Origin: Microbulbifer harenosus
GTDB taxonomy: Bacteria > Pseudomonadota > Gammaproteobacteria > Pseudomonadales > Cellvibrionaceae
Length of the DNA stretch: 64,000 bases
Direction of reading: 5' to 3'
Assembly: GCF_005771435.1 (NCBI RefSeq)
Contig: NZ_VANI01000001.1
Location: forward strand, 1 to 64,000
Shown here: piece after piece, positions 1 to 64,000 of the stretch
Position numbering within the stretch: position 1 is the first letter of the stretch
Layout: every line of letters starts with the position of its first letter
Position numbers and translations under genes: made by a program
Notes under the pieces: model-generated
What the model was told of the DNA's origin: nothing
Database searches by the model: none
What the model saw: only the letters and a program-made list of their open reading frames with translations

Positions 1-120
1 CCTCGTTGTATCGCGGCATTGCTCACTCTATGACCGCCCCCTGATACACTATTGGTTGGAAAGTGAGCGCGACATCTATCCTGACACAGGGGGAAGCCTT
101 GGCAAGGCGAGCGGGTTGCC

Positions 121-204
121 CTGACAGCGGAGCAGCTGCAGGCGTTGGTGATCGGGCTACCCTGGCATCAGGTGGGTCGTGATCACCGGATTGCTCTGCT
201 TTAG
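121..204 (+). pseudogene. IS66-type tnpB C-terminal remnant
   Basis: Reading from 121, the frame gives LTAEQLQALVIGLPW followed by HQVGRD and a stop at 202-204. This resembles the conserved C-terminus of the IS66 accessory protein TnpB (LT.EQL..L..GLDW). The upstream bases 90-120 carry only frameshifted traces of the usual Arg-Phe-x-Trp-Pro segment, and no tnpA or tnpC is visible before the window edge. It reads as a decayed insertion-sequence tail. The identification rests on a short motif and is tentative. Confidence 0.35.
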
Positions 205-596
205 CAGGTTCCGCTCTCTGGCCGTACGCATACGGTTAAGTGGCGATAAATGATTTTGTCATTCAACTCTGTAAACTGACGATGATTGCAGTCCTGGCAT
301 TTGATGCGTGGCTTGTGACAGATTCCTTGTGCCCACTCGTTATTGCAGGCAACAGAGTAACCACTGCGACCTTGCTTGTTTTGCCAGCGGTTAGCAAAAA
401 TATCGTTTCGGCCCCGAAACAACCCTCTGAAGATGGCAATCTTTTGTTCTGGTGAATATAGGGGCGAGTCTGATGTATTTGGTGAGGGTTGCTGTAGTTG
501 CTCTCTGAGAGCTAGAAGCTGCTTTTTCTCCTGTTCAAGCTCGACTAACCGAGCATCAATCTCGGCTGTGTTTTGAAATTCATCAGTATTAAGCAT
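201..596 (-). pseudogene. Truncated TOTE-type primase-like protein (N-terminal fragment)
   Basis: This 131-residue frame begins with a charged coiled-coil stretch (about residues 14-37, EIDARLVELEQEKKQL). It continues with a segment typical of the archaeo-eukaryotic primase domain of TOTE conflict-system proteins: KIAIFRGLFRGRND, a GRSGY motif, NEWAQGIC, and the Cys pair of KCQDC. In the family this is only the entry to a protein of several hundred residues that also carries helicase and nuclease domains. Here the similarity stops after IIYRHL and the last 11 residues run into unrelated sequence beside the IS66 remnant. The ATG at 596 overlaps the higA stop by 8 bases, so it sits as a third gene in the higBA transcript. 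Probably a non-functional stump; a retained small protein cannot be excluded. Confidence 0.6.
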
Positions 597-957
597 GAGC
601 TTGAGGTGGTTTGATCAAGGATTCAGCTGGAATGCCCAACCCCTCATGCAGCTTCCAGATCATTTTTAGTGTGAGTGAGCGTTTGTGATTAAGGATCTCA
701 TAGACTCGATTACTCTTACCAATCATAGGCTCGAGGTCTTTTACTGTTAAACCTTTACGTTCCATTTCGAACTTGATGGCTTCAACAGGATCGGGCAGTT
801 CCATAGGGAAATGCTTGGCCTCATAAGCTTCGATAAGCGTGACCATTACATCTAGCTTTTCACCTTCGGGAGTGTCAGGGCCTGCCATCATCAGGCTGTT
901 AATTTCTTTTAATGCCGCTCGGTAGTCGGCATCAGTTTTGATCGGTTTGATGTCCAT
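589..957 (-). CDS. higA: HigA-family antitoxin / transcriptional regulator
   Basis: A 122-residue protein of the HigA antitoxin family. The N-terminal part (about 1-60) is acidic and likely binds toxin. Residues about 62-110 form an XRE-type helix-turn-helix (GLTVKDLEPMIGKSNRVYEILNHKRSLTLKMIWKL). It should neutralise the HigB toxin encoded 17 bases upstream on the same strand and, with it, repress the shared promoter, where a perfect inverted repeat lies at 1291-1305. HigA genes that follow their toxin gene are the norm for this family. Its stop codon overlaps the start of the truncated primase-like frame. Assignment is from sequence pattern only, but the family is distinctive. Confidence 0.85.
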   Translation of the reverse strand: MDIKPIKTDADYRAALKEINSLMMAGPDTPEGEKLDVMVTLIEAYEAKHFPMELPDPVEAIKFEMERKGLTVKDLEPMIGKSNRVYEILNHKRSLTLKMIWKLHEGLGIPAESLIKPPQAHA

Positions 958-974
958 AGTATTTCCTCCGGCAA

Positions 975-1277
975 TTAAATAGTTTGTACATCAATTTTGT
1001 CGTATTGCGCATGGGTGCCGATGAACCGGATGTAGACCACGCGATAGGCATAGTTGATCCATACGACCAAACGGTACTTGTTGCCTGCAATATTGAAAAT
1101 CACTCGCCCATCTTTGAGGATGCTGGCATTTCTGAAGTCCTGCTTTACATCAGCTGGTGCGTTCCAGTCGGCTGCTAAGGCATGCCGATACCAAGCGAGC
1201 GTTGGCTCTTTAGCATCCATGTACTCTGGGTTCTCTTCCCAGAAAGCTTTCAGTGTCGATAGGGCAATGAGTCTCAT
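975..1277 (-). CDS. higB: HigB-type mRNA interferase toxin
   Basis: About 100 residues with the HigB-toxin pattern: FWEENPEY, LAWYRHALAADWNAPADVKQDF, SILKDGRVIFNIAGNKYRLVVWINY, and IRFIGTHAQYDKID near the end. HigB toxins are RelE-fold, ribosome-associated mRNA endonucleases. I chose the ATG at 1277 (MRLIALSTLKAF) over an upstream start at 1313, because the longer form would translate through the operator palindrome at 1291-1305. It is followed after 17 bases by higA. Together they form a toxin-first type II toxin-antitoxin operon in an AT-richer patch next to ssrA, as expected for horizontally acquired DNA. Confidence 0.85.
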   Translation of the reverse strand: MRLIALSTLKAFWEENPEYMDAKEPTLAWYRHALAADWNAPADVKQDFRNASILKDGRVIFNIAGNKYRLVVWINYAYRVVYIRFIGTHAQYDKIDVQTI

Positions 1278-1290
1278 GAAATCAATGGTA

Positions 1291-1305
1291 GTCCCAATAT
1301 GGGAC
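1291..1305. promoter_or_regulatory. Candidate HigA operator (perfect palindrome)
   Basis: The arms GTCCCA (1291-1296) and TGGGAC (1300-1305) are perfectly inverted around a 3-base spacer. The site lies 14 bases upstream of the chosen higB start and 33 bases upstream of the divergent HTH gene, where an autorepressing HigBA complex would act. Position and symmetry are seen; the binding protein is inferred. Confidence 0.5.
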
Positions 1306-1337
1306 TGCTTCAACTGAAATATGCTAGAGAATCAAAT

Positions 1338-1538
1338 ATGATTGAATATCAAGCACTTATGACGCAAAGAGAGCTATGTAATCGTTGGCGGCTTAGTGAA
1401 GCGACACTGGAGCGTTGGTGTTCTGAGGGTATAGGTCCGATTTACGTGAAGCTGTGTGGTCAAGTGAGGTACAGGCGAGAAGATGTGCCGGAGTATGAGG
1501 CCAGTTGCTTGAGAAGGAGTACGTTTGAAGCTGTTTGA
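1338..1538 (+). CDS. Small AlpA/excisionase-like helix-turn-helix protein
   Basis: A 66-residue protein whose core (MTQRELCNRWRLSEATLERW, then a glycine-containing turn and VRYRREDVPEYEA) matches the MerR-like HTH_17 fold of AlpA and excisionase proteins. These bind DNA as small regulators or recombination-direction factors in mobile islands. I chose the ATG at 1338 (MIEYQALMTQREL) because an upstream start at 1299 would lie inside the palindrome at 1291-1305; the ATG at 1359 is also possible. It is divergent from higBA, shares its intergenic region, and lies 113 bases from the ssrA 3' end. No integrase is visible in the window, so a role in excision is only suggested by its location. Confidence 0.6.
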   Translation: MIEYQALMTQRELCNRWRLSEATLERWCSEGIGPIYVKLCGQVRYRREDVPEYEASCLRRSTFEAV

Positions 1539-1602
1539 AGGTTGGTTAGTACGCAATTGCCCGCATCAGCCCTAATTTCCTGATAGTAAAGTTGCGGGTT
1601 AA

Positions 1603-1640
1603 TAAAAAGCCCTAATGGCTGGCGAGGGCTCATTAGGGCT
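1603..1640 (-). terminator. Intrinsic terminator of ssrA
   Basis: The arms AGCCCTAATG (1608-1617) and CATTAGGGCT (1631-1640) are perfect inverted repeats. On the minus strand the stem is followed by TTTTTATT, a standard rho-independent terminator about 10 bases after the tmRNA 3' end. Confidence 0.85.
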
Positions 1641-1650
1641 ATTTACAAGA

Positions 1651-2039
1651 TGGTGGAGATGGCGGGAGTCGAACCCGCGTCCGTCAGCACTCTGCCAGAG
1701 GCTCTACATGCTTAGTTCCGCCTATTGATTTAGCTCTCTACAGCCCAGCGGGCAGGACGTGGAGAGCGAACCTGAAGAAGTTTTAGGCCATCCGCGTCAG
1801 GTACGCTTCAGGACGATCCAGTTCTGTATGACAGCCTGCAGCGCGGTACTGGAACCTTACTGAAGGCCGCTAAGGGGCGAACCCTTAGTAGTGCGTCACG
1901 GGCCGCTTACGCAGCCAGTTGGGCACCGTAGTTGTCGTCGTTGGCAACTAATAAAATGCAGCTTTGGATTTACGTGATTCGCTACCATCACGGCATGCAC
2001 CCATGGTTTCGTTACCGGCGTCGAATCCAAGTCATCCCC
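1651..2039 (-). ncRNA. ssrA: Transfer-messenger RNA (tmRNA)
   Basis: tmRNA rescues stalled ribosomes and tags their product for proteolysis. The 5' end GGGGATGAC (from 2039) pairs over 7 bp with CATCTCC before the encoded ACCA 3' end at 1651. The 3' part carries a T-arm (GGGTTCGACTCCCG) and the 5' part the usual GGATTCGACGCCGG. The reading frame at 1945-1907 encodes the tag ANDDNYGAQLAA and then TAA, ending in the LAA degron recognised by ClpXP. The length of 389 nt is somewhat longer than in E. coli. Its protein partner smpB lies 3 kb away on the same strand. Accessory genes crowd its 3' end, a common integration site. Confidence 0.96.
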
Positions 2040-2161
2040 GGAAACTGTGTCAGTGCGGCTGCATTGAAACAGCCTCGTACGAAACGCATTTGCGTGGCGG
2101 CGAGTATACCTGAAGGTCATGGCCCACCATAGGGTGGGATGGAAATTTAGTGACCGTCCGG

Positions 2162-3553
2162 TTACTGCCGTTCAAACAGAGCGATGGATTCCACATGGGT
2201 AGTGTGGGGGAACATGTCCATTACGCCTGCCTTACTAAGACGGTAGCCGCGCTGGATAAGTTCCGCAGCGTCCCGCGCCAGGGTGGCGGGGTTGCAGGAG
2301 ACGTAGACGATGCGGCTGGCGTTGAAGTGGCCGATATTGCGCACCACTTCCAGCGCACCGGTGCGCGGCGGGTCCAGCAGGATTTTGTCGAAGCCGCCGC
2401 GGGCCCAGGGGCTGCGGGTGAAGTCGGCGGTGAGGTCGGCGGCCTGGAACTGGATGTTGGCGAGACCGTTGGCGGTGGCATTTTCCTGACCGCGGCGGGT
2501 CAGCTCTAGGATGCCCTCTACACCCACCACTTCGCGCGCGCGGGTGGCGATGGGCAGGGTGAAGTTGCCGAGACCGCAGAAGAGGTCCAGCACGCGGTCT
2601 TTGGGCTGGATGTCCAGCAGCTCGATGGCGGTGTGCACCATTTTTCGGTTGATGCCGAAATTGACCTGGATGAAGTCCTGGGGATGGAACTGTAGGGTCA
2701 GGCCGAATTCCGGCAGCGCGTAGGCGAGACGCTCGGGGCCCGCTTCGGGCCATGCCTTGTGGGCCTCTTCGCCGGGCTGGAAGTACAGGTGCAGATCGTG
2801 CACTTGCGCAAAGGTGAGCCACAGGCTGCGGTCTTCATTGGTCAGTGGTTGCAGGTGGCGCACTACCAGCGCGGTGGTGTCCTCGCCGATGGCAACTTCG
2901 ATGTGGGAGATGTGGCGGCGGGTGTTGCAGCGCTCCACCAGCTGTTTCAGTTCGGGGATCAGCGCGGAAAATGCCTCCGGCAATACCAGGCACTGACTGA
3001 TATCGGTCAGGTTGTTGGAGCCTTTCTCGCGGAATCCGAAGACCAGCTCGGGCTTGCCGCCGGATTTGGGTTTTACGTAGCGCACGCCGAGGCGGGCCTT
3101 GCTGCGGTAGCCGAGGTCGGGTCCGGTGAGCGGTGGCAGGACTTCCTCTGGCGCGGCTTTGCCGAAGCGCTGCAGCTGGTCGAGCAGGATCTGCTGTTTG
3201 GCCTCGATCTGCGCTTGCGGCGCCATGTGTTGCAGGGAGCAGCCGCCGCATTCTGCCGCGTGCGGGCAGGGCGGGGTTTGCCGGATCGCTGCTGGTTCCA
3301 GAATTTCAATGGCCACCGCTTCGTCGAACTTGGCGCGGCTCGCGGTTATGCGGGCTTTGACCTTTTCCCCGGGCAGTGCGTTGTCCACAAACAGGGTTTT
3401 GCCGCGGTAGCGGGCGATGCCGCGCACCTCGTGGCTCAGCTGTTCGATGTCGATTTCCAGTGTTTCCCGGGGATTGGGGCGCGGGCGGTCGGTGTTGCGA
3501 CTGCTGCCCGGGTGGCTTTTTTTCGGTGGCGGTGATGATTTCTTGAAACGCAT
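2162..3553 (-). CDS. rlmD: 23S rRNA (uracil-1939-C5)-methyltransferase
   Basis: An RlmD/RumA-type enzyme of about 463 residues that methylates U1939 of 23S rRNA using S-adenosylmethionine. It has a Lys/Pro-rich N-terminus, a TRAM domain (about 30-85: IEQLSHEVRGIARYRGKTLFV) and an iron-sulfur cluster motif CPHAAECGGCSLQH. The Rossmann methyltransferase domain shows VLDLFCGLGNFTLPIA, LLDPPRTGA and the catalytic cysteine in VYVSCNPATLARD. I took the ATG at 3553 (MRFKKSS); a TTG four codons upstream is possible, and neither has a clear Shine-Dalgarno. Transcribed away from ssrA, with a symporter gene just upstream. Confidence 0.93.
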   Translation of the reverse strand: MRFKKSSPPPKKSHPGSSRNTDRPRPNPRETLEIDIEQLSHEVRGIARYRGKTLFVDNALPGEKVKARITASRAKFDEAVAIEILEPAAIRQTPPCPHAAECGGCSLQHMAPQAQIEAKQQILLDQLQRFGKAAPEEVLPPLTGPDLGYRSKARLGVRYVKPKSGGKPELVFGFREKGSNNLTDISQCLVLPEAFSALIPELKQLVERCNTRRHISHIEVAIGEDTTALVVRHLQPLTNEDRSLWLTFAQVHDLHLYFQPGEEAHKAWPEAGPERLAYALPEFGLTLQFHPQDFIQVNFGINRKMVHTAIELLDIQPKDRVLDLFCGLGNFTLPIATRAREVVGVEGILELTRRGQENATANGLANIQFQAADLTADFTRSPWARGGFDKILLDPPRTGALEVVRNIGHFNASRIVYVSCNPATLARDAAELIQRGYRLSKAGVMDMFPHTTHVESIALFERQ

Positions 3554-3601
3554 GGGGGAGCACAAAAGCGCGGGGCCGCGGTCTGCGGCCCCGATTGGTG
3601 A

Positions 3602-4948
3602 TTACAGTATGGACTGGACAAACGCTGCCAGAATCAGCACCGGGCAGGCGATGCGCACGTACCAGGGCCAGAGTTTCCAGAACAGGGTTTGCTCGATGTC
3701 CTCGTGACCTTTCTTCAGTTCTTCCAGCAGCTGGTCTTTGCGCCAGATCCAGCCGGCAAACACACACAGGACGACGCCCAGCAGCGGCTGTCCGTACTCG
3801 GTGCTGACGGACACGACTAGGCCGAACAGTGTCTCGAAATTGAAGATAATCAGGCTGCTGATGCCAAAAATGATGGCCCCCATCAGCAGGGTGGCCGGCT
3901 TGCGCTTGAGCCCCAGGCTTTCAATGCAGAAGGCCACCGGCACTTCCAGCATGGAAATGGATGAGGTGAGGGAGGCGATCACCATCAGCGCAAAGAAGGC
4001 GATGGCCACGAACAGGCCGCTGGTGCCCATGGTGTCGAACAGCGCGGGCAGAACCTGCAGGATCAGTCCCGGGCCTGCAATCAGCTCACCGGTCTCGGCA
4101 AAGATCTGGGTGCCGGCTTCCTGCGCCACGTACATGGCGGGCAGGATCAACAGGCCGGCGGTAAATGCGATGCCCACGTCGATCAGGGTCACTAGCGCTC
4201 CCAGGCGCGGCAGACTCTCTTGCCGGCTGAGGTAGGAGCCATAGATCAACATGGTGCCCACACCCAATGACAGGGAGAAGAACGCCTGGCCCATGGCGGA
4301 CAGCAGCAGCTGTGGGGAAAGCTTGCCGAAATCGGGGATCAGGTAGGCTTCAAGTCCCATCAGCGCGCCGGGCTGGGCAAGGACGTAGGCGATCAGAATC
4401 AGCAGCAGAATGATGAGTGCCGGCATCAGCAGTGTGGACCAGCGCTCGATACCTTTTTCCACACCACTGGCAATGATCAGCATGGTGAGGCCGCTGAAGA
4501 TGGCGGTGAAGGTGAAGTTGCGCGCGGCGCTGTCGCCGGTGAGCCACTGCGCGGTCTCGCTGGCGCCAACCAATTGCGCGAACGGATCCGCGAGGTGCGC
4601 CACCATCCATCCGGCCACAATGGCGTAGAAACTGAGGATCAGTGAGGCGACAACAATACCCCCGAGACCAGCGGCGGTGCCCACGGCGCGGGTCGCGGGG
4701 CCGGTGGCGATGCCGCGCAGGGCCTGCACCATGTTGCGCCGCGCATGCCGGCCGATGGTGAGTTCCGCCATTAGTACCGGGTAGGCGAGCATGAAGGCCA
4801 TTAGCAGGTATACCACCACGAACGCGGCGCCGCCGTTGGAGGCGACGTTGGTGGGGAAACCCCAGATGTTGCCGAGGCCGACTGCGGAGCCGGCGGCGGC
4901 CATCAGGAAGCCGAAGTTGGAGCTGAACTGTCCTCGTGGTGCACTCAT
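3602..4948 (-). CDS. Sodium-dependent symporter, NSS/SNF family (first copy)
   Basis: A 448-residue inner-membrane protein of the neurotransmitter:sodium symporter family. The N-terminus [21 protein letters not shown] is the family's first-helix signature, in which the unwound Gly-rich segment binds Na+ and substrate. About eleven to twelve hydrophobic helices follow. Bacterial members move amino acids or related small solutes; the substrate here cannot be told. A second NSS gene lies downstream of smpB (5606-7024), so the two copies flank smpB. Confidence 0.85.
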   Translation of the reverse strand: MSAPRGQFSSNFGFLMAAAGSAVGLGNIWGFPTNVASNGGAAFVVVYLLMAFMLAYPVLMAELTIGRHARRNMVQALRGIATGPATRAVGTAAGLGGIVVASLILSFYAIVAGWMVAHLADPFAQLVGASETAQWLTGDSAARNFTFTAIFSGLTMLIIASGVEKGIERWSTLLMPALIILLLILIAYVLAQPGALMGLEAYLIPDFGKLSPQLLLSAMGQAFFSLSLGVGTMLIYGSYLSRQESLPRLGALVTLIDVGIAFTAGLLILPAMYVAQEAGTQIFAETGELIAGPGLILQVLPALFDTMGTSGLFVAIAFFALMVIASLTSSISMLEVPVAFCIESLGLKRKPATLLMGAIIFGISSLIIFNFETLFGLVVSVSTEYGQPLLGVVLCVFAGWIWRKDQLLEELKKGHEDIEQTLFWKLWPWYVRIACPVLILAAFVQSIL

Positions 4949-4994
4949 GGTAAATCTCGTTGTTATTTTTCTAAGCCGGTGGTGAGGGTTTGCC

Positions 4995-5052
4995 TGTAGG
5001 AGCCTGCTTGCAGGCGAACCTGGTGTTGTTCGCCTGCAAGCAGGCTCCTACA
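4995..5052. repeat. REP-like palindromic repeat, family A, copy 1
   Basis: The arms TGTAGGAGCCTGCTTGCAGG and its perfect inverse (CCTGCAAGCAGGCTCCTACA), each extended by CGAA/TTCG, flank a 10-base loop. The pattern is like Pseudomonas REP doublets (TGTAGGAGC...GCTCCTACA). Related copies are at 14791, 21521 and 54576. It lies between a symporter gene and smpB. Confidence 0.85.
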
Positions 5053-5079
5053 ACGAGGTAATCAAAACATTGCGCGGGA

Positions 5080-5559
5080 TCAGCGATGATCGTGGCGCAT
5101 CAGGCGCTGCTTCTCGCGGTTCCAGTCGCGCTCTTTCTCGGTATCGCGCTTGTCGTGCAGGGCTTTACCTTTGGCCAGCGCGATCTCGCATTTGATCAGA
5201 TGCTTTTTCCAGTAGAGTGCCGTGCACACGCAGGTGTAACCCTTCTGCTCCACGGACGCCATCAGTTTGGCGATTTCCTTGCGGTTCAACAGCAGCCGGC
5301 GGGTGCGGTCCGGCTCGGTCACATAGTGGGTGGAGGCGCTGATCAGCGGCTGGATGCGGGCGCCCAGCAGCCACGCCTGGCCATCTTTGAACAGGACGTA
5401 GCTGTCGGTGAGCTGGGCCTTGCCTTCGCGGCAGGCTTTGACTTCCCAACCCTGCAACTCCAGGCCCGCCTCAAACTTTTCCTCGATGAAATAGTCGTGC
5501 TTGGCCTTCTTGTTCAGAGCGATGGTGTTGGAAGTCGGGGCTTTCTTCTTTTTTGCCAT
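5080..5559 (-). CDS. smpB: SsrA-binding protein
   Basis: SmpB, 159 residues, binds the tRNA-like part of tmRNA and delivers it to stalled ribosomes. Seen motifs: [29 protein letters not shown], the LLLNRKEI loop, [32 protein letters not shown] and the basic C-terminal tail KQRLMRHD. A run of lysines follows the start. Its partner ssrA is on the same strand about 3 kb downstream, a commonly seen neighbourhood. Confidence 0.97.
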
Positions 5560-5605
5560 GGATACAACTTGCGCCTTGTCGGGCTTTGTCTTTAAACAAC
5601 CGGCT

Positions 5606-7024
5606 TTAAATAAAGCTGGTGCCGAAGAACTTCAGGGCAACGGTGTTGATGAAGATCAGCAGCAGAATTACAGGAATGAAGGTACCGAGCGCAAAGTTCA
5701 CGTACTTCTGCGATAGGGTGCCGGCAAACCCGCTGTCACCCACGGTCAGTTCCTGGTCGAAATTGGCCCGCTTCCACTTGTAGATCACGAAGATACACAC
5801 CAGCAGGCCGTTGAGGGGCAGAATGGTATCGTAAAACAGGATTTCTACCAGATCGAAGAAGGATTTATCGCTCCCGGCGATCTGCACGAAGTGGGTCAAC
5901 CAGTCCGCCATACCGAACGACATGGCGCACAGTACGGCAAGGATGAACTGTACAACCGCCAGAGTGGTAATGGCTTTCTTGCGGCTCATGCCGCGCTCAT
6001 CGCGCAGGGTGGCAATGGGGACCTCGATGATGGAAACCAGAGAGGTCAGGGCGGCGACGAACACCAGGAAGAAAAACGCCGCAGCGACGGCGCTGGCGCC
6101 AAAGTAACCGATGGTGCTCTGCAGCGACAGGAAAATCTTCGGCAGGAACAGGAAAATCATGCCGGCGGAGGAGTCGCTCAGGGTTGCCGGGTCAATCTGC
6201 GGGTTGAAGTGGAAAATGCTCGGCAGAATCAGCAGGCCGGCGGTAAAAGCCACCAGCGTATCGGTGAGGGCGACGGCCTTGGCGGAACCCGGAATCGAGT
6301 CTTGCTTTTTCATGTAAGAGCCGTAGGTGATCATGATGCCCATCCCCAGCGACAGGGAGAAAAACGCCTGGGCCATGGCTTTGCTGACGACTTCCGCATT
6401 GATCTTGGCGAAATCCGGAATCAGATAGTAGTTCACACCCACAAAGGCATTTTTCTGGGTGAGCACGAACAGCACGAGTGCCACCAGCATGACGAACAGA
6501 ATTGGCATCAGGGTCTTGGCGGCGCGCTCGATACCATCCTTTACGCCCAGGGACAGCACCCCATTGATAATCGCCATCAATACGATCAGGTAGATGAACA
6601 CCGCTTTGGAGTTGATGAACTCACCGAAATAGGCCTCGGTGGCAAGCCTGGTAAGGTTGCCCTTGAAAATCTCCACCATATAGCCGAGCACCCATACGGT
6701 GACCACCATATAGAAAACCGCAATCATGAACGGGGTAATCAGGGCCAGCCATCCCGGGATATGCCACAGCCTTGCGCTGCCCGAAAGCTGCCGATAGGCG
6801 CCCACCGGATCTTTTTCTGTTTTGCGACCCAGCGCCAGTTCCGCCATCATCACCGGCAGACAGATCAGAAATACAAACAGCGCGTACACCAGCAGGAAGG
6901 CGCCACCGCCGCTTTTAGTTGCCGCTACCGGGAACGCCACCAGATTACCGATCCCGACCGCGGAGCCTGCGGCGGCCAGGATGAAACCAATACGGGATCC
7001 AAAATGCTCTCGTGCTGCGGACAT
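5606..7024 (-). CDS. Sodium-dependent symporter, NSS/SNF family (second copy)
   Basis: A 472-residue NSS-family inner-membrane symporter with the signature [19 protein letters not shown] at the N-terminus and about twelve hydrophobic segments; [18 protein letters not shown] is the conserved sixth-helix region. It is clearly related to the protein at 3602-4948 but diverged throughout, so the pair is an old duplication or two separate families rather than a recent copy. Substrate unknown. Confidence 0.85.
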
Positions 7025-7279
7025 AGATTTCTCGCTTGCCTGTTATTCTTGTCGTCTGTTTGATTGCCGCCGGTTACCGGTCTTATGGCGCGCACTCTTC
7101 CGCAGCGAAAGCCCAAGCACGCATTTGCTTCGAGATTTCAGCTGCGCGGATGGGAGCCGATTGTTGCAGGATTTATCCGCCTTGAGTAGCGTCGCGAGCG
7201 AAAAACGCCCTACCCAGCAGAGAATAGGCAAAGAAACGCCTCCAGGGACAATATTTGAGCAATGAGTAAGTATTGATCA

Positions 7280-7735
7280 ATGACGAAAATAGAACGCAGT
7301 GCACTGGTCATGTTCAGTGCCGGGCAGATGTTTGATCTGGTAAATGATGTGGCCAGTTATCCACAGTTCTTACCCGGCTGCCGGGGCGCGGAAGTGCTCC
7401 ACCAGGACGAACATACCCTGGAGGCGCGGCTGGACCTCGCCCGCGCAGGGATCACTCAGAGCTTTGTGACCCGCAATGAGCTGCACCGCCCGGAGCGCAT
7501 GACGTTGACGCTGGTAGATGGCCCGTTCAGCAGCTTCAATGGCTGCTGGACTTTCACGCCGCTGGCGGAAAATGCCTGCAAAGTGGCCTTCACACTGGAA
7601 TTTGAGGTCAGCAATCGGCTGTTGGGCGCGGCGGTGGGAAAACTGTTTGGGGGAATCGCCAACCAGATGGTGGATGCCATGTGCGAACGCGCCGGCAAGA
7701 TTTATAGCGAGAACTCTTATGGAGAGAAGCCATGA
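7280..7735 (+). CDS. ratA: RatA/COQ10-type START-domain protein
   Basis: A 151-residue SRPBCC/START-fold protein. MTKIERSALVMFSAGQMFDLVNDVASYPQFLPGCRGAEVL is typical of the bacterial COQ10/RatA group, and FTLEFEVSNRLLGAAVGKLFGGIANQMVDAMCERA is the C-terminal helix. Eukaryotic relatives bind ubiquinone; the E. coli protein was described as an inhibitor of ribosome subunit association, though its role is debated. It overlaps rnfH by 4 bases (ATGA), so the two are translationally coupled, and it stands near smpB as in many gammaproteobacteria. Confidence 0.88.
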   Translation: MTKIERSALVMFSAGQMFDLVNDVASYPQFLPGCRGAEVLHQDEHTLEARLDLARAGITQSFVTRNELHRPERMTLTLVDGPFSSFNGCWTFTPLAENACKVAFTLEFEVSNRLLGAAVGKLFGGIANQMVDAMCERAGKIYSENSYGEKP

Positions 7736-8058
7736 GCCAGAAAACCATCGCGGTTGAAGTGGTGTATGCGCTCCCGCACGAACAGCGATTGATCAGTCTG
7801 CTGGTGGAGCCGGGAACCACGGCGTTGAAAGCGCTGGAGCTTTCGGGAATCCCGCGGGAGTATCCTGAGGTGGACCCGGCAACCGCCAAGCTTGGGATCT
7901 TTGGCCAGGCGCTCGGTACCAAGGGGCTGGCGGTGGCTTCCGAGTACGTGCTGCAGCCGGGAGACCGGGTGGAGGTGTATCGCCCGCTGATTGCGGACCC
8001 CAAAGAGGCGCGCAAGCAGCGGGCGGAGAAGGCCAAGCGTCAGGCCGCGGGCGATTGA
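7732..8058 (+). CDS. rnfH: RnfH-family ubiquitin-like protein
   Basis: A 108-residue protein of the RnfH (UPF0125, also called RatB) family with a beta-grasp fold: KTIAVEVVYALPHEQRLISLLVEPGTTALKALELSGI, GIFGQALGTKGLAV, and LQPGDRVEVYRPLIADPKEARKQRAEKAKR, the last being the invariant C-terminus. Function is not established. It overlaps ratA by 4 bases, the usual pairing, and converges with bamE. Confidence 0.88.
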   Translation: MSQKTIAVEVVYALPHEQRLISLLVEPGTTALKALELSGIPREYPEVDPATAKLGIFGQALGTKGLAVASEYVLQPGDRVEVYRPLIADPKEARKQRAEKAKRQAAGD

Positions 8059-8088
8059 GCTCCGCTTGCCTGGCGGTGGGGGTTTTGA

Positions 8089-8433
8089 TCAGGGCCAGCC
8101 GGCGGGCTGCCAGTCGCCGCTGGTCTCGATCAACTGGTCGCCGTTGAAATAGACCGTAAAGCGTTTCTGGGACTCGTCGCCATCGGGGTCGCGGACGCGA
8201 TTGATGTAATCCCAGCGATTGGGGTTGAAGGTATCTTCCACCAGAGGGGTGCCCAGCACGAAGCGCACCTGGCGCCGGGTCATGCCCGGTTTGAGTTGGT
8301 CCACCATTTCCTGGGTGACGATATTGCCCTGCTGGACCTGAATACGGTGCACACCGGGAAACTTGAACAGGCTGCAGGCGGTAGCGAGGCTACAGACGCC
8401 AGCGATCAGCAGGATTCGTACAACGGATGGCAT
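8089..8433 (-). CDS. bamE: Outer membrane assembly lipoprotein BamE
   Basis: A small lipoprotein of the BAM complex, which inserts beta-barrels into the outer membrane. The N-terminus is a lipoprotein signal with lipobox LATAC. The SmpA/OmlA domain follows: VTQEMVDQLKPGMTRRQVRFVLGTPLVEDTFNPNRWDYINRV and RFTVYFNGDQL. I chose the ATG at 8433 because GGAG stands 6 bases upstream; ATGs at 8445 and 8475 are in frame but poorly preceded. Divergent from fur, as in Pseudomonas (omlA-fur). Confidence 0.92.
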   Translation of the reverse strand: MPSVVRILLIAGVCSLATACSLFKFPGVHRIQVQQGNIVTQEMVDQLKPGMTRRQVRFVLGTPLVEDTFNPNRWDYINRVRDPDGDESQKRFTVYFNGDQLIETSGDWQPAGWP

Positions 8434-8796
8434 TGATTGCTCCATCTGGATTTTTATTGGGTTCCGAATTGTCACTGGCGCGAACGGTTGCCGGTCCGGC
8501 CATGGGACATGAGAATAGTCGCCAGTGTGCCGGCAAAGTTCCCCCGGGGCGATCAGAAAGCTGGCAATAGCACCACTTTCCCGCAGTCCGCGCGCGCATC
8601 GCTGGCTGTAAGTGGGTATTTACTTATTCCGGAGCGCGCAGGATTCAGTCATTTTGGGCAACGCCGGACCGAAACCCGGTTTGGGGTTCCGCTGGGCGCA
8701 CTGGGTGTGGATAATACCCGAACTGCGCGCCTGCCGACAGGCGTGCGCATGATTACGACATAGCGATTACGAGCACACATCCGGAAAGTATTACTC
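8434..8796. other. Divergent bamE-fur intergenic region
   Basis: About 360 bases without a convincing gene. It should hold both promoters. A possible -10 element (GATAAT) for fur lies at 8710-8715, but no matching -35 stands out and I see no clear Fur box. Confidence 0.4.
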
Positions 8797-9207
8797 ATGT
8801 TGAACGAAAATCAGGAACTGCGTAAGGCTGGCCTCAAGGTCACACTGCCGCGCGTCAAAATTCTGCAGCTGCTGGAGGGTGCCAGTGACCAGCATCTGAG
8901 TGCTGAGGATGTGTACAAAATGTTGCTGGATGCCGGCGAAGATGTTGGTCTGGCCACGGTTTACCGGGTGCTGACCCAGTTCGAGAGTGCAGGTCTGGTC
9001 ATGCGCCACAATTTCGACGGCGGCCACTCGGTATTTGAGCTGGACCGCGGCGACCACCACGATCACATGGTGTGCACCGATACCGGCGAGGTGATCGAGT
9101 TCCACAACGAGAAGATTGAAGAACTGCAGCACCAGATTGCCGAGGAGCACGGTTACGAACTCACCGGCCACAGCCTGGTGCTGTATGTAAAGAAAAAGGG
9201 CAGCTGA
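8797..9207 (+). CDS. fur: Ferric uptake regulator
   Basis: Fur, 136 residues, represses iron-uptake genes when loaded with Fe2+. Seen: the N-terminal winged helix (LRKAGLKVTLPRVKILQLLE, SAEDVYKMLLDAGEDVGLATVYRVLTQFESAGLV) and the metal-binding segment HNFDGGHSVFELDRGDHHDHMVCTDTGEVIEF with its clustered histidines. The CxxC motifs found in E. coli Fur are absent: only one Cys (in MVCTDTG) is visible, as in Pseudomonas-type Fur. A strong terminator follows at once. Confidence 0.95.
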   Translation: MLNENQELRKAGLKVTLPRVKILQLLEGASDQHLSAEDVYKMLLDAGEDVGLATVYRVLTQFESAGLVMRHNFDGGHSVFELDRGDHHDHMVCTDTGEVIEFHNEKIEELQHQIAEEHGYELTGHSLVLYVKKKGS

Positions 9208-9218
9208 GCCCGAGCATG

Positions 9219-9248
9219 AAAAAGGGAGCCAGTCGGCTCCCTTTTTTT
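9219..9248 (+). terminator. Intrinsic terminator of fur
   Basis: The stem AAAGGGAGCC (9221-9230) and GGCTCCCTTT (9235-9244) has a 4-base loop and is followed by a T-run. The A-rich flank on the other side lets it also work for the converging acyltransferase gene. Confidence 0.9.
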
Positions 9249-9291
9249 GTTTCGACGCCGGCAGCGTCGGGCTTTCGGATAGAGGCGTCGG

Positions 9292-9885
9292 TCACACCGG
9301 CGCCGTATAGTGTTCCGGATATCTGCCCACCTTGGTGGCATAGAAGCTGCCAAAGCGCGCCAGCTCTTTTGCCAGGTTCTCGCCCATTTCCATCACCGGC
9401 CCAAGACCTGCTTCTTTCTTTGCGAAGTCGATAAACCCGCACACCACGGGTACCGCTGCACCGCGGGCTATGTGATAGAAGCCGGTCTTCCAGCGCTCGG
9501 CCTTGCCGCGGGTGCCCTCCGGCGGTATAGCGATCACCAGTTCCTGCCGCGCTTTGTACTGATTGACGGTGGCCTCCACCAGGTTGTTGGCCTTGCTGCG
9601 ATCCACGGCAATGCCGCCGAACCAGCGCATGGTCGGGCCGAGGGGGAATTTGAATAACTTGTCCTTACCCATCCACTGCGGATTCACCTTCAGCTTCAGT
9701 GCCGCAAGAATAAAAAAGTAGCCATCCCAGTTGGAAGTGTGCGGTGCCGCCAGCAGCACGTACTTCTTCAGCTTGAGTGCGCTCTCGTCGGCCACGACTT
9801 TCCAGCCGTGCAGTTTCAAAAGTCCGCGCGCAAGCAGGCGCAGGCAGGGGGTAAGAATGGGGGTGTTGAAAATGGTTGTCTGCAT
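9292..9885 (-). CDS. Lysophospholipid acyltransferase (PlsC-like) family protein
   Basis: A 197-residue protein of the glycerophospholipid acyltransferase superfamily. The catalytic H-x4-D motif is visible as APHTSNWDG (about residues 52-60). The downstream blocks GGIAVDRSKANNLVE and AIPPEGTRGK supply the phosphate-binding Arg and the EGTR motif. It is shorter than typical PlsC (about 240). Members transfer acyl chains to lysophosphatidic acid or related lipids at the inner membrane; the exact acceptor is unknown. Convergent with fur. Confidence 0.82.
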   Translation of the reverse strand: MQTTIFNTPILTPCLRLLARGLLKLHGWKVVADESALKLKKYVLLAAPHTSNWDGYFFILAALKLKVNPQWMGKDKLFKFPLGPTMRWFGGIAVDRSKANNLVEATVNQYKARQELVIAIPPEGTRGKAERWKTGFYHIARGAAVPVVCGFIDFAKKEAGLGPVMEMGENLAKELARFGSFYATKVGRYPEHYTAPV

Positions 9886-10058
9886 GATGTGACCGAGTTC
9901 TTTGCCCGACAGTTTAGTTTGGAACCCTGTGCAAAGGGCGCGGCAGTATAAAGTGAATTAAGCGCCGCTTTCGGTCAATTTCGGCCCGGGCGGGAAATCC
10001 GGGCCGACTTTCTGTGACTGATCGGGTCTGCAAATGAAGTGTGGGTGATGATCTTTGC

Positions 10059-11711
10059 TCAGGCCCGGCTCAGCATTTCTTCCGCGTGGGCCAATGACTG
10101 CGGCGTGGCCTCGCCGCCGAGCATGCGCGCGATCTCGGCGCTGCGCTCGCCGTCCTGCAGCTCCCGCAGGGCGACAAACGCAGCGGCGCCATCGCTGTGT
10201 TTTTCCACCAGGTACTGGCGGTGGGCGCGGGCGGCCACCTGCGCCAGATGCGTCACGCAGATCACCTGGCCGCGTTCACCCAACTGACGCAGCAGTCTGC
10301 CCACCACATCGCCGGTGGCGCCGCCGATACCCACGTCCACTTCGTCGAACACCAGCGTGGGGGTGCGGGAGGTCTGCGCGGTGACCACCTGGATTGCCAG
10401 GCTGACCCGCGACAGTTCGCCGCCGGAGGCAATTTTGCCCAGTGCACGCGCCGGTTGGCCGGGGTTGGTGGCGATCAGGATTTCCACTTCCTCGAGACCG
10501 GTGGCGGTAGGCTTCTCCAGTTCAACCAGTGCCAGCTCCACGCGCGCGTGAGGCATGGCCAGATCCGCCAGTTGGGTATTGATCGCATCGGCAAGCGTTT
10601 TCGCCGCGGCCGCGCGCAGTTTGCTGAGCTTGCCGGCGCTGGTGCGGAAGGCTTTTTCCAGCCGCTCACAGTCTGCGGCCAGCTTGTCCAGCGCATCCGG
10701 TGCGCCGATCTCGTCCAGTTCCTGTTGCCACTGTTGCTGCACTTCCGGCAGCTGGTCTGGCTGCACCCGGTGCTTGCGCGCGAGGGAGTAGATGGCGGAG
10801 AGGCGCTCTTCCACTTCCGCCAGCCGCTCGGGGTCCATTTCAAAGCGGTCGATATGCCGCGACAGGGTGCTGGCGGCCTCGTCCACTTGGATGCGCGCGC
10901 TGTCGAGCATCTGCGCCACGTCCATCAGCGCCTGGGTCTGTTCCGGCATGGCGCTGACCAGATGCAGGGCGCGGTGCAGCTGCTCGGCGATATCGCCCTC
11001 GCCGCCGTTCAGCAGCGCGGCCAGCTGATAGCTGCCGTTCAGGATATCGCCCGCATTGGCCAGCTGGCGCTGCTCGCTTTCCAGTTCGTCCAGTTCGTAC
11101 TGTTTGAGGTCCAGCTGCTCCAGTTCCTGCAACTGGTATTCCAGCAGGTCGCGGCGCGCCTGGGTCTCCTCGGCGCTGTCGGCAAGTTTGCGGTAGCGGC
11201 GGTACTGGTCCTGCCAGGTTTTGAAGTGAATGCGCACTTCGGCGCTCTGCGCCTCGGCGTGGGCGTATTCGTCCAGCAGGCGGCGATGGGTTTCCTTCTT
11301 CAGCAGCGACTGGTGCTCGTGCTGGCTGTGGATGTCGATCAGCTGCTCGCCGAGGGCGCGCAGCTGCAGCAGGGTTACCGGCTGGCCGTTGATATAGGCG
11401 CGGGAGCGGCCGTCGGCACCGATGGTGCGGCGCAGGATCACCTCGCGCCCGGCGTCCAGTTCCTGCTCCTCCAGCCAGTCGCGGGCGTCCTGGTGGTTGC
11501 TGATATCGAAGGTGGCGTGAATGTCGGCACGGCTGGCGCCGGCGCGCACCAGCTCGGCATTGCCGCGGTCGCCGAGGGCGAGGCCGAGGGCGTCGAGCGT
11601 AATGGACTTACCGGCGCCGGTTTCGCCCGTCAGGGTGCTTGTGCCGGGGCCGAACTCCAGCTCCAGCTGGTCGACCAGGGTGAACTGACTGATGGACAGA
11701 TGCAGCAACAT
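10059..11711 (-). CDS. recN: DNA repair ATPase RecN
   Basis: RecN, about 550 residues, is an SMC-like ATPase acting in double-strand break repair. Seen: N-terminal MLLHLSISQFTLVDQLELEF, Walker A LTGETGAGKSITLDAL, a long central coiled coil, the ABC signature ASGGELSRVSLAIQVV and Walker B TLVFDEVDVGIGG. I used the ATG at 11711 rather than an in-frame start at 11774, since family members begin MLxxLxIxNF. A near-consensus LexA half-site precedes it, in line with SOS control in other bacteria. Confidence 0.95.
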   Translation of the reverse strand: MLLHLSISQFTLVDQLELEFGPGTSTLTGETGAGKSITLDALGLALGDRGNAELVRAGASRADIHATFDISNHQDARDWLEEQELDAGREVILRRTIGADGRSRAYINGQPVTLLQLRALGEQLIDIHSQHEHQSLLKKETHRRLLDEYAHAEAQSAEVRIHFKTWQDQYRRYRKLADSAEETQARRDLLEYQLQELEQLDLKQYELDELESEQRQLANAGDILNGSYQLAALLNGGEGDIAEQLHRALHLVSAMPEQTQALMDVAQMLDSARIQVDEAASTLSRHIDRFEMDPERLAEVEERLSAIYSLARKHRVQPDQLPEVQQQWQQELDEIGAPDALDKLAADCERLEKAFRTSAGKLSKLRAAAAKTLADAINTQLADLAMPHARVELALVELEKPTATGLEEVEILIATNPGQPARALGKIASGGELSRVSLAIQVVTAQTSRTPTLVFDEVDVGIGGATGDVVGRLLRQLGERGQVICVTHLAQVAARAHRQYLVEKHSDGAAAFVALRELQDGERSAEIARMLGGEATPQSLAHAEEMLSRA

Positions 11712-11735
11712 GGGATCGCGCTTGGTGGTTGTTAG

Positions 11736-11755
11736 TAGTGGTTGTTTATACAGTA
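11736..11755 (-). promoter_or_regulatory. Candidate LexA (SOS) box of recN
   Basis: On the minus strand the sequence reads TACTGTATAAACAACCACTA, 24 bases before the recN start. The left half matches the gammaproteobacterial LexA consensus TACTGTATATATATACAGTA exactly through TACTGTATA; the right half is weak. recN is a classic SOS gene. Confidence 0.55.
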
Positions 11756-11917
11756 TTTTTCGACAAACTTTCAATCACCCCGGGCGCGGATTGCGAGGCA
11801 ATTATTTTTCGTCTTATTTTCGCGGTGAGCGCCGTGCCACCCTAATCTGGCAGCTGCCTTTCCGATGGATGCCAAGGAAAAGGTCATGGGATGTCGGTGA
11901 GAAGGTGTGCGGCAGCG

Positions 11918-11946
11918 CTTGAAGTGCGTGGGAACGTCCCCATATA
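11918..11946 (+). promoter_or_regulatory. Sigma-32 heat-shock promoter of grpE
   Basis: CTTGAA (11918-11923), a 14-base spacer and CCCCATATA (11938-11946) match the sigma-32 consensus CTTGAAA-N(11-16)-CCCCATnT closely. It lies 84 bases upstream of the chosen grpE start. A GC-rich palindrome (11958-11971, CCGGCG-TT-CGCCGG followed by CGTTTTA) falls in the resulting leader. Confidence 0.8.
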
Positions 11947-12029
11947 CGCCTGCATTGCCGGCGTTCGCCGGCGTTTTACCGATTTTGACCCAACTGGCAG
12001 CAAGCCGACGAGTACAGACGGAGACAGCA

Positions 12030-12635
12030 GTGGCCAAAGAGCGCAGCGAAGACCAACAGGACGAACAGAATATCGACACCGGCGAGCACGCCGCTGAAGT
12101 AGAAACTCCCACCGCGGATCAGCAGCATGCGGCGGAGGAGGTTCTGCAGGAAGAGCTGGCGGTAGAGAGTGCACAGGAGATTGAGATCGCCTCCCTGCAC
12201 CAGCAACTGGCCGAACACAAGGATATGGTGCTGCGCGCCCAGGCCGAGGTGCAGAATGCCCGCCGCCGCGCCGAGCAGGATGTGGAAAAGGCACATAAGT
12301 TCGGTGTCGAGAGGCTGCTCAAGGAGCTGCTGCCGGTGGTCGACAATCTGGACCGCGCCCTGTCCACCATCGACAGCGAGCAGGAGGCCAATAAGGCGGT
12401 GATCGAAGGGATCGAACTGACCCGCAAGTCCTTCCTCGACACCCTCGGCAAGCACGGGGTGGAAGTGGTGGACCCCGCGGGTGAACCTTTCGACCCGGCA
12501 CTGCACCAGGCCATGACCCAGGTACCGAATGGCGACGTGGAGCCTAACACTGTGCTCGACGTGTTCCAGAAAGGCTACCGCCTGCACGGCCGCCTGCTGC
12601 GCCCGGCCATGGTCGTAGTTTCGAAAGCACCTTAG
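12030..12635 (+). CDS. grpE: Nucleotide exchange factor GrpE
   Basis: GrpE, 201 residues, releases ADP from DnaK. An acidic N-terminus leads into a long coiled coil (about 55-105: LHQQLAEHKDMVLRAQAEVQNARRRAEQDVEKAHKFGVERLL). The four-helix region LPVVDNLDRAL and the beta domain HQAMTQVPNGDVEPNTVLDVFQKGYRLHGRLLRPAMVVV follow. I chose the GTG at 12030 (VAKERSEDQQ), which has GGAGA 5 bases upstream; frames reading back to 11907 would translate the sigma-32 promoter region. First gene of grpE-dnaK-dnaJ. Confidence 0.94.
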   Translation: MAKERSEDQQDEQNIDTGEHAAEVETPTADQQHAAEEVLQEELAVESAQEIEIASLHQQLAEHKDMVLRAQAEVQNARRRAEQDVEKAHKFGVERLLKELLPVVDNLDRALSTIDSEQEANKAVIEGIELTRKSFLDTLGKHGVEVVDPAGEPFDPALHQAMTQVPNGDVEPNTVLDVFQKGYRLHGRLLRPAMVVVSKAP

Positions 12636-12720
12636 TTAAGTTTTCTGCAATTCATTCATGAATAGCAGAAAAGACGTCCGCGGCGGCACATCCTTGTGCC
12701 GCGGAATTGCGGGAACCGCC

Positions 12721-12749
12721 CTTGAAAACGAAACGGCGGCACCAATATA
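12721..12749 (+). promoter_or_regulatory. Possible second sigma-32 promoter before dnaK
   Basis: CTTGAAA (12721-12727) is a perfect sigma-32 -35 element. About 12-14 bases on, CACCAATATA partly matches the CCCCATnT -10 element. It is followed by dnaK at 12823. An imperfect 10-bp hairpin with loop TCCT (about 12679-12703) stands just upstream and could process or pause the grpE transcript. Confidence 0.45.
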
Positions 12750-12822
12750 AGCAGGCAACCGAATACAAAAGCGCGGCGCTGAACAGAAAACGGCGCGCGC
12801 AGCAAAGTGAGGATACAGATCA

Positions 12823-14766
12823 ATGGGAAAAATCATCGGCATCGACCTGGGTACCACCAACAGCTGTGTAGCGGTACTGGATGGCGACAAGGCACGTGTT
12901 ATCGAGAACGCTGAAGGCGATCGCACCACCCCGTCCATCGTTGCGTTTACCGACGACAACGAGGTGCTGGTAGGCCAGTCCGCCAAGCGTCAGGCGGTGA
13001 CCAACCCGACCAACACCCTGTTCGCGGTGAAGCGTCTGATCGGCCGCAAGTTCAAGGACGACGTCGTCCAGAAAGACATCAAGATGGTGCCTTACTCCAT
13101 CGTTGAAGCCGACAACGGCGACGCCTGGGTGCAAGTGAAGGGCGACAAGAAAGCCCCGCCGCAGATCTCTGCCGAAGTTCTGAAAAAGATGAAGAAAACC
13201 GCGGAAGACTTCCTCGGTGAGAAAGTGGACGCTGCGGTAATCACCGTGCCGGCCTACTTCAACGACTCCCAGCGCCAGGCCACCAAAGACGCCGGCCGCA
13301 TCGCCGGTCTCGACGTCAAGCGCATCATCAACGAGCCCACCGCGGCTGCGCTGGCCTACGGCCTGGACAAGAAGGGCGGCGACCGCACCATCGCGGTATA
13401 CGACCTGGGTGGCGGTACCTTCGATATCTCCATCATTGAAATTGCCGACGTCGACGGCGAAATGCAGTTTGAAGTGCTGTCCACCAACGGTGACACCTTC
13501 CTCGGTGGTGAAGACTTCGATCTGCGCCTGATCGACTACCTGGCAGAGCAGTTCAAGAAAGAGCAGGGCATCGACCTGAAGGGCGATCCCCTGGCCATGC
13601 AGCGCCTGAAAGAAGCGGCCGAGAAAGCCAAGATCGAGCTGTCCTCCAGCCAGCAGACCGAAGTGAACCTGCCGTACATCACCGCAGACGCCACCGGTCC
13701 GAAGCACCTTGTGGTGAAACTGACCCGCGCCAAGCTCGAGAGCCTGGTGGAAGACCTGGTGGCGCGCTCCCTGGAGCCGGTAAAAATCGCGCTGCAGGAC
13801 GCGGACATGACCACCGGCAAGATCGACGAAGTGATCCTGGTGGGCGGCCAGACCCGTATGCCGCTGGTGCAGCAGAAGGTGACCGAGTTTTTCGGCAAAG
13901 AGCCGCGCAAGGACGTGAACCCGGACGAAGCCGTGGCCGTGGGTGCAGCAATCCAGGGCGCGGTTCTGGGCGGAGATGTGAAAGACGTACTGCTGCTGGA
14001 CGTGACCCCGCTGACCCTGGGCATCGAAACCATGGGCGGTGTGGCTACCCCGCTGATCGAGAAGAACACCACCATCCCGACCAAGAAGTCCCAGGTGTTC
14101 TCCACCGCCGACGACAACCAGACCGCCGTGACCATTCACGTGGTGCAGGGTGAGCGCAAGCAGGCGGCACAGAACAAATCCCTGGGTCGTTTCGACCTGG
14201 CCGACATCCCGCCGGCGCCGCGCGGTATGCCGCAGATCGAAGTGACCTTCGATATCGATGCCAACGGTATCCTGCACGTGCACGCCAAAGACAAGGCCAC
14301 CGGCAAGGAACAGTCCATCGTCATTAAGGCCTCTTCCGGTCTGTCTGACGAGGAAATCGAAAAAATGGTGCGCGACGCCGAGGCCAACGCCGAAGCGGAC
14401 AAGCAGTTCGAGGAGCTGGTGCAGGCCCGCAACACGCTCGACGGCCTGATCTCCGCCACCCGCAAGACCGTGGACGAAGCCGGTGACAAGGCGACCGGTG
14501 AAGAGAGAGCCGCGATCGACGCCGCCCTGGCGGATGCAGAGGAAGCGGTAAAAGGCAACGACAAGGCCGCGATCGAAGCCGCTACCACCAAACTGACCGA
14601 AGCCTCCGGCTCCCTGGCGCAGAAACTCTACGCCGAACAGGCCCAGGCCCAGGACGCCGCCGCACAGCAGGCGGAGCAGGCCAGCTCCGGTGGTAAGTCC
14701 GGTGGCGACGACGCAGTGGACGCTGAGTTCGAAGAAGTCAAAGACGACAAGAAAGACGGTAAGTAA
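12823..14766 (+). CDS. dnaK: Chaperone DnaK (Hsp70)
   Basis: DnaK, 647 residues, the ATP-driven Hsp70 chaperone of the cytoplasm. Actin-like ATPase motifs are visible: [18 protein letters not shown] at the start, [33 protein letters not shown] and [12 protein letters not shown]. The interdomain linker VLLLDVTPL lies near residue 390 and the tail is Gly/Asp-rich, ending [11 protein letters not shown], close to the usual EEV ending. Works with GrpE upstream and DnaJ downstream. Confidence 0.98.
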
Positions 14767-14790
14767 TTAACTTACCGCTTTAACCCTAGA

Positions 14791-14859
14791 TGTAGGAGCC
14801 TGCTTGCAGGCGAATCTCGCCAAAGGCGAGCTTCCTTCGCCTGCAAGCAGGCTCCTACA
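14791..14859. repeat. REP-like palindromic repeat, family A, copy 2
   Basis: TGTAGGAGCCTGCTTGCAGG and its perfect inverse CCTGCAAGCAGGCTCCTACA are separated by 29 bases that themselves contain a CTCGCC/GGCGAG hairpin. It stands between dnaK and dnaJ. Confidence 0.85.
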
Positions 14860-14870
14860 GGGGAACATAG

Positions 14871-14904
14871 AAGGCGCGGGGGTTTACCTGAACTCCCGCG
14901 CCTT
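14871..14904 (+). other. dnaK-dnaJ intergenic hairpin
   Basis: A perfect 10-bp stem, AAGGCGCGGG (14871-14880) with CCCGCGCCTT (14895-14904), without a T-run. With the REP copy just upstream it may stabilise the upstream dnaK message or reduce read-through into dnaJ. The role is inferred. Confidence 0.5.
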
Positions 14905-14933
14905 ATGCAGTTTTAAAAAGAACACACAGAGCT

Positions 14934-16052
14934 ATGTCCAAACGCGATTACTACGAAGTCCTCGGCGTCAGCAAAGGGGCGGATGAAAAGGAGCTGAAAA
15001 AGGCTTACCGCCGGGTGGCGATGAAATATCACCCGGACCGCAACCCCGATGACAAAGAGGCGGAGAATAAATTCAAGGAGGCCAACGAGGCCTACGAAAT
15101 TCTGTCTGACCCGCAGAAGAAGGCGGCCTACGACCAGTTTGGTCATGCCGGTGTCGATGGCCAGGCGGGCCACGGTGGCGGTGGTTTCGGTGGATTCTCC
15201 GATATTTTCGGTGACGTGTTCGGCGATATCTTTGGCGGCGCCGGTGGCGGCCGTCGCGGACCCCAGCGCGGTTCCGACCTGCGCTATGACCTGGAGCTGG
15301 ATCTGGAGGACGCGGTGCGCGGCACCACCGTCAAGATCCGTGTGCCGACGCTGGCCAACTGTGGCACCTGCCACGGCTCCGGCGCCAAGGCCGGCTCCAA
15401 GCCGCAAACCTGTGGTACCTGTGGCGGCGCCGGCCAGGTGCGCATGCAGCAGGGCTTCTTCTCGGTGCAGCAGACCTGCCCCAACTGTCGCGGTCGCGGC
15501 ACCGTGATCACCGACCCCTGTACCAGCTGTCACGGTCGCGGTCGCGTTGAGGAAACCAAGACCCTGTCGGTCAAGGTGCCACCGGGTGTGGATACCGGCG
15601 ACCGTATCCGTCTTGCCGGCGAGGGTGAAGCCGGGCCGGACGGTGGACCCGCGGGCGACCTGTATGTACAGGTGATGGTGAAGGAGCATGAGCTGTTCCA
15701 GCGCGACGGCAAGAACCTCTACTGCGAAGTGCCCATCAGCTTCGTGACCGCCGCACTCGGCGGCGAGATGGAAGTGCCGACACTGGATGGCAAGGTCAAA
15801 CTGAAAATCCCGGCGGAGAGCCAGACCGGCAAACTGTTCCGCCTGCGCGGCAAGGGTGTAACTCCGGTGCGCGGCGGCGCCCCCGGCGACCTGCTGTGCC
15901 GCGTAGTGGTGGAAACCCCGATCAACCTCTCCACCAAACAGAAAGAGCTGCTGGAGGAATTTGCCGGCACTCTGAGCGAAAAGAAAAACTCCCCGCGTCA
16001 GACCGGTTGGTTTGAAGGGGTGAAGAACTTCTTTGGTGATATGAAGCTCTGA
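14934..16052 (+). CDS. dnaJ: Co-chaperone DnaJ (Hsp40)
   Basis: DnaJ, 372 residues, stimulates DnaK ATPase and presents substrates. J-domain at 1-70 with the HPD motif ([10 protein letters not shown]); a Gly/Phe-rich linker (about 75-115); a zinc domain with four CxxCxGxG repeats ([32 protein letters not shown]); and the C-terminal substrate-binding domain. Third gene of the heat-shock operon, closed by a strong terminator. Confidence 0.97.
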
Positions 16053-16078
16053 TCTTCATTCATCTGACTCGCACCAGA

Positions 16079-16110
16079 AAAAGCCCGGGCCGAAATGCCC
16101 GGGCTTTTTT
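16079..16110 (+). terminator. Intrinsic terminator of the grpE-dnaK-dnaJ operon
   Basis: A perfect 10-bp stem, AAGCCCGGGC (16081-16090) with GCCCGGGCTT (16097-16106), and a T-run. The A-run on the other side suggests it also ends the converging gene at 16136-16588. Confidence 0.92.
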
Positions 16111-16135
16111 GCTTTGCGACAGCCGGCGCCGGGTA

Positions 16136-16588
16136 TCAGTGCTCCGCCAGACGGCGCTGGAATTCTTCATGGAATTCCTGCTGGATTTTTTTCAACTCTT
16201 CCAGCTGTTGGGGATTCAGAATGCTGGCCATCCCTGCGCGGGTGGCAGCGCGAGCGGCGAGAATCTTTGCGACCAGCTCCTTCTTTTGATCGGCCGTGAG
16301 TTCAGGCATTACGCCTTTGTCGAATCCGTATTCCTTGAGAATGGCGAGTTTCTTCTCGAAACTTTCCTGCAGCAGGGGCAGAGCCTTTTCCTCCTGCTCC
16401 GGCGTGAGTTGCAGGCGCAGGGTGGCCCAATCCGTGATGTCGTCGTATTTTTCCCAGAAGTCGGCACCCAGGCCGGAGGTATCCACGGCCTTGCCGGTGG
16501 ACACCACAGTGAACAACAGCAGGGCGAAGAGGGCGGCGGACAGGGACGACCAGAATGGATCGCGGGATTCGGGGGACATGACTGGCAC
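16136..16588 (-). CDS. Membrane-anchored LTxxQ-repeat (Spy/CpxP-like) protein
   Basis: An unrecognised protein of 150 residues. An N-terminal hydrophobic helix (about 14-30, LSAALFALLLFTVV) acts as a signal or anchor. A charged helical domain follows with two LTxxQ motifs, LTPEQEEKALPLL and LTADQKKELVAKI, then LNPQQLEELKKIQQEF. LTxxQ pairs are the mark of the Spy/CpxP periplasmic chaperone group, so a periplasmic helical role is likely but unproven. An ATG three codons in (MSPES) is an alternative start. Confidence 0.55.
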   Translation of the reverse strand: MPVMSPESRDPFWSSLSAALFALLLFTVVSTGKAVDTSGLGADFWEKYDDITDWATLRLQLTPEQEEKALPLLQESFEKKLAILKEYGFDKGVMPELTADQKKELVAKILAARAATRAGMASILNPQQLEELKKIQQEFHEEFQRRLAEH

Positions 16589-16724
16589 TCCAATCGACGG
16601 ACTATTTAAAGCCTAGTAGAGGAATGGCGCGCCGCAAGACGTACTGCCCGGTCAGTACTCTGATATGTTCAATGGTCAGCAGGGGTGTGCGCTGCGGTAT
16701 TGCCCGCAACAGAAACCGGGGTAG

Positions 16725-17573
<849 letters not shown>

Positions 17574-17591
17574 ATTTTTGGAGTCGTTTGT

Positions 17592-18998
17592 TTGGAAAAG
17601 AAAATCATCGTCGGCAGCGAGGAATGGTGCGCCTTTCCGGGGTTGGGCATTCCCGCGATCAAAGCGCGGGTTGACTCTGGCGCCAAAACCTCGTGCCTGC
17701 ACGCCTACAATATCCAGCCGTTCAACCGCGGTGGCGAGCCCTGGGTGAGCTTTGAGGCGCACCCGCTGCAGAACCTGCGCCGTCCGCGGGTGCGCTGCGA
17801 GGCGAGGGTGCTGGACAAGCGCACGGTGCGCAGCTCCTCCGGCGATGCGGAAAAGCGCCTGGTGATCAAGACCGCGATCAGCATTGGCGGCAGCGTGTGG
17901 GATATCGAGCTGACGCTGACCAATCGCGACTCCATGGGTTACCGCATGCTGCTCGGCCGCGAGGCGATGATGGGGCGCATGCTGGTGGACCCGTCGGAAA
18001 GTTTTTGCCTCGGCGAAATGCCGCCCAGCCAGCTGGAAGAGTACTACCACGACGAGCACCACATGGCGGGCACCGGCCTGCGCATCGGCCTGCTGGCGTC
18101 CAATCCGGACCTCTACAGCAACCAGCGGATCATGGAAGCGGGCGCCGAGCGCGGCCACCGCATGACCTTCCTGAATATCCGCCAGTGCTACATGAAGCTC
18201 GATTCCACCGAGCCGGAAGTGCACTACCGCGACGGCCGTATCCTCAACAATCTGGATGCGGTGATTCCACGCATCCGCCCGAGCCAGACCTTCTATGGCT
18301 GCGCGCTAACGCGCCACTTCGAGAGCATCGGGGTGTTCGCTCTGAACGGCTCCGCGGCTATCAGTCAGTCCCGCGACAAGCTGTTTTCCCTGCAGTTGCT
18401 GCAGGAGGGCGGGTTGAGTATTCCGATTTCCGGTTTCGCCAATTCACCCATGGACACCAACGAGTTGATCGAAATGGTCGGTGGCGCGCCGCTGATCGTA
18501 AAGCTGCTCGAGGGCACCCAGGGCCGCGGTGTGGTCTTGGCGGAAACCCGCAAGGCGGGAGAGTCGGTGATCAACGCGTTCAAGTCCCTGAAGGTGAACC
18601 TGCTGGTGCAGGAGTTTATCCGCGAGGCGCAGGGCAAGGACCTGCGTCTGTTTGTCATCGACGGCAAGGTGGTGGCGGCGATCCAGCGGGAGGCGGCACC
18701 GGGGGAGTTCCGCGCCAATATTCATCAGGGCGGCACCGCGTCGGTGGTCAAAATCAGTGCGGAAGAGCGCAAGCTGGCCATCAAGGCCGCCAAAGTGCTG
18801 GGATTGAAGGTGGCCGGTGTGGATATCATTCGCTCCAAAAAGGGCCCCCTGTTGCTGGAAGTGAATTCATCGCCAGGTCTCGAGGGGATCGAGAGCGCCA
18901 CCCGCAAGGATGTGGCCGGCAATATGATCATGGCGATCGAGCGCGCACTCAAATGGCGCCCGACCATCGCTGGCGCCACCACTTTCGAGGACGAATAA
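17592..18998 (+). CDS. Fusion of retropepsin-like protease domain and RimK-type ATP-grasp ligase
   Basis: A 468-residue two-domain protein. Residues about 1-150 match the RimB/ATP-dependent zinc-protease family, a retropepsin-like fold with the DSGAKTS motif at 28-34 and [14 protein letters not shown] later. Residues about 165-455 are a RimK-type ATP-grasp ligase: [64 protein letters not shown], and metal-binding [15 protein letters not shown]. RimK adds glutamates to ribosomal protein S6, and RimB-like proteases can trim such tails, so the fusion may couple both. Start is TTG at 17592 with GGAG 8-9 bases upstream. It is 18 bases after dapB. Confidence 0.85.
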
Positions 18999-19162
18999 GG
19001 CGCCTCCAGTCCGCGGGAATTCTGGCGCGCGGCTGCTGCTCTTCATTGGTGGGCAGACGCTGTCGGTACTAATCTTTGGGGTGCCCCCGTGCCATTTGGG
19101 GGTGCCCCGCATGTGGACTTTTGTTTCGCCGGGGCGAATCCAGTGCCCCGGTGACCCAGAAG

Positions 19163-19786
19163 ATGTACAAAGCCGCCTCTCCCCGCAAGCCACACGCTGA
19201 CGCATCGGAAGCCCGGAGGGTGGCATTGCCATTTGCCCGGCTTAGCGCGGGGTTGATGCTGTTTCTTTTCCTGCTGCCCCAACTGCCGGCCGGGGCCCAC
19301 GCCGAGCAGCTCTCCGACACTGATCTCGGACGCAAGGTGATGGTGGACTACATTGTCCATTTCGCTCACCACCTGCAGTGGCCCATCGATGTATTCAACG
19401 GCGCCAGCGCTCCCTTCCGTATCTGCGTGATGGGGGAAAACGAGCTGGTCGCGCCACTCACTGCCAGGCTTCACCACCACCGCATCCAGGGGCGTATGGC
19501 CTCGCTGGAGCGGGTCAACGATGGCGAAATGCTGCGCGCGCGCCGCTGCCAGATCGTTGTGATGGGGGATATGGGCGCCGAGCGTCTGGCCCAGGCAGTG
19601 GGCGCGCTGGAGTTTTTCCCGGTGCTGACCGTCAGCGACGTCCGCCGCTTTGCCAACCTCGGGGGCATGGTGGAGTTTGCAGGCAGCGGTGCCAACCTGG
19701 CCCTGCAGCTGAATAAGACCCGGCTCGACCGCGCGGAACTGAAAATGGGCAACAGCCTGTTCCGTCTGAGCCGTGAGATAAACTGA
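19163..19786 (+). CDS. YfiR-family (DUF4154) periplasmic protein
   Basis: About 207 residues with a hydrophobic export signal (LMLFLFLLPQLPAGAHA) followed by a DUF4154/YfiR domain: VDYIVHFAHHLQWP, FRICVMGENEL, CQIVVMGDM, FFPVLTVSDVRRFANLGGMVEFAGSGANLALQLNKTRLDRAELKMGNSLFRLS. YfiR proteins inhibit the diguanylate cyclase YfiN in Pseudomonas, but here no GGDEF gene follows. The start is uncertain: ATG 19163 is used, while TTG 19226 has GGAGG 6 bases upstream and would give a compact signal peptide. A stand-alone gene between the RimK fusion and the carA leader. Confidence 0.7.
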   Translation: MYKAASPRKPHADASEARRVALPFARLSAGLMLFLFLLPQLPAGAHAEQLSDTDLGRKVMVDYIVHFAHHLQWPIDVFNGASAPFRICVMGENELVAPLTARLHHHRIQGRMASLERVNDGEMLRARRCQIVVMGDMGAERLAQAVGALEFFPVLTVSDVRRFANLGGMVEFAGSGANLALQLNKTRLDRAELKMGNSLFRLSREIN

Positions 19787-20182
19787 CCAGGCATTCCCCT
19801 AGCCACGCCGCATCGCCACCTTCGCCCGATATTTTGCTAAGTGAACAGCATTACCCCTCGGGCCCGCCGATTTCCTCCCCGTATTCCGTCTCGAATTAGG
19901 CTGCATCGGCGCCCGTGGTTCCGGCGTCTATGGCGTAAATTTGTACTGGCGGTAAAAGGTGTTTTCCCGTAGAATCTGCGCCCGGCTTGGAAAGGCCCCA
20001 CAGCAGTCGCTCGCGCCAGAAACAGGTTCTGCTTTTAGCGGATAAGGACGCTGAGCCCGTGGCTTTCCTGCCAGATAAAGTGCCGGCTGTGGCGGAATTT
20101 CGCCCTCCAGACACGCATTCCCTGGATGCCGGCCACACAGTGAGAGCCCAGGTGAAAGCCACAGCGAGCGCCCGTGAATAAC
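19787..20182 (+). other. Upstream and leader region of carA
   Basis: About 400 bases between the YfiR-type gene and the carA leader hairpin with no convincing long gene. GTAGAATCTGCGCCC at 19969-19983 resembles the GTAGAATCCGCGCC sequence before dapB (16721-16734) and may be a shared -10 region. An uninterrupted frame runs from a TTG at 19987 (or a GTG at 20059) to a stop at 20179-20181, directly before the hairpin; it could be a leader peptide. Confidence 0.35.
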
Positions 20183-20232
20183 TTTATAAAAAAGCGAGAT
20201 GAAGCAGCCGTTTCATCTCGCTTTTTTATAAA
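20183..20232 (+). terminator. carA leader hairpin, terminator/attenuator candidate
   Basis: Perfect 21-bp inverted repeats (20183-20203 and 20212-20232, core AAGCGAGATGAA / TTCATCTCGCTT) enclose an 8-base loop and end in a T-rich run. It stands about 100 bases before carA on the same strand and far from the upstream gene's stop, which suggests control of carA, but a plain terminator for upstream transcripts is possible. Confidence 0.6.
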
Positions 20233-20335
20233 AGGCTTCCGGTAAAAAGTTGCAGCTGAAACTGCCACTGGCGTCGCCGTCCCGGCTGCGCCCTCTCACC
20301 CCGCCCGGAAGCCGTTCTGACGATTGGAGATTGAT

Positions 20336-21505
<1,170 letters not shown>

Positions 21506-21520
21506 GCGAAGCTCCTCTTT

Positions 21521-21572
21521 TGTAGGAGCTTGCCCTGCAAGCGAACCGTTCGCCTGCAGGCAGGCTCCTACA
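21521..21572. repeat. REP-like palindromic repeat, family A, copy 3
   Basis: TGTAGGAGCTTGCCCTGCAA at the left and GCAGGCAGGCTCCTACA at the right, an imperfect but clear family-A palindrome between carA and carB. Confidence 0.8.
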
Positions 21573-21626
21573 AGCAAGACCAGAATTTTATCCGCCGGAT
21601 AACGGCCGATTAGATACGGAAGAAAG

Positions 21627-24857
<3,231 letters not shown>

Positions 24858-24905
24858 TCGGCCTGCTCCACGGCCACTGCGGTGGCCATAAGAGCGAACA
24901 AACCG

Positions 24906-24934
24906 AAAAGCTCTGCCTAATGGCAGAGCTTTTT
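24906..24934 (+). terminator. Intrinsic terminator after carB
   Basis: A stem of AAAAGCTCTGCC with GGCAGAGCTTTT and a TAAT loop, ending in TTTTT, about 50 bases after carB. greA starts 38 bases further, so it needs read-through or its own promoter. Confidence 0.88.
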
Positions 24935-24971
24935 CGTTAATGAATAACTGAGAGATTGTTTGGAGCTTCCG

Positions 24972-25448
24972 TTGAACCGAGTACCGATGACCGTAGAAGG
25001 CGCAGAAGCCCTGCGCACCGAACTGGATGACCTGAAAAAAGTACAACGCCCGGCGGTTGTGCAGGCGATTGCCGAAGCCCGTGAGCACGGCGATCTGAAA
25101 GAAAACGCCGAGTACCACGCCGCCCGAGAAAAGCAGGGCTTTATTGAAGGCCGTATTCAGGAGATCGAAGCGAAGCTGTCAATGGCGCATGTGATCGATG
25201 TGAAGGCCATCGAACCGTCCGGCAAAGTCATTTTCGGCACTACGGTTACCATCATTCGCACGGAAGATGACTCTGAAGTGACCTATAAAATTGTGGGTGA
25301 CGATGAAGCGGACGTGAAGAACAAGAAAATTTCCGTAAATTCCCCGATAGCCCGAGCGCTGATCGGCAAGGAAGAGGGGGATACCGTGGTGGTAAATACA
25401 CCATCGGGCTCGGTGGAATATGAAATTGATGCGGTGGAGCATCTGTAA
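24972..25448 (+). CDS. greA: Transcription elongation factor GreA
   Basis: GreA, 158 residues, stimulates RNA cleavage in backtracked RNA polymerase. The N-terminal coiled coil includes [58 protein letters not shown] with the acidic tip DLKENAEY. The C-terminal FKBP-like domain ends [16 protein letters not shown]. Start TTG 24972 (LNRVPMT), since GGAG lies 6-7 bases upstream and the E. coli protein begins MQAIPMT. Confidence 0.96.
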
Positions 25449-25487
25449 AACGCCCAGTGTATTGCCGGGCCTGCCCTGTCTGTAAAA

Positions 25488-25528
25488 GTGTAGTGATCAA
25501 ATACCGCTGACCACTACACTCCCTCCTT
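25488..25528 (+). terminator. Possible terminator of greA
   Basis: GTGTAGTG (25488-25495) pairs with CACTACAC (25512-25519), extendable by TCA/TGA across one mismatch, and is followed by a pyrimidine-rich tract ending TTTT. Weaker than the other terminators here. Confidence 0.45.
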
Positions 25529-25596
25529 TTCCTCTGAGAAGCCTTCCCTCGCAGAAGTCCGGATTTCACCGGCGAGCCCCTTGTGGGGATTTGCCG

Positions 25597-25630
25597 GCTA
25601 TAAATGCGAGGGCGGCCACAAGGGCCGCCC
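25597..25630 (-). terminator. Hairpin after the terminal curlin gene
   Basis: GGGCGGCC (25610-25617) with GGCCGCCC (25623-25630). On the minus strand the stem is followed by TCGCATTTAT. The hairpin at 27006-27030 after the other curlin gene has the same GCCGCC-TCGCATTTAT module. Confidence 0.55.
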
Positions 25631-25652
25631 GTTACCATTCACATGGAATGGA

Positions 25653-26540
25653 TTACTGGATGATCACACCGAAGTTGGCTACACCCACCTGAGTGGCTAC
25701 ACCCAGGTTGTTGTCACCAAACTGAGAGGTGATGTGCAGGTTAAGTGCGCCTACCTGAGTGGTAAACGCCAGGTTGTCATCGCCAAACTGGCTGATATAG
25801 GAGGCGTTGAGCACGCCAAGCTGCCAGCTGCTGGCGAAGTTGTCATCTCCGAACTGGTCATGTTCGGCCAGGTTCAGAATGCCAGTCTGGGTGATGTAGG
25901 AATCGTTGTCGTCGCCGGACTGATAGGTGTCGGCAATGTTCAGGATTCCGAGCTGGTTGGATACGGAAGTGTTGCCATTTCCGGGCTGATCGTGATCGGC
26001 GATGTTGAGAATACCGGTCTGATTGGCAACGGCGGTGTTACCCAGGCCGCCAGACTGATCGATATTCGCGAAGTTCAACCAACCCAGTTGATTGATGTAG
26101 GCATCGTTGAACGCGGAACCGTTCTGAGTGATAACACCCACGTTCAGAACACCTACCTGATCGATGTCGGCATCGTTGAAGAAGGAGTTGCTTTGGAAGG
26201 TGTAGGCCTGGTTCAGCACGCCGACCTGAGTGATGCTGGCATTACTATCGATGGTAATAAAACCATCCTGCAGCGAGAAAGCGTTGTTCAGCGCGCCCAC
26301 TTGCAGATGGTTGATGTCGTTAAACGCACTGATAACACCGAGTTGCAGTGCGGTTGAAAGGTTCAGCACACCAAATTGGGTCTGATAGACCTCGTTATAA
26401 CCACCGATCAACTCCAGTTGGGTAGATGTTGCAACGTTCAATACACCAACCTGGGTTTGAACAGCGGTGTTGTTGTCTGCAAAAGCGCTGGCACTGGCGA
26501 CCAGAGCGATAGCTGCAGCGATGGGGGAAAACGTCTTCAT
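25653..26540 (-). CDS. Curlin-repeat amyloid protein (major-subunit candidate)
   Basis: A 295-residue secreted protein. Residues 1-22 form a signal peptide (MKTFSPIAAAIALVASASAFA). The rest is about a dozen tandem repeats of roughly 22 residues built on Q-x-G-x-L-N, for example TQVGVLNVA, TQFGVLNLS, NQLGILNIA, TQTGILNLA and WQLGVLNAS, with Asn/Asp turns between strands. This is the curlin (CsgA/CsgB) pattern that stacks into cross-beta fibres. It is twice the usual CsgA length and its hydrophobic V/I-L-N positions are unusually regular. A good AAGGAG site precedes the ATG. It lies 520 bases downstream of the rest of the curli cluster, so it likely has its own promoter. Confidence 0.8.
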   Translation of the reverse strand: MKTFSPIAAAIALVASASAFADNNTAVQTQVGVLNVATSTQLELIGGYNEVYQTQFGVLNLSTALQLGVISAFNDINHLQVGALNNAFSLQDGFITIDSNASITQVGVLNQAYTFQSNSFFNDADIDQVGVLNVGVITQNGSAFNDAYINQLGWLNFANIDQSGGLGNTAVANQTGILNIADHDQPGNGNTSVSNQLGILNIADTYQSGDDNDSYITQTGILNLAEHDQFGDDNFASSWQLGVLNASYISQFGDDNLAFTTQVGALNLHITSQFGDNNLGVATQVGVANFGVIIQ

Positions 26541-26990
26541 GAGTTGCTCCTTTACTTCGGACGTTGGTAAAACCAGCCCCGGGGGTGCTGATTAAAAATG
26601 GCACGGTTGTCGCACCATATTCGGTCGGGTGGCGGTACAAAGGGGGCTTGGTCGTGCCGTCGCCTTAGCCGCCATCGCAAAATCGCTTCTTTCAACCTGA
26701 CCGCAGCGCCCTGGTTTTAGTGTGGCGCAAACCCTTGTTTGAGGTTGTTTTGCGATCAATTTGATCGAAAAGTGATCTTGTTATTGAGTGTTGCTGGTGA
26801 GACAGGGGGTCGCTATAGGAGGGAAGTAATGAAAGCGTAGGAAAAAAGTACAATTTTTAATCAGCGTTTATTCTGGAAAACGTCGTTTGATAACCGAATC
26901 TGCGGTTTTTGGCGTATAAAGCCACATTTGGTCGTGTGGACGCGCGTGGGCACAGAACAGGCGCATGCGGTTTGGTGTGAAAGAGGGGGC
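26541..26990. promoter_or_regulatory. Promoter region of the terminal curlin gene
   Basis: About 450 bases without a credible gene, with AT-rich stretches. A perfect odd-centred palindrome, CGATCAA-T-TTGATCG (26753-26767), lies about 210 bases upstream of the start, and a further GATC half-site follows at 26773-26776. A regulator site is plausible; its protein is unknown. Confidence 0.45.
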
Positions 26991-27030
26991 GCAATAAATG
27001 CGAAGGCGGCGCAAACAAATGTTTGGCCGC
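26991..27030 (-). terminator. Hairpin after the second curlin gene
   Basis: GCGGC-G-CAAAC (27006-27016, one bulged base) pairs with GTTTGGCCGC (27021-27030) around AAAT. On the minus strand TTCGCATTTATT follows. This probably ends the csgD-to-curlin transcript before the 25653-26540 gene. Confidence 0.55.
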
Positions 27031-27060
27031 GCAGAGGGCCTGGATGGACTGTCGGTGGGG

Positions 27061-27954
27061 TTATTGGGACAACGAAACCGAGTTGCCGCTCCCGAGTTGA
27101 TTTACGATGGCGGTCGAAGAAACCCCCGCCTGGGAAATTCCGACGCTGTTGAGACCTCCGACCTGACTGACGATGGATTGGTGATTGCCTCCCAATCCGA
27201 ATGTACCACTCTGGCGGACATTCGCGTGATTGAAAGAGCCACTCTGGGTGATGCTGATGCCGTTGTAGTTGTCACCCTGCGAGAGTTCGGCGTCATTGGA
27301 AAACCCACTCTGCAGAAGCTCTATTTCCTGGAAAGCGCCTGACTGGCTGATCTCGGAATCATTGAACATGCCATCCTGAACCGTCGCAGAGAAATGCCCG
27401 TACCCTGTCTGCTTCAGATTCGCCTGCTGTTCGGTTCCCCGTTGATCTATAAATCCCCGATTGTGAAAACTGATGACCTGGGTGATGTCACTTTGGTTCG
27501 AAGTGCCAATCTGGGTTACCTGGACCTGGTTGAAATTCCCGTTCATCTGATCGATCTCGGCACGGTTGGCAAAACCTCCCTGCCGTGTAGTGAGCGAACT
27601 GTTACGGGTTACAGACTGCAGGGAACGGGAGGAATTCAATGCACCCGCCTGTAAAATCGTGACGTCGTTGGACTCACCGTATTGTTGTTGCGAGTGCGCC
27701 TGATTGGCGACGCCGTCTTGAATCTGGCGGATACTGCTGCGGGATACTTCCGCCTGCGCGGCCTCGGCACTGTTGTGGATACCGTCCTGTTCCTGATTCA
27801 CCGTGTTGTCCGAAGTCACGGCGGCTGCCTGGTCTGAAGCGACAATGTTTTCAATACCGATCTGGTGTTGATAAACCGTATTATCCTCGGCTGAGGCGAG
27901 GCTGCCGAATAGCAGTAACAGGCTGGCAGATACCGGAGAATACTTGTGTGGCAT
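27061..27954 (-). CDS. Curlin-repeat amyloid protein (second, divergent repeats)
   Basis: A 297-residue secreted protein with signal peptide MPHKYSPVSASLLLLFGSLASA. It then has about a dozen degenerate curlin repeats with polar Q-x-G-x-x-N cores (QHQIGIENIVASDQ, TQIGTSNQSDITQ, LQSGFSNDAELSQ, SQVGGLNSVGISQAG). The repeats are more varied and more Ser/Gln-rich than in the neighbouring curlin, nearer to enterobacterial CsgA. It may be the main fibre subunit or a second one. It follows the CsgB-like gene after 40 bases. Confidence 0.8.
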   Translation of the reverse strand: MPHKYSPVSASLLLLFGSLASAEDNTVYQHQIGIENIVASDQAAAVTSDNTVNQEQDGIHNSAEAAQAEVSRSSIRQIQDGVANQAHSQQQYGESNDVTILQAGALNSSRSLQSVTRNSSLTTRQGGFANRAEIDQMNGNFNQVQVTQIGTSNQSDITQVISFHNRGFIDQRGTEQQANLKQTGYGHFSATVQDGMFNDSEISQSGAFQEIELLQSGFSNDAELSQGDNYNGISITQSGSFNHANVRQSGTFGLGGNHQSIVSQVGGLNSVGISQAGVSSTAIVNQLGSGNSVSLSQ

Positions 27955-27994
27955 GTTAATCCCTGACTTCCCTGAAGGCGCTGTGTGAAATCTA

Positions 27995-28549
27995 TCAGTC
28001 GCGCTGGTTTACCGTGGTTTTCATGGATACCCCAACCTGGGTAATGCTTGTGCTGAGCCCGTTGCCCCGTTGATTGACCGTGACCTGATGCGCCAGGCCA
28101 ACCTGTTGAACATTGACAAAATTCTGCACCCCGAATTGGGTGATTCCCGCCTGATGCGCGAATCCTGTCTGCTCGAGCAGTATCAGGTTTTCGTAGCCCG
28201 CCTGAATCAGTGCCGCCGCATTGTTCTCACCGGTTTGCGCCGCAATCAAACTGTTTACTTCACCCACCTGAGTCGTCAACAGCACATTCCTGTAACCAGT
28301 CTGCTGTACAGACAGAAAATTGATGGTGCCGGACTGTGTTGCGGAGACGTGATTCGAGAGTCCCGACTGATTGATGATCGCCAGATTTGCGGTGGAGCTG
28401 CCGCCATCCAGGTCGAGTTCATTGTAGGCTGCGAGATCCTGGATTCCGGCGATCTCCTGCGCGGACACATGAGGCACGGACGCCATGAGTGGAAGCGGGA
28501 CCAGGCTGAAAATTCGCAGTAGCATCGGAACAGGATTGAGGCGTTTCAT
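27995..28549 (-). CDS. Curlin nucleator-like protein (CsgB-like)
   Basis: About 184 residues, with signal peptide up to VSAQE and then some six to seven curlin repeats (LAIINQSGLSNHVSATQSG, VQQTGYRNVLLTTQVG, LIQAGYENLILLEQTG, ITQFGVQNFVNVQQVG). The length and its place directly after csgG suggest the minor, surface-anchored nucleator, but this cannot be proved from repeats alone. I chose the ATG at 28549 (MKRLNPVPMLLRIF); the longer frame back to 28594 would overlap csgG. Confidence 0.72.
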   Translation of the reverse strand: MKRLNPVPMLLRIFSLVPLPLMASVPHVSAQEIAGIQDLAAYNELDLDGGSSTANLAIINQSGLSNHVSATQSGTINFLSVQQTGYRNVLLTTQVGEVNSLIAAQTGENNAAALIQAGYENLILLEQTGFAHQAGITQFGVQNFVNVQQVGLAHQVTVNQRGNGLSTSITQVGVSMKTTVNQRD

Positions 28550-28571
28550 AGACTGCTCTGGTTTGGATGGC

Positions 28572-29438
28572 TTACAGGATGGTTGCACTTTCATTCAGGT
28601 AATACTGAAGTACCGGGCTGCTGATATCATCGGGATTCTGCAGTGCCCAGGAGTTGTTGACGATACCCTGACCAATCAAGTGGATGACGGCAGACTCCAT
28701 CGCAGAAAGTAGAGCCAGCTGTGCAGGTTCATTGGTCGTGGTGCCCGCTTCGATTTCCAGCAGGCGTTTGTATTTCACGTAGCGAAACACGTCCATGCTG
28801 ATGGCTTTGGAGTAGACGGTTTTTGATGTCAGTACCGAGTGCAGAACCCGGCCGGAGCGTATGTCAACGGCGCGGAGATTCACCGTAATCTGGTCGACCC
28901 GATACTGTTCATCGGCGCCGATACCAAAATAGCGTGCGCCGGCGCCACCGGTCATTAGATTGGTGTCGTAGGCGACAATGCCACCTTCGAGAAGAATATT
29001 GGCGGCTATCAGTGACGGCAGAATGCTGTTGTTTTCCGGTGCGTCCGGCTTTGCCAGTGCTGCCCGAATAATCTTGCGCTCAGTGAGCAGGTTCTGGAGC
29101 CCCTCCCGTTCCAAGGGGATAAACCAGCCGGATTCATTCAGTACATTCATCAGCATCGACGCTGCGCCTTGAGTAACAGCCGTTGAAAAGCTACTGGCTG
29201 GAGACGGGCGATACTGACCGGTCTGATCTCTGAAGTTATACACGGCGGCGAGAATTTTTCCCTTTGGCTGGGGCAGATTCAGCAGGTCGCGAAAGGTATT
29301 GTTGCGAGGTGTCAATTTCGCATCATCACGACCGGGGCCAAAAAGTGCGTCGCCGGTTCCCTTGATCGCGCCACAGCCGCTGAGTGCCGTGATACAGGCG
29401 AGGGCAATAGCGATTTTCGGACATCTTATATACATCAC
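28572..29438 (-). CDS. csgG: Curli secretion channel lipoprotein CsgG
   Basis: CsgG, 288 residues, forms the nonameric outer-membrane channel that exports curlins. Lipoprotein signal ending LSGC (Cys about 22). Family blocks: GKILAAVYNFRDQTGQYRPSPASSFSTAVTQGAASMLMNVLNESGWFIPLEREGLQNLLTERKIIR, LEGGIVAYDTNLMTGGAGARYFGIG, QITVNLRAVDIRSGRVLHSVLTSKTV, and ending AVIHLIGQGI. Stands between csgF and the curlins, all in one direction. Confidence 0.95.
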   Translation of the reverse strand: MMYIRCPKIAIALACITALSGCGAIKGTGDALFGPGRDDAKLTPRNNTFRDLLNLPQPKGKILAAVYNFRDQTGQYRPSPASSFSTAVTQGAASMLMNVLNESGWFIPLEREGLQNLLTERKIIRAALAKPDAPENNSILPSLIAANILLEGGIVAYDTNLMTGGAGARYFGIGADEQYRVDQITVNLRAVDIRSGRVLHSVLTSKTVYSKAISMDVFRYVKYKRLLEIEAGTTTNEPAQLALLSAMESAVIHLIGQGIVNNSWALQNPDDISSPVLQYYLNESATIL

Positions 29439-29559
29439 GCTTTCTCCAGAATTTTTCGCGATTATTCAGGATTTCAGGAAATCCAGATGTTATGGCGTAT
29501 CAGGAAGAGAAATTTTTATGCTTCCTGTGGATGACGTCGTGCGTTAGCTGGCAGAGCTT

Positions 29560-29979
29560 TCAGTTTGTCGGGTTGAGACCGCTCACCACGATCTCACTTT
29601 TGTCTCCGGTGGTACGGTCGGTAATCAGCACCGTGAGCACACCGTCGTTATCGACGATCTGTACGATAAAGTCGTCGGTGACGAGTTCACCACTATTGCC
29701 GTCGCCAACATCTGTCAAAAGTTGGTTCAAGAGGCGTGTTTCCAGTGAATCGGTAAAGCGGTCCAGTGCACTCGGCTGCTTGTACAGGTTGTCAATGTCG
29801 GTGGGATCCTGATTGTCGTCCTGGGACTGTGCGTTTTGCAGAAGAAACGTGCCGTTGAGAGGGTTCCCGCCAAAATTCGGATTGACCGGTTCATAAATCA
29901 ACTGAGTCGCGAAAGCGTTTGCACCGAAAAATACCAAGCATGGAATAAATGATACTCCTGCCATCTTTCCTGTTTTCAT
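29560..29979 (-). CDS. csgF: Curli assembly protein CsgF
   Basis: CsgF, 139 residues, plugs onto CsgG at the surface and couples secretion to nucleation. After the signal peptide comes the CsgG-binding stretch TQLIYEPVNPNFGGNPLNGTFLLQNAQSQDD, the family's hallmark. The C-terminal part has FIVQIVDNDGVLTVLITDRTTGDKSEIVV. The start overlaps the csgE stop by one base (TAATG), so the two are translationally coupled. Confidence 0.93.
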   Translation of the reverse strand: MKTGKMAGVSFIPCLVFFGANAFATQLIYEPVNPNFGGNPLNGTFLLQNAQSQDDNQDPTDIDNLYKQPSALDRFTDSLETRLLNQLLTDVGDGNSGELVTDDFIVQIVDNDGVLTVLITDRTTGDKSEIVVSGLNPTN

Positions 29980-30425
29980 TAGATTTCATCCCTGCCGATG
30001 TCAAAGTGGTCGGTAAGTGCTTCGCGGATTTTCTCCTGTTGCACCATTTCGTGAATCATTTGCGATGCCTCTTCTGCCACCGCCCGTATGTTATTGGTAC
30101 TGGGGCTGATAAAACGGCGAAAAACCGTTTTGTTGTTATAGGTTATCCAGATCAGATTGCCCCAGCGCGCGGAAGGGCGCTCCAGAATGGTCAGGTTGTA
30201 CGTACTGTCGGGATAATGAAGGTTGCGGTACTCGCTCATGAAACGCGCGAAATCATGACCGGTGCGGGTGATTGTCTGGTCAACGTTAAAGCCGCTGATT
30301 TCATCTTCAATACCGCCGCTGTCGGGGCTGGCGCGCGGGCTTTCCTCCAGAGCGCCGTTGTCCACCTGCGCGAGTGTCGCAAGTGGCAGTGCCAGGAAAA
30401 TGGAAATGACATACCGCGGAATCAC
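29979..30425 (-). CDS. csgE: Curli chaperone CsgE
   Basis: CsgE, 148 residues, is the periplasmic adaptor that caps CsgG and brings curlin to the channel. Signal peptide MIPRYVISIFLALPLATLA, then the CsgE core GFNVDQTITRTGHDFARFMSEYR, ILERPSARWGNLIWITYNNKTVFRRFISP and the C-terminal Glu-rich helix. Starts with GTG two bases after the csgD stop. Followed by the coupled csgF. Confidence 0.9.
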   Translation of the reverse strand: MIPRYVISIFLALPLATLAQVDNGALEESPRASPDSGGIEDEISGFNVDQTITRTGHDFARFMSEYRNLHYPDSTYNLTILERPSARWGNLIWITYNNKTVFRRFISPSTNNIRAVAEEASQMIHEMVQQEKIREALTDHFDIGRDEI

Positions 30426-30427
30426 GC

Positions 30428-31021
30428 TTAAATCCTCTCCGCCTGCAGATGCAGTTTTGCCCAGTTGCTGGCCTGGAGGCGGTTTTTCACACCGATTTTT
30501 CGAAAAATGTTGTACATGTGGTTTTTGACGGTGTGTTCACTAAGGTGCAGTTTTGAAGCAATGATGCTATTCGGCTCTCCGGTCGTGAGCTGCGACAGAA
30601 TTTCCTGTTCCCGCTTTGTCAGCAGTATTCTGGACCGGCAGTCCACTTCGCTGACAGGCCTCGAATTCTGAATCGCGAGAGTCAGCTTGCTGACCAGTTC
30701 CCTTTGGCTTGCGCGACAGTCGCACAGGAAATTGAATTTCCGGTCCTGCAACGGGTAGAGAATGGATGCAGGAAGATCTGGCGGGTAGTTGACCAGTAAC
30801 ACACGGGGGTGTTTCACGGTTTTTAGGTAAGTGAACTCCGCACTGGGTCCGGATTTTGATGAGAAGCTGAAGCAATCCACGACGATGGCGTCGTAATTAA
30901 TGAGACATAATTTCTGTTTCCCGAATTCTGATTTTTCCCAATTTTGCGGGATTGCTTCTGAAACAAGCGAATACAGAAGATCCCCATGGAGGCCGGAATC
31001 GCTCAGAAAGAGAATCGGCAT
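30428..31021 (-). CDS. csgD: CsgD-like LuxR-family transcriptional regulator
   Basis: A 197-residue regulator with an N-terminal degenerate receiver-like domain (MPILFLSDSGLHGDLLYSLVSEAIPQNW) and a C-terminal LuxR helix-turn-helix (LTKREQEILSQLTTGEPNSIIASKLHLSEHTVKNHMYNIFRKIGVKNRLQASNWA), as in CsgD. The usual phospho-acceptor pattern is not obvious. ATG 31021 is used, with GGGG 7 bases upstream. Here it heads the same-strand run csgD-E-F-G-curlins, whereas in E. coli csgBAC is divergent from csgDEFG, so it probably autoregulates the whole locus. Confidence 0.85.
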   Translation of the reverse strand: MPILFLSDSGLHGDLLYSLVSEAIPQNWEKSEFGKQKLCLINYDAIVVDCFSFSSKSGPSAEFTYLKTVKHPRVLLVNYPPDLPASILYPLQDRKFNFLCDCRASQRELVSKLTLAIQNSRPVSEVDCRSRILLTKREQEILSQLTTGEPNSIIASKLHLSEHTVKNHMYNIFRKIGVKNRLQASNWAKLHLQAERI

Positions 31022-31502
31022 AGAAAACCCCAAAATTAGCCCTTATTGCCGCAAGGCAGAGATACGCCACTGCGAAACCTGTATGTCGCGAATCTGTCGC
31101 ATTCAGGTCGTCGCACGGTAAATTCCTCTTCTAACTTCTTTTAAGGGCGTTAACGGCCGCCCGTGTAGAGGAAGTGACGCCAGTCCGTTTAAGTGGAAAA
31201 TCTCATGCCTTGAGAAGTTTGTATGGAGTGTAGTCGGCTTTGTCTTAGTTACTGAAAAATGTTGTGACAGTCGTTCCATAATATTTCCAATTAAAAATTA
31301 CTTTTTTAAGAGTGATTTTTTTTGAGTTCGGGGTTTTTATAGTTTTAAGGAATTAGTTCCTTATTTGAGCCCCTCTGAGGAACATTTTTTATGAATGACG
31401 CAATAATCGTTAACCTCTTTGCATGCTGAAGGCGATGGTGATTTTTTGACGAAAGAGCCACCTAAGACTCCTATTCGCCGGCATTTTATCGAAGCGCGAA
31501 GA
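31022..31502. promoter_or_regulatory. AT-rich csgD / HlyD divergent region
   Basis: About 480 bases, far more AT-rich than the surroundings between 31240 and 31400, with no convincing gene. It must hold the csgD promoter and that of the divergent export operon. Such AT-rich csgD upstream DNA is a usual target for nucleoid proteins and integrated signals. I see no single clear operator. Confidence 0.5.
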
Positions 31503-32633
31503 ATGGCGTTCGCGCTCTGGCTGGTGCTGTCGTTGAGTTCACTCTCTGGTTGCAGCCAGACAGAGGATGTCGCGTTGGGAACTCTGGAGTGGGATCGGAT
31601 TGCTCTGCCTGCACCTGTGGCGGAAAAAATTGTGGCGATCCATGTGGTGGAAGGGCAGCGCGTGGTGCAGGGGCAGATATTGCTGCAGCTGGATCCGGCG
31701 CAGACGCGCGCGCGGCTGCATGCGGCCGAGGCGGCGGTGGCTCGTCAGGCGGCGGCACTGGCGGAGCTTGAGGTGGGACCGCGCCAGGAAGAGATCGAAC
31801 GTGCGCGCGCAGCGCTTGCGGCAGCGGAGGCGGACGCCGTAGACAAGGTGGCGGATTACCGTCGCCTGAGTGCGCTTGGAGATAAAAACTATGTATCCAG
31901 ATCCGAGATAGACGCCGCGCTCGCGGCCGCAGACAGTGCCCGCGCTCAGGTGCGCGCGGCGCGCGAGCAATTGCTTGAACTGGAGCGCGGCAATCGCCCG
32001 GAAGATATAGAACAAGGTAAAGCCGCGTTGCTCCAGGCGCAGGGTGAGGCGCAAGCGCTACGCGTTCTGCTGGAAAAGCTGACGTTGCGCGCTCCACGCG
32101 GCGGAATTGTCGACAGTATCCCTTTCAAACTCGGCGACGAGTCACCGGTTGGCGCATCGCTCGTGGTGATGTTGACTGGCAACACCCCCTATGCGCGTGT
32201 CTATGTTCCGCAGCCTATCCGCCACAAGCTCCATGTGGGCAGTGTCGCCCGCGTTACGCTGACGGGTGTCGGCGGCGATAGCCTGGGTACATTTGTCGGG
32301 CGTGTGCGCATGGTGCGCAATGATCCGAGCTTTACGCCCTACTATGCGCTGACCGGGGACGACGTGGCGCGGCTCAGTTATATCGCCGAAATTCAATTGC
32401 GCGAGGACGCCGCGCCGTTGCCCGCAGGGTTGCCGTTGCGCGCGGCATTTTTATCGACAGATGTCGATAGTGCGCCACCCGCGCCCCCGCCATTGGGCGG
32501 GCAGATAGAACCCGGCGATGAAGCAGCGGGTGGCGACGGCGCGGAGGACACGGTAGATCCTTCCACGCTGAGTGCGCCGACAGAGCAACGGCGAGCTTCC
32601 GACCACGAGGCATCCTTTGACGGTGGCAAATAG
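31503..32633 (+). CDS. HlyD-family membrane fusion lipoprotein of an ABC exporter
   Basis: About 376 residues. The lipoprotein-type signal MAFALWLVLSLSSLSGC leads to a biotinyl/lipoyl half-motif (LPAPVAEKIVAIHVVEGQRVVQGQILLQLDP), a long helical hairpin (about 60-165), the second half-motif LRAPRGGIVDSIPFKLGDESPVGASLVVML and a beta-barrel domain. The Pro/acid-rich tail is probably disordered. It resembles YbhG/YhiI-type adaptors. I used ATG 31503; TTG starts upstream are possible. The ATPase gene starts 2 bases after its stop. Confidence 0.82.
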   Translation: MAFALWLVLSLSSLSGCSQTEDVALGTLEWDRIALPAPVAEKIVAIHVVEGQRVVQGQILLQLDPAQTRARLHAAEAAVARQAAALAELEVGPRQEEIERARAALAAAEADAVDKVADYRRLSALGDKNYVSRSEIDAALAAADSARAQVRAAREQLLELERGNRPEDIEQGKAALLQAQGEAQALRVLLEKLTLRAPRGGIVDSIPFKLGDESPVGASLVVMLTGNTPYARVYVPQPIRHKLHVGSVARVTLTGVGGDSLGTFVGRVRMVRNDPSFTPYYALTGDDVARLSYIAEIQLREDAAPLPAGLPLRAAFLSTDVDSAPPAPPPLGGQIEPGDEAAGGDGAEDTVDPSTLSAPTEQRRASDHEASFDGGK

Positions 32634-32635
32634 AA

Positions 32636-33607
32636 ATGGAAGGTGACATCGCCATTCGCGCGCGCGGACTCAGCAAGCATTTCGGCAGTCTCAAAGCGGT
32701 GGATGATGTGGATCTCACGGTTCCGGCGCGGCAGATTTACGGTTTTCTCGGCCCCAATGGGTCTGGTAAATCGACCAGCATTCGCATGCTGTGCGGTCTG
32801 CTTACCCCCACATCCGGAGATATTGAGGTCCTCGGCCTGCAAATTCCCGCGCAGGCGGAAGTCCTGCGCCAGCGCATCGGCTATATGACCCAGCAGTTTT
32901 CCCTGTTTACGGACCTCTCGGTGCGCGAGAACCTGGAGTTTCTCTCGGCAGTACAGAATATGCCGGTCAGGAACGCGCGGGCGCGTATCGAAGAGTTACT
33001 GGCGGAATTTCAGTTTGAGGGCCGGGCGGATCAGTTGGCCGGGACCATGAGTGGCGGACAGAAGCAGCGCCTGGCCCTGGCCGGCGCGGTGATCCACAAA
33101 CCGGAGCTGTTGTTTCTGGATGAACCTACCAGTGCGGTGGACCCGGAATCCCGCCGGGATTTCTGGGAAAAACTGTTTGAGCTGGCCGATGCCGGTACCA
33201 CGATTTTGGTTTCGACACACTACATGGACGAAGCAGAGCGCTGCCATCGGCTTGCGATTCTGAACCGCGGCCGGCTGGTGGCGGACGGCAGCCCCGCGGA
33301 ACTGACCGGAAAACTCGACGGGCGAACCCTGCTGGTGGAAACCGGGCGCCAGCGCAGCGCGCGCAATGTACTTCTGAGTCAGCCTGGTGTGATCAGTGCG
33401 GCACAAATCGGCAACAGCTTGCGACTGTTGACGACGGAAGATCCAGTGAGCGCCGAAGAGCTACGGGGCGCGCTGCGCGCCGAGGGTATCCAGGCGGAGA
33501 TTGCACCGGTGGAGCCGAGCCTGGAGGACGTGTTCGTTGCGGTGACGCACCGCGACTCTGATCCGACGCCGGAACAGCGTGCGTCGCCCCGTGAGGAAAA
33601 CTCGTGA
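32636..33607 (+). CDS. ABC exporter ATP-binding protein
   Basis: A 323-residue ATPase of the ABC-2 (YbhF/CcmA-like) group. Walker A GFLGPNGSGKSTSIRML, Q-loop YMTQQFSLFTDLSVRENL, signature MSGGQKQRLALAGAVIHKPELLFLDEPTSAVDPESRRDFW including Walker B, and switch His in VSTHYMDEAERCHRLAI. A single ATPase domain, unlike two-domain E. coli YbhF. It overlaps the permease gene by 4 bases and pairs with the HlyD protein upstream. Confidence 0.9.
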   Translation: MEGDIAIRARGLSKHFGSLKAVDDVDLTVPARQIYGFLGPNGSGKSTSIRMLCGLLTPTSGDIEVLGLQIPAQAEVLRQRIGYMTQQFSLFTDLSVRENLEFLSAVQNMPVRNARARIEELLAEFQFEGRADQLAGTMSGGQKQRLALAGAVIHKPELLFLDEPTSAVDPESRRDFWEKLFELADAGTTILVSTHYMDEAERCHRLAILNRGRLVADGSPAELTGKLDGRTLLVETGRQRSARNVLLSQPGVISAAQIGNSLRLLTTEDPVSAEELRGALRAEGIQAEIAPVEPSLEDVFVAVTHRDSDPTPEQRASPREENS

Positions 33608-34728
33608 ACGGTCGTCGCCTGTTCGCGGTATTGCAAAAGGAGTTCCGGCAGATGCGTCGGGACCGCATGACCCTGGCGATGATCATCGGGATCCCCATGA
33701 TGCAACTGGTATTGTTCGGCTACGCCATCAACCTGAACCTGCGTCATTTGCCTGCGGCCATAGCCGATCAGGCGGAAACCAGCGCCTCGCGCCGGCAGGT
33801 GATGGACATGCTCGCCACAGAGGTGATCGAGCCGGTGGCGGATGCGCAGACGCCGCAGCAGGTGATGACCATGCTGCGCCGCGGCGAAATCAGTGTGGGC
33901 ATTGTCATTCCTTACGACTACGAGCGCCGACTGGCGCTCGGGCAGGAGGCGATCCAGATTCTGGTGGATGGTAGCGATACGGTGGTGCAGAGCGCTGCGG
34001 CGCAGCTGGCGCAGGTTCCCGTGGGTGAGCCGCCGCCGGAGAACAACATCAGCCTGCCCAATCGCCAATCCTCGGTGCCGCTGCCGCGAGGCCCGGTGAG
34101 CATCGTCAGCTTCTACAACCCGCAGCGGGTGTCGGCGATCAATATCGTCCCGGGGCTGATTGGGATCATCCTCACCATGACCATGGTAATGTTCACCGCG
34201 GTGGCCATTGTGCGTGAGCGCGAACGGGGCAATATGGAGTTGCTGATTGCCACCCCGGTGAGCAGCATTGAGTTGATGCTCGGTAAGGTACTCCCATACG
34301 GCCTGGTCGGACTGATCCAGACCAGCCTGATCCTGCTGCTTGGCACCTGGCTGTTTGGCGTACCCATTCGCGGCAGTTTGCTGGATGTCTATATTGCTTC
34401 GCTATTGCTGATTCTGGCGAACTTGACTATGGGGCTGCTGATCTCCACGCGCGCCCAGTCCCAGTTCCAGGCCATGCAGATGACGTTGTTTGTGTTTCTG
34501 CCTTCCATACTTCTGTCCGGCTTTATGTTTCCCTTTGACGGCATGCCAAAAGCGGCGCAGTGGCTGGCGGAGATATTGCCGCTCACCCATTTCCTGCGCC
34601 TGATCCGCGGTGTGATGCTGCGGGGCGCCGGGGTGTTCGAACTGTGGCCGGATCTGCTGGCACTGGTTGTATTTATCATCCTGATGATGACCCTGGCCGT
34701 ACGGCGTTTCCGCAAGCGGCTCGATTGA
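33604..34728 (+). CDS. ABC-2 type permease (YbhS/YhhJ-like)
   Basis: A 374-residue permease with one N-terminal helix (LAMIIGIPMMQLVLFGYAINL), a large periplasmic loop (about 45-175) and five C-terminal helices, including the ABC-2 signature MVMFTAVAIVRERERGNMELLIATPVSSIELMLGKVLPY. Such permeases dimerise with the adaptor and an ATPase to export drugs or lipids. Only one permease is present, so it would be a homodimer. Substrate unknown. No outer-membrane factor gene is adjacent. Confidence 0.88.
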   Translation: MNGRRLFAVLQKEFRQMRRDRMTLAMIIGIPMMQLVLFGYAINLNLRHLPAAIADQAETSASRRQVMDMLATEVIEPVADAQTPQQVMTMLRRGEISVGIVIPYDYERRLALGQEAIQILVDGSDTVVQSAAAQLAQVPVGEPPPENNISLPNRQSSVPLPRGPVSIVSFYNPQRVSAINIVPGLIGIILTMTMVMFTAVAIVRERERGNMELLIATPVSSIELMLGKVLPYGLVGLIQTSLILLLGTWLFGVPIRGSLLDVYIASLLLILANLTMGLLISTRAQSQFQAMQMTLFVFLPSILLSGFMFPFDGMPKAAQWLAEILPLTHFLRLIRGVMLRGAGVFELWPDLLALVVFIILMMTLAVRRFRKRLD

Positions 34729-34943
34729 CGTCCGCATGGTTTTGGGGAGTTTGGTCCGTGCAAGGCGTTTTGCACCGGGGCTGTGACCCTATAAATGAAA
34801 CTCCGCCTTAGTGTTTGATACCATGCCTCGACCATTTCATTTCTGCAGGTGGCAATTTCCGCCATCCGCTCTATTTCAAGACTGATGTCTGGTCTGTACA
34901 CATTAGGACTGTGCTGGGTACCAGCAGGGGAGGGCGCTGTACC

Positions 34944-36332
34944 ATGACCGAGATTTTCCAGAGTTTGCCACCGTGGTTGTGGTTTGTTATCGCGCTGGTA
35001 GCGCTGTTTTTGGCGCGTAAACCTATGCATCAGGGGATTTACGCCCTGGCGCGGTTTTTCTACCAGTCTCTTCGCCTTGCTGCCAATGCGGTGGCCGCCG
35101 CAGAGGCCCGGTTGCAATTGCGCAACCGGGAAGTGTTGATGGCCGCCGGCCGCGAGGCCGCAGAGCGGCATATCGAGCGGGAGTTCGATCGTATCGAGGG
35201 CGCAATGAAGAAGGAGTTGGCGCAGTATCCAACCCTGCACCGCAAACTGTGCGAGCAACTGACAGCCGTCGACGAAGACTATGTGCGCAGTGCCGAGGTG
35301 CCCCCGGAACCCTCCAACTGGGTCAATGCCATCAAGGCAGTGGCAGAAATCCCTTCCAAGCAGGATCCGGTTCTGGGAGATGTGCTGGAGACCATTCACG
35401 GTTCCATGCGCAAGGCGGAAGCCAAGGCACTGGAAGCGTACCGGGAGTCCGCGCGCGAGCGACACCAGTTGCTGAAGCGCATGATGCCCGCCTGGCGCGC
35501 AATTCTTCAAAGTCTGGGCAAGGTCAACAAAACGGTTACCACGGTGCAGCAGCGGACAACAGTGGTCGACCGTCATATGGATCGCTACGAGGAAATCCTG
35601 CAGAGCAGTGACCGCGCCCAGCGCATGCTGTCGTCCTCTTCCCTCAGCCAGTTTTTCATTTCCGCGTTTGTACTTGCCATTGTGCTGGGCGGTGCGCTGA
35701 TCAACTTTTACCTGATTGCGCGTCCCATGACGGAAATTGTGGGCGGTTCCGCCGAGATCGGCGGCTTCAGAATCGCGGATATTTCCGCGCTGGTGATCCT
35801 CCTGCTGGAGGTCGCAGTGGGCATGTTGGTGATGGAGTGTCTGCGAATTACCCGTCTGTTCCCGGTGATCGCGGCCCTCCATGACAAGGTGCGTTTGCGC
35901 ATGCTATGGGGCGCGTGCGCACTGCTGTTTATTCTGGTTGCCGTGGAAGCGGGGCTCGCGTTGATGTCAGAATCCATGTTCACCACTGGCGGGGTTTTCC
36001 CCCAGAGTGCCGGTGAGGTCCACTGGGGCACTATCGCCGCGCGGATGGGGCTGGGGGTGGTTCTGCCGTTCGCACTGATCTTTGCCGCCATTCCACTGGA
36101 GAGTTTTATCGCTTCCAGCCGCACCATGATCGGTATCCTGGGCGCATTTTCTCTGCGCACCCTCGCCGTCGGTCTGCGCCTTGTTGGCAGTGGCATCAGG
36201 CAAAGCGGCGACCTGCTGGTGCGGTTGTATGACATCGTGATTTTCCTCCCGCTATGGCTGGAGGCGAGCTTTCTGCGCTGGCGGGAGCAGGTGGCGCGAC
36301 GCAGCGATACCGAAGCCGGGAGTGCGTCGTAA
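34944..36332 (+). CDS. Unrecognised six-helix membrane protein with helical domain
   Basis: A 462-residue protein of no family I recognise. An N-terminal helix (about 9-25, PWLWFVIALVALFLARK), then about 200 residues of predicted charged alpha-helix (KKELAQYPTLHRKLCEQL, ESARERHQLLKRMMPAWRAILQSLGKVNKTVTTVQQR) of coiled-coil character. Five further hydrophobic segments follow near 236-259, 278-298, 318-341, 366-386 and 427-445. The layout suggests a large cytoplasmic or periplasmic helical bundle held at the inner membrane. ATG 34944 is chosen for the purine-rich AGGGGAGGG upstream. A phosphodiesterase gene follows after 11 bases, probably in one operon. Confidence 0.7.
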   Translation: MTEIFQSLPPWLWFVIALVALFLARKPMHQGIYALARFFYQSLRLAANAVAAAEARLQLRNREVLMAAGREAAERHIEREFDRIEGAMKKELAQYPTLHRKLCEQLTAVDEDYVRSAEVPPEPSNWVNAIKAVAEIPSKQDPVLGDVLETIHGSMRKAEAKALEAYRESARERHQLLKRMMPAWRAILQSLGKVNKTVTTVQQRTTVVDRHMDRYEEILQSSDRAQRMLSSSSLSQFFISAFVLAIVLGGALINFYLIARPMTEIVGGSAEIGGFRIADISALVILLLEVAVGMLVMECLRITRLFPVIAALHDKVRLRMLWGACALLFILVAVEAGLALMSESMFTTGGVFPQSAGEVHWGTIAARMGLGVVLPFALIFAAIPLESFIASSRTMIGILGAFSLRTLAVGLRLVGSGIRQSGDLLVRLYDIVIFLPLWLEASFLRWREQVARRSDTEAGSAS

Positions 36333-36343
36333 TCGAATCCGCA

Positions 36344-37156
36344 ATGAGCAATGGTTCCGGAGTGTCTCTGTGGAGAACCGGGCAAAAACGCCCGATGGTA
36401 ATCGCCCATGGCGACGAATCCGGCTGCGGGTTGTTTCCCGGCAATACTCTGCTGTATTTGCACAGGATGGTCGAGCTGGGCGTGGACGCGCTGGAGATGG
36501 ATCTCAATCTCACCGCAGACGGCCACTTGATCCTGATGCACGACGCCACACTTGAGCGGACCACGAATGGCTGCGGCGCGGTGATCGAGCATTCTCTGGC
36601 GCAGTTGCGCGAAGTTAATGCCGCGTACAACTGGAGCCGCGACGGCGAGTACTTCCCCTATCGGGACAAGCCGTTGCGAATTGCCACTATTGACGAGGTA
36701 TTCGAACAGATCCCCGACACTCCGCTGATCATCGAATTGAAAAACGATTCACCGGTTGCGGCAGAATCGCTACGCCGCGCCATCGAAAAGGCCGGCTGTG
36801 GCGAGCGGATCATCGTCTCTTCTTACCACCGCGCCGTTATCCGCGAATTCCGCCGCCTGTGCCCACAGATATACACCGGTGTAACCATGCCGGAGGCGCT
36901 GCGGTTCTATGTGGCGCAGTGGCTGGGTGTATCAGACAGGTTGCGGTGCGGCTACCGGGCCATGCAACTGCCTATGCACTATTTCGGCTTGAATGTGTAT
37001 TCACGGCGCTTTGTAAGAGCGGCGCGCAAACACGGCCTGCACCTCTCCGTATGGACCGTGGATGAGCGCGAGCAGATGCAACACTATATCGCACTCGGTC
37101 TCGATGGCATCGTTACCAACCGGCCGGACAGGCTGCTCGAATTACTGGAAGAATAA
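36344..37156 (+). CDS. Glycerophosphodiester phosphodiesterase family protein
   Basis: About 270 residues with the GDPD TIM-barrel pattern: PMVIAHGDESGCGLFPGNTLLYL, ALEMDLNLTADGHLILMHDATLERTTNG (metal-binding Glu, Asp and His), LIIELKND, and WTVDEREQMQHYIALGLDGIVTNRPDRL near the end. The usual HRG at the first motif is HGD here, and NT of ENT is kept, so it may be a divergent subfamily. No signal peptide; cytoplasmic. It follows the unknown membrane protein by 11 bases. Confidence 0.82.
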   Translation: MSNGSGVSLWRTGQKRPMVIAHGDESGCGLFPGNTLLYLHRMVELGVDALEMDLNLTADGHLILMHDATLERTTNGCGAVIEHSLAQLREVNAAYNWSRDGEYFPYRDKPLRIATIDEVFEQIPDTPLIIELKNDSPVAAESLRRAIEKAGCGERIIVSSYHRAVIREFRRLCPQIYTGVTMPEALRFYVAQWLGVSDRLRCGYRAMQLPMHYFGLNVYSRRFVRAARKHGLHLSVWTVDEREQMQHYIALGLDGIVTNRPDRLLELLEE

Positions 37157-37263
37157 CGACTAAAGCGAAAGTTCTTTGTACTGTGGCCGTTGAACTGAAA
37201 ACTCCGACCCGCTAGCGGTACTGCCACAGAACCAGCTAGCGGGGCCGCGATACTCGAACGTGC

Positions 37264-40200
37264 TTACTGCTCTTTGATCCTGAACCAAGCTGCATACAGC
37301 GCCGGCAAAAACAACAGCGTCAGCGCCGTAGCTACGATCAACCCACCCATAATCGCTACCGCCATGGGCCCGAAAAAGTCACTGCGCGAAAGCGGAATCA
37401 TCGCCAGCACGGCTGTGAGTGCGGTCAGTACAATGGGCCGGAAGCGGCGCACCGTGGATTCCACGATGGCGTCCCAGGGGGAGAGCCCCTGTTGTTTATC
37501 CTGCTCGATCTGATCCACCAGGATCACCGAGTTGCGCATGATCATGCCAGCCAGCGCAATGGTGCCGAGCATTGCCACAAACCCGAACGGCTGGTTGAAC
37601 AGCAACAGGAACAGCGTAACACCAATGATCCCCAGCGGCGCGGTGAGAAACACCATGGTGGACAGGGAAAAACTGCGCAGCTGCAACATCAGCAGTGTGA
37701 ACACCACCAGCAGAAACAGCGGCATGCCGGCGTTGACGGATTTCTGCCCGCGCGCGGACTCTTCCACGCTGCCGCCGATTTCCAACAGGTAGCCGGGAGG
37801 CAGGGCATCGCGCAGGCTCTGCAGCTGCGGCCAGATCTCCGCCACTACCGTTGCCGGCTGTTGCTTGCCGTAAATATCCGCGCGTACGGTCACCGTAGGC
37901 AAACGGTCGCGGTGCCAGATAACACCCTCCTCAAAGGCATAGTCGAGCGTTGCCACCTGGTTTAGCGGCAGGGATTCGCCGCCCTCGGTCTGCACGGCGA
38001 GATTGCCCAGCTGCGCCAGTGCCTGGCGCTCGCGCTCCTCACCGCGCACCGCCACTGCAATCAGCTCGTTGTCTTCGCGGTACTGACCCACCGCGGCACC
38101 GGAAAGCGATCCTTGCAGTGCCTGCGACAACGCCGCGCTGCTCACGCCCATTTCCCGCGCGCGCGCCTGGTCCACTTCGAGGTTCACCACCTTGCTGGGC
38201 TCCTCCCAGTCCAGGTGCACGTTGGCTACGTCGCGGTTGCCTCGCACGATGTCTGCTACTTCGCGGGCGATTCGGCGCACTTCCGGAATATGTTCTCCGG
38301 AAACGCGGAACTGCACCGGGTAACCTACGGGCGGGCCATTTTCCAGCCGCGATACCCGCGAGCGCACACTGGGGAATTGCTCGGCCAGCGTGGAGATGAG
38401 CCACAGGCGCACCGCCTCCCTATCCTCGATGTTGCGGGTCAGCACCACAAACTGGGCGAAGCTCGCCGCCGGCAGCTGCTGGTCGAGGGGCAGGTAAAAG
38501 CGCGGTGAACCGGTGCCTATATAGGCCACATAGTTTTCCACCTGTGGGTGCTCAGCCAGTAGCGTTTCCAGCCGCCCGGCTTCCTCTTCCGTGGCGCGCA
38601 GAGAGGCGCCCTCATTCAGCTTGAGATCTACCATGAGCTCCAGGCGCGCGGACGAGGGGAAAAACTGCTGCGGTACAAAGCGGAACAGCATAATCGCACC
38701 GACAAATACCAGTGCGGTCAGCAGCAGCACGGTTTTTCGGTAGCGCAGGCACCACTGCAAGACCCGGCGGAACCGCAGGTAAAATGGTTTCTGGTAGGGG
38801 TCCGTATGGTTGGCATGCGCACCGCGCTCCGGCAATAGACGATTGCCGAGATAGGGAACAAAAATCACCGCGGCGACCCAGGATGCCAGCAGCGACAGGG
38901 TGACCACCTGAAAAATCGAACGGGTATATTCGCCGGTGCCAGACTGCGCGGTGGCAATGGGCAGGAACCCCGCCGCCGTAATCAGAGTGCCGGTCAACAT
39001 GGGGAATGCGGTGCTGGTCCAGGCGAAACCCGCGGCTTTCAGCCGGGAGAATCCCTGCTCCATCTTGATTGCCATCATCTCCACCGCAATGATGGCATCG
39101 TCCACCATCAGGCCGAGCGCCAGTACCAGCGCGCCGAGGGAGATCTTGTGCAGGCCGATGTCGTAGTAATTCATCAGCGCAAAGGTCATTGCCAGCACCA
39201 GCGGAATCGACAGTGCCACCACTAACCCCGTGCGGAAGCCCAGGGAGAAAAAGCTCACCAGCATCACGATGATCAGCGCTTCCACGAGCACCTTGACGAA
39301 TTCCCCCACGCCGCTTTTTACCGCCGCCGGCTGGTCGGACACTTTGCGCAACTCGAGACCGAGCGGCAGGTCCTGCTGCAGTTCACCAACCGCCGCGTCC
39401 AGGCGTTCACCCAGCTGCAGAATGTCGCCGCCGGCTTTCATCGACACGGCGATGCCGATGGCATCCTCACCCATAAAGCGCACGCGCGGTTGTGGTGGAT
39501 CGCTGAAGCCGCGCTCGACGCGGGCAAAGTCACCCAGTGCAATGGTGTGACCGTTGGCATGAATCGGAAACTGGCGGATCTCCTCCACGCTTTGGAACTG
39601 GCCGCTGACGCGGATGCGGACGCGATCGGAAACCGCCTCCACAAAACCCGCTTCCGCCATCTGGTTCTGGGCCTGCAGTGCGGACTGCACGGCGGCCAGG
39701 GGAATACCGAGGGACGCGAGCTTGGTATTGGAAATTTCCACCCAGATTCTTTCGTCCTGCAGGCCGAGCAGTTCCACCTTGCCCACATCGTCCACCCGCT
39801 GCAGCGCCAGTTGCAGGCGGTCGGCATAGTCTTTCAGCAGTGCATAGTCAAACCCCGAACCTGTGAGCGCATAGATGTTGCCGAATGTGGTGCCGAACTC
39901 GTCGTTAAAAAACGGTCCCTGGATATCCGGCGGCAGAGTGTGGCGGATGTCGCCGACTTTCTTCCGCACCTGATACCAGAGATCGGGAATTTCCGCGGAG
40001 CGCATACTGTCGCGGGCCACAAACATGACCTGTGACTGGCCGGGGCGGGAAAACGAGGTAATACGGTCGTATTCGCCGGTCTCCATCAGTTTCTTTTCGA
40101 TGCGCTCGGTAATCTGGCGCGAGACTTCTTCGGCGCTGGCGCCGGGCCAGAGGGTGTTCACCACCATCACCTTGAAGGTAAACGGCGGGTCTTCGCTCTG

Positions 40201-40305
40201 CCCCAATTGCGTGTAAGAGAGGGCGCCCATCAGGCCGAGCATGAGCATGGCGTAGAGCACCAGTGGACGATTATTCAGTGCCCACTCGGAGAGATTGAAT
40301 CGCAT
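37264..40305 (-). CDS. RND efflux transporter, inner-membrane subunit
   Basis: A 1013-residue proton-driven RND pump of the AcrB/MexB-like HAE group. Twelve helices in two halves, each with a large periplasmic loop. Helix 1 is NNRPLVLYAMLMLGLMGALSYTQLGQSEDPPFTFKVM, and the helix-4 motif LVLALGLMVDDAIIAVEMM carries the proton-relay Asp pair. It is most like the shorter, single-adaptor RND proteins of marine bacteria. Encoded 73 bases after the adaptor gene and divergent from a TetR regulator; no outer-membrane channel gene is present. Confidence 0.93.
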   Translation of the reverse strand: MRFNLSEWALNNRPLVLYAMLMLGLMGALSYTQLGQSEDPPFTFKVMVVNTLWPGASAEEVSRQITERIEKKLMETGEYDRITSFSRPGQSQVMFVARDSMRSAEIPDLWYQVRKKVGDIRHTLPPDIQGPFFNDEFGTTFGNIYALTGSGFDYALLKDYADRLQLALQRVDDVGKVELLGLQDERIWVEISNTKLASLGIPLAAVQSALQAQNQMAEAGFVEAVSDRVRIRVSGQFQSVEEIRQFPIHANGHTIALGDFARVERGFSDPPQPRVRFMGEDAIGIAVSMKAGGDILQLGERLDAAVGELQQDLPLGLELRKVSDQPAAVKSGVGEFVKVLVEALIIVMLVSFFSLGFRTGLVVALSIPLVLAMTFALMNYYDIGLHKISLGALVLALGLMVDDAIIAVEMMAIKMEQGFSRLKAAGFAWTSTAFPMLTGTLITAAGFLPIATAQSGTGEYTRSIFQVVTLSLLASWVAAVIFVPYLGNRLLPERGAHANHTDPYQKPFYLRFRRVLQWCLRYRKTVLLLTALVFVGAIMLFRFVPQQFFPSSARLELMVDLKLNEGASLRATEEEAGRLETLLAEHPQVENYVAYIGTGSPRFYLPLDQQLPAASFAQFVVLTRNIEDREAVRLWLISTLAEQFPSVRSRVSRLENGPPVGYPVQFRVSGEHIPEVRRIAREVADIVRGNRDVANVHLDWEEPSKVVNLEVDQARAREMGVSSAALSQALQGSLSGAAVGQYREDNELIAVAVRGEERERQALAQLGNLAVQTEGGESLPLNQVATLDYAFEEGVIWHRDRLPTVTVRADIYGKQQPATVVAEIWPQLQSLRDALPPGYLLEIGGSVEESARGQKSVNAGMPLFLLVVFTLLMLQLRSFSLSTMVFLTAPLGIIGVTLFLLLFNQPFGFVAMLGTIALAGMIMRNSVILVDQIEQDKQQGLSPWDAIVESTVRRFRPIVLTALTAVLAMIPLSRSDFFGPMAVAIMGGLIVATALTLLFLPALYAAWFRIKEQ

Positions 40306-40378
40306 GGTGAAGTGTCCTGACGGTGTGCGGTGGTGCGGAGGAGTTCTTCAGGAATAAATGACTGCGTGCCGGTGCTGC

Positions 40379-41536
40379 TTAAAAGCCCCGTGCCACGCTG
40401 GTGTCTTGTTCAATCGCGCGGTTATGGCGATCCACCGGGCGCACCCGCTGTCCTTCGGTAACGAGCTGGGTTCCGGCGGCAACAATCCAGTCTCGCGGAG
40501 TCAGGTCAGAAATGACTTCGGCGGTTTCCTCGCCGAAACGGATCACCCTGACATTGGTCTTATGCAGGGTGAAATGCTCCGGGTCGAGCTTCCACACGTG
40601 AGCGCGGTCGCCGTCGGCCGTAATGGCGGCCATGGGTAACTGCAGGGACTGCGGGCCATCGCTGGCTTTGCTGGGGGCAAACACGCGCGCGCTCTGCCCG
40701 GGCTGTGCATTGGCCTCTGCATTGTCGAACGCGACCCGTGCTTCAAAGGTACGCAGGCCCGCTTCCGCTGCCGGAGATATCTCACGCACCTGACCGCTAA
40801 ATGGCTCGCCAGATTTGGACCAGAGTTCGATGCTCACCGGTTGCCCCACGGCAAAACGACCCACTTCCTGTTCTGGCAGGTCGATGCGTACTTCCCGTTC
40901 ACCGTCAGCGGCGAGCACAAACGCCGTCTGCCCGGCGCTTACCACCTGGCCGGCGTCGATCATGCGGCGGGCAATCACGCCGTCGCGGGGTGCCTTCAAT
41001 ACCGCGTACTCCGCCTGATTACTCGCCACTTTCCACTGGGCGCGGGCGCGTTCCAGCTGCGCGATACTGCTGTCGTGACGGGTTTTGACCGCATCGAACT
41101 GGGACTCGCCAATCAGCTTGCGTGCCAGCAGTTCGCGGTAGCGCGTCAGCTCATTGCCAGCATTGCGGTTTTCTGTTTCCGCCGCCTCCAGTTGCGCGCG
41201 CGCCGCATCCCTCTGTAGCAGCAGGTCTTCGGCATCGAGCTCCGCCAGCGGCTGACCCTGTTTTACCCGGTCTCCCGCTTCCACCAGCCGGCGGGTCACT
41301 GCGCCGCCTACCCGGAATGCCAGTGTCGGCTCGTGCCGCGCGCGCACTTCGCCCGGGTAGACTGCTAATTGCGCGCCGGTGGCTACCGGGTGCACCACAA
41401 TGGCGGGGCGTGGCGGCTTGGCCTCGCTGGTATCCGGCGGAGAACAGGCGCTCAGCGCCAGCGTCGCAATCAGGCCGGTGGTCAGCTGCAAGGCGCGCTT
41501 CGTAGTGGCGAAACGGAGGGGACGGAAACGGTACAT
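40379..41536 (-). CDS. RND periplasmic adaptor lipoprotein
   Basis: A 385-residue membrane-fusion protein. The lipoprotein signal ends LALSACSPP. Lipoyl half-motifs (PAIVVHPVATGAQLAVYPGEV; VLKAPRDGVIARRMIDAGQVVSAGQ) flank a helical hairpin (about 90-165), and barrel and membrane-proximal domains follow. It should bridge the RND pump downstream to an outer-membrane channel. First gene of the pump operon; the twin palindromes at 41641-41680 lie in its upstream region. Confidence 0.92.
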   Translation of the reverse strand: MYRFRPLRFATTKRALQLTTGLIATLALSACSPPDTSEAKPPRPAIVVHPVATGAQLAVYPGEVRARHEPTLAFRVGGAVTRRLVEAGDRVKQGQPLAELDAEDLLLQRDAARAQLEAAETENRNAGNELTRYRELLARKLIGESQFDAVKTRHDSSIAQLERARAQWKVASNQAEYAVLKAPRDGVIARRMIDAGQVVSAGQTAFVLAADGEREVRIDLPEQEVGRFAVGQPVSIELWSKSGEPFSGQVREISPAAEAGLRTFEARVAFDNAEANAQPGQSARVFAPSKASDGPQSLQLPMAAITADGDRAHVWKLDPEHFTLHKTNVRVIRFGEETAEVISDLTPRDWIVAAGTQLVTEGQRVRPVDRHNRAIEQDTSVARGF

Positions 41537-41640
41537 GAATGCCTCTATCCTTGTGGTTCACAGTGTGCAGATTGGGTTTGGGGGTGGGGCGCCGGGCGGA
41601 AACTGGTACAGTTGTCCACCCGCCGACCCGGCACCCATTG

Positions 41641-41682
41641 CTATACTGGTGAGTATAGTAAGTATATTAAACTCGTGAGTCT
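41641..41682. promoter_or_regulatory. Twin operator for the TetR regulator
   Basis: CTATACT-GGTG-AGTATAG (41641-41658) is a perfect palindrome. A second, shorter one, ACT-CGTG-AGT (41671-41680), has the same centre-flanking ACT/AGT and lies 26 bases on, centre to centre. Both are between the divergent TetR and efflux genes, the expected site for autorepression and pump repression. Confidence 0.65.
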
Positions 41683-41766
41683 ACTAATTAGTTGGCCAGC
41701 GAGCGCGTGTTTCAACGCCCAGTTTCAGGACGATGGAAGGGCGCGTTAGAGTGACGATGACGACCC

Positions 41767-42411
41767 ATGAATGAAGACCTATCCCTGATGATGGCCGCCA
41801 GCCGCGGCCGCCCTAAAGATCTCGCCAAGCGGCAGGCGATCCTGGATGCGGCGAAGCATCTGTTTCTGACCCACGGGTTTACCGGCACCAGCATGGATGC
41901 CGTGGCCAGTGAGGCGGGCGTCTCCAAGCTCACGGTGTACAACCACTTTTCCGATAAGGAAACGCTGTTTACTGCCGCCATTGAGGCCAAGTGTGTCAGC
42001 CAGATGCCGGTGATCATGTTCAATTTGGAGCCAGGCATGCCGGTGGCAGATATTCTGCAGAAAATCGGCGAAGCGTTTTTGAACATGATTTACCAGGAGG
42101 ACTCACTGAATCTGGTCCGCCTTATCAGTGCCGTGGGCGCTCAGGACCGGACCATGGCCAATCTATTTTACGAGGCGGGCCCCATGCGCACGCGCACCGA
42201 GATGGTCCGGCTCCTGAAGCGGGCGTGTGATTTGAATCAGTTGCGGGTCCCGAACCCTGAGCGGGCATCGGAGGTGTTTTTCGGCATGCTGTTGGGCGGC
42301 TGCACACATATCCAGATCATACTGGGCTGCAGCACGCCGCCGTCGCCGAAAGAAATTGCTGCGCACGTAGAGGAAGTAGTGCGGGTATTTATGCGCGCCT
42401 ACGGGGCGTGA
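41767..42411 (+). CDS. TetR/AcrR-family repressor of the RND pump
   Basis: A 214-residue repressor. The N-terminal TetR helix-turn-helix (about 15-62) reads AKRQAILDAAKHLFLTHGFTGTSMDAVASEAGVSKLTVYNHFSDKETLFTAAIE. The C-terminal domain resembles the AcrR/AefR-like group (RLISAVGAQDRTMANLFYEAGPMRTRTEMVRLL). Divergent from the adaptor gene with a palindromic operator between, so it most likely represses the pump and is released by an unknown ligand. Confidence 0.9.
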   Translation: MNEDLSLMMAASRGRPKDLAKRQAILDAAKHLFLTHGFTGTSMDAVASEAGVSKLTVYNHFSDKETLFTAAIEAKCVSQMPVIMFNLEPGMPVADILQKIGEAFLNMIYQEDSLNLVRLISAVGAQDRTMANLFYEAGPMRTRTEMVRLLKRACDLNQLRVPNPERASEVFFGMLLGGCTHIQIILGCSTPPSPKEIAAHVEEVVRVFMRAYGA

Positions 42412-42506
42412 ATTTGTGATTGAAAGGCTCTGGTAGCGGTGACGCTACCGGTGGCAGCCTTGCGAGATACGAGCTAACCCCAGCTCAGCAACCTATCCAT
42501 GGGGGC

Positions 42507-42570
42507 CCTTCCGCGAGGTGGCCCGGCCGCGCCATGTATTCGCGGCGCCTTCGGGCCCTCTCGCGGAAGG
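42507..42570. repeat. Imperfect 64-bp palindrome
   Basis: CCTTCCGCGAG...CTCGCGGAAGG outer arms continue inward with GGCCC/GGGCC and an inner GCGCC/GGCGC. It lies between the TetR gene and the converging ABC permease gene. A small hairpin GGTAGC-GGTGAC-GCTACC precedes it at 42432-42449. I see no second copy in the window; it may be a terminator-like or REP-type element. Confidence 0.55.
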
Positions 42571-42585
42571 TCTGGTGAAATTAAC

Positions 42586-43353
42586 TCAAGTCCGGATCTT
42601 GTAACCGGTGCGGAAAATCCACCACACCGCCGTCATACAGGCAAACAGGAACAGTAGCGTCATTGCCAGGCTAACGCCGACATTTACATCGGCGATACCG
42701 TAAAACGCCCAGCGGAACCCGCTGATCAGGTACACCACCGGGTTGAACAGCGTCACCTTCTGCCAGAATTCCGGCAGCATATTGATGGAATAGAAGGCGC
42801 CGCCGAGAAAGGTGAGTGGCGTGATCACCATCAACGGGATTATCTGCAGTTTTTGGAAGTCGTCCGCCCACACCCCAATGATGAACCCGAACATGCTGAA
42901 GGTGACCGCGGTCAGAATCAGAAAGCCAAACATCCAGAATGGATGAGCGATGTCGTAGTCGACGAAAAAGCGCGCGGTAATCAGGATCAGAATACCAATG
43001 ATGACGGACTTGGTTGCCGCGGCACCCACATAGCCGGCAACGACTTCAAACGCCGACACCGGTGCTGAAAGCACCTCATATATCGTGCCGGAAAATTTCG
43101 GGAAGAAAATACCGAACGAGGCATTGGAAATACTTTCCGACAGCAGCGATAGCATGATCAGACCGGGAATGATGAAGGCCCCGTAGCTCACCCCTTCGAT
43201 CTCGCCGAGGCGACCGCCGATGGCGGTGCCGAATACGATGAAATACAGACAGGTGGAAATTACCGGCCAGGCGATACTCTGCATCAGGGTGCGCCCGGTG
43301 CGGGCCATTTCAAACTTGTAGATGGCGCGGATGCCGTAAACGTTCATACTCAT
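42586..43353 (-). CDS. ABC-2 permease (YadH-like)
   Basis: A 255-residue ABC-2 permease with six hydrophobic segments and family blocks [98 protein letters not shown]. The pattern closely follows E. coli YadH. ATG 43353 is preceded by AGGAAG and overlaps the end of the ATPase gene by 14 coding bases, so the two are coupled. Substrate unknown. Confidence 0.88.
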
Positions 43354-43366
43354 AACTTCCTCTCTT

Positions 43367-44314
43367 TCACCCGACCAGCTGACGTTCATTCTGGTTCTGG
43401 TGCACCAGATTCACGAAAATCTCCTCCAGCGAACTCTCGCTGGAGTGCAGGTCCTTGAACTCAATACCCTGTTGGTTCAACGCCCGCAGCAGCTCGGCGA
43501 TGCCGGTGTGTTCGCGCTGGGTGTCGAAGGTGTATATCAGCTGGTTGCCCTCGTCAGCGACTTCCAGTGTGAACGCGTGCAGGGATTCCGGCAGTGTCGA
43601 CACCGGGTTTTGCAGCTGAATTGCCAGCTGCTTTTTGCCCAGCTTGCGCATTAGCGTGTGCTTGTCTTCCACCAGGACCAGCTCCCCGTGGTTGATCACA
43701 CCAATGCGGTCTGCCATTTCCTCGGCTTCCTCAATGTAGTGGGTGGTGAGAATCACGGTTACGCCGCTTTTCCGCAGGCCGCGCACCATTTCCCACATGT
43801 CCCGGCGCAGCTCCACGTCCACGCCCGCGGTGGGCTCATCGAGAAACAGGATGGAGGGCTCGTGGGATAGCGCTTTGGCGATCATCACGCGGCGTTTCAT
43901 GCCGCCTGAGAGCGCCATGATCTTGCTGTCTTTTTTGTCCCAGAGAGAAAGCTGGCGCAGGATCTTTTCGATGTATTCAGGATTCGGTGCCTTGCCGAAC
44001 AGGCCGCGGCTGAAATTGACTGTGGCCCATACACTCTCGAAGGAGTCGGTGGACAGCTCCTGCGGCACCAGCCCGATTTTGCTGCGTGCGGCGCGGAAGT
44101 CGCGCTGAATATCGTGGCCATCCGCGGTGATCCTGCCGATGGATGGATTGACGATACCGCAGATGATACTGATAAGGGTGGTCTTGCCGGCGCCATTGGG
44201 CCCGAGCAGGGCAAAAATTTCCCCGCGCTGAATGTCGAGATCGACGGACTTGAGCGCGGTAAAACCACCGGCATAGGTTTTACCGACGCCCTTTACTGAA
44301 ATGATCGCTTGCAC
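43367..44314 (-). CDS. ABC transporter ATP-binding protein (YadG-like)
   Basis: A 315-residue ATPase. Walker [19 protein letters not shown]-loop [13 protein letters not shown], signature [40 protein letters not shown] with Walker B, and switch [17 protein letters not shown]. The C-terminal 80 residues form the extra domain of the YadG/DrrA group. Paired with the YadH-like permease just downstream. Confidence 0.9.
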
Positions 44315-44420
44315 GCTTCCCCCCCTTGGAATAACTGGCGGCGCTTATTGCGGCCGGTATTGTGCCCCGAACGGTATGGGCGCTGCCACCTTCCGTCGGT
44401 AAAAGGAGGGATAGCGAAGA

Positions 44421-45149
44421 TCAGTGCCCGAAAATTTTGTCGTAGAAGGCGACAGCACCTTCGTAGGCGTCATTGGCGGCGGCTTCGTTGTATCTCAGTG
44501 GAACACCGAACTTTTCTCCGCGGGCGGTGGCGGCGGGGTTGGTGAAGCCGTGTTTGGCTCCGGGGTAGCTGATGACGTCAAACCGCACGCCGGCGTTCTG
44601 CATTTCCACAACGAAATTGGCGACGTCGTCTGCGGGGATCATGTCGTCGTCGCCGCCGGTGTAGACCTGGATTTGAGCTTTGACGTCGCCTTTTTTGATT
44701 TTCACGTCGGTTTGCAGGGCACCATGGAAGCTGACCACGCCTTTAAGCGGCAGGCCGAGGCGGGCCATGGTGAGGGCGACGGCGCCGCCGAAGCAGTAAC
44801 CCTGGGCGGCTACCTGGCCAGCTTCAACGGTTTCGTGGGCGTTGATGAGGTCGAGGGCGGCTTGGAAGCGTTTGAGCGGGGCGCCTTCGGTTTCGAGGGT
44901 TTTGTTCATGAGGGCGGCGGCGTCGCTGGGGTTGTCGGCGCCGACGTTGGTGCCGTACATGTCGAGGGCGAAGGCGGTGAAGCCTTCGGCGGCGAGGCGT
45001 TCGGTTTCTTCGCGGGTGAAATCATTCATGCCCCACCATTCGTGCACGAGGAGAATGGCTGGGCGCTTGCCTTCGATGCTGTCGTCGTAGGCCAGGTAGC
45101 CGGTAAAGGATTCGCCGTCTACGGTGTATTCGATTTCTTCGGTGTGCAT
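44421..45149 (-). CDS. Dienelactone hydrolase family protein
   Basis: A 242-residue alpha/beta hydrolase. AILLVHEWWGMNDFTREETERLAAEGFTAFALDMYG is the family entry, the nucleophile cysteine is in AAQGYCFGGAVALTMA, and the catalytic Asp/His are near PADDVANF and YPGAKHGFTNPAA. Dienelactone hydrolases open lactone rings in aromatic catabolism; stand-alone copies like this one act on unknown esters. Start ATG 45149 (MHTEEIEYTV); the frame is open further upstream, where it runs into unrelated repeat DNA. Confidence 0.9.
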   Translation of the reverse strand: MHTEEIEYTVDGESFTGYLAYDDSIEGKRPAILLVHEWWGMNDFTREETERLAAEGFTAFALDMYGTNVGADNPSDAAALMNKTLETEGAPLKRFQAALDLINAHETVEAGQVAAQGYCFGGAVALTMARLGLPLKGVVSFHGALQTDVKIKKGDVKAQIQVYTGGDDDMIPADDVANFVVEMQNAGVRFDVISYPGAKHGFTNPAATARGEKFGVPLRYNEAAANDAYEGAVAFYDKIFGH

Positions 45150-45247
45150 TTTTATTCCCTGAAATGTCCGTTTGAATAAGTTAGCCGAGAGGTTAGCCCC
45201 GTAGGTTGGGCAACGCAACGCAAGAAATGGTTGGAAAGTCCGGTGGC

Positions 45248-45358
45248 GGCAAAGCACTGGGTATAGGTTTTCAGGACCGCGGTGAACCCATCCATGGGCG
45301 CTGCGGCGCAAACATCCTGTTTGCGACGCTCCTGAAAACCTATACCCAGCGCTTTGCC
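45248..45358. repeat. Long palindromic repeat, family C, copy 1
   Basis: Outer arms of 29 bases (45248-45276 and 45330-45358) match at 28 positions. The core carries a hairpin CGCAAAC-ATCCT-GTTTGCG (45307-45325) and CCCATCCATGGG. It lies between the dienelactone hydrolase and trmH genes. See copies at 46161, 46641 and 51581. Confidence 0.88.
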
Positions 45359-45381
45359 TTCGCATCGAAATTCGGAGTTAC

Positions 45382-46068
45382 TTACTGGTTGGGTTGGCGG
45401 TACTTCGGATCTGCCGGCGGAATAATATCGCCATCTTCATCCAAGTCCGGAAATGGCAAATCGTACTTCTCGCAATACTTCACCATTTTCGGGTGCATCC
45501 AACGGAACAAAATGTCTTTGACCGCGGGGTCTTCTTCGTCGAGGGTTTTGTTGTCGTACATGCCGGCTTTCATGCGCTGATGCATGGCTTCCTGCAGGAT
45601 GATCGCGGCGGCGACGCTGACGTTGTAGCTTTCGACCATGCCGATAATGGGGATGGTGACGTGGTCGTCGGCGTGTTCGGCGGCGTAGTCGCTGAGGCCG
45701 TCTTTTTCGGCACCCATGATGAGGGCGAAGGGTTGGGTGTAGTCGGGTTCGCGGAAGTCGATGGCGCGGTCGGACCAGTGGGCGGCGTACAGGTGCATGC
45801 CGCGGCTTTTGAGTTCGGCCATGCCGCTCTGGATATCGGGATAGACGCTGTTGCCAGTGAATTTACCGCTGCCGCCGGCGGTGTTGCGATAGATTCGGGT
45901 GCCGTAGGAGGGCTGGACCATGTGGATTTCAGGAATGCCGACGGCGTCGGCGGTACGCAGCATGGCGGAGATGTTCTGGCCTTTGTGGACCTGGTCGGTG
46001 AGCAGGGTCATGTCGTGCTGGCGCAGGCGGAGCACCTGCTTGAATTTCTCGTAGCGGCTGCGGCTCAT
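45382..46068 (-). CDS. trmH: tRNA (guanosine-18-2'-O)-methyltransferase
   Basis: TrmH, 228 residues, a SPOUT-class enzyme that methylates G18 in the tRNA D-loop. Motif 1 VHKGQNISAMLRTADAVGIPEIHMVQP, motif 2 ALIMGAEKDGLSDYAAEHAD, motif 3 IPIIGMVESYNVSVAAAIILQEAMHQRMKAGMYD, in order and spacing like E. coli TrmH. The acidic C-terminal tail contains DLPFPDLDEDGDI. Family C repeats flank it on both sides. Confidence 0.92.
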   Translation of the reverse strand: MSRSRYEKFKQVLRLRQHDMTLLTDQVHKGQNISAMLRTADAVGIPEIHMVQPSYGTRIYRNTAGGSGKFTGNSVYPDIQSGMAELKSRGMHLYAAHWSDRAIDFREPDYTQPFALIMGAEKDGLSDYAAEHADDHVTIPIIGMVESYNVSVAAAIILQEAMHQRMKAGMYDNKTLDEEDPAVKDILFRWMHPKMVKYCEKYDLPFPDLDEDGDIIPPADPKYRQPNQ

Positions 46069-46160
46069 GGTACTTCTTTCTTCGGATTCAGAACTGGCCG
46101 CGGATTATAGCATTGTGAGTTGGAGCGGGTTTTGTGGTGCCTGCTTGGGTGGTGTGTGGC

Positions 46161-46271
46161 GGCGGATTGCCGGGTGCGGGGTTTCAGGACCGCTGTGAAC
46201 CCATCCCTGGGAGCTTCGTCGCAAACATCCTGTTTGCGACGATCCTGAAACCCCACACCCGGCACTCCGCC
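46161..46271. repeat. Long palindromic repeat, family C, copy 2
   Basis: Outer arms 46161-46189 and 46243-46271 match at 27 of 29 positions. Same orientation and core as copy 1, but with different arm bases on both sides. Lies upstream of trmH. Confidence 0.88.
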
Positions 46272-46286
46272 TTCGCATCTGGGACT

Positions 46287-46580
46287 TTACAGTTCGACGA
46301 GTGCGTAGTGTTCCACTTCGGGGAACGGGTCGTAGAAGTGATGGAGAAGGGCTTTCCAGTCCTGATATTGGGGTGACTTTCGGAAGCCTTCTGTGTGGTC
46401 TGAGAGTTTTTCCCAGTTAACCAAGAGAATGTAGCGATTTTCTTTCTCTAGGGATTTTTGAAATTGATGGTTTATGTAGCCAGGCATAGCCGAAATTATC
46501 GACTGGGCTTTTCGAAAGGCAGTTTCAAACTCTTTATTCTGACCGGGCTTGATATCCAGAATCGCTACTTCAAGAATCAC
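46287..46580 (-). CDS. Antibiotic-biosynthesis monooxygenase (ABM) domain protein
   Basis: A 97-residue ferredoxin-like ABM-fold protein: ILEVAILDIKPGQNKEFETAFRKAQSIISAMPGYINHQFQKSLEKENRYILLVNWEKLSDHTEGFRKSPQYQDWKALLHHFYDP. ABM proteins act on quinones, haem or aromatic compounds; small stand-alone members are mostly uncharacterised. GTG 46580 is chosen because GGGGAAC precedes it and family members begin MILEVA. Flanked by family C repeats. Confidence 0.82.
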   Translation of the reverse strand: MILEVAILDIKPGQNKEFETAFRKAQSIISAMPGYINHQFQKSLEKENRYILLVNWEKLSDHTEGFRKSPQYQDWKALLHHFYDPFPEVEHYALVEL

Positions 46581-46640
46581 GCTGTTCCCCAAAAACTAAA
46601 ATTCAAATTCGTCAAATAAAAGCTCAAAACGTCATGCGAA

Positions 46641-46751
46641 GGCAAAGTGCTGGGGATGGGGTTTCAGGAGCGTCGCAAACAGGATGTTTGCGCCGAAGCG
46701 CCCAGGGATGGGTTCACAGCGGTCCTGAAACCCCATCCCCAGTGCTTTGCC
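46641..46751. repeat. Long palindromic repeat, family C, copy 3
   Basis: Outer arms 46641-46669 and 46723-46751 match at 27 of 29 positions. The core is in the opposite orientation to copies 1 and 2 (CGCAAAC-AGGAT-GTTTGCG). Lies between the ABM gene and moeA. Confidence 0.88.
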
Positions 46752-46783
46752 GCCACCGAGTTCCCTTACCAAGGACCACCAAT

Positions 46784-48037
46784 CTATTTCAGAGGCGCTG
46801 TAAACGGTTCAACGGTAACCCAGTCCCCGGTTTCACAGTCCCCCCCCTCCCGAGGTAAAACCACAAAACAATTTGCGGAGGCAAAGCCGGAGAGAATGTG
46901 ACTCCCCTGAATACCGCGAGTCTCCACCACCTGAATCCCATCGCCATCGCGATAGGTAAACCCGCGTTGGTAATCTGTGCGACCGGGCTTCTTGCGAATG
47001 CCATTCAGCAATCGCGCGCGCAATTGCACGGGGGGTTGGCGATATTGTTCTGAGGTGCCGCGGAGCTTTTCCAGTGCTGGTACGACCAGTTGGTACAGGG
47101 TGACGATGGCGGATACGGGGTTTCCGGGCAGGCCGAAAAAGAGGGTTTCTCCGTTCGTTTTTGGCAGGCGACCAAAGGCAAAAGGTTTGCCGGGTTTGAT
47201 GGCGAGTTTCCAGAAATCGATTTCGCCGAGTTCCTGCAACACCGTCTTGGTGTAGTCCGCTTCGCCCACGGAAACACCGCCACTGGTAATTACGAAATCC
47301 GCATTGTTACGTGCATGAATGAACGCCTCGCGAATTTCCTCAGGCTGGTCGGGATAGCAGCCGAGATCGAGGATATCCACATCGAGTTGTTCCAGTGCAG
47401 CGTAAAGAGCGATACGGTTGCTGTCATAGATATCGCCGTCGCCCAATTCTGACGCGGGCGTGCCGAGGGGTTTCAGTTCGTCGCCGATGGAAAGCAGGGC
47501 GGCTTTGAGTTTGCGCAGGACCGTGACTTCGGCCACGCCGGCGGCGGCGAGCAGGGCGATGTGGGGGACTTTTATTTTGGCGCCGACGGGAATCAGGCTC
47601 TGGCCGGTGTGCACGTCCTCGCCGCGGCGGCGGATGTTCTCGCCGGGTTTGGCGGGGCGGCTCATGGTGAGCTGATCGCCCTCTAATGTGCAGTTTTCCT
47701 GCATCTGTACACGGTCGGCGCCAGCGGGTACGGCGGCGCCGGTGGTGATGCGGGTGGCCTGACCCGGTTCCAGTGTCCCGGCGAACGGGTGGCCGGCGAG
47801 GCTCTTGCCCATGAGGGTGTAGCGCTCAGATTCACCACACAGGGCGTAGCCGTCCATGGCGGAATTGTCGCAGGGGGGCAGGTTGAGGGCGGAGAGTACC
47901 GGTGCGGCCAGTACGCGGCCGCAGGCTTGGCTCAACGGAATAATTTCCGTTTCGGTAATTGGATTGATGCTGTCGATCAGCATTTGTTTGGCGGCTTCTA
48001 CGGAGCGCAGGCCGTTTTCTGCACAGGCGTCTGACAT
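46784..48037 (-). CDS. moeA: Molybdopterin molybdenumtransferase
   Basis: MoeA, 417 residues, inserts molybdenum into adenylated molybdopterin. Seen: NLPPCDNSAMDGYALCG, ATRITTGAAVPAGADRVQMQENC, the MPT-binding domain VITSGGVSVGEADYTKTVLQELGEIDFWKLAIKPGKPFAFGRL and FFGLPGNPVSAIVTLYQLVVPAL. It sits next to nasA and near the right-edge molybdoenzyme, both of which need the cofactor. ATG 48037 (MSDACAENG) is used; the upstream extension is not conserved in style. Confidence 0.94.
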   Translation of the reverse strand: MSDACAENGLRSVEAAKQMLIDSINPITETEIIPLSQACGRVLAAPVLSALNLPPCDNSAMDGYALCGESERYTLMGKSLAGHPFAGTLEPGQATRITTGAAVPAGADRVQMQENCTLEGDQLTMSRPAKPGENIRRRGEDVHTGQSLIPVGAKIKVPHIALLAAAGVAEVTVLRKLKAALLSIGDELKPLGTPASELGDGDIYDSNRIALYAALEQLDVDILDLGCYPDQPEEIREAFIHARNNADFVITSGGVSVGEADYTKTVLQELGEIDFWKLAIKPGKPFAFGRLPKTNGETLFFGLPGNPVSAIVTLYQLVVPALEKLRGTSEQYRQPPVQLRARLLNGIRKKPGRTDYQRGFTYRDGDGIQVVETRGIQGSHILSGFASANCFVVLPREGGDCETGDWVTVEPFTAPLK

Positions 48038-48130
48038 CGCTATGGCCCTGTTTATTGTCTGCTTGGCTGGGAAGATAGCCGGGACGGGTGGGAGTTGCCA
48101 AGTCTTCAGAGGGGTGGCCCGCACGACCAC

Positions 48131-48198
48131 CGTCATTCCGGGCTTGACCCGGAATCCAGCGCTACGAAGCTGGATGCCGGATCAAGTCCGGCATGACG
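48131..48198. repeat. Dispersed palindromic repeat, family B, copy 1
   Basis: CGTCATTCCGGGCTTGACCC and GGAATCCAG on the left, then CTGGATGCCGGATCAAGTCC and GGCATGACG on the right: two hairpins in mirrored arrangement. This is a type of repeat widespread in proteobacterial genomes. Copies at 48271, 56477, 58154 and a short form at 51521. Confidence 0.85.
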
Positions 48199-48270
48199 TT
48201 GATTCTGTGAGGTGGGCAGGTGCAGTGCATCTCCCAATCGGTTCAAAAGCATCGCACGTCTATCGTGATT

Positions 48271-48338
48271 CGTCATTCCGGGCTTGACCCGGAATCCAGT
48301 GCCACGAAGCTGGATGCCGGATCAGGTCCGGCATGACG
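48271..48338. repeat. Dispersed palindromic repeat, family B, copy 2
   Basis: Nearly identical to copy 1, 72 bases further on in the same orientation, between moeA and nasA. The two copies occupy most of this 317-base gap; I see nothing else in it. Confidence 0.85.
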
Positions 48339-48354
48339 GTGTTTTGTATGGTAC

Positions 48355-51057
48355 TTAACCGACAGCGACGGCCAAGTTGGTGGTCAGCAGTGCGGAGATT
48401 TCCGGTTTGCAGGAACCGCAGTTGGTGCCGCAGCCCAGCAATTCACCGAGTTCCTCCACCGATGCCGCACCTTCGGCGATGGCGATTTCGATTTCCTTGC
48501 GGGACACCTGCAGGCAGGTACAAACCATCTGCGCGCCGGCAGGCACGTCGTGCAACAGCTTGGCCGGCGCATCCGGCAGGGGTTGTTGCAGGGCGTTTTC
48601 CAACGTTTTCCGGTCGGGCAGGGACTGCCATTCAGCGCTGGTGAACACCAGCAACTCCATCTGCTCACTGTGTAACAGCCAGCGTTCACCACTCGGCAAC
48701 TGCAGGCGTTTGCGGTTGAGCTGCTGACCACTGAGGTTGAACAGCTTGTCTGCCATGGCCTGCCAGTCCGGCTGGGTTTTCAGGGCCAGCTCGAAGCGGT
48801 AGCCGCCGTCCACCGGTACCCGGTACCAATGCAGTATGGTGTCGAACAACTGTGCATCACCGGCCTGCAAGCGGGTATGCAGTTCCTCCGCAGCTTTGGT
48901 GCGCAGCAGCAGGCAGGCATAGCTGTGGGCACTGAGCGGTTCGATCTTGACTGCCACCTGTTTCAGTTCCGGCTGGCCGGAAAAGGGGTCGGTGAAGGGG
49001 ATGGCCAGCGCACTCACAGTAGCGTTGTGGGCAAGGCTGTCGCTCCAGTGAATGGGTGCAAACAGCTGGCCGGGTTTCTGGCTGGCGGTGACGCGGGCGC
49101 GCCCGAAGAACTGGCCTTTTTCGCTTTCCACGCGCACCAGCTGTGCATCTTCGATGCCGTACTTCCGCGCTTCCTGGGGGTGTATATGCAGCTCCGGCGC
49201 CTCGCTGTGATCCAGCAGCTTGCGCGCACGGCCGGTGCGGGTCATGGTGTGCCACTGGTCGCGCAGGCGGCCGCTGTTCAGTACCAGTGGATATTCGTCG
49301 CGGGTTTCCTGCTTTGGACACTGGGGATCAACGGCAATAAAACGCGCACGTCCATTGGGCGTAAAGAAGTCGCCATCACTGAACAATCGCGCGGTACCTT
49401 GCGGATTGGCGGCGTTGACCGGCCACTGCACCGGGGTAAAGTTGTCGTACTCCGCATCGCTGATATTCGCCAGTGCGGAAATATCGAATGCGCGTCGCAC
49501 CTGCTCGCGGTTGTTTTCAAATCCGGAAAGCGCCGCGTGTTCGCGGAAAATATCCGCAGCCGATGCGTAGTCGAAGGCCTCTGCAAAGCCGAGGCGGCTC
49601 GCCACATCGCAGATTATTTCCCAGTCGTGGCGCGCTTCCCCTGGCTTCGGCAGGAAACCTTTCTGACGGGAAATGCGGCGCTCGGAGTTGGTGACGGTAC
49701 CGGTCTTTTCCGCCCAAGTGGTTGCAGGCAGCAGCAGATCCGCGCAGCGCGCGGTATCCGTATCCGCCACGCAGTCGGATACGATCACCGTGGGGCAATT
49801 TTTCAGCGCCGCAGCCACACGGCGCGCGTCCGGCATGCTTACCGCGGGATTGGTGGCCATGATCCACACCGCTTTTACCTGGCCGCTCTCCACCGCATTG
49901 AACAGGTCTACCGCCTTGAGTCCTGGTCCTTTCGCCATATTGGCCGCATTCCAGAATCGGCCCACGCGCTCGACATTGTCTGCAGTGAAATCCATATGCG
50001 CGGCGAGCATATTCGCCAGCCCCCCCACCTCGCGCCCGCCCATGGCATTGGGCTGGCCGGTAATTGAGAAGGGGCCGCAACCGGGCTTGCCAATGCGTCC
50101 GGTAGCCAGATGGCAGTTGATAATGGAGTTGTTCTTGTCGGTCCCGGTGCTGGACTGGTTGACGCCCTGGGAATAGAAACTGATGGCTTTTTCCGTAGTG
50201 CGGAACAGCTCGTAGAATTCGAGCAACTGCTCCAGCTCCAGGCTGCAATACTCCGCCACCTTCTCCGGCGTCCACTCGGCCGCCGTATACAGGGCTTCGG
50301 TAAAGTTTTCCGTGTGGTTTTCAATAAACCCCTGATCCAGCGCACCGAACTCGGCAAGGTAGTGCAATAGCCCGTTGAACAGAGCCGCATCACTGCCCGG
50401 TGTAATCGCCAGATGCAGATCCGCCATCTCACTGGTGGCACTGCCGCGGGGATCGACGACGACGAGTTTCGACTTGGCCGCCTGCATACGCTGAAACAGG
50501 ATCGGATGGGTCCAGGCGGCGTTGGAGCCGATCAGCACCACCAACTCCGCTTCATCCAGATCCTCGTAATTACACGGCACCGCATCCGCGCCCAGCGCAC
50601 GCTTGTACGCCGCCACCGCGGACGACATGCACAGGCGCGAATTAGTATCCACATTCGCCGTGCCGATGAATCCCTTCATCAGCTTGTTGGCCACGTAATA
50701 ATCTTCCGTCAGCAACTGCCCGGAAAGATAAAAGGCCACCGAATCCGGCCCGTGTTCGTCGATGGTCTCACGCAGCTTCGACGCCGCAAAATCCAGCGCC
50801 GTATCCCAGTCGCAATCCACACCGTGCAGGCGTGGCTTCAACAGACGGCCGTGGTTGCCCAGGGTATCCGCCAGCGAAGAGCCCTTTACACACAGCTTGC
50901 CCTTGTTCGCCGGGTGCTGCTCATCGCCCTGGATGCGAACCACCTCCTCACCACCCGCCGACGTCATCTCCCGCGTCGCCGCGACACCGCAGCCCACGCC
51001 GCAGTAAGGACAGGTAGTGCAGGATCTGCGAGCGCTGAACAGTTCTGTTAAAGCCAT
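48355..51057 (-). CDS. nasA: Assimilatory nitrate reductase catalytic subunit
   Basis: A 900-residue NasA-type molybdoenzyme reducing nitrate to nitrite in the cytoplasm. The N-terminal 4Fe-4S site is TTCPYCGVGCGV (Cys about 14-21). The bis-MGD domains include LCMSSAVAAYKRALGADAVPCNYEDLDEAELVVLIGSNAAWTHPI and GPFSITGQPNAMGGREVGGLANML. The C-terminus carries a BFD-type 2Fe-2S domain (about 845-895: CTCLQVSRKEIEIAIAEGAASVEELGELLGCGTNCGSCKPEI). No signal peptide, as expected for assimilation. Last gene of nirB-nirD-nasA, 27 bases after nirD. Confidence 0.95.
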   Translation of the reverse strand: MALTELFSARRSCTTCPYCGVGCGVAATREMTSAGGEEVVRIQGDEQHPANKGKLCVKGSSLADTLGNHGRLLKPRLHGVDCDWDTALDFAASKLRETIDEHGPDSVAFYLSGQLLTEDYYVANKLMKGFIGTANVDTNSRLCMSSAVAAYKRALGADAVPCNYEDLDEAELVVLIGSNAAWTHPILFQRMQAAKSKLVVVDPRGSATSEMADLHLAITPGSDAALFNGLLHYLAEFGALDQGFIENHTENFTEALYTAAEWTPEKVAEYCSLELEQLLEFYELFRTTEKAISFYSQGVNQSSTGTDKNNSIINCHLATGRIGKPGCGPFSITGQPNAMGGREVGGLANMLAAHMDFTADNVERVGRFWNAANMAKGPGLKAVDLFNAVESGQVKAVWIMATNPAVSMPDARRVAAALKNCPTVIVSDCVADTDTARCADLLLPATTWAEKTGTVTNSERRISRQKGFLPKPGEARHDWEIICDVASRLGFAEAFDYASAADIFREHAALSGFENNREQVRRAFDISALANISDAEYDNFTPVQWPVNAANPQGTARLFSDGDFFTPNGRARFIAVDPQCPKQETRDEYPLVLNSGRLRDQWHTMTRTGRARKLLDHSEAPELHIHPQEARKYGIEDAQLVRVESEKGQFFGRARVTASQKPGQLFAPIHWSDSLAHNATVSALAIPFTDPFSGQPELKQVAVKIEPLSAHSYACLLLRTKAAEELHTRLQAGDAQLFDTILHWYRVPVDGGYRFELALKTQPDWQAMADKLFNLSGQQLNRKRLQLPSGERWLLHSEQMELLVFTSAEWQSLPDRKTLENALQQPLPDAPAKLLHDVPAGAQMVCTCLQVSRKEIEIAIAEGAASVEELGELLGCGTNCGSCKPEISALLTTNLAVAVG

Positions 51058-51084
51058 CGTCTACTGCTTATCTTTTAAAAGTTG

Positions 51085-51441
51085 TTATTGATCAACCTGA
51101 ATCAGCACATCGTCGCCTTCAAACGCGACCGGAAAAACCTCGAGTTTATACTCGGGCTTTTCCAGGCACTGACCGTCGCTCAGTCGGTAATGCTGCTTGT
51201 ACAGCGGCGACGCCACCGTCAGCTCACCGTCGATCTCCGCAACAATACCGCGGCCGATCACACCGGCATCGGCGATCGGGTCCCAGTTGTCGATGGCGTA
51301 CAGCTGGGGTTCCTGATCGGGTAAAAAAAACAGGGCAATCTGACGACCGCCCACAAGAGCGCACACTCCGGAATCGGCTACAAGATCTGATCGCTTGCAG
51401 ACATGCAGCCACTCGGCGCGGGTTATGGCAACTTCGCTCAT
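51085..51441 (-). CDS. nirD: Nitrite reductase small subunit
   Basis: NirD, 118 residues, a Rieske-fold subunit of assimilatory NADH-nitrite reductase. WLHVCKRSDLVADSGVCALVGGRQIALFFLPDQEPQLYAIDNWDPIADAGVIGRGIVAEIDGELTVASPLYKQHYRLSDGQCLE shows the fold. The Cys-His cluster ligands of true Rieske proteins are missing, which is normal for NirD. ATG 51441 has GGAG upstream. Between nirB and nasA. Confidence 0.94.
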   Translation of the reverse strand: MSEVAITRAEWLHVCKRSDLVADSGVCALVGGRQIALFFLPDQEPQLYAIDNWDPIADAGVIGRGIVAEIDGELTVASPLYKQHYRLSDGQCLEKPEYKLEVFPVAFEGDDVLIQVDQ

Positions 51442-51520
51442 TCTGGTTCTCCACATCTTGATGAAAGAGTAGGGTGGTGAAATTCTAAAAGTCTAAGTTC
51501 TGTTCCAGCTTCTGTGGGGC

Positions 51521-51547
51521 TGGATTCCGGCCTGCGCCGGAATGACG
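51521..51547. repeat. Short family-B-like repeat
   Basis: TTCCGG-CCTGCG-CCGGAA inside TGGATTCCGGCCTGCGCCGG + AATGACG: a single hairpin related to the family B half-element. Between nirD and family C copy 4. Confidence 0.6.
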
Positions 51548-51580
51548 AAAGGAATTAAAAACACTTTCGCACGGCGCGAA

Positions 51581-51691
51581 GGTGGAGTGCCGGGTGTGGG
51601 GTTTCAGGAGCGTCGCAAACAGGAAGTTTGCGCCGCAGCGCCCATGGATGGGTTCACAGCGGTCCTGAAACCCCACACCCGGTGCTCCACC
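51581..51691. repeat. Long palindromic repeat, family C, copy 4
   Basis: Outer arms 51581-51609 and 51663-51691 match at 27 of 29 positions; orientation as copy 3. It lies between nirB and nirD, so it would be transcribed within the nirB-nirD-nasA message. Confidence 0.88.
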
Positions 51692-51733
51692 GCCACCAAA
51701 CCCATTCAGAGCGGGCGGTGGCAGCGGGCTAAA

Positions 51734-54262
51734 TCAAGCCGGCTCACAAATCTTGACGATCTCCTCGCGGGTCGCCGGGCGGCGCTGCTCGCGCTCTTCC
51801 ACGAATACGATCTTCTCGTCCTTCGCATCGGTGTTCACAAACTGGCGGAAACGCTTCACCATCTCAGGGTCATTGATCGCAGTCTTCCACTCACACTGGT
51901 AAGTGCCCACCACATTGCCCATCTGACGCTCCAGTTCCTCAGCGAGCCCCAGGCTGTCCTCGATCACCACCTCGCGCAGGTAATCCAGGCCACCCTCCAG
52001 GTTCTCCAGCCACACCGAAGTCCGCTGCAACTTGTCCGCCGTGCGCACATAGAACATCAGAATCCGGTCGATATACTTGATCAGGGTTACATCATCCAGA
52101 TCCGTCGCAAACAGATCCGCATGGCGCGGACGCATACCGCCGTTGCCACACACATACAGGTTCCAACCCTTCTCGGTGGCGATCACCCCGATATCCTTGC
52201 TCTGCGCCTCCGCACACTCACGGGTACAACCGGACACCGCCATCTTGATCTTGTGCGGCGAACGCAGGCCCTTGTAGCGGTTCTCCACAGTCAGTGCCAT
52301 ACCCACACTGTCCTGCACGCCATAGCGACACCAGGTACTGCCCACACAGGACTTCACTGTACGCAGGGATTTGCCATACGCGTGGCCAGTCTCAAAGCCC
52401 GCATCCGTCAGCTCGCGCCAGATCTCCGGCAGCTCCTCCAGACGCGCACCGAACAGATCGATACGCTGGCCGCCGGTAATCTTGGTGTACAGGTCGTATT
52501 TCTTCGCTACCTGGCCCAGCACGATCAGCTTGTCCGGCGTGATCTCGCCGCCGGCGATGCGCGGAACAACGGAGTAGGTACCGTTCTTCTGCATATTCGC
52601 CATAAAGGTATCGTTGGTATCCTGCAGGCCCACATGCGGTTTCTTGTGGATATGTTCATTCCACAGCGACGCGAAAATGGAGCCGGCGGTGGGCTTGCAA
52701 ATTTCACAGCCCTTACCGCGGCCGTGCTTGTGCAGCAGCTCGTCGAAGGTCTTGATTTCCTCCACCTGCACCATGTGGAAAATCTGCTGGCGGGTATAGG
52801 GGAAGTGCGGGCACAGATCGTTATTGACCTCGACGCCCAGCGCCGCCAGCTCCGCGTCCACCACATTTTTCAGCAGCGCGGAACAGCCGCCACAGCCGGT
52901 GCCTGCCTTGGTGCAGTCTTTCACTTCGCCCACGGAACAGCAGCCGCCCTGCACCGCACCGATAATGTCGCCCTTGCTCACGTTGTGGCAGGAACAGATG
53001 GTCGCGGTGTCCGGCAGTGCGCCCGCGCCGAGGGTCGGTTTGGCACCGTCCAGCGCCGGCAGGATCAGTTGCTCCGGGTGTTCCGGCAGATCCATATCGT
53101 TCAGGTGGTATTGCAGCAGGGTGTCGTAATCCCCGGTGTCGCCCACCAGCACTGCGCCGCGCAGTTTCTTGCCCGCGCGGTCGGTGATCATGCGTTTGTA
53201 CACACCGGTCTGCTCGTCCACAAAGGTGATCGCGGCGGAACCTTCGGTGCGGCCGTGGGCATCGCCGATAGAGCCCACTTCCACACCCAGCAGCTTCAGC
53301 TTGGTGCTCATGTCGGCGCCGTTGAACTCAGCTGCCTCGCCGCACAGCAGGGATACCGTGGTGCGGGCCATGGAGTAACCCGGTGCGACCAGGCCGAAGA
53401 TGCGGTTGTCGAACAGGGCACACTCGCCGATGGCAAAAATGTTCTTGTCGGAGGTGCGGCAGTGGTTGTCGATCACAATTCCGCCGCGCTCGCCGAGTGT
53501 AATACCGGCGGAGCGTGCCAGGTTGTCTTCCGGGCGGATACCGGCGGAGAACACGATCAGGTCGGCGATGAGTTCTTCATCACCCTTGAACTGCATGCGC
53601 AGGCGACCGCCGTCCACTTCCTCAATCAGTTCGGTGGCGGTACTGGTGTGTACGGTAACGCCCAGCTCCTCGATTTTTTCCCGCAGCAGTTTCGAACCGC
53701 CTTCATCCAGCTGCACGGACATCAGGCCGGGGGCAAACTCCACCACGTGGGCTTCTAGGCCCAGTTGCTTCAGGGCGTTGGCGGCTTCGAGGCCCAAAAG
53801 GCCACCGCCCACCACCACGCCGACCTTGCCGTTTTTGGCGGCGGCCTGGATCTTGTCGAGGTCTTCCAGGGTGCGGTAAACGAAGCATTTTTCGTGCTCG
53901 TGACCTGGGATTGGTGGGACAAAGGGATAGGAGCCGGTGGCCAGTATCAGATGATCGTAGGCTTCGGACGCACCGCTGGCGGAGGTGACGATTTTATTTT
54001 CGCGATCGATGCTCACCGCGGTGTCGTTCAGACGCAGGTCGTAACCCCACTCGCGGTACTGTTCCACCTTGCCCATGGCCAGGTCATCCGCGGTGCGGCC
54101 GCCGAAGTATTCGGACAGGTGTACCCGGTCGTAGGCGGGGCGGGGTTCGGCGCAGAACACCAGCACGTCGAACATTGCACGCTCGGGGCGGTTCGCCAGT
54201 TGTTCCAGGAAGTGGTGACCCACCATGCCGTTGCCGATGACGACGATTTTTTGCTTAACCAT
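51734..54262 (-). CDS. nirB: NADH-dependent nitrite reductase large subunit
   Basis: NirB, 842 residues, reduces nitrite to ammonium. FAD/NADH domains at the start (KIVVIGNGMVGHHFLEQL; VGVVVGGGLLGLEAANAL). A BFD-type 2Fe-2S domain (TICSCHNVSKGDIIGAVQGGCCSVGEVKDCTKAGTGCGGCSALL) with a further Cys-rich segment. The sirohaem/4Fe-4S domain has CVGSTWCRYGVQDS and SGCTRECAEAQSKD. ATG 54262 (MVKQKIVVIG) is the natural start. Heads nirB-nirD-nasA and is preceded by a sigma-54-like promoter. Confidence 0.96.
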   Translation of the reverse strand: MVKQKIVVIGNGMVGHHFLEQLANRPERAMFDVLVFCAEPRPAYDRVHLSEYFGGRTADDLAMGKVEQYREWGYDLRLNDTAVSIDRENKIVTSASGASEAYDHLILATGSYPFVPPIPGHEHEKCFVYRTLEDLDKIQAAAKNGKVGVVVGGGLLGLEAANALKQLGLEAHVVEFAPGLMSVQLDEGGSKLLREKIEELGVTVHTSTATELIEEVDGGRLRMQFKGDEELIADLIVFSAGIRPEDNLARSAGITLGERGGIVIDNHCRTSDKNIFAIGECALFDNRIFGLVAPGYSMARTTVSLLCGEAAEFNGADMSTKLKLLGVEVGSIGDAHGRTEGSAAITFVDEQTGVYKRMITDRAGKKLRGAVLVGDTGDYDTLLQYHLNDMDLPEHPEQLILPALDGAKPTLGAGALPDTATICSCHNVSKGDIIGAVQGGCCSVGEVKDCTKAGTGCGGCSALLKNVVDAELAALGVEVNNDLCPHFPYTRQQIFHMVQVEEIKTFDELLHKHGRGKGCEICKPTAGSIFASLWNEHIHKKPHVGLQDTNDTFMANMQKNGTYSVVPRIAGGEITPDKLIVLGQVAKKYDLYTKITGGQRIDLFGARLEELPEIWRELTDAGFETGHAYGKSLRTVKSCVGSTWCRYGVQDSVGMALTVENRYKGLRSPHKIKMAVSGCTRECAEAQSKDIGVIATEKGWNLYVCGNGGMRPRHADLFATDLDDVTLIKYIDRILMFYVRTADKLQRTSVWLENLEGGLDYLREVVIEDSLGLAEELERQMGNVVGTYQCEWKTAINDPEMVKRFRQFVNTDAKDEKIVFVEEREQRRPATREEIVKICEPA

Positions 54263-54401
54263 AATCTCTGCCGTTTTAACCTGAGTGCTTCGGCAGGAGG
54301 GGGGGAGCTTGGTGGGATCGGGTCGCACGGCTGCCCCTCTTCTGTCGAAGAGTGTCAGGCGCCGTTGCCTTGCTGAAAAGTTTCGGATTGTGACTAAAAG
54401 T

Positions 54402-54418
54402 ATTCAATCTCTGTGCCA
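54402..54418 (-). promoter_or_regulatory. Sigma-54-like promoter of nirB-nirD-nasA
   Basis: On the minus strand TGGCAC (54418-54413), 5 bases, then TTGAAT (54407-54402). Spacing equals the sigma-54 -24/-12 consensus TGGCAC-N5-TTGCW, with A in place of C in the -12 GC. The same sequence recurs before the transporter genes (59982-59998). It is 140 bases upstream of nirB. Confidence 0.6.
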
Positions 54419-54710
54419 ACTTGTTGAGATGGCGCAGGTGGTGAGGAAACCACAGGGTTTGTGCGGGTTATTGGCGATTTTGCATGTCGGGGTGGTGCAA
54501 CTTGGTGCGCGACGGCCGGTTGCGCACCAATGCGGGGCCTTTGGGTTGATTGCCCAACCTACGGGTCGCGACTATTGTAGGAGCCAGCCTTGCTGGCGAA
54601 GCGATGATGCTTATTGGCAGCGCGGTTATTCGCCAGCAGGCTGGCTCCTACAGGGTGCCGCCTCGTCACTCTTTAGTTTCAGAGCGGATTTGCGCGCGCC
54701 GAAATTTGGA
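54419..54710. other. Region between kinase gene and nirB promoter
   Basis: No gene. It holds a perfect inverted repeat TTGGTGCGC (54502-54510) / GCGCACCAA (54522-54530), either an activator site (NtrC sites read TGCACC-N5-GGTGCA, a related pattern) or a terminator for the kinase gene, and the family A repeat at 54576-54652. Confidence 0.45.
54576..54652. repeat. REP-like palindromic repeat, family A, copy 4
   Basis: TGTAGGAGCCAGCCTTGCTGG and CCAGCAGGCTGGCTCCTACA arms, each with CGAA/TTCG inside. The stem differs from copies 1-3 (CCAGC for CCTGC) on both sides, keeping the pairing. Confidence 0.82.
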
Positions 54711-56459
54711 TCACAAGAAATACAGCAGGTGCGAGAGAATCGCCAGCACCGCCACCGTCTGCCAGAACAACAGCGGATTGCGCTCTATCAAGGGCGGTTT
54801 CTCCACACTGGCGAAGCGCACATTGGGCGTGCTGAGATCGTGCACAAATTCCGACAGTGCCGGGTAGCGGCTTTTCGGGTCTGGTGAGCAGGCCTTGCGC
54901 AGTGCGCCGTCGATCCAGTCGGGAATATCGTCACGGTGCTGGCGCGCACTGATGTAGCGCATGCCCGCGTAATTTTTCAGCTGGTAGTGGTTACTGCCGA
55001 AGCGCTCTTTATACGGGTACTCGCCGGTAAGCATTTCGTAGGCGATGACCCCGAGGGAGAAAATATCCGAGCGATGGCTGGCGCCGTCGCCCACAAAATA
55101 CTCCGGCGCGCAGTAATTCTTGCTGCCGGGCGGCGCGCTGTCCTGATAGCGCAGCAGTTCCTGCAGTCCCGCTGCATTGGCACCACCCAGGTCGATCAGC
55201 TTCAGGCGCCCAGAGGAGTCCACCATTATGTTTTCCGGCTTCAGATCACCGTGCACGATCTCCAGCCTCTGCAGCCGGCGCAGCGCGCTCACCAGCTGCC
55301 CCACCAGATTGCGCACCTGATCCAGTGGCGGCTTCGGGTGCAGCTGCATCCACTGCCGCAAATTCTGTCCGTCCACATACTCCATCACGTGATAGAGAAA
55401 CCGGCGCTCCTTCTTCGGCGGAAATACCTTGACGATGGCCGGGTGATCCAGCCGGCGCCCGGTCCACTCCTCGGCGATAAAGCGCTCGATATAGGCCGGG
55501 TCGTCAATGAAATTTTCCGATGGCGCCTTCAGTGCGCACAGGATGCCGCTGTCCAGATCCCGCACCAGATACAGATAACTGCGACTGCTCGCGTGCAGTT
55601 CCTGCAGCACCTCATAGCCATCGATCCTGTTGCCCGGCTGCAGCGGAGGTGGGAAGGGCAGCTGGCCGGCAGTCAGCATCAGATCGTCGGATTCCAGTGC
55701 TTCCAGCACATTCACCCGGCACAACGCCAGGCTCAAATTGTCCTTGCTGCCGTTATCCAGCGCCGCCGCAATCAGCGGCTGCGCCGCCTCCAACTGATGT
55801 TGCTCCAGCAACGTCGCGAACTGCGGCAGCGGCAAAAAATCGTGGATGCCGTCGGTCGTCACACAGAACAAGTCGCCCGCTTCCAGCGGCTCCTGCCGGT
55901 AATCCACCTCGATATGCGCATCCATCCCCAGCGCGCGACTCAGAAACGTCTTGTCCGGCCCCAGCGTGCGACTGTGATCCCGCGTCAAACATTCCAGATT
56001 CCCGTTACGCAGACGGTAAATCCGCGAATCCCCGATATGGATCAGATGCGCCGTCGACCCCTTCAACACCACCGCTGAAAACGTCGTAAGCCACCCGCGT
56101 TGAATCTCATCCGCACCGCCGCTCTGGCGATACAGCCAACCATTCAGCGCGTGCAACACCCGCGCCGCCGCCTGCTTCACCGACCAGGAATCCGGCGTAC
56201 TGTAATAGTCGGAAATAAACCCACTCACCGCCGCCCGCGCCGCCGCGCCCCCGGCCTCCGCACTCCCCACGCCATCTGCAATCGCCGCCAGCGAACCGCG
56301 GTACCGCAACTCGCTCCCGCTCGCCCGATACACCGCCACCGCATCGTCGTTGTATGCGCGCTGGCCGCACTCGGTGGCGGTGGCAAATTCCAGTTTTTCG
56401 GAATTGGATGCCGCAATATCGGAATCAGGCACAGTGATGGTTTCGCAGGTGGTGTTCAA
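54711..56459 (-). CDS. PP2C phosphatase-Ser/Thr kinase fusion in the nitrate cluster
   Basis: A 582-residue protein joining two opposing signalling activities. Residues about 20-255 form a PP2C-type phosphatase (ECGQRAYNDDAVAVY, AAIADGVGSAEAGGAAA, LIHIGDSRIYRLRNGNLECLTRDHS, VTTDGIHDF, GSKDNLSLALC). Residues about 275-545 form a Hanks-type kinase (YLYLVRDLDSGILCALKAP, catalytic loop IVHGDLKPENIMV, DLGG for DFG, and CAPEYF). A C-terminal membrane helix (LLFWQTVAVLAILSHLLYFL) anchors it. A like gene sits between the nitrate transporter and nirB in Pseudomonas (PA1782 as I recall). Its role in nitrate assimilation is unknown. Confidence 0.9.
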   Translation of the reverse strand: MNTTCETITVPDSDIAASNSEKLEFATATECGQRAYNDDAVAVYRASGSELRYRGSLAAIADGVGSAEAGGAAARAAVSGFISDYYSTPDSWSVKQAAARVLHALNGWLYRQSGGADEIQRGWLTTFSAVVLKGSTAHLIHIGDSRIYRLRNGNLECLTRDHSRTLGPDKTFLSRALGMDAHIEVDYRQEPLEAGDLFCVTTDGIHDFLPLPQFATLLEQHQLEAAQPLIAAALDNGSKDNLSLALCRVNVLEALESDDLMLTAGQLPFPPPLQPGNRIDGYEVLQELHASSRSYLYLVRDLDSGILCALKAPSENFIDDPAYIERFIAEEWTGRRLDHPAIVKVFPPKKERRFLYHVMEYVDGQNLRQWMQLHPKPPLDQVRNLVGQLVSALRRLQRLEIVHGDLKPENIMVDSSGRLKLIDLGGANAAGLQELLRYQDSAPPGSKNYCAPEYFVGDGASHRSDIFSLGVIAYEMLTGEYPYKERFGSNHYQLKNYAGMRYISARQHRDDIPDWIDGALRKACSPDPKSRYPALSEFVHDLSTPNVRFASVEKPPLIERNPLLFWQTVAVLAILSHLLYFL

Positions 56460-56476
56460 AGTGGTTGGCCTTCTTT

Positions 56477-56544
56477 CGTCATTCCGGGCCTGACCCGGAA
56501 TCCATAGCTACGAAGCTGGATGCCGGATCAAGTCCGGCATGACG
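56477..56544. repeat. Dispersed palindromic repeat, family B, copy 3
   Basis: CGTCATTCCGGGCCTGACCC at left and AAGTCCGGCATGACG at right, between the second transporter gene and the kinase gene. Confidence 0.82.
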
Positions 56545-56592
56545 ACTTTTGTAGAGCGCGTAGTTGAGCCGGATCACAACAAATCCAGTGGA

Positions 56593-58071
56593 TCAGGCCA
56601 CGTCGATCAGTGAAACACTGCCGTCAGGCATGACTTCTGCCATCTGGCCTTCCGGTTCCTCCAGGAACAGCAGCGTAACAAATCCAAGTACCGCTGTGCC
56701 CGCAATCACCAGGAAAAACGTCTGGTAAGAAACCATACTCAAAACAGTCAGGTAAAACACCGCGCCTACATTCCCGTAAGCCCCTGTCATCCCCGCAATT
56801 TGACCCGTCAGGCGACGTTTGATCAGCGGCACCACCGCAAACACCGCACCTTCACCAGACTGCACAAAGAAAGAGCACGCCATCGCCGCTGCCACCGCCA
56901 GATACAGTGGCCACTGTGCATCGATCATGCTCATCGTCAGATAACCCAGCGCCAGCCCCGCCGTCAGAATCAGCAACGTACTCTTGCGCCCGAAGCGATC
57001 ACTGATCAGTCCACCCGCCGGGCGCGACATCAGATTCATAAACGCATAAGCCGAAGCCAGCAGGCCCGCCTTCACCGGATCCAGCGTAAACGTCTCCGAG
57101 AAAAACAGCGGCAACATCGAAACCACCGCCAGCTCCGAGCCGAAAGTGGCAAAGTAAAGAATATTCAGCACCGCCACCTGTTTGAACTGATAGCGATGGA
57201 TCGGCTCCGGCAGTTTCACGAAAATTTCGCGGTTGATTTCGTAGCACTTTTTCGCATCAAACACATACAGCGCCGCCAGCGCCAGATAGATCGCGACCGC
57301 CACCGGCTGCGACAGCATACTCACGCCCTGGGGGGAGAGCTTCCAGGTCAGCAGCGCCAGCGCCGCATACATCGGCACCTTCATGATCAGCAGCAGCACG
57401 AAATCGGATGGGCTGGAAACCTCCATGCCGCCGATTTTTTTCGGTTTGAAATAGGTACCACCCTTCGGGGTATCGGTCACCGAGCGGTAGTAGATCACGC
57501 TGTATACCAGCGCAATGACGCCAGTGATGCCGATGGCATAGCGCCAACCCTCTTGTCCTGGAGAGTCACCGCCGACCAGCAGTGCAATCGTGGGCAGGGT
57601 CATGGCCGCCGCGGCAGAACCAAAGTTGCCCCAGCCGCCATAGATGCCCTCGGCCGTGCCCAGCTGTTTGGCCGGGAACCACTCGGACACCATGCGGATA
57701 CCCACCACGAATCCGGCGCCGATAAAGCCCAGCAGAAAACGGCCGATGGCCGCCGCAGTAAAGCTGTCGGCCAGCGCAAAAATAAAGCAAGGTACACTGC
57801 CGATGGCCAGCAGCAGCGAATAGGTCAGGCGCGGACCGTATTTGTCGGTCAGCATGCCGATGATCACCCGCGCCGGAATCGTCAGCGCTACGTTCAGGAT
57901 CAGCAGCGTTTTCACCTGCTCGGACGTGAGCGACAGACTGTCGGCAATCGCCATCAGCAGCGGTGCGTGGTTGAACCAGGCGAAGAACGTAATAAAGAAC
58001 GCAATCCAGGTCAGGTGCAGCACCCGGATTTTTCCCGTGAAGGAAAACAGATTCAAAGAATCGGAAGACAT
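56593..58071 (-). CDS. NNP-family nitrate/nitrite transporter (second copy)
   Basis: A 492-residue major-facilitator protein of the nitrate/nitrite porter family with about twelve helices. Family signatures: [93 protein letters not shown], and [42 protein letters not shown]. The first half resembles NarK/NasA. Closely similar along its length to the gene at 58256-59734, so a tandem duplicate. Brings nitrate to NasA. Confidence 0.93.
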
Positions 58072-58102
58072 GGTTGTATCCCATTTTTAAATGAAACTTT
58101 TA

Positions 58103-58127
58103 TCTGTTCTGTTCTGTTCTGTTCTGT
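58103..58127. repeat. Five tandem TCTGT units
   Basis: TCTGT is repeated five times without error, 32-56 bases before the start codon of the second nitrate transporter (minus strand), in its leader. Pentanucleotide tracts can change length by slippage. Confidence 0.8.
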
Positions 58128-58153
58128 TGTAGCCGTCTTCCAAAACACTACCT

Positions 58154-58247
58154 CCTCATCCCCGCGCAAGCGGGGATCCAGAAATTGCGGCGCTGGATTC
58201 CCGTAGCGGATCAAGTCCGGCATGACGTTTCTGCGCGGGAATGACGG
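58154..58247. repeat. Composite family-B-like repeat
   Basis: CATCCCCGCGCAAGCGGGGATCC hairpin followed by GGATTCCCG, the family B half GATCAAGTCCGGCATGACG, and CGCGGGAATGACG. A mosaic of related hairpins between the two transporter genes. Confidence 0.65.
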
Positions 58248-58255
58248 GGGAAAAG

Positions 58256-59734
58256 TCAGGCCACGTCGATCAGGGAGACGCTGCCGTCGGGCATGACTTC
58301 AACCATATGGCCTTCCGGCTCTTCCATGAGCAACAGAATCAGAAAACTGAAAACGGCGGTACCGGCGATCACCAGGAAAAAGGTGTGGTAATCCACCAGC
58401 GTCAGCACCGTTAGAAAAAACACCGCGCCCACATTGCCGTAGGCCCCGGTCATGCCGGCAATCTGGCCGGTCAGGCGGCGCTTGATCAGTGGCACCACCG
58501 CAAACACGGCCCCGGCACCAGCCTGCACAAAGAAGCTGCACAGCATGGCCGCACCCACCGCCAGATACAGCGGCCAGCTCTCGCCGATCTGCGCCATCAG
58601 CAGGTAGCCGCCGGCGAGGCCGGCGACCAGAATCATCAGCACCAGCTTGCGCCCGTATTTATCGCTCAGCATGCCGCCCGTAGGGCGCGAGACCAGGTTC
58701 ATAAAGGAGTAGGCGGAGGCCACCAGTCCGGCCTTTACCGGATCGAGGGAGAAGGTTTCGAAGAAGAACAGCGGCAGCATGGAAATGACCGCGAGTTCGG
58801 AGCCGAAGGTGGCGAAATACAGCAGGTTCAGGATTGCCACCTGTTTGAATTTGTACCGGTGGATGGGCGCGGGCGGCGCGCTGAATACCTCGCGGTTGAT
58901 ACTCCAGGTTTTTTTCAGTTCGAGCAGATACAGTGCGGCGAGGAATATGTAAATCGCCCAGGTCCAGAATTGATTGAGCAGCCCGGCCTCCGCCGGCGAC
59001 AGCTTCCAGGTCAGCAGCGCCAGGGCGCCGTACATGGGCAACTTCATCAACATCAGCAGCAGAAAATCGCCACTGCTGGTCACTTCCATCGCACCGATTT
59101 TTTTCGGCTTGAAATAAGTGGCGCCTTTGGGCGTGTCGGTAACGCTGTTGTAATAGATCGCGCTGTACAGCAGCGCGATGACACCGGTGAGGCCGATGGC
59201 GTAGCGCCAACCGTCTTCACCGCCAAACATCAGCGCAATTGTCGGCAGGCAGATGGCGCCGGCGGCGGAGCCGAAGTTGCCCCAGCCGCCGTACACACCT
59301 TCGGCCGTGCCGAGGTGACGGGCGGGAAACCACTCGGACACCATACGGATGCCGATCACGAAACCTGCACCGATAAAGCCCATGAAAAAACGGGCAATCG
59401 CCGCTTGGGCGAAGCTGTCGGCTAATGCAAATACAAAACAGGGAATACTGCCGATGGCCAGCAGCGCGGAGAAGGTGAGGCGCGGGCCGTACTTGTCTGT
59501 GAGCATGCCGATAATCATGCGCGCGGGAATGGTCAGCGCCACGTTCAGGATCAGCAGGGTTTTCACCTGATCCGGAGTCAGCGCCAGGCTGTCGGCAATG
59601 GCCATCAGCAGCGGTGCGTGGCTGAACCAGGCAAAGAAGCACAGGAAAAAGGCCAGCCAGGACAGGTGCAGTACTTTGACGTTGCCACTGAAGGACAACA
59701 GATTCAGGCGTTCGGACGGACTGCTATGGGACAT
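58256..59734 (-). CDS. NNP-family nitrate/nitrite transporter (first copy)
   Basis: A 492-residue twelve-helix transporter, paralogous to 56593-58071: [92 protein letters not shown], the same [29 protein letters not shown] block and the same ending [15 protein letters not shown]. First in its transcript, with a sigma-54-like promoter and a terminator hairpin in the leader, so it should be switched on by nitrate through NasS/NasT. Confidence 0.93.
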   Translation of the reverse strand: MSHSSPSERLNLLSFSGNVKVLHLSWLAFFLCFFAWFSHAPLLMAIADSLALTPDQVKTLLILNVALTIPARMIIGMLTDKYGPRLTFSALLAIGSIPCFVFALADSFAQAAIARFFMGFIGAGFVIGIRMVSEWFPARHLGTAEGVYGGWGNFGSAAGAICLPTIALMFGGEDGWRYAIGLTGVIALLYSAIYYNSVTDTPKGATYFKPKKIGAMEVTSSGDFLLLMLMKLPMYGALALLTWKLSPAEAGLLNQFWTWAIYIFLAALYLLELKKTWSINREVFSAPPAPIHRYKFKQVAILNLLYFATFGSELAVISMLPLFFFETFSLDPVKAGLVASAYSFMNLVSRPTGGMLSDKYGRKLVLMILVAGLAGGYLLMAQIGESWPLYLAVGAAMLCSFFVQAGAGAVFAVVPLIKRRLTGQIAGMTGAYGNVGAVFFLTVLTLVDYHTFFLVIAGTAVFSFLILLLMEEPEGHMVEVMPDGSVSLIDVA

Positions 59735-59807
59735 TACTTCGAGTAACTCTCTTATCGCGCATCACTATTCGGGGACACCGGCCTGCCCCGCATAAAAGCG
59801 ATCAGGC

Positions 59808-59850
59808 ATAAAAAAAGTCCACAGGCACAGACGGGCCGTGCCAGTGGACT
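59808..59850 (-). terminator. Leader terminator of the nitrate transporter operon
   Basis: Outer stem AGTCCAC/GTGGACT (59816-59822 and 59844-59850) and inner GGCAC/GTGCC (59824-59828 and 59838-59842). On the minus strand TTTTTTT follows. It stands 75 bases upstream of the transporter start and after its probable promoter, so it is an intra-leader terminator, the expected target of NasT antitermination. Confidence 0.8.
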
Positions 59851-59981
59851 TCGATGTCCGTGTATTCAGTTTTTCGCCGGAGTTTTTATTTCAGGTGGCC
59901 TGCTGCCACTCCCTTTCTGCGCCGGCGGAGAGCGGGCGTCATCACTGTTGCACAGGAATCTGTCACTCTCGCATTAAAAGA
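59851..59981 (-). promoter_or_regulatory. Untranslated leader of the nitrate transporter operon
   Basis: About 130 bases of leader between the sigma-54-like promoter and the terminator, with several short hairpins, such as GTGGC-AGCAG-GCCAC (59896-59910) and ACAG-ATTC-CTGT. A NasT ANTAR protein would bind here. I could not fix the exact two-hairpin ANTAR motif by eye. Confidence 0.45.
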
Positions 59982-59998
59982 ATTCAATTTCTGTGCCA
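59982..59998 (-). promoter_or_regulatory. Sigma-54-like promoter of the nitrate transporter operon
   Basis: Minus strand: TGGCAC (59998-59993), 5 bases, TTGAAT (59987-59982). It is followed by CTTTTA, as at the nirB promoter. The region 59999-60223 upstream, up to the nasS stop, shows no gene. Confidence 0.6.
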
Positions 59999-60223
59999 GC
60001 TCAGGGCAAAGTCAAAATCCGGGGCGGAAAAATGTGATTTTTTGGGGCGAACAGGGGAAATCTGACGCTAGTTCCGGGTGCAAGGGAAAGTGTCTGCGCG
60101 CGCGAAGCGCCCTGTTTTGGGCTGTTTTGTGCACCGGGGTGCAAGAATTTGCACCTGAGGCGGGCGCTCCTCGGTTTGCTGGATAGTTGTCGGGCAGCCG
60201 GCTTCAGGAAGGTGGGGCTTAGT

Positions 60224-61276
60224 TTACCGTTGGCTGTGGCGGACAAAGTCCAGCGTTTGCTGATACAGGTCGGAACAGAATACTTCCGCGGTACCGCTGT
60301 CGACGGGTGCAATATCGTTGCACAGTGATAACAGTTCGCGGCCTTTCTTTTCCGTAGGGCGGCCGTGGTCGCTCTGCGGGTGCGCGAACAGGTGCCAGCC
60401 CGGGTTTTTACCCGGTGCCCGCCCGCGCTGTGTGAGCAGCTCGTCGTTCAGAGAGGCGGCAATAGCAGACTCCGGCAGGTCGAGATACTCAGGGCGCGCG
60501 AGAATGCCCACCGCATCCCGGCGTTGACTGCGATCGCCGAGCCAGCTGCACGCCTCCAGCAGAGCGGCGCGCAGCGCCAGGTGCGTGGCGGGATGGGCCT
60601 CGTGCCAGCTGTGGGTGACGGCCAGCACTTTTTCCGGCATCGCCGGCATCAGACTGTTACCGGGCGTGGCGATCACGCCGATACCTTCCTGTACCGCCAG
60701 CGTGTTCCAGGGTTCGCCCACGCAGTAGCCGTCGATATCGCCGCGGCGCAGGTGGTCCACCATCTGTTCTGGCGGCAGAACCACAATGCGCACATCCCCG
60801 TCGGGGTCGATACCGGCGGCAGACAGCCAGTGACGCAGTTGCAGGGTATGGCTGGCAAATGGATAAACACTGGCAAAAGTGAGTGGCTTCTCACCGCTGG
60901 CGCGGTTGGCTATATGCGATTTGAGCGCGGCACCGGCGTCGCTGGAGGTCTGTTCGAGCTGCGCGTAAAGACTTTGTGAAAGGGTGATGGCATTGCCGTT
61001 GCAGCTCAGAATCAGGCCGCTCAGCAGTTGTTCATCGCACTGGGGCAGGGTCTGCTTCAGGGTCAGCGGCATGGGCGCGAGGATGGAGGCTGCATCGGCG
61101 GCACCGCCAATCAGCTTGTCGCGCAGGGTGGCCCAGGAGGTTTCCCGCTGCAGCTCGACCTTGAGCCCATAGCGCGCAAAAAATCCCAGCTCACTGGCAA
61201 TGATCAGCGGGGCACTATCGGTCAGGCGCAGGTAAAGGAGTTTCAGGTTGGGCTTTTCGACTTGCAGACTGCTCAC
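60224..61276 (-). CDS. nasS: NasS-like cytoplasmic nitrate sensor
   Basis: A 350-residue protein of the NrtA/CmpA substrate-binding family without a signal peptide, as for the sensor NasS. Seen: NLKLLYLRLTDSAPLIIASELGFFARYGLKVELQRETSWATLRDKLIGGAADAASILAPMPL, a central FASVYPFASHTLQLRHWL, and DGYCVGEPWNTLAVQEGIGVIATPGN. In Azotobacter and Paracoccus, NasS holds NasT inactive until nitrate or nitrite binds. Located 58 bases after nasT on the same strand and just upstream of the transporter leader. Confidence 0.9.
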   Translation of the reverse strand: MSSLQVEKPNLKLLYLRLTDSAPLIIASELGFFARYGLKVELQRETSWATLRDKLIGGAADAASILAPMPLTLKQTLPQCDEQLLSGLILSCNGNAITLSQSLYAQLEQTSSDAGAALKSHIANRASGEKPLTFASVYPFASHTLQLRHWLSAAGIDPDGDVRIVVLPPEQMVDHLRRGDIDGYCVGEPWNTLAVQEGIGVIATPGNSLMPAMPEKVLAVTHSWHEAHPATHLALRAALLEACSWLGDRSQRRDAVGILARPEYLDLPESAIAASLNDELLTQRGRAPGKNPGWHLFAHPQSDHGRPTEKKGRELLSLCNDIAPVDSGTAEVFCSDLYQQTLDFVRHSQR

Positions 61277-61334
61277 GGTGGTTCTCTCGAATTCTTTATT
61301 GGTTGAGCCGGCGGTTCAGCGGCGTATTTACTGT

Positions 61335-61925
61335 CTATTTCACAGGCCGCTGCAGATGCGTGACGATCTGCTCCGCCACATTGCGCATGGTGGAGTTGCT
61401 GTTCATCGCCAGGGTGCGCAGGGTCTGATGGGCGGCTTGTTCGCTGATGTTCTTGCGCGCCATCAGCAGTCCCTTGGCGCGCTCAATGATCTTGCGCTCA
61501 TCCAACTGTTGCTGGGTACGCGCCAGGGATTGGCGCAGTTGCTGGTAGCTGCGGAATTGTGCCATGGCAATTTCAATCGCCGGTGCCACCCGCTCGGCGG
61601 AGAGGCCGTCCACCATATAGGCGCTGACCCCGGCTTCCACCGCGCTACTGATAAAATCGGCGCCGCCGCGCACGGAAAACATCGCCACCGGGGTGGGGTT
61701 GTGCTGGTTGATTACCGCGAGACTTTCGAGAATATCGCGGTCGGGGGATTCGATGTCGATCAGGACAATATCCGGGCGGTGTTTTTCCACCTGGAACAAC
61801 AGGCCCTCGGCACTGGTGAGTTGTGCCAGCAGATTGTAGCCGGCGGCGGACAGCTGTCCGGCCACCATGGCGGCACGTTCAGGCTGGTCGTCGACCAACA
61901 GGATACTGATGGGGGGCGTCGTCAT
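61335..61925 (-). CDS. nasT: NasT-type ANTAR antiterminator
   Basis: A 196-residue regulator with an N-terminal receiver domain (ISILLVDDQPERAAMVAGQLSAAGYNLL, DIVLIDIESPDRDILESLAVI). The C-terminal ANTAR RNA-binding domain (about 130-190) reads LDERKIIERAKGLLMARKNISEQAAHQTLRTLAMNSNSTMRNVAEQIV. ANTAR proteins bind paired hairpins in leader RNA and prevent a terminator forming. Its partner NasS is encoded next, and the likely target is the leader terminator at 59808-59850. Confidence 0.93.
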   Translation of the reverse strand: MTTPPISILLVDDQPERAAMVAGQLSAAGYNLLAQLTSAEGLLFQVEKHRPDIVLIDIESPDRDILESLAVINQHNPTPVAMFSVRGGADFISSAVEAGVSAYMVDGLSAERVAPAIEIAMAQFRSYQQLRQSLARTQQQLDERKIIERAKGLLMARKNISEQAAHQTLRTLAMNSNSTMRNVAEQIVTHLQRPVK

Positions 61926-61931
61926 CGCTTG

Positions 61932-62159
61932 TCAGAACTTCAGTTCGAACTGCAGTCAGAACCTGTCAGTAGCGCAGCTGTACTCGTCAGCATCGCGCCT
62001 GGTGTGCCTGGCCCGCAGATCAATGTTTTCAGTTATGTAATAGGTCGCGGCCATGTCCAGCTCCCTGCCGTAGTCCAGGCTGTCGCGATCCCTATAGAGT
62101 TTATGCAGGTTCTGCAATCTTGATGCCAGAGACGACTGCGCTGCCAATATTAACGTCAT
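61932..62159 (-). pseudogene. C-terminal remnant of an alginate-export-type porin
   Basis: The frame gives LQNLHKLYRDRDSLDYGRELDMAATYYITENIDLRARHTRRDADEY and SCATDRF, then TGA, then LQFELKF and a second stop at 61932. Beta-barrel porins of the alginate-export type end in a pattern like DYG.E.DL...Y....DL...Y...DAD....TDRFWLQF. The stop at the W position means TGG has become TGA. No longer N-terminal part is visible upstream, so this is a decayed tail. Porins of this kind often stand beside nitrate-assimilation genes. Confidence 0.6.
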
Positions 62160-62511
62160 GAACCCCGTCCGGTCGTGCGACCGGAAACCTGCCTGTCACC
62201 CGAGTTGCAGGCTTTTCCGCCAACCGGGGTTGCGTTTTTGCTCGCGGAAGGTGCGCGCGCTGTTGGCGTGCTCACTTTTGGTGCTCGCGATGAGTGTTGT
62301 GGCTGGAAATGCTGTTTGATTTATTCCGAGGGAAACCTGTGCCGATGGTGTGGCACTTCTCAGCACAAAGGGCTATTAGTTTGTGGGCTCTGGGTAGAAA
62401 TGCGCAGTCGTGACATGAGCCCGGAACCAGCAGCATGAACTCAACATGTGGCGTTTGCGAGTAAGCGTTTGCATCTGCGCGCCATGGCCGCGCTATAAAT
62501 CCAGGAGCAGT
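62160..62511. other. Intergenic region before the molybdoenzyme gene
   Basis: About 350 bases. It has a perfect palindrome TCCGGTCG-TG-CGACCGGA (62168-62185) and little else; no convincing gene on either strand. The promoters of nasT and of the right-edge gene may lie here. Confidence 0.4.
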
Positions 62512-64000
62512 ATGGAAGGATTCAACATCAATCGGCGCAATTTCATTAAGCTGTGCACTGTTACGGGTATTACGGTATTCGCTGCGCCGGTGCTGTGGCA
62601 GAAGGGGAAGGCTCAAAATCCTGAAACAGCGAGAGACGTGTTGAATTGGCGGGGAGCAGGCTCCGATCCCGCATTCCGCACAGACGGCGTAGCCAAAGTG
62701 ACCGGTCAGAAAATTTTTGGCCGGGACTTCCGCGCCCGGGACATGCCAGGGTGGAAACCGCAGCAACACTACGCTTTGGTGCTGCGTTGCAACCGGGTGG
62801 AACGACGCTTCGATGGTGTGGACTGGACCCAGTTGCCCGCGGAGGCTCAACCCTATGCGAAAGTAACCGCGGAGACGCTGGCTGAGAAAAAGTTGAAATT
62901 GCCCGCCTTCTACGGCGAGGCAATGCTGCTATCTGAGGGTGCATCGCCGCTCTACTACGGCCATGCGGTGGCCATGCTTTTGTTCGATGACTTTGAGAAA
63001 TACGCCACTGCCAAACAGGCGCTCCAGTTTAATGAGCAAGTGATTCGCTATGGCGCGCAAACGCCTCCTGTAGAGCGGGACCCTTACGCCAGCTGGCGCA
63101 TCATTCGTGTTGAGGGGCCGCAAGGACCCGAGGATGAAGACCTGTACTCGCCCATGCAGGATGGTCTCTTCTTTCCCAATTACCGCGATCACAAAGCAGA
63201 GTGGCCGAGGGCTGCGAATCTGTCGGGAAGTGTCAGCGAGCGCGGCATGTATTACGCACAGCAGATTCGCGCTACAACCGAGCGTGAAGCGGAATCCGGT
63301 AACTGGCACCTTGTGCGGGGAGAGTATCGAACTCAGATCGTTGATCCGATGATGATGGAGCCGGAGGCTGCTAACGTCTGGTTCGACGGTGAACGGCAAA
63401 CATTACATCTGGTCCTCACCAGTCAGTCGCCACAGGATTTCCAGGAACTGGCGGCGCACATGATTGCCGAAAGTGCGTTCGCCGCAGAGATCAAGAATAT
63501 TGTGGTGCACTCCGCGGTCGTTGGGGGCGGCTTTGGTGCCAAAGACCACTCTATTTTCCCCTATTACGGTTTGGTAGCCGGACTGTTTGGCACTGCGCCG
63601 GTGCGGCTGGCCAACAACCGATTCGAGCAGTTCCAGGCGGGTTTGAAGCGCCACCCTTTCGGCATGCGCAATACCCTGGCGATCGACAAAAAGAATGGGA
63701 AATTTCAGGCCCTGATTGCCGAGATGCAGGTGGACGGTGGCGGTCGGCAAAACTTCAGTGCGTCCGTCTCAATGGTGGGCGCCAGTGCGATTCAAAGCAT
63801 CTATTATCTTCCTCGCAACGATATTTCCTCCGTCGCCAATCAGTCAATGAATGTGGACTCCGGCTCCATGCGCGGCTACGGAACACTGCAGACCATGACA
63901 GCCATGGAAATGATGGTAAACCAGGCTGCGGCAGAGCTTGGAATTGATCCCATAGAGCTGCGACTGCGCAACGCCTTTCAGGACGGCTGGCGCAATACTC
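62512..64000 (+). CDS. Tat-exported xanthine-dehydrogenase-family molybdopterin subunit (partial)
   Basis: At least 496 residues, running off the window edge. It starts at ATG 62512 with AGGAG 4 bases upstream. The N-terminus NRRNFIKLCTVTGITVFAAPVLW is a Tat signal with the RRxF motif. Then come the a/b hammerhead domain (VAKVTGQKIFGRDFRARDMPG), SPLYYGHAVAMLLFDDFEKYATAKQAL and the molybdopterin-binding domain (VVHSAVVGGGFGAKD; SGSMRGYGTLQTMTAMEMMVNQAAAELGIDPIELRLRNAF). It belongs to the aldehyde/xanthine oxidase large subunits and is periplasmic. No iron-sulfur or FAD subunit gene lies upstream; they may follow beyond the window. Substrate unknown. Confidence 0.88.
   Translation, partial: MEGFNINRRNFIKLCTVTGITVFAAPVLWQKGKAQNPETARDVLNWRGAGSDPAFRTDGVAKVTGQKIFGRDFRARDMPGWKPQQHYALVLRCNRVERRFDGVDWTQLPAEAQPYAKVTAETLAEKKLKLPAFYGEAMLLSEGASPLYYGHAVAMLLFDDFEKYATAKQALQFNEQVIRYGAQTPPVERDPYASWRIIRVEGPQGPEDEDLYSPMQDGLFFPNYRDHKAEWPRAANLSGSVSERGMYYAQQIRATTEREAESGNWHLVRGEYRTQIVDPMMMEPEAANVWFDGERQTLHLVLTSQSPQDFQELAAHMIAESAFAAEIKNIVVHSAVVGGGFGAKDHSIFPYYGLVAGLFGTAPVRLANNRFEQFQAGLKRHPFGMRNTLAIDKKNGKFQALIAEMQVDGGGRQNFSASVSMVGASAIQSIYYLPRNDISSVANQSMNVDSGSMRGYGTLQTMTAMEMMVNQAAAELGIDPIELRLRNAFQDGWRNT

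Follow-up and report, generated by a model that had tools for sequence, protein, structure and literature searches.

The window analysed in this work, a 64-kb stretch of the Microbulbifer harenosus genome, contains four copies of a palindromic element, and among the genes adjoining them are those passing the NCBIfam cut-offs for TrmH, MoeA, NirD and NirB. A covariance model built from 72 diverse copies (R1) called four copies and no others in the window at E <= 0.001, at 45248, 46161, 46641 and 51581; these are exactly the elements located by a first-pass annotation, whose coordinates are correct. As described there, all four are intergenic, with two copies in each orientation, and one lies inside nirB-nirD, the copy at 51581 being flanked by genes that pass the curated NirB and NirD cut-offs. 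Read on the strand whose hairpin loops display GGA (hereafter the GGA strand), each copy is ordered as 5' arm, hairpin P3, hairpin P2 and 3' arm, which constitutes a three-way junction with an outer stem (P1) of approximately 29 bp. The structured module comprises approximately 112 nt per copy, or approximately 170 nt with its conserved edges. The features are the following:

45248..45358, GGA strand minus: element copy 1; R1 score 117.0 bits; arms with 28 Watson-Crick and 1 G·U of 29 pairs
45303..45329, minus: hairpin P3 of copy 1, loop AGGAU, from sequence and fold; the computed fold adds an A-U pair, leaving GGA
45279..45301, minus: hairpin P2 of copy 1, loop AUGGAU, from sequence and fold
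46161..46271, GGA strand minus: element copy 2; R1 score 117.5 bits; arms with 27 Watson-Crick pairs, 1 G·U and 1 mismatch
46216..46242, minus: hairpin P3 of copy 2, loop AGGAU, from sequence and fold
46192..46214, minus: hairpin P2 of copy 2, loop AGGGAU, from sequence and fold
46641..46751, GGA strand plus: element copy 3; R1 score 112.8 bits; arms with 27 Watson-Crick and 2 G·U pairs
46641..46669, plus: 5' arm of outer stem P1 of copy 3, pairing with 46723-46751; from covariation
46670..46696, plus: hairpin P3 of copy 3, loop AGGAU, from sequence and fold
46698..46720, plus: hairpin P2 of copy 3, loop AGGGAU, with an asymmetric internal loop on the 3' side; A3 pairs 61/96, 62/82 and 63-66/73-76
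46723..46751, plus: 3' arm of outer stem P1 of copy 3, from arm pairing and covariation
51581..51691, GGA strand plus: element copy 4; R1 score 119.4 bits; arms with 27 Watson-Crick and 2 G·U pairs
51610..51636, plus: hairpin P3 of copy 4, loop AGGAA, from sequence and fold
51638..51660, plus: hairpin P2 of copy 4, loop AUGGAU, from sequence and fold

The 29-bp arms had been reported to match at 27-28 positions, in agreement with Watson-Crick counts of 28, 27, 27 and 27, the remainder being 1-2 G·U pairs in each copy and the single mismatch in that at 46161; the arm examples quoted were also accurate. Copy 4 has its GGA strand antisense to both nirB and nirD, and orthologous copies occupy the same site in other genomes. 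The description of these elements as lacking coding capacity fits their wider setting, since 108 of the 109 copies with both neighbours called by a codon-usage script were intergenic (6 of 115 elements, without two called neighbours, were left out of the gene-context counts). The core hairpin motif gave 7 matches in the window with up to 3 mismatches, against 0.09 expected, all of them confined to the four copies, three of which were read on both strands. No palindrome of such size appeared in six simulated 64-kb sequences with the nearest-neighbour composition of the window, and 109 of the 117 long palindromes that an arm-only search detected in 859 kb of the genome, selected for the presence of copies, belonged to the GGA-loop family. 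The first-pass annotation had missed that the loops carry GGA, that copies are numerous and that they are linked to the RNA family TwoAYGGAY.

A dispersed family with a covarying three-way structure

R1 matched 149 of 150 scored candidates in the M. harenosus genome and, as these were the best 150 of 2242 first-look candidates, the genome holds at least 149 copies; the search of this genome and its relatives with a covariance model, proposed from the four window copies, thus revealed a dispersed multi-copy family. A plain DNA search of the same genome listed 50 matches, some of which were pieces or the reverse face of one copy. The exact core pattern was found among named genomes in 42 stretches, all from Microbulbifer, this pattern being too narrow, as the model reaches other genera. 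DNA matches at E <= 0.01 were present in 31 of 48 Microbulbifer genomes, own genome included, some of them single and weak. With R1 at E <= 1e-4, at least 52 of 145 genomes and 38 of 91 genera in the order, and at least 34 of 185 genomes in the class, gave matches (own genome included in each), where a genome without a match does not imply absence of the element because only the best 26 (order) or 20 (class) candidates per genome, at most, were scored. Plasmids searched with the core of genome G050 gave no match, and the titles and abstract openings listed for palindromic or intergenic repeats, Microbulbifer, Marinobacter, CsrA and TwoAYGGAY do not describe this family as a repeat.

The 115 own copies counted below derive from the best 150 of 217 R1 matches plus one lower match. 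Identical sequences (for the loop-composition and wobble counts) and 7 of 171 palindromes that lacked a GGA hairpin were left out before counting, as were 4 of the 30 loci of the plain-similarity sets, with partial or odd-length copies, and, for the wobble counts, copies with fewer than 20 Watson-Crick pairs of 28 (2 of 108 and 2 of 114).

In the 72-copy alignment, 94.8% of 3292 cells were paired and 38 of 46 pairs displayed two-sided changes; the two-sided cells amounted to 669, against 186 ± 14 in 500 shuffles, which keep the relatedness among copies, and 65-164 in slid controls. Many of these 72 copies were chosen by palindrome search, which favours paired P1 arms, and selection by this search or by the model aids the P1 counts both here and in the wobble analysis of 112 and 106 copies; a set found by plain similarity to one copy serves as the check. 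In the 26 copies of this set (from 30 loci), two-sided changes were found at 25 of 40 pairs, with 118 two-sided cells against 30.9 ± 5.8 in shuffled and 9-26 in slid controls, and in both copy sets such changes extended to the P2 and P3 stems. The earlier claim that the arms change together is therefore upheld, pairing being kept while the sequence drifts. Copies from distant families followed the same plan although their arms and P3 stems were quite different, and within each of six genomes mean identity was 35-72% for the arms versus 71-87% for the core. One P3 stem was dominant within genomes G136 and G050, and not in G123 and G139, and the stems varied between genomes. In the own genome, the inner arm next to the core (positions 18-27 from outside) was almost mismatch-free, and the edges outside the stem were conserved, reading GAAGG and CCGCCAC.

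Computed folds indicated that both strands fold about equally well. Wobble pairs are informative in this respect, because an A·C on the GGA strand is a G·U on the opposite strand. G·U outnumbered A·C in P1 of the GGA strand by 161:5 in the own genome (112 copies), by 96:19 in other genera (106 copies from 28 genomes, 19 of which were G·U-rich, 2 opposite and 7 tied) and by 38:1 in the similarity-found set. The own counts do not represent independent events, since wobbles at two neighbouring positions occurred in 44 and 56 of the 112 copies; excluding these positions, 61 G·U remained against 5 A·C. Such an excess indicates that it is the GGA strand whose folding has been maintained. Judged from these sequences, a symmetrical cruciform fits the asymmetry less well than a hairpin of RNA or single-stranded DNA does, and the asymmetry does not discriminate between the latter two. 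Thus, from the proposal that pairing is selected as in a cruciform, an RNA hairpin or a transposase-recognised end, selected-looking pairing on one strand is retained, the symmetrical cruciform is less fitting, and the RAYT/Y1 transposase is not upheld by the gene surveys described below.

We also considered that the copies might be passive palindromes, relics without a selected function whose arms are kept complementary by template switching during replication, which seems improbable. Template switching is described as creating and maintaining perfect stems (PMC8794818) and as homogenising arms (PMC8604942), and the almost mismatch-free inner arm, in spite of arms that differ between copies, is consistent with it, as is the lower within-genome identity of the arms compared with the core. 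Switching at the DNA level alone does not explain, however, the predominance of G·U over A·C on one strand, although a form of switching biased in direction and strand has been put forward to account for base-pair asymmetry in RNA stems (PMC8794818). Furthermore, the loops would be expected to drift, yet GGA is conserved, and cores would sometimes invert relative to the edges, an arrangement found in 0 of 114 own copies.

Genomic setting and evolution at fixed sites

With genes called by the same script, the 82 intergenic regions with copies comprised 62 co-directional, 16 convergent and 4 divergent ones, versus 241, 33 and 89, respectively, among all 363 intergenic regions of 100 bp or longer. 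Where a single copy lay between co-directional genes, its GGA strand was in sense in 23 cases and in antisense in 18, at a median of 44 bp and 38.5 bp, respectively, after the upstream stop codon. This 23:18 ratio gives no sign of selection for sense transcription, and such neutral gene orientation argues against a simple mRNA role. A replication-strand bias, judged from local GC skew (the G-rich strand carried the GGA strand in 42 cases, the other strand in 61), was dismissed as too weak and indirect.

Both the scarcity of copies in divergent regions and their position shortly past stop codons would be in line with a processing or stabilising hairpin of 3' untranslated regions, in which the long double-stranded stem acts as a barrier to 3' exonucleases or as a substrate for RNase III, and for which ERIC and NEMIS elements are models. 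We regard this explanation as quite improbable: the strand asymmetry is left unexplained, because both strands fold about equally well, and so are the conserved GGA loops, while the same position is also expected from purifying selection on insertions.

When copies occurred in pairs, they were predominantly arranged 5' end to 5' end, with 24 versus 4 pairs in the own genome and 26 versus 1 in other genera, at gaps of 37-203 bp. This arrangement is among the evidence for mobile DNA of the REP/BIME or MITE kind, that is, a single-stranded DNA hairpin recognised through its GGA loops by a non-Y1 enzyme, of which the 5'-to-5' pairs would be the complete form and single copies the halves. REP elements are intergenic, palindromic and present in many copies, often as inverted pairs, with a GTAG/GGAG-type tetranucleotide at the hairpin foot in REP/RAYT systems; ERIC, NEMIS and similar palindromic MITEs are 100-150-bp intergenic palindromes found in either orientation. 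To our knowledge, the latter have neither a three-way junction with GGA loops nor covarying arms specific to each copy, and the present elements differ from REP/BIME with RAYT in their long three-way structure, in arms that vary between copies and in the lack of Y1 linkage. We consider mobility rather unlikely, even though the number of dispersed copies, their gene-neutral orientation, the prevalence of one P3 stem in some genomes and its difference between genomes, and the conserved edges beyond the stem are all in line with it, and a single folded strand equally fits single-stranded DNA. Conversely, the sites compared yielded neither a target duplication nor a clean empty site, and a transposase co-evolving with its element would hardly be expected to leave identical GGA loops in so many families.

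The transposase itself was sought by searching Y1 genes (PF01797) in the own genome, where 3 were found, and in 20 others. No R1 match was present within approximately 1.5 kb on each side of 33 Y1 loci from 18 genomes (3 of 3 own, 30 of 37 others), and 3 of the 20 element-bearing genomes gave no Y1 match, though 26, 22 and 18 of their best 26 candidates were elements. These results speak against the RAYT/Y1 transposase suggested in the first-pass annotation, and count against the mobile-DNA explanation as well. One of the Y1 genes, at C11:128594, adjoins a different palindrome of the GTAGGAGCCTGC type.

Comparison of fixed sites provided evidence on how copies change. In the trmH surroundings of 19 genomes, the same sites held different core types, some of them on similar arms, or nothing, or short scars from which the element had been removed between repeated GGC/GGCA near the arm ends (e.g., G022 and G011). 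Among the 30 of 43 nirB-nirD sites that were read, 15 had complete copies of the same type, all in one orientation, 2 had more distant copies, 1 was cut by a contig end and 12 had none; the 15 complete copies in one orientation indicate that some copies are old and fixed, which stands against the mobile-DNA explanation. The search for empty sites in relatives, suggested at the outset, therefore gave a divided answer, with sites carrying and lacking the element on one side, and, on the other, empty sites that are in part deletion scars, with no target duplication established.

One-sided arm differences had been named as the observation that would contradict paired change, and at nirB-nirD the outcome was mixed, with 417 two-sided and 199 one-sided pairwise differences among the 15 copies. 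The matched differences imply that arms are either altered at the site itself or exchanged as a whole through conversion by other copies. By parsimony, all 22 inferred two-sided changes led to Watson-Crick pairs, and of 31 one-sided changes 18 gave Watson-Crick, 7 G·U and 6 other pairs; these counts were not used as a rate because several one-sided changes rest on arbitrary A·C ancestors and identical changes recur. Such recurrence suggests ectopic conversion, as far as these alignments go, and template switching, by the account in PMC8794818, may contribute to arm change.

GGA loops, CsrA and the TwoAYGGAY family

The GGA columns of both loops were invariant in the 72-copy alignment, whereas the flanking stems change. 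The loops mostly read AGGGAY, AUGGAY or AGGAU, with AYGGAY only in part; at loop position 2, G was commoner than T in own copies, and relatives displayed both. An automatic caller assigned a GGA loop to 107 of 112 P3 and 89 of 112 P2 hairpins in the own genome, and to 102 of 106 and 85 of 105, respectively, elsewhere, the loops without a called GGA being either miscalls or true exceptions (e.g., P2 of L220 and L209). CANGGANG was present on the GGA strand in 112 of 115 own copies and 105 of 106 others, versus 1 of 115 and 4 of 106 on the opposite strand.

These loops resemble binding sites of CsrA, for which a SELEX consensus of RUACARGGAUGU is reported, with ACA and GGA fully conserved and loops mostly of 6 nt (PMC7652899); the same consensus is also given in PMC3856055. 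Exact 12-mers of this consensus were found 29 times in the 859 kb, against approximately 0.4 expected under equal base frequencies, a density that is not a genome average because this DNA was selected for copies. Of the 29, 26 lay inside called copies, every one on the GGA strand, and a further 2 were in cut or truncated copies; the exact 12-mer occurred in just 26 of 115 own copies and 5 of 106 others. With GGA in hairpin loops near RUACARGGAUGU, the copies thus carry putative CsrA-type sites. The spacing from GGA to GGA was 20-21 nt in 186 of 210 measured copies, which falls within the 10-63 nt over which CsrA is reported to bridge two sites, with an optimum above 18 nt (PMC7652899). P3, with up to 11 bp, is atypical for a CsrA site, since most SELEX hairpins in that report had no more than 4 contiguous pairs (PMC7652899). 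The own genome has one csrA gene, and csrA was present in 45 of 46 element-bearing genomes tested and in 26 of 28 without a match, and is therefore not discriminating.

Among known RNA families, the closest likeness was to TwoAYGGAY (RF01731), with two hairpins bearing A-N-GGA-N loops and a poorly conserved external stem. In the present copies two adjacent hairpins with GGA were found, the AYGGAY loops only partly. The RF01731 model matched 9 of 13 genomes at E <= 1 and reached its cut-off (43 bits) at 5 places in 3 genomes, all of them relatives, the best own copy scoring 40.3 bits. Each of the 6 matches in the own genome coincided in place and strand with an R1 match, and none of the 6 was on the contig of the window; the window gave no match at the gathering score, nor did the stretch with three of its four copies at E <= 10. 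In the reports consulted, TwoAYGGAY is listed as a candidate RNA for gamma-Proteobacteria, Clostridiales and human gut (PMC2864571), and is predicted to bind CsrA, with a poorly conserved external stem (PMC4333381). As presented in these sources it is a small RNA candidate, not a dispersed repeat of 149 or more copies whose arms are specific to each copy.

Repeated A(N)GGA loops are also shared with the CsrB/CsrC, RsmX/Y/Z and Aln1 sponges. The Alteromonas Aln1 sponge is described as three small RNAs from one intergenic region whose A(N)GGA loops titrate CsrA (PMC5864184), whereas here there are two sites per copy, in many dispersed copies. The Rfam models of CsrB, CsrC and RsmX/Y/Z had no window match at the gathering score, and in 20 short loci of relatives the sponge models gave only a partial RsmY match at E <= 1 (20.2 bits, cut-off 57). 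Other Rfam families obtained at relaxed thresholds, mostly plant or animal microRNA precursors, were far below their cut-offs.

Taken together, the explanation we tentatively favour, as plausible rather than probable, is that of a dispersed element akin to TwoAYGGAY, one strand of which carries a CsrA-binding module, the copies jointly constituting a distributed CsrA decoy. The GGA strand would fold into the P1 stem bearing P3 and P2, with their GGA loops displayed mostly 20-21 nt apart; where a copy is transcribed, for instance by read-through just past a stop codon, the RNA would offer two sites that one CsrA/RsmA dimer could hold together. Many copies would act jointly as the decoy, and would mark single transcripts for CsrA. 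The arms would drift by paired changes because pairing is their sole requirement, probably helped by template-switch repair, while the loops must keep GGA; deletions between short repeats at the arms have removed some copies. Neither the stems of approximately 29 near-perfect base pairs nor the neutral gene orientation and the 5'-to-5' arrangement of paired copies (24:4 and 26:1) are accounted for by a pure sponge, and the last two keep the mobile-DNA reading alive.

A more specific proposal, possible though on the unlikely side, is that gammaproteobacterial TwoAYGGAY is not a single small RNA, being instead a self-spreading element with a near-optimal pair of CsrA sites, at least 100 copies of which, placed after stop codons, would turn host transcripts into a CsrA sponge, with arms drifting freely as only their pairing matters. 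In either form, the decoy reading connects an orphan RNA family with a large dispersed repeat and predicts that CsrA, a global regulator, is bound at more than 100 intergenic sites; were this so, the level of free CsrA, and through it global regulation, would depend on the number of repeat copies. The family also comprises hundreds of copies, some at sites of known orthology, and is therefore an exceptionally informative natural system for asking whether perfect stems evolve by selection or by template switching.

Other features in the window

Two further features were noted in the window:
48131-48204 and 48271-48344: a 74-nt repeat other than the element family, of the form CGTCATTCCGGGC...GGAATCC
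51542-53758 (+): an open frame of 738 aa, overlapping element 4 (the copy between nirB and nirD) and running antisense through nirB

The two repeat units share 93% identity, and in relatives the same repeat type occupies some of the orthologous sites near trmH and between nirB and nirD. The 738-aa frame is probably spurious. At two orthologous trmH sites (L084 in genome G022 and L096 in G011), GGTGGC is fused to GGC(A/G)CTTTGCC; these junctions are deletion scars of the kind that slippage across a long palindrome is expected to leave.

Insert in hairpin P2 and CsrA gene number

A subset of element copies, in several species, carries on P2's 3' side a G-rich insert of the GGGGGGCGCCTAGC type, ~13-14 nt long, for example:
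L004:1696-1820
L050:5228-5352
L053:4984-5108

For CsrA, the regulator proposed to bind the GGA loops, one family match was present in most of 74 genomes, with 9 in G038 and 11 in G114.

A Y1 transposase gene and its palindrome

One of the three Y1 (RAYT-type) transposase genes of this genome has a palindrome of another type beside it:
L032:1350-1450 (M. harenosus contig C11, near 128500): Y1 transposase ORF (148 aa) together with the palindrome

Immediately upstream lies a GTAGGAGCCTGC...GCAGGCGAAC palindrome, a type that accounts for half (4/8) of the long palindromes outside the element family in 859 kb of M. harenosus DNA. The palindrome beside this ORF likely represents a REP family separate from the element family.
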